Shown one piece after another: positions 1-14,643 of a DNA stretch of 14,643 nucleotides. Numbering within the stretch: position 1 is the stretch's first letter; every line of letters begins with the position of its first letter. Below the pieces are notes generated by a model that was not told the DNA's origin, did not search any database, and saw only the letters and a list, made by a program, of their open reading frames with translations. Both the position numbers and the translations under genes were made by a program. The stretch is from positions 973-15,615 of the forward strand of contig JAGTQJ010000018.1 in the NCBI GenBank assembly GCA_018396515.1, in the 5' to 3' direction. This DNA is from Candidatus Bathyarchaeota archaeon (GTDB lineage: Archaea; Thermoproteota; Bathyarchaeia; TCS64).

Positions 1-1
1 C

Positions 2-19
2 ATCGCTCTTCCAAGCGAT
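2..19. repeat. Short inverted repeat at window edge
   Basis: Bases 2-7 (ATCGCT) pair perfectly with 14-19 (AGCGAT) around a six-base loop. It could be the terminator hairpin of a gene lying to the left, or chance. The remaining bases up to the CapA-like promoter hold nothing I recognise. An ATG on the minus strand at 3..1 could open a divergent gene, but only the start codon would be inside the window. Confidence 0.2.
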
Positions 20-86
20 TTAGGTCCTCTTACTTGGGCGAATTAAGGGGAATGAGAATCTCCTCCAACTTGGTGATTATTAATCT

Positions 87-105
87 TTATTTTATCTTAT
101 ATTAC
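87..105 (+). promoter_or_regulatory. Probable TATA region for the CapA-like gene
   Basis: An A+T-only stretch broken by single C residues, ending in CTTATATTAC, is centred about 25 bases before the ATG at 126. In archaea the TATA box lies about 25 bases before the transcript start, so the mRNA would begin at or next to the ATG and be essentially leaderless. No Shine-Dalgarno sequence is seen before the ATG, which agrees. Confidence 0.45.
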
Positions 106-125
106 TACTGATTCAGAGATGCGGG

Positions 126-1421
126 ATGAAGAGGATAAGCGTCGTCGCAGCAGGGGATTCCCTCATCACCATGAGGCTCTCCGTGCATTCTGAGCCTTCC
201 TTCATGAGGCTTGTGGAGCTTGTTAGGGGGGCTGATGCCGCCTTCACAAACCTCGAGACCACTGTTCACGACTATGATGGCTACCCCGCCGCCGAGAGCG
301 GTGGGACTTGGACCAGGGCCCCGAGGGAGGTTCTGGACGACCTTATATGGATGGGCTTCGATATGGTCTCAACAGCTAACAACCACAGCGTGGACTACAT
401 GTACGGGGGTCTAGAGGCCACCATCGATAACCTGGAAGCGGTTGGCCTGGTCCATGCCGGGACTGGTTTAGACCTCTCCGAGGCGATGCAGCCAGCCTAC
501 CTAGAGACCCGTGAGGGGAGGGTAGCCCTTATAGCGGCCTGCTCCACCTTCCCATCCTTCGGCAGGGCCGGATTGGGGCGCCCAGACCTCCAGGGGAGGC
601 CCGGCCTCAACCCCCTGAGGTATGAGACATACTATGTTGTTAGGAGGGAGACGGTCGAGATCCTCAAGGAGGTCTCGAAGGAGCTTAGGCTTGAGGAGGT
701 TTTCCAGCCTCCTGATGCCTACTACTTCCTTCGGAGCAGGTTCGTAGTCGGCGAAGACCTAGGCGTTCACACGAAGCCTCATAAGGGGGATATGGAGAGG
801 AACCTTGAGGCTGTGAGGGAGGCCGTCAGGCAGGCCGACTGGGTCCTGTTCTCCCTCCACGCCCATGAGGGTAGGGAGGGAGAGGAGGATCGTCCGGCCG
901 AGTTCATCGAGGAGTTCTCGAGGGAATGTATAGATGCGGGGGCCCACGCCGTCCTTTGCCACGGCCACCACGCCATCAGGGGCATCGAGATCAGGGATGG
1001 TAGGCCCATCTTCTACGGCCTGGGGAACTTCATATTCCAGAATGAGACGGTTACTAAGCAGCCCGCCGAGTTCTATGAGAGGTATGGCCTGGACCCCCTA
1101 AAGGGGGGCCCCTCCGACGCCTACGATGCCAGGCAGAAGGCCCCGCCCAGGCCAGGATATCCGATCAGGAAGTGGTTCACGGAGGATGATAAGTACGGGT
1201 TGAGCTTCGTCTCCTCCATGAGGTTTGAGGGGGATAGGCTCAGGGAGCTTAGCCTCTACCCCGTAGACTTAGGCCGGAGTAGACCTAGGTCCCAGAGGGG
1301 CCGCCCAGTGCTCGCGGAGCCCGAGGTTGCAGAGCGGGTCTTGGAGAGGTTGAGGGAGCTCTCTGAGCCCTATGGGACTGAGATAGAGGTCGTTGAGGGC
1401 GTGGGCCTGGTGAAGCTTTGA
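126..1421 (+). CDS. CapA family protein (poly-gamma-glutamate capsule-type metallophosphatase fold)
   Basis: A 431-residue protein of the CapA/PGA_cap family, whose fold is related to calcineurin-like phosphoesterases. Seen in order: the opening strand ending in GD (10-11), TNLET (41-45), STANNHSVDY (82-91), SLHAHEG (243-249), CHGHHAIRG (278-286) and the family signature GLGNFIF (298-304). The Asp, Asn and His residues are placed as expected for a metal site. There is no signal peptide or membrane segment, so it is probably cytosolic, unlike bacterial CapA. Residues 145-225, between the two halves, look longer than usual. Substrate is unknown: archaeal members occur away from capsule genes and none are seen here. 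The ATG at 126 follows a TATA region at leaderless spacing. Its 3' end overlaps convergent rnp2 by 52 bp. The family call is firm; the reaction is not. Confidence 0.9.
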   Translation: MKRISVVAAGDSLITMRLSVHSEPSFMRLVELVRGADAAFTNLETTVHDYDGYPAAESGGTWTRAPREVLDDLIWMGFDMVSTANNHSVDYMYGGLEATIDNLEAVGLVHAGTGLDLSEAMQPAYLETREGRVALIAACSTFPSFGRAGLGRPDLQGRPGLNPLRYETYYVVRRETVEILKEVSKELRLEEVFQPPDAYYFLRSRFVVGEDLGVHTKPHKGDMERNLEAVREAVRQADWVLFSLHAHEGREGEEDRPAEFIEEFSRECIDAGAHAVLCHGHHAIRGIEIRDGRPIFYGLGNFIFQNETVTKQPAEFYERYGLDPLKGGPSDAYDARQKAPPRPGYPIRKWFTEDDKYGLSFVSSMRFEGDRLRELSLYPVDLGRSRPRSQRGRPVLAEPEVAERVLERLRELSEPYGTEIEVVEGVGLVKL

Positions 1422-1738
1422 GCCTCCTTCCTCCTCAGAGCCCTGAGGGTGCCGGAGACCCTCTTGACATTGATCGACGTGGAGAGCCCCTCAAGGCTTG
1501 TGATGTAGGCGAGGGAGGCCCTGACCTGTCTCAGCTGGGTGTGGCTGCATCTTAATATCCCCCTCTTCTCCTCCGCATCGTACTCTATGAGTTGAGGGTT
1601 AGCATGAGATAAGCCCTTCATCCCGTAGAGGGTTAGGATGCCTCTCATGATAGCATCCTCCACCTCCTCCTCCTTGAAGCGTCCCTCCGAGATTATTTGG
1701 AAGCTCAGGTATCTCCGCCTCACCCCTCTAACGGCCAT
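1370..1738 (-). CDS. rnp2: RNase P protein component 2 (Pop5 family)
   Basis: About 122 residues, the usual size for archaeal Pop5/Rnp2, a protein subunit of RNase P, which removes 5' leaders from pre-tRNA and pairs with Rnp3. Seen: RRRYLSFQI near the start, the helix GRFKEEEVEDAIMRGI, NPQLIEYD, the core RGILRCSHTQLRQVRASLAY and the C-terminal VSGTLRALRRK. I chose the ATG at 1738, which overlaps the end of rnp3 by 11 bases as in coupled translation; a TTG two codons earlier is possible. The last ~18 residues are low-complexity (Thr/Ser/Pro) and lie antisense to the end of the CapA-like gene, so this tail may have arisen by readthrough into the neighbour. Stop codon is TAG. Confidence 0.92.
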   Translation of the reverse strand: MAVRGVRRRYLSFQIISEGRFKEEEVEDAIMRGILTLYGMKGLSHANPQLIEYDAEEKRGILRCSHTQLRQVRASLAYITSLEGLSTSINVKRVSGTLRALRRKEAQSFTRPTPSTTSISVP

Positions 1739-2438
1739 CTTCAACCACCCTAACTCCGGGGGCGACGAACTCGGGGGTCATCTTCCCCCTATTCCTCTCC
1801 ACGATCATGAGGGGATTTTGGGATATCATCTCCCTTCCCACCTCCTCCTCAACGGATAGAAGGTCCAGGAGGGCGACGATCTCCCTGGGGCCTCTCATCA
1901 GCATAGGGGAGTCTGCTCCGCTTGAGACGACCACCGGTACATCCTTTCTCCTCGCATTATCGATCTCGGCCCTCATAACCGAGATTAGTTTCGCACACTG
2001 GAATGGCCCAGCCCTCAGTATGTCTGAGATGTTGATCTCCAGGGCGCATCCCGCCTCAGATGCTAGGGAGGCCTCCTGGCGGTCGAACCAAACCTTCATC
2101 CTCGTGATGGGGGATGGGGAGAAGTTGAGGATGTCAACCCTGTGATCCTTGGCGGATTGGCGGGCTACCTCCTTCCTCGTGCACTCTACAGCCACAACCT
2201 CATATCTCCATCTCAGGCTGCTCAATGACCTGAGCAGCTCCCTCCCACTCTCAGGCCTGAGATCAACCCGGGTCACAACATCGATATCAAGTCCCCTCCC
2301 CATATCCCTGAGGTTAGGGGAGTCGCTAGAGGCGAGTCCGACCGCTCCGAATCCCAGCCTCTTGGCATATGTGAGCATTGAGCGAAGCTCATCGGATTTA
2401 GCAGGCTTCTTCAAATGGAGATCTATATACTTAACCAA
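1728..2438 (-). CDS. rnp3: RNase P protein component 3 (Rpp30 family)
   Basis: About 236 residues in the TIM-barrel-like Rpp30 fold; a partner of Rnp2 in RNase P. Seen: the opening strand VKYIDLHL, FGAVGLASSD, the strand following TRVDLRP, VDILNFSPS, a central ALEINISDIL and VPVVVSSGADSPMLMRGPRE, all typical of Rpp30. The reading frame is open to 2465, but I place the start at the TTG at 2438-2436: it puts the first strand at the N terminus, as in the family, and a strong GGGGAGG lies 7 bases upstream (2446-2452). The gap from the COG1325 gene is then 23 bases, and its 3' end overlaps rnp2 by 11. Same operon as both. Confidence 0.93.
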   Translation of the reverse strand: MVKYIDLHLKKPAKSDELRSMLTYAKRLGFGAVGLASSDSPNLRDMGRGLDIDVVTRVDLRPESGRELLRSLSSLRWRYEVVAVECTRKEVARQSAKDHRVDILNFSPSPITRMKVWFDRQEASLASEAGCALEINISDILRAGPFQCAKLISVMRAEIDNARRKDVPVVVSSGADSPMLMRGPREIVALLDLLSVEEEVGREMISQNPLMIVERNRGKMTPEFVAPGVRVVEDGR

Positions 2439-2445
2439 CCCCAGG

Positions 2446-2452
2446 CCTCCCC
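2446..2452 (-). promoter_or_regulatory. Shine-Dalgarno site that sets the rnp3 start
   Basis: Minus-strand GGGGAGG, 7 bases before the TTG at 2438. It decides the start codon, because the nine codons upstream of that TTG (up to a TTG at 2465) give a Gly/Trp-rich stretch not expected in Rpp30. Confidence 0.6.
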
Positions 2453-2461
2453 AACATCCCC

Positions 2462-2911
2462 TCAATCCTTAAGCCCCTCTATTATGGAGACCAGGTGGCT
2501 TCTTATGTCAGGTATGGGGTTATTGCAACCCGAGAACTTGAACTTCAACCTTATCGGGTCTGCCTCACTAAGGAGGACTCTACCATGATAGGCCTTCTGC
2601 TTGTCGAATCGTAGATATAGGTTGTTAGCCTCATCCACCCGATCCTCAACCTCCAAGATCAGCCTCTCCCTATCCGTCGGGGGGAGGGCCCCAACCAGTG
2701 TTCTGAGGATCTCCCCTGCCAAGCCTCTATCCGTTACCTTCCCCCTGATCATCAATAGGGGGTCTCGGTAGTGGCCGCTCAGCCTCTCAACCCTCAAGCT
2801 CGGCCTAATAGCCTCCTCAGGAACCAGGTTAAATAATGCCCTCTCCACCTTCTTCTCATCCTCTGTCGCATAAGAGAAGACGGAGACCTCAACGCTCACC
2901 GCTTTAGACAA
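2462..2911 (-). CDS. COG1325 RNA-binding protein (predicted exosome-associated subunit)
   Basis: A 149-residue protein of the archaeal COG1325 family (RNA-binding domain PF01877), predicted from conserved gene order to act with the exosome and RNase P. Seen: SVEVSVFSYATEDEKKVERAL at the N terminus (typical of the family), GHYRDPLLMIRGKV in the middle, LRFDKQKAYHGRVLLSEADP and RLKFKF near the end. The TTG start at 2911 is supported by GGGAGG (2917-2922) 5 bases upstream; a GTG four codons in is the alternative. First gene of the operon with rnp3 and rnp2, an order conserved in many archaea. The exact biochemical role is inferred from context. Confidence 0.88.
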   Translation of the reverse strand: MSKAVSVEVSVFSYATEDEKKVERALFNLVPEEAIRPSLRVERLSGHYRDPLLMIRGKVTDRGLAGEILRTLVGALPPTDRERLILEVEDRVDEANNLYLRFDKQKAYHGRVLLSEADPIRLKFKFSGCNNPIPDIRSHLVSIIEGLKD

Positions 2912-2940
2912 TGACCCCTCCCGAAAGATGAGGAGATCCT

Positions 2941-2950
2941 CTTAAGTAAA
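2941..2950 (-). promoter_or_regulatory. Probable TATA box of the COG1325-rnp3-rnp2 operon
   Basis: Minus-strand GTTTACTTAAG with a purine-rich AAGG just upstream lies about 35 bases before the TTG start, giving a short leader that carries the Shine-Dalgarno site at 2917-2922. Confidence 0.4.
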
Positions 2951-3172
2951 CCTTACCTTCCCAACATCCCGGAAATCGCCCAAAACATCCAAGGACAGCT
3001 TCTGTAAGCCTCTTTTGTATCGGGCGCTCCCATGTTCTCCATGCCTTTCAAAGGATATTGTAGGGTCGCCGCAGGCGTTTGATTTTTTCATCTACAAAAG
3101 TTGTACTGACCCCTTTACCTCTTTGGATTGCTTCAATCCGCCACAATGAACTCTTCCTCTCAGAGGGGAAGG

Positions 3173-3501
3173 GATGAAAAATCTTCGATAGCAACTTCAC
3201 AGGGTACTACTCCCAGTGAACTCGCGGTTGAGCCACTTCGAAGGAGTATATTATCTCTATTGGGAAAATAAAGAAGTCTTAAAGAGAAAGCTCGCTAACG
3301 CTGAAAGAGATAAGCGCCTTTGAAATACTACCAGTAACCCGCGAAATAGCCGTTAAAGCTGCAGAGATAGACGCAGATCTAATTAAGAGGGGGGAAGCAT
3401 TGAGTTTAGCCGAAATATTAATCGCGGCGACAGCCATAAACCACAACCTAATATTGTTAACGAGAAACATTGAGCACTTTAAAGGGATTTCTACAAAATG
3501 A
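3173..3501 (+). pseudogene. Decayed PIN-domain ribonuclease toxin (VapC type)
   Basis: Three frames together spell the middle and end of a VapC-like PIN protein. Frame 1 (3173-3271, ends TAA) gives SSIATS...TTPSELAVEPLRRS...LLGK; frame 2 (about 3272-3306) gives NKEVLKRKLANAE; frame 3 (to TGA at 3499-3501) gives ISAFEILPVTREIAVKAAEI, then ALSLAEILIAATAI and LILLTRNIEHFKGI. The last part is highly typical of VapC, with Glu where the family usually has Asp after LSLA. The N-terminal strand with the first catalytic Asp is missing, and no antitoxin gene is seen. At least two frameshifts separate the pieces. The family call is firm; decay rather than sequencing error is supported by the missing N terminus and antitoxin. 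Confidence 0.75.
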
Positions 3502-3599
3502 AGATCAAGAGCTATTAACTTCCTTTTCTCTCTCCATATTGCACCATGAACATAAACAAAACTCCCTCCAACGAGTTCTTTTACAAAATCCACCGGGAC
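3480..3599 (-). pseudogene. Possible fragment of an unidentified protein gene
   Basis: The minus strand from 3599 reads VPVDFVKELVGGSFVYVHG then AIWREKRKLIALDLHFVE, with protein-like alternation of strands and charged turns suggestive of half an OB-fold. It runs into antisense of the vapC remnant, and an in-frame TAA (3602-3600) separates it from a short open stretch upstream (YSWEAEGMGLGDR). The nearest start would be the GTG of the third codon. I do not recognise the family. It could be a gene remnant truncated at both ends, or a chance open frame. Confidence 0.3.
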
Positions 3600-3713
3600 T
3601 TATCTATCTCCCAAGCCCATGCCTTCCGCCTCCCATGAATACTACGATGAAAAACAAATGCTACTACCGTAAACCCTAAAACATCCTGTTGGAGAGATTT
3701 GATTGGCACCTGC

Positions 3714-3810
3714 GCGGCCGTAGCTCAGCACGGACAGAGCATGGGTCTTCGGATAGGGGGTCCTAGAAGAAAACCCAGGGTCGCGGGTTCAAATCCTGCC
3801 GGCCGCGCCA
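3714..3810 (+). tRNA. tRNA-Arg (anticodon TCG) with intron
   Basis: The cloverleaf folds fully. Acceptor GCGGCCG (3714-3720) pairs with CGGCCGC (3800-3806); D stem GCTC/GAGC; anticodon stem TGGGT (3742-3746) with ACCCA (3773-3777); T arm GCGGG-TTCAAAT-CCTGC. Discriminator G (3807) and an encoded CCA (3808-3810) follow. After removing 19 bases the loop is CT-TCG-G-A, so the anticodon is TCG (3749-3751), which reads CGA and possibly other CGN arginine codons. The D loop holds GG as expected. An open frame antisense to this tRNA is spurious. Confidence 0.95.
3753..3771 (+). other. tRNA-Arg intron at canonical 37/38 position
   Basis: The precursor folds into a complete bulge-helix-bulge. The anticodon stem, then the central 4-bp helix CTTC (3747-3750) with GAAG (3766-3769), flanked by a 3-base bulge GGA (3751-3753) and a 3-base bulge AAA (3770-3772), then TAGG/CCTA (3754-3757 / 3762-3765) closed by a GGGT loop. 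Cutting after the second base of each bulge, as the archaeal splicing endonuclease does, removes exactly 19 bases between positions 37 and 38. Confidence 0.93.
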
Positions 3811-3894
3811 AACCAGCTTTATCCACAGATGGCCTCTCTCTTCCGGTGGAAATAATTGGTTTGGATAAAGTAGTTCTAAAAATTACAGGACCTC

Positions 3895-3900
3895 TTTTTT
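3895..3900 (+). terminator. T-run after the tRNA gene
   Basis: A run of six T about 85 bases after the tRNA end could stop archaeal RNA polymerase. Only the T-run supports it; the surrounding DNA is also A+T-rich. Confidence 0.25.
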
Positions 3901-3918
3901 CACTCAAAAACTTCAAAA

Positions 3919-3962
3919 TTTAATAATATCGTGAACTGAGATGGAAATGTGATCGAGGTGGG
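3919..3962 (+). promoter_or_regulatory. TATA box and Shine-Dalgarno site of the amidohydrolase gene
   Basis: TTTAATAATAT (3919-3929) is a good archaeal TATA box. It is followed by GAGGTGGG (3955-3962), 6 bases before the ATG at 3969. The Shine-Dalgarno site fixes the start codon. Confidence 0.55.
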
Positions 3963-3968
3963 TTTGAT

Positions 3969-5141
3969 ATGATAGACCTATCCCAATACTCCGTTGTAGA
4001 CGATCACTGCCACCCATTCCTGCCATGGAGAGAAGATAAAGAGTTTCACCAACTATTCAACCTATCAACCCTCAGCATACCCCGGATTCACAACGAAAAC
4101 ACCCTGCTCTATAGGAAAGTGGTTAAGGAACTATCTAGGGTGTTAAATTGTCCTTTCGATTTTGATATTGTCGTTGAGAGGAGAAAGAAGGAGTACTCTT
4201 TAGATCCCAGCGGCTATATAGAGAGGTTGTTCAAGGACGCAAAGATCAGCACGCTCATTTTGGATACTGGGTATCCCTCTGTGGAGTATTCTGGCTATTC
4301 TATCCCCTTAGAGGAGTTCCGGAAACTGGTGAGGTGCAGCCTGAGACGCATCTACCGAATTGAACCACCTCTGTTTCGAATACTCCAAGCAGATCTAACC
4401 TTTGAAGAGCTGCTGGACCGATTCATGGAGTCTCTAGAGCGGGCTGTGAAGACGGATGGATATGTTGGGCTAAAATCAGTAGTAGCCTACCGCGTCGGGT
4501 TGAGGAATCTAAAACAGGATGAAAACTCCGCTCGTGAGGCATATAGGAGGCTAAGGGGGAAAGATTTTTTGAGAGTGCCATCAAAAGAGAGGGATCCAAA
4601 GAGTGTTGAGGATGAAAGGGTTCTCCGAGGTTATCTCCTCTGCCGCGCTCTTGAGAAAAGCATAGATCTTGATGTTCCCCTCCAGATACATACGGGTATA
4701 GGAGACTCCCCTCAAATAGATGTGAGGGACTCTAACCCCCTCCACCTCCACGACATAATAGCAGATGAAGATCTTGGGAAAGCAAAGCTTGTCCTTGTTC
4801 ATGCTGGTTATCCCTATGTGGAAGAGGCGGGCTATCTCGCAAACAATTATCCAAACGTGTACATCGACCTCTCAGAGATGTTCCCATTCATAGCAACTGG
4901 AATGAGGGATGCAACCTTTCGCCTACTCTACATGGCTCCCGTGACTAAGATAATGTACGGCTCGGATGGCTACAGAATACCCGAAATATTCTGGATCTCA
5001 GCCCTCTGGGGTAAAAAAGCAATATCAGAGGCCCTAGAAGAGCTTGTGAACTCAGAGGTTATCGATGAAGACTACGCCTACAAAGCTGGGAGCCTCATCC
5101 TCTCAGAGAACGCAATCAAACTATATAATATTTCTATATAA
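3969..5141 (+). CDS. Amidohydrolase family protein, FluG-like (Amidohydro_2 type)
   Basis: A 390-residue TIM-barrel metal-dependent hydrolase. Expected ligand and catalytic residues are visible: DDHCH (11-15, the HxH motif), Lys169 in GYVGLKS, His241 in PLQIHTGIGD, His278 in LVLVHAGYP and Asp333 in MYGSDG. VYIDLSE (298-303 region) between the last two is also typical. The layout resembles the N-terminal amidohydrolase domain of FluG-type glutamine-synthetase-like proteins, where relatives hydrolyse gamma-glutamyl amides, but no synthetase domain follows here. The ~90 residues between the HxH motif and LILDTGYPS, and the charged stretch 180-225, may form substrate-specific insertions. It stands alone, with its own promoter and Shine-Dalgarno site and convergent to the DUF72 gene. 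The substrate cannot be told from the sequence. Confidence 0.85.
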   Translation: MIDLSQYSVVDDHCHPFLPWREDKEFHQLFNLSTLSIPRIHNENTLLYRKVVKELSRVLNCPFDFDIVVERRKKEYSLDPSGYIERLFKDAKISTLILDTGYPSVEYSGYSIPLEEFRKLVRCSLRRIYRIEPPLFRILQADLTFEELLDRFMESLERAVKTDGYVGLKSVVAYRVGLRNLKQDENSAREAYRRLRGKDFLRVPSKERDPKSVEDERVLRGYLLCRALEKSIDLDVPLQIHTGIGDSPQIDVRDSNPLHLHDIIADEDLGKAKLVLVHAGYPYVEEAGYLANNYPNVYIDLSEMFPFIATGMRDATFRLLYMAPVTKIMYGSDGYRIPEIFWISALWGKKAISEALEELVNSEVIDEDYAYKAGSLILSENAIKLYNISI

Positions 5142-5313
5142 TATTTAACAATTCTAAAACCACATGACCGATCTAAGAGGATTCGCAGATTAGGTTATGC
5201 TATCTTGTTGAGACGAAAACATCGGACATCCTATTTTAGAGCATCTAGGAGAACAATTTGAGATATGTTTTCATGAGTATCCCTGGTGAGCGATTCATCC
5301 TTCATAGTAATCT

Positions 5314-6015
5314 TTAATGGAGTTTTAATTCTTCAAATATGCTTAACATTCTTCTCGAATTTATGAGCATACCATGATTGTTGTTGAAGAAGATGTAGGT
5401 TTTCTCCGGTTTTAAATTAAAAATCTTTTCCATAACTTCTTTTAATTCTTCATCGTTGTAGATGTAGTTGTACCATTCTATTCTTCCATGCATCCTCAAA
5501 TAGACCATTCCGCTCGTGTTATAGATATCTAATGGGAATTCTGGAGAGTCGACGCTGACTAGGGTTATTCCAATGCTTGAGGCCCAATCAACCCATTCTC
5601 CATCATACCATTCGATATTCCTGGCTTCGAGAGCGAATCTTTCTTGAAGTCCTGTTTTCTTTACAAAATCTTCAATCAAATTAATCGCCTTTGGAGTTGT
5701 TGAGGGGGATAGCTGAAACAAGTAAAAGTCTATATAATGATCTAATGGGGTGAAGAGGTTATGGAATTTTCTCCAAAGCTCAAACGCTCTATCGCCGAAC
5801 CTGAAGGTGTGGGTGATAAGACGGTTGACCTTAATGGCCCATCTCAACCCCTCCCCCTTCCTAGCCCAGGACTTCACCATGTTGGGGAAGGGGAAGCGGT
5901 AGAAGCTGGAGTTCAGCTCAACAGCGTTCAACCCAGAGTTTGCGATATACCAGTCTAAAGTCCCCCCTTCGTTCCAAGGGTAGAACCAGCCCGAAGTCCC
6001 TACGAGGAGATCCAA
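5314..6015 (-). CDS. DUF72 family protein (YecE-like, COG1801)
   Basis: A 233-residue DUF72 protein with a TIM-barrel fold. Diagnostic features: VGTSGWFYPW at the N terminus, GLNAVELNSSFYRFP (29-43), RWAIKVNRLITHT, FYLFQLSPS, FALEARNIEWYD and VYLRMHGRIEWYNYIYNDEE, with IFFNNNHG near the end. The Glu/Asn/Tyr and Arg-His residues are conserved in the family. The reaction is unknown. The start is a TTG (6015-6013) with GATGGAG (6021-6027) 5 bases upstream; no ATG is available in frame. A candidate TATA (minus strand CTTAATTATTTC, about 6045-6056) lies upstream. Divergent from the TIGR04076 gene. Confidence 0.88.
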   Translation of the reverse strand: MDLLVGTSGWFYPWNEGGTLDWYIANSGLNAVELNSSFYRFPFPNMVKSWARKGEGLRWAIKVNRLITHTFRFGDRAFELWRKFHNLFTPLDHYIDFYLFQLSPSTTPKAINLIEDFVKKTGLQERFALEARNIEWYDGEWVDWASSIGITLVSVDSPEFPLDIYNTSGMVYLRMHGRIEWYNYIYNDEELKEVMEKIFNLKPEKTYIFFNNNHGMLINSRRMLSIFEELKLH

Positions 6016-6220
6016 AGAAACTCCATCTAATCTCTAGGTTCTAGAAATAATTAAGCTTTCCTTAGGTTTCTATAATTGAACCAGAATGGGATGAAGAAGG
6101 ATGAACTCAAATTTAGTCCTCATAAATACTTGTCAGCGAAGGGATTGTCTTCCCGAGCCTAGAATAATAGGCCTATATCCCAATAATTAATATCAAGGGC
6201 TTCTAATGAACTCAATAATC

Positions 6221-6228
6221 TTTTTATG
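6221..6228 (+). promoter_or_regulatory. Probable TATA box of the TIGR04076 gene
   Basis: TTTTTATG centred about 29 bases before the ATG at 6254 predicts a transcript start close to that ATG. This supports the downstream ATG over the one at 6206, which would lie upstream of the box. Confidence 0.4.
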
Positions 6229-6253
6229 TCAATTTCTCCGTTCCTATTTTGAG

Positions 6254-6529
6254 ATGCCTTACAAGGTTGTCTTGACGGTTTTGGAGACCCGGGGCGAAAG
6301 GCCCTGCAGCTACTATAAGGTTGGGGATCGGATAACCTTTGAGGGGGCTGAGATAGTGAAGGAGGAGAGCGATAGGCTCTGCATCTACGCCCTCTCAGCC
6401 CTGTTCCCGTATATTACGGCCCTGACCAGGGATACCCCTAAGGAGGACTGGATAAACAGGAAGGAGACCATCCAGTGTCCCGATGATGCTAGGCCCGTTA
6501 TATTCAAGATAACTAGGGAGCCGATATAG
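6254..6529 (+). CDS. TIGR04076 family small protein
   Basis: About 91 residues. Seen: MPYKVVLTVLETRG at the start, CSYYKVGDRITFEG, then LCIYALSALFPYITALTR and the closing IQCPDDARPVIFKI. This order (a strand, a Cys before YKVGD, a Cys-Pro-Asp near the end) matches the TIGR04076 family, whose function is unknown. The frame is open upstream to an ATG at 6206, but those 16 residues are hydrophobic, not family-like, and would start before the predicted transcript start. Ends with TAG 24 bases before the convergent cofE stop. Confidence 0.8.
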   Translation: MPYKVVLTVLETRGERPCSYYKVGDRITFEGAEIVKEESDRLCIYALSALFPYITALTRDTPKEDWINRKETIQCPDDARPVIFKITREPI

Positions 6530-6553
6530 AACCCTATGCGATCCTCCATGTCC

Positions 6554-7297
6554 TCACCTGAAGAGGTCGTCCTCTTGTTGTCTATTCATGTCTTTGGCCC
6601 TCCCATCTCCCTTGGGATATTCATAACCTCTTATTATCACGGCTGGGATCCCGCTCAGCTTCCCCTTGGCCAGCTCTGCAGCCGCTGCGAGCTCATCAGC
6701 GACGGCTATGTTTGTGACCGTGAGCTCGTATCCGAAGGGGTCTTTCTCTCCTCTGTAATCCTTCAGTGGTTTCATTCCCGCCACCCCTATCGCGAAGTCG
6801 ACCTGTCCAAGCCTCCAGGGCCTCCCCCAGGTGTCGGTGATTATGACAGCGATGTCCTTGCCCGTAAGCTCCATAATCCTCCTTCGGATCCTCCTAGCCG
6901 ACTCGTCCGGGTCCTCTGGTAGGAGTGATGCTTCCCCTCCCCCTACGTTGGATAGGTCCACTCCCGCGTTGGCGCATACAAACCCATGCCTTGTCTCCAT
7001 GATCAGCACATGCCCCCTCATCTTCACGATTCTATGGGTCTCCCTCAATATGACCTCAACATGCCTCGGATCCTTTCCAGAACTCCTAGCCACCTCCTCA
7101 GCGAAGCTGGAGGGCCTGACCTCGTCTAGGTTTATAAGCCTCCCCTCAGCCTTCGAGACGATCTTCTGGGTCACCACCACCACATCCCCATCCTCGATCC
7201 CTACGCCCATCCTCTCAGCAGCCCTAACGATGATCTCTCCTAGGTCGTCTCCAGCTTTGATTATGGGAATCCCCTCAAGACCGAATATGGTGATCAT
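6554..7297 (-). CDS. cofE: Coenzyme F420-0:L-glutamate ligase
   Basis: A 247-residue CofE, the usual archaeal size. It adds gamma-linked glutamate to F420-0 using GTP. Conserved blocks: DGDVVVVTQKIVSKAEGR (37-54), RETHRIV, HGFVCANAGVDLSNV, LLPEDPDESARRIR, the metal/GTP region VIITDTWGRPWRLGQVDFAI and GEKDPFGYELTVTNIAVAD, then AAAAELAKGKLSGIPAVII. All domains are complete. The ATG at 7297 has AAGGT immediately before it. The promoter and first five codons lie inside copy A of the duplicated element. Shows that the host makes F420, which fits with Mch. Confidence 0.96.
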   Translation of the reverse strand: MITIFGLEGIPIIKAGDDLGEIIVRAAERMGVGIEDGDVVVVTQKIVSKAEGRLINLDEVRPSSFAEEVARSSGKDPRHVEVILRETHRIVKMRGHVLIMETRHGFVCANAGVDLSNVGGGEASLLPEDPDESARRIRRRIMELTGKDIAVIITDTWGRPWRLGQVDFAIGVAGMKPLKDYRGEKDPFGYELTVTNIAVADELAAAAELAKGKLSGIPAVIIRGYEYPKGDGRAKDMNRQQEDDLFR

Positions 7298-7484
7298 ACC
7301 TTGAAGTATAAAGGACCCTAGAAAGTATATCTTTTAATTTCCCGTCATGCTCTCCCCCAGGTAGGGGGTCTACCTCTAATGGAATCTTCCTCGACCAATA
7401 GGATGGAGACCATCATTAACTAAAGGAGTGGATGGGGGATTTATGGTCACAGATCCATTCTTAGGCGTTAAAATAGTTGTCAGC
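7284..7484. repeat. Duplicated ~200 bp element, copy A
   Basis: Matches 13600-13804 in the same orientation along its whole length; by eye about four in five bases agree. It runs from the first codons of cofE through its promoter and on to about 7484. Two hairpins: CCCCC (7354-7358) with GGGGG (7364-7368) around AGGTA; and 7367-7382 with 7395-7411, a long imperfect stem with a 12-base loop. Both fall at the same places in copy B. The right end contains a short ATG frame (7443, 27 codons) also present in B, but every amino acid difference there is non-synonymous, so a conserved peptide is unlikely. Confidence 0.85.
7325..7340 (-). promoter_or_regulatory. Probable TATA region of cofE
   Basis: Minus-strand AAATTAAAAGATATAC lies about 28-43 bases before the ATG, implying a leader of roughly 8-15 bases. 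The same box is kept in copy B (13636-13652), even though no cofE follows there. Confidence 0.45.
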
Positions 7485-7511
7485 ACAACCCTGCTGTGTC
7501 AACCAGCCCCT

Positions 7512-7534
7512 GCCGTGGGCATGTAGCCCATGGC
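7512..7534. repeat. Strong 9-bp hairpin
   Basis: GCCGTGGGC (7512-7520) pairs with GCCCATGGC (7526-7534) around ATGTA, with one G-T pair. It lies just right of copy A and covers the first possible ATG of the small ORF at 7530. No matching hairpin is visible next to copy B. Confidence 0.5.
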
Positions 7535-7745
7535 CCGCTTAAGGATGTTCATGGCTCATACAACCAGAAGGAAAAAAGATGAGGATGGAGAAATACTCAA
7601 AAATCCTCTCAAAGATCTGACTCTTAAAGATCAATCAAAAGTACCTATGAGCCTATTATATGCTAAACACAAGGACGGAGGCGACAGAATAAAAATCTGC
7701 CGAGAATGTTACATGATGCTTACGCAAAAATCTTTTGGTGTCTGA
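7530..7745 (+). CDS. Hypothetical small protein, 71 residues
   Basis: I do not recognise this protein. It opens with MARLRMFMAHTTRRKKDEDG, highly basic, and ends with YAKHKDGGDRIKICRECY then MMLTQKSFGV; the CRECY pair is a CxxC-like half-knuckle that could bind metal if paired between subunits. Charge pattern and codon use look coding, but more A+T-rich than cofE. The first ATG sits in the arm of the hairpin at 7512-7534; ATGs at 7545 and 7551 are alternatives, and AAGGATG before 7551 could act as a weak ribosome site. No clear promoter. Confidence 0.4.
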   Translation: MARLRMFMAHTTRRKKDEDGEILKNPLKDLTLKDQSKVPMSLLYAKHKDGGDRIKICRECYMMLTQKSFGV

Positions 7746-7767
7746 TTCTGGAAGTTCCTGTCGCCGA

Positions 7768-7914
7768 ATGAGTGTTTTCCATTTTCCAGCTGATTATGGC
7801 TTAGGTTTTTCTGAGTTTGCTGATGAAGGGTGGACGCTTGAATTTGCGACCGAGAAAAAGAAGCATAGAAGATTAAGGTCACGGGTAAGGTCAAAAGTTT
7901 CTGTAGCATTATAA
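7768..7914 (+). CDS. Doubtful small ORF, 48 residues
   Basis: Begins MSVFHFPADYGLGFSEFADE and ends with a basic stretch (KKKHRRLRSRVRSK). It overlaps nothing and follows the 7530 ORF in the +1 frame, so the two might be parts of one gene broken by a frameshift. No ribosome site is evident and no family is recognised. Confidence 0.2.
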   Translation: MSVFHFPADYGLGFSEFADEGWTLEFATEKKKHRRLRSRVRSKVSVAL

Positions 7915-8345
7915 TTACCTTCTTTATTTCCATTTCTCATCGCGAGAAAAATATTCTGCTGGTGTGAATTTATCATTCTTAATTTATAAAAGATATATAG
8001 AAAAAAGGAGCAAAAACTACAAATCTTGTTCTGTAAACTGGTCATTATGAACGAAACAAGAAAAGGGGAGTTTGCAGAGACATCGCCACATTTAAATAAT
8101 ATAGAAATATTCTTTGAAACTCTACCTTAAGGTCCCACATCAGAAGTATCTCCGCATGACAACCTTAAGACCCTTTAGAAAGTATAAATAGTTTTTTCCC
8201 AAGACTATCTGATTCTAAAGTAGAGAGTCATCTTCAACTGATGTCGTTTATCCATCACCGTTAAATATTTGGTTGCAGTTGAACTTATGCAAAATGTTAA
8301 GAAACGTGATGTCGCACGTTCGAGGCATTTCCTCTAAAGGGCGGA
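7915..8345. other. A+T-rich intergenic region
   Basis: No gene or RNA recognised. It contains several TATA-like runs (around 7980-7998, 8091-8103 and 8182-8191) and stop codons in all frames. Confidence 0.5.
8182..8191 (+). promoter_or_regulatory. TATA box, probably for the (+) nucleotidyltransferase
   Basis: GTATAAATAG is the best TATA match upstream of the gene at 8346. It would give a leader of about 130 bases. A second candidate, GTTAAATATTT (8260-8270), would give a shorter leader of about 55 bases. Confidence 0.4.
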
Positions 8346-9404
8346 GTGGAGAGATTGCGGGGATACCGAGATAGGGACTTCGTGCAAACAACAGATGACT
8401 ACTTCTTCTGTGTCCTCGGCAATGTTCATCCTAGAGATCGCGTTATTGCCTATTTGAAGTATATTCCCGCCCCAGCTGGCAAATGGGGGAAGAAAAACAG
8501 GAGGTTCGAACGAATTTTTCGCCATTATACCATGGCAGATCTCATCGGAACTCTCAAATTTTTAGAGAGCCATCCAGAATACCTTTTCGACTCGCCTGTT
8601 TTGGGCATCAGAATGTCCGCCGTGCCTGCAGATAGGATTTCTGTGCACATTAGGCCGGAGGAGAGGATGGCGCTGCTCCTCACCATGAAGAGGCCGGATG
8701 TCCTTCAGAAGAAAGCTGCCGACTTAGTAAATCTCATTTCTGGCAGAAGCGGGGTCTCAACCGAATACTTCGGCGTAACGGGATCCTTACTCTTAGATAT
8801 TCATCAGGACTTCTCTGACATTGACCTTATCGTGTATGGAATGAAAAACAGTCAAGCTGTAAAAGAGGCGCTCCTCCAAATGTATAAAGAAGAGGGATCT
8901 TCAATACGACGGTTCAACGTCGAAGAAGCAAAGAAATGGTGCCTAGACAAGACCAAAAAATTTCCTATAACATATGAAGAGGCTGTTACAATATTTAAAA
9001 GGAAATGGGGACGAGGAATATTCGATGGAACAATGTTCTCAATACATCCCGTGAAACTCGAAGACGAAGTATCTGAAGAGTATGGAGACCGCACCTTTAG
9101 ACCTGAGGGAATCGTAACGGCTGAAGCGATCGTATCTGACACATCTGAGTCAGACCTTCTACCCGCAGTGTATAAGGTTGAAGATGTCAAAATCTTAGAT
9201 GGCCGCTGTGTTGAAGACATCTTCGAAGTCGTCTCATACGAGGGACTCTATGGCGGCATAGCTGAGGAAGGCGAGAAGATACGGGCTCATGGAAAACTGG
9301 AAAAAGTCACAGACAAAAGGGCGAAAAGAGAATATCACCGTATCCTTATAGGCTCAAAGGAGGCGAGGGGGAGGGACTACATCAAGCCTCTTTGCTCATC
9401 ATAA
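8346..9404 (+). CDS. Polymerase-beta-type nucleotidyltransferase with C-terminal OB-like region (paralog 1)
   Basis: 352 residues. The N-terminal domain (1-100) carries VHPRDRVIAYLKYIP and HPEYLFDSPV. The central nucleotidyltransferase core has GVTGSLLLDIHQDFSDIDLI (143-162): GS at 146-147 and the metal-binding Asp158 and Asp160 of the hG[GS]...DhDh motif. The C terminus (about 255-340) holds EYGDRTFRPEG and GEKIRAHGKLEKV, strand-rich and OB-like. Predicted to transfer a nucleotide to an unknown acceptor (RNA, protein or small molecule). The GTG start (GTG GAG AGA) aligns with the start of the paralog at 10398; no ATG is available. Convergent with that paralog and overlapping it by 23 bp. Catalytic residues intact, so probably active. 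Confidence 0.8.
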   Translation: MERLRGYRDRDFVQTTDDYFFCVLGNVHPRDRVIAYLKYIPAPAGKWGKKNRRFERIFRHYTMADLIGTLKFLESHPEYLFDSPVLGIRMSAVPADRISVHIRPEERMALLLTMKRPDVLQKKAADLVNLISGRSGVSTEYFGVTGSLLLDIHQDFSDIDLIVYGMKNSQAVKEALLQMYKEEGSSIRRFNVEEAKKWCLDKTKKFPITYEEAVTIFKRKWGRGIFDGTMFSIHPVKLEDEVSEEYGDRTFRPEGIVTAEAIVSDTSESDLLPAVYKVEDVKILDGRCVEDIFEVVSYEGLYGGIAEEGEKIRAHGKLEKVTDKRAKREYHRILIGSKEARGRDYIKPLCSS

Positions 9405-10398
9405 AGTCTGAGGGTTTCGCTCCCAAGATTAGCCGGAAGTATTCAGCTCCGTTTTTATAGATAACTTTTTCCACTTTTCCTTGGGCAATTATCTTCTCGC
9501 CTTTCTTTGCCTGCTCGCAGAACTTTCCCCTGAAAGAGGCTATTTCTGTTATTGACGTTAGATTTGTTCCTTCAAGAACCTCAACTTGGGAAATCTCATA
9601 TCTACATGGCGTGAAGATAGAGTCCAAATCATCTTCAACTCTCGCTCTGATCTTTGCATAGCCGCATGGAGTATAGATCCGATCCCCATACTTCTCGTCC
9701 ACCTCGTCCCAGTCCAGCAGGAACCTCACGAAGAAGTCCCTTCCCCTAAACCTCCCTTGAGAAACCTTTCTGCGCTCAATTCGGATAAAGTCCTCAAGAG
9801 GCATCTGGGGAGCTTCGAAACGGAAACCATAAAGCCGTTTAAGATCACTTGAACTATATGAGGTGACGGATTTTCCTTCTTGCATCAACTGCGTCAAAGA
9901 CTCGTATACAATTAAACAGTTTTTTCGTCCATAAACAATAACGTCTATGTCTGAGTTCTCTGTGTGAAGGCCTACAAGGATCGAGCCGGACAATCCTAAT
10001 TTCCCAACATTCGATGAATCATGTAGGATCTTAAGGAATTCGAGTGCCTGTATCTCCACTTGATCTAGATGAGGCTTTTTTACGAGCTCCAAGACCTTTG
10101 CGGCGGGTTCATAAATCTTAGAGATGGCATTATGTGGAACCCCCTCTAGGTATTCTCCGAAAACCGGATCGTAAAAAAGATATTGCGGATACTTCTCCCT
10201 AATTATCCTGTCTCTTTCGCTCAGCGAGTAAACCTTAACATAGGTTTTGTCACCCCTCCTTCGGTCTCCGGAAGGTTCTTCCAAATAGCGAAGATAAGCC
10301 ACAATCCTGTCTGGGGGATGAACAAAACCCTTAACATCAAAGATTAATCCATCCAAGGTTTCGATGAAGTCCCCTTCACGAGCCCTTAAACGTTTCAA
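9382..10398 (-). CDS. Polymerase-beta-type nucleotidyltransferase with C-terminal OB-like region (paralog 2)
   Basis: 338 residues with the same architecture as the gene at 8346: VHPPDRIVAYLRYLEEPSG at 27-45, KYPQYLFYDPVFG, the core LGLSGSILVGLHTENSDIDV (134-153) with GS at 138-139 and Asp150/Asp152, then EKYGDRIYTPCGYAKI and a C-terminal FRGKFCEQAKKGEKIIAQGK. Catalytic residues intact. TTG start at 10398, with GTGATCC (10402-10408), which matches the extended anti-Shine-Dalgarno complement, 3 bases upstream. Only 9 bases separate it from the CitG-like gene, so they are almost surely co-transcribed. The acceptor is unknown. Confidence 0.82.
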   Translation of the reverse strand: MKRLRAREGDFIETLDGLIFDVKGFVHPPDRIVAYLRYLEEPSGDRRRGDKTYVKVYSLSERDRIIREKYPQYLFYDPVFGEYLEGVPHNAISKIYEPAAKVLELVKKPHLDQVEIQALEFLKILHDSSNVGKLGLSGSILVGLHTENSDIDVIVYGRKNCLIVYESLTQLMQEGKSVTSYSSSDLKRLYGFRFEAPQMPLEDFIRIERRKVSQGRFRGRDFFVRFLLDWDEVDEKYGDRIYTPCGYAKIRARVEDDLDSIFTPCRYEISQVEVLEGTNLTSITEIASFRGKFCEQAKKGEKIIAQGKVEKVIYKNGAEYFRLILGAKPSDFMMSKEA

Positions 10399-10407
10399 TT
10401 TGGATCA

Positions 10408-11412
10408 CTAAAATTTTAGTCCGCATAGTAATGCGATCATCAATGCAGTTGCGGTTAAGTCAGCAGTGGTTCCGGGGCTATAATCCTCTCCGAGGCCTTG
10501 CAGTTTACGGTCAAACTCCCACAGAGATGCATTTCCCCTTTCCGTTGTTAATCCGCCTAGGTTCAGGATATGCTCAGCCATCTCTGATACCCACATGGTC
10601 TCTCTTCTGCCTATCTCAACTGCTTTCTTCACGTCGCTCTCCTTCCTAAGGCCCACCTTTCTTGCAATGAAGGTGTCAGGTACCTTCGATAATATTCGCA
10701 GGAACGTGTGAACAGTCGCCACATTTATGTCGCCTGTCCTGTTGAAGGTCTCAACCAATTCCTTGTACCCTATCTTAAACGAGATCTCCATGCCATTTGT
10801 TAACTCTCTCGCAACCGTGTCATAAGGAGAAGCCACCTTCATCACGTCGAAGAGCGATATCCCCGCTTCCAAAATCTTTCTCTCAGCTTGCTTATCATAG
10901 AGATCAGGAGCTTCCCCCCTTTCAAACCTTCCCAACTCATAGGGAGAACTGACCAACGCTATTGCCTTGTAGACTGCAACAGCATCTTGCGGCGTACTAA
11001 ACCACATAACTTCACTCACATTATCCCGCAGATCTCCTAGAGAGATTTCGCCATTTTCAACATATGTTTTTGAGGCGGATGCCGCCAAAGGGACGAACAT
11101 GAGACAGATACCCAGATGAGTATTACCCCCTTTATGAGACTCGGATATATCTGAGATAGCCTTCCTAACAAGTCCACCTACCCCAATCCTCGAAATGTCC
11201 AACCGGCCTTTAGCAACTTCCAAGCCTTTCCGAGCTGAAGCTTCTACCGAGGAACCTAGTGCCACTGATCCTGCTAGAAAATGCTCAAAACGGGTATCAG
11301 AATGATCAATCGTTCTATGGACATTTCCTGGTTTAGGCCAACCGCTTACCTCTAAAGCTGCTGCGAGTTCTGCGGAGAACCTTATATGTTCCAATAACTT
11401 CTTAGTTTTCAC
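10408..11412 (-). CDS. CitG-like protein (triphosphoribosyl-dephospho-CoA synthase family, COG1767)
   Basis: 334 residues. Family signatures: KPGNVHR (27-33), FEHFLAGS (42-49), KGGNTHLGICLMFVPLA (94-110) and the C-terminal SPGTTADLTATAL (312-324). Bacterial CitG/MdcB join dephospho-CoA to ATP-derived ribose to make the prosthetic group of citrate or malonate lyases, but no lyase genes are seen here. The position between mch and a nucleotidyltransferase suggests a different nucleotide-cofactor step, perhaps tied to methanopterin or C1 metabolism; this is inference. GTG start; a TATA-like CAATATACTG (about 11429-11438) sits too close for a standard leader, so a TTG at 11394 may be used. Stop TAG. 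The 107 bases to mch hold no gene. Confidence 0.82.
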   Translation of the reverse strand: MKTKKLLEHIRFSAELAAALEVSGWPKPGNVHRTIDHSDTRFEHFLAGSVALGSSVEASARKGLEVAKGRLDISRIGVGGLVRKAISDISESHKGGNTHLGICLMFVPLAASASKTYVENGEISLGDLRDNVSEVMWFSTPQDAVAVYKAIALVSSPYELGRFERGEAPDLYDKQAERKILEAGISLFDVMKVASPYDTVARELTNGMEISFKIGYKELVETFNRTGDINVATVHTFLRILSKVPDTFIARKVGLRKESDVKKAVEIGRRETMWVSEMAEHILNLGGLTTERGNASLWEFDRKLQGLGEDYSPGTTADLTATALMIALLCGLKF

Positions 11413-11519
11413 TGGAATCCCCCATTCAGTATATTGAGATATGGGATGGGTTTGAAGAGATATTGTAGAAAACTTCTCGACAAGAGCAAACGACGCTTTA
11501 GCATCCTCATAGAATTCAC

Positions 11520-12545
11520 CTACTTGATGTTTGATATACCGACAAGAACTTTCAAAAGCTCTTTGTTTACCCGGCCCGCTGTGAAGCTGTTTCCTGTCTT
11601 TATATTGGAAACCGTTATTACTGCTGGCGCGAAGGCACTCAAATCAACGTCATAGAATCCCTGAGCAGCCTCTCGAAATATCTCCGCAAAGGATCTACCA
11701 TCTCGCGGGGGAACCTTAGCAACGAATTCTTCAAGTTGCTCATCGTCTAAATAATCTGTTTTATAGTAGGTGACTCCACCGTATCTTATAGCGTCGTTTG
11801 TTCTGCCCATTGCCTCAGCCAGATCAGGATGAACAGGCGCTATTGGAGCATATCCTGAGCCGAAGAATATTTTCGTGAAATCGAATCCTAAGAGAGCAAG
11901 TTTGTGGATTCCAACTTCAACCACACGGCTAGCAATCTGTACAGACCCAACTATGCTGGAGGTCGGAGCCACAAACGCATAGAGTTTTGCAGGTTCAATC
12001 CCGCACTCCTCCGCAATCATCCTCAATGTTTTGTCCGGCGGGAGTTCCGAAGTTTCCAAAGAGATAATTGCCTCATCACATACTTCAATGTGTCCTATTT
12101 TTTCAAATATTTCTCTGGGGGTATACGTGATGAAGCCCATCCTACGATAGTTCTCTCTTTTCGCATCCACAGGCCGGGGAATTTCTCTATCCAAAGCTAA
12201 GGCTCTGGCCGGCCCGGAACCAATTGCGAAGTATTCTCCGTCCCGAACCTCCCAGTCGCCCAGCTGCCCACCTAATGTGGCCAAGATGGGATGGCTCGAA
12301 GAAACATGCACGCAGGGAAGGGCAAACTCACCGTAGTCTATGGTTTGTATATAAACGTCGGCGAGGCCCCCCGCTGTAATCCGTGCAACATATATGCCGG
12401 CATCAACGCTTCCCCTAACATTTATGCCGCAGTCGATAACAGTTGCGCCGCAGGGTGACCTGTAAGCCTTGATTCCCAACTCATCATCTCTGGTAAGCAT
12501 CTCCTGAACTATGAGCATAGCTTTCTCATTCATTGATAAGCTCAT
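11520..12545 (-). CDS. mch: Methenyltetrahydromethanopterin cyclohydrolase
   Basis: 341 residues, slightly longer than usual (about 315-325). Catalyses the reversible hydrolysis of methenyl-H4MPT to N5-formyl-H4MPT. Conserved: GATVIDCGINVRGS (33-46), HPILATLGGQLGDW, YFAIGSGPARALA (105-117), APTSSIVGSVQIASRVVEVG (193-212), GYAPIAPVHPD, AMGRTNDAIRYGG and APAVITVSNIKTG. Arg207 and Glu210 in RVVE correspond to the Arg/Glu pair reported as catalytic in the Archaeoglobus enzyme. The ATG at 12545 has AGGTG (12553-12557) 7 bases upstream, inside the end of the transporter gene. Part of the reverse operon. Stop TAG. Confidence 0.97.
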   Translation of the reverse strand: MSLSMNEKAMLIVQEMLTRDDELGIKAYRSPCGATVIDCGINVRGSVDAGIYVARITAGGLADVYIQTIDYGEFALPCVHVSSSHPILATLGGQLGDWEVRDGEYFAIGSGPARALALDREIPRPVDAKRENYRRMGFITYTPREIFEKIGHIEVCDEAIISLETSELPPDKTLRMIAEECGIEPAKLYAFVAPTSSIVGSVQIASRVVEVGIHKLALLGFDFTKIFFGSGYAPIAPVHPDLAEAMGRTNDAIRYGGVTYYKTDYLDDEQLEEFVAKVPPRDGRSFAEIFREAAQGFYDVDLSAFAPAVITVSNIKTGNSFTAGRVNKELLKVLVGISNIK

Positions 12546-12548
12546 CTG

Positions 12549-13367
12549 TCAGCACCTTTTCTCCTGCGTTCTAAACAAACCAGCAGTTTTCAAAACCTTC
12601 ACAAGCGGAGCGGCCACTATGCTGGCGATCAATGCCTGTATTATTCTAATAACGGGATAAATGAAAGGAGAGACTGTGAACGAGTAACGAACGAAATCCA
12701 ACAGGCTCAGCCCGAGGAGTTTCGCTGTAGGCTCCAGAGCGGGGCCGAAAAGCCCCCCATAAACAATTGGAAGCGCGAAAATGAGGGAGCCAAGGGCGCT
12801 GTCAGCTTGGTTTCCTATGAATGCTCCAAAGAAAAATATGGGCAACGCTTTTCCGAGAAACTTAACACTTGCCTCCTCGACCCTCGGCCCATGAGCTTTT
12901 AGGAGGCGAGCTACTACAGGTATCAGAAAGAGTGCAACGATCTTGTCAAATGTAGCAGCCAGACCCACATACCAATAGGTATTGAGCGGTATGACAGGGG
13001 GTGTGAGCCAGAAAGCCGCAATTATGAGGGCGAAGAGAACGAATGCATGTTTCCATTTGTTTCTGAAGATCAACCCCAAGGTCAAGGCGTTGAGAGCCGG
13101 GTTCAGTATGAAAATTAGATCAAAAATAGAGGCGCCGCGATAGAAAAAAGCAACAATTGTCCCTATAAACGCCGCTAGGGCTCCCAAATAAGGTCCCAGA
13201 ATGATTCCTATAACCGAGGCTGTGGCGGCTCCGAGTTGTATGCTCATCCCGGGAACGGCCACTACAGGGATTGCTGGCAATAGGGAAGCGATCACATACA
13301 CAGCTGCAAAAATACCTATAAAACTCACAGTTAACGAGGTAGATTTAAACTCGGGTTGAGCCAACAT
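12549..13367 (-). CDS. ECF transporter S component (substrate-binding membrane subunit)
   Basis: 272 residues, almost all hydrophobic, with about six to eight membrane segments (roughly 13-35, 44-77, 81-101, 106-121, 131-153, 172-204, 232-258). The N-terminal AAVYVIASLLPAIPV and SIQLGAATASVIGIILGPYLG followed by GALAAFIGTI are characteristic of S components of energy-coupling-factor vitamin transporters. The A and T subunits are not in the window, as in systems with a shared module encoded elsewhere. The substrate is not shown by the sequence; the 3 bp gap to mch suggests a pterin-related or other C1-cofactor precursor. ATG start with CAGGTG 4 bases upstream. Confidence 0.85.
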   Translation of the reverse strand: MLAQPEFKSTSLTVSFIGIFAAVYVIASLLPAIPVVAVPGMSIQLGAATASVIGIILGPYLGALAAFIGTIVAFFYRGASIFDLIFILNPALNALTLGLIFRNKWKHAFVLFALIIAAFWLTPPVIPLNTYWYVGLAATFDKIVALFLIPVVARLLKAHGPRVEEASVKFLGKALPIFFFGAFIGNQADSALGSLIFALPIVYGGLFGPALEPTAKLLGLSLLDFVRYSFTVSPFIYPVIRIIQALIASIVAAPLVKVLKTAGLFRTQEKRC

Positions 13368-13406
13368 TCAACACCTGCCTTGGTCTATAATCCGAGCAGA
13401 AAGTAC

Positions 13407-13414
13407 ATGATATA
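13407..13414 (-). promoter_or_regulatory. Candidate TATA box of the ECF-mch operon
   Basis: Minus-strand CTATATCA lies about 43 bases before the ATG at 13367, giving a short leader with the Shine-Dalgarno site. TTTATTAACG (about 13503-13512) is a more distant alternative with a leader of over 100 bases. Confidence 0.35.
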
Positions 13415-13599
13415 GGAACGATGACCCGGAACGAGAACGACTTCTTCTCACTGCTAACTGGATTAAATGTTCCATTTTGAAATCAAATGTAGTTTTTTAC
13501 ACGACGTTAATAAATCTTTCTTCCGAGATGAAGAGGGTCTTATTTAGTTAGGTTTTTGGGATGCCCTCTCCCAGGCTTCTTAGAGATTGGTGGCAACCA

Positions 13600-13804
13600 A
13601 ATATGGTGATCATCTCTTGAAGTATAACGACCCTAGATAGTATATCTTTTAATTTGCCGTTATGCTCTCCCACAGAGAGGGAGAGGAGGCCTACATCTAA
13701 TGGGATCCTTCTCAACCAATAGATGTAGACCAGTGTTAACTAAGAGAATGGATGAAGATTTATGGTCACAGAGTCATTATTAGGCATTAAAATAGGCGTC
13801 AACA
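13600..13804. repeat. Duplicated ~200 bp element, copy B
   Basis: Direct-orientation partner of 7284-7484. Hairpin 1 is CTCTCCC (13665-13671) with GGGAGAG (13679-13685), seven perfect pairs. Hairpin 2 is 13688-13703 with 13716-13731, 14 of 16 positions paired, including a perfect run CTACATCTA/TAGATGTAG. On the minus strand the left end spells ATGATCACCATATTTGG, the start of cofE, but no cofE follows. It lies between the ECF operon and the DUF169 gene; 13368-13599 to its left holds only the operon promoter. Confidence 0.85.
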
Positions 13805-13840
13805 TGACTCGTATTCTCCTTTAAACATCTTTTAATCGGT

Positions 13841-14632
13841 TCACCATTTCTGGTATCTCTGTGGTCTTGGGGGCGACTGTCTGACATCTAGGCCCAGCAT
13901 CTCAAACTTTGCACATGCTGGCTTTAGGGGATATTCCTCCTTTAGCTCCTGTGCTAATGGTAGGCCTAAGTTATGTTCCTGAAGCCATTTGGCCCCTTCT
14001 ATGAAGTCCGGGAGCCTATTAAGGGGGAGTGAGAATATCACTTCATCGTCCTAGGCCATGGCCAGTCTACGATCCCCTCTGCATGGTATCGCGACATAGC
14101 ATTCACGGCTCTTAATCGGCGGGACCACAGCATAAACACATGCAGCGTGGCCTGAGAGCTGGGCGTTTATATCCTTCCCATCTATCCAGTTCTTTATTAT
14201 AAGAAGCTGGGTCAACTGTAAGCCGGTTACATGCATCAATATGACATCGGGAAGGAAGCTGCAGCTTTCGACTGGGGCTGATAAGATGCCAATGTGCTGT
14301 CCATAGTCGAGGTGGGGCATGCTCTGACACCATTCAGCAGCTGCCTTCAAGTCCCTCACGCTGTCTGGATAGCGGTAGTGCCCCTCCAAGAAATATCTGA
14401 TCCTAGGAACCAAACCCAGACCCACAGCTGGCTCGAAGCACCACATGTCCTCCTTAAACATGGCTATGGTTAGGCCGCTTCTCTCGGACCTCGCGAAGCT
14501 TTGGCAGAGGGAGAATTTGTGACCCCAATCTCGGGTCGGGATGATGGCCCCCTCCGGGACCTCCTCTCTGCCTTTTAAAATCTTAACTGCTACGGGGTGA
14601 GCCCGCATGCGGAGCCAGCTCTCCATGTGCAT
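13841..14632 (-). pseudogene. DUF169 family protein interrupted by an in-frame amber codon
   Basis: Two stretches in the same frame form one DUF169 (COG2043) protein of about 263 residues. The first (14632-14051) has HPVAVKILKGREEVP (12-26), LCQSFARSERSGLTIAM, WCFEPAVGLGLVP, AAAEWCQSMPHL, LSAPVESCSFLPDVILMHV and YVAIPCRGDRRLAMA. A TAG (14053-14051) follows where the family normally has Gln (AMTQDDE becomes AMA-stop-DDE). The second (14050-13841) continues with DDEVIFSLPLNRLPDFIEG to the expected C terminus. CAG to TAG is a single change. Other genes here (rnp2, rnp3, mch, CitG-like, TIGR04076) end with TAG, so general recoding is unlikely. The N terminus is about ten residues short and sits right after another in-frame TAG (14638-14636). 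Function unknown. Confidence 0.8.
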
Positions 14633-14643
14633 ACCCTACACTC

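Follow-up and report, generated by a model that had tools for sequence, protein, structure and literature searches.

The locus considered here raises the question of why a sequence of about 200 bp, first described as an element with conserved, covarying hairpins, occurs twice in a short stretch of an archaeal genome. In the window, by which we mean the whole stretch of 14,643 nucleotides that was analysed from a Candidatus Bathyarchaeota archaeon, the two copies are direct repeats: E1 at 7280–7493 and E2 at 13596–13800, both read on the minus strand, with 6,102 bp in between (about 6.3 kb from copy to copy). The duplication placed by the original prediction at 7284–7484 and 13600–13804 is real. 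E1 finds its partner in the rest of the window with 161 bits, compared to 32.5 bits for the best of 200 shuffles, and BLAST aligns the copies with 81.8% identity over 203 columns (E 4e-41). In a four-way alignment of E1, E2 and the single copies of two genomes of the same genus (G002 and G001), 173 of 212 columns are identical between E1 and E2 (81.6%), and their longest exact common word has 17 bases. As argued below, the repeat is very probably a duplicated cofE promoter region left behind by the insertion of an acquired 6.1 kb block, and not a new structured RNA.

E1 adjoins cofE (6554–7297, minus strand), which encodes coenzyme F420-0:L-glutamate ligase (TIGR01916, 319.7 bits against a cut-off of 180.65). 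Read on the minus strand, the repeat consists of about 150 bp of upstream sequence followed by a TATA-like block, ATTAAAAGATATAC, and, at its end, the ATG and five more codons of cofE. The block lies at 7325–7338 in E1 and at 13640–13653 in E2; it is identical in all four sequences and underlies the 17-base word common to E1 and E2. Its position some 30 bases before the ATG suggests that it is a TATA box and that E carries the cofE promoter. E1 contains the first six codons of the intact gene, and E2 retains these codons as a stump (13596–13613, minus strand) that matches E1 at 17 of 18 bases. From the block to codon 6 the two copies agree in 60 of 68 columns and further upstream in 113 of 144, a modest indication that E may be better preserved towards its promoter. 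A scan for sigma-70 promoters and terminators returned counts at or below those of shuffled sequence, although its patterns are bacterial and have little bearing on an archaeon. The original prediction had offered a shared upstream control region as one of its options, and this came close: E is the upstream region of cofE with a putative promoter, but it is shared by way of duplication.

The arrangement in the two relatives indicates how E came to be present twice. In both G001 and G002 a single E lies between cofE and a DUF169 (COG2043) gene, reduced to a remnant in G002, whereas E1 adjoins cofE and E2 adjoins DUF169 in the window, so that each copy retains one ancestral flank. Beyond E1 the sequence runs on into cofE as it does in both relatives, and beyond E2 it runs on into DUF169, with matches at 13833–13928 to G002 and at 13835–14625 to G001. 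The DUF169 gene of G001 is intact (309 aa) and stands head-to-tail before cofE with 246 bp between them; the G002 remnant matches the 3′ and 5′ ends of that gene, the middle being absent. With the block absent and E single in G001 and G002, the site is uninterrupted there, and the block is either an insertion in the lineage of the window or an old one that was lost in G002. The former is simpler. Loss from G002 by recombination between two E copies is not supported, since it should have left an E1-like sequence near cofE and an E2-like sequence at the far end, and the far end in G002 is E1-like.

Some features of the flanking DUF169 gene stand apart from this argument. In the window it extends over 13841–14632 on the minus strand, its start falling outside the given ORF, and it carries an in-frame TAG at 14051–14053 where G001 has CAG; past this TAG the frame stays open as far as 13843, the stop of the original frame being at 13841–13843. 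A reading of the TAG as pyrrolysine was considered. None of the three genomes has a PylS above cut-off (weak matches fall below it, and the window's own genome is 65% complete), so that a nonsense mutation is the likelier explanation. On contig C9 of G002 (14910–15541 of locus L011), two deletions relative to G001 lie beside E; one removed the middle of DUF169 and the other tldD together with most of tldE.

The original prediction proposed a search for more copies in the same and related genomes, and this yielded none beyond the two in the window's own genome and one each in G001 and G002. Elsewhere in its own genome E has only matches of 15–18 bases at E values of about 0.3 to 1. Three of 101 relatives gave a match, as did four of 256 genomes of the class (the two sets overlap), with no convincing copy outside the genus; the fourth match, 34 bases in a further genome of the class (G175), was taken as chance. 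Additional genus-level sequences were sought through named genomes, and the 80 loci obtained included none of this genus, the best reaching 60–64% protein identity. Pairwise identities of 81.6, 84.5 and 85.0% place E1, E2 and the copy of G002 in a near-star, which favours no particular age of the copies or direction of change; the G001 copy, as outgroup, is about 64–66% identical. The identity of E1 to E2 is near that of non-coding DNA in general between the window and G002 (84.8%, 1376 of 1623). Either the duplication may date from around the time the species parted, or one of the copies may have been imported from a sister lineage when already diverged.

The inserted block (7494–13595) carries genes of a chromosomal type. 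From the E2 side, the minus strand bears a gene like that of an ECF transporter S component (12549–13367; PF07155), a second MCH (methenyl-H4MPT cyclohydrolase; 11520–12545), from a subfamily sharing about 45% identity with the MCH on contig C90 of this genome, a CitG-like gene (10408–11412; PF01874, under the NCBIfam cut-offs) and a nucleotidyltransferase-like gene A (9382–10398; PF01909). Gene B (8346–9404) follows on the opposite strand; by itself it matches neither Pfam nor NCBIfam, and it was recognized in the search with gene A, at 34% identity. The 3′ ends of the convergent genes A and B also contain a 54-nt inverted repeat (9265–9318 and 9453–9506, 78% complementary), as expected from the homology of the two genes. 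Among the five longer ORFs of the block (each above 80 aa), which were scanned against Pfam and NCBIfam, there was no integrase or other mobility gene.

Several observations make a lateral origin of the block likely, namely the relatives of the inserted MCH, a similar gene order in another family of the class, and the distant homologues of the ECF gene and gene A in G001 and G002. When a 6,111-bp stretch was compared as DNA with seven genomes, namely its own, the two relatives G001 and G002, and four from the family, it matched its own genome and, otherwise, a 65-bp piece in G002, and the block is absent from G001 and G002 apart from that piece. At the protein level G001 has an MCH with 46% identity, G002 has none that we found, and both have homologues of the ECF gene at 30–32% and of the nucleotidyltransferase at 29–30%, the distant homologues of ECF and A spanning 28–32% overall. 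The genome G051, of the same class and another family, has the ECF, CitG, A and B genes in a matching order (protein identities of 46, 65, 61 and 59%) with no MCH between them, and pieces of the block occur in other arrangements in two further genomes (G036 and G046). Among the best 120 of 2,833 matches, the nearest to the inserted MCH is a metagenome protein at 84%; the others stay at or below 67% (one at 67%, the rest at no more than 66%), and one of these is labelled Desulfurococcaceae; as far as searched, all listed relatives lie outside the window's genus. Of the 256 genomes of the class, its own genome alone reaches E 1e-85.

At its cofE-side end the block looks like a patch of relics. 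Immediately after E1, the minus strand at 7493–7557 holds the remains of a TnpB-type gene's 3′ end (Cas12f1-like TNB zinc-ribbon family), with 86% identity to G002 contig C5 at 58215–58280, where a 62-aa ORF, itself a TnpB-type fragment, matches PF07282 with 30.2 bits, above the cut-off. Next to it, at 7552–7620 on the plus strand, lies the 3′ end of a foreign gene like that for an uncharacterised 229-aa protein of another genome (G032), with a DNA match of 87% over 7552–7598; the 229-aa protein has no Pfam match. Beyond the relics, the sequence is AT-rich (38% GC) for about 0.7 kb and lacks an ORF of at least 84 aa. The statement that no transposase is nearby overlooked the relic of the TnpB-type gene.

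Based on these observations, we propose that E was originally the intergenic region between cofE and DUF169, bearing the putative cofE promoter, and that it is now present twice because the laterally acquired 6.1 kb block integrated at or beside it, leaving one copy on either side. E1 would still serve cofE, while E2 would have stayed with DUF169 together with the six-codon cofE stump. The insertion itself is well supported, resting as it does on the single-copy relatives, the flanks of the two copies, the absence of the block from those relatives and the gene order of G051 (minus MCH), and it has been seen in one MAG (65% complete) on a contig of 15.9 kb. The most likely route would be integration anchored by homology in E or cofE, either by a single crossover with a circle or, in the case of a linear piece, by one homologous join and one illegitimate one; granted the insertion, we give this anchored route about an even chance. 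The cofE gene itself possibly experienced homologous exchange. Identity between the window and G002 is 92–97% in most coding bins and about 85% in the body of cofE (6554–7198). After the first 99 bases of cofE, a split chosen after seeing the data, the window agrees with G001 only at 59 sites, with G002 only at 34 (p 0.012), and G002 agrees with G001 only at 32 (p 0.006); the contrast is weaker over the whole gene (59 vs 44, p 0.17; 59 vs 36, p 0.02). Over the first 99 bases the agreement is with G002 (10 vs 0), and elsewhere the window is closer to G002 (93 and 90% vs 82–88%). Such an exchange may also lie in the history of G002.

The hairpins, which had first drawn attention to the locus, are weaker evidence of selection than they seemed. 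Both sequences described for hairpin 1 are present, CCCCC/GGGGG in E1 (7354–7368; arms 7354–7358 and 7364–7368) and CTCTCCC/GGGAGAG in E2 (13665–13685; arms 13665–13671 and 13679–13685), but they do not form a single stem common to the copies: the register differs, and four of the seven pairs in E2 use bases of a 6-nt insertion that is absent from E1 and G002. Hairpin 2, described as a long stem in both copies, is strong in E2 (13688–13731), where none of 300 shuffles folds as low on either strand (−16.7 and −21.5 kcal/mol when folded alone), whereas that of E1 (7367–7411; −12.1 and −13.2 kcal/mol) behaves like shuffled sequence, 46 and 43 of 300 shuffles folding as well on the two strands. 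The G002 counterpart (−15.5 and −10.5 kcal/mol) is equalled by 0 and 4 of 300 shuffles, and most of the stem is broken in G001. In E2 and the G002 copy, two of the four, hairpin 2 does have the look of a genuine inverted repeat, which might serve as an operator or as a terminator for the DUF169 transcript. Neither hairpin is the cause of the duplication; both are features local to the intergenic region.

That the repeat is a structured noncoding RNA, or a DNA hairpin under selection, which was duplicated and then kept at both places by selection is, in our view, very improbable. Apart from hairpin 2 of E2 and G002, this reading can draw on a 141-nt fold of E2 on the minus strand with a z-score of −3.82 and on a single change on both sides of a pair, from C-G to U-A at columns 147 and 185. 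This is the sole such change among 24 pairs when the four aligned sequences (alignment A2) are scored on the E2 structure, and the covariation that had been claimed is not above either control, since 216 of 500 shuffles reach one pair and sliding the partners by one column gives three; with four sequences the power is low, and the test fails to support a structure rather than excluding one. In register 81.7% of the cells pair, compared to 26 to 48% when slid, a difference that is expected because the structure was taken from one of the aligned rows. E1 as a whole (113 and 181 of 200 shuffles as low) and the G001 copy fold no better than shuffles, the copies lack a common hairpin 1, and at its gathering thresholds Rfam identifies in the window only a tRNA at 3714–3807 and nothing at E1 or E2. 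The noncoding RNA put forward in the original prediction accordingly finds no support here, and its own fallback, that a lack of further copies and of significant covariation would reduce the element to a simple segmental duplication, essentially describes what was found.

The remaining explanations take the two copies as the work of a mobile element or of the assembly. Two insertions of a MITE-like, non-autonomous mobile element, also among the options first suggested, would account for diverged hairpins in two copies 6.3 kb apart, but the probability of this is close to nil: the two copies mark the precise ends of a single insertion, each with one ancestral flank, the relatives are single-copy, and a wider family of copies is missing from the own genome and, outside the genus, from the 256 genomes of the class that were searched. 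If the block were an integrative element targeting cofE at its 5′ end, with E1 and E2 as attachment-site copies and the element restoring the cofE promoter and start, this would explain why direct repeats stand at both ends, why the repeat starts within the 5′ part of a gene and why that gene is intact at one end. We consider it improbable nevertheless, as the longer ORFs of the block include no integrase or mobility gene, the mobile trace is limited to the 65-bp TnpB relic, and the gene content is chromosomal in type with an order matched in G051; moreover, at about 205 bp the repeats would be long attachment sites. An assembly chimera of the cofE regions of two strains is suggested by the single MAG contig from an incomplete genome and by E copies that differ like alleles of different species, but it is highly improbable, given that a longest common word of 17 bases offers little to mis-join on and that the divergence of the two flanks and the two E copies from G002 is that of ordinary sequence of the genus.

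With the duplication read as the result of an insertion, the orientation of E2 invites a further idea, which we think unlikely. E2, with its TATA-like block intact and an inverted repeat stronger than that of E1, would act as a second cofE promoter reading into the acquired ECF-MCH-CitG genes, of which the ECF gene is the first one downstream, such that expression of the second MCH would go together with F420 synthesis, cofE itself being sustained by E1. If E2 is active, this would be a simple route for foreign metabolic genes to gain host regulation. The locus also offers an example, from an archaeon not in culture and with the look of a dated event, in which a putative native promoter was copied ahead of a set of genes probably acquired laterally, and it illustrates how an insertion scar can yield a reading of covarying hairpins from two diverged copies.

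The kind of event proposed here, an insertion that duplicates the upstream region of its target, is already known. In Campbell-type integration, a single crossover of circular DNA leaves direct repeats of the common sequence flanking the inserted DNA. The block in the window likewise lies between direct repeats, although no circle, plasmid or replication gene was identified. For integrative elements that use the 5′ end of a gene, the repeat begins in the first codons and the gene remains intact. The repeat in the window similarly starts in the first codons of an intact cofE, but there is no integrase among the longer ORFs of the block and the repeat is too long for a typical attachment site. 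In bacteria, variable segments flanked by direct repeats have been found in one genome and are absent in relatives (PMC2884548), and homology-facilitated illegitimate recombination, in which foreign DNA enters with a homologous anchor, appears among the titles cited there. The window resembles these systems in having a segment that is absent in relatives and bears direct repeats at its ends, and it differs from them in belonging to an archaeon, in having repeats of about 205 bp that derive from the gene's own upstream region, and in enclosing a 6.1 kb operon-bearing block.
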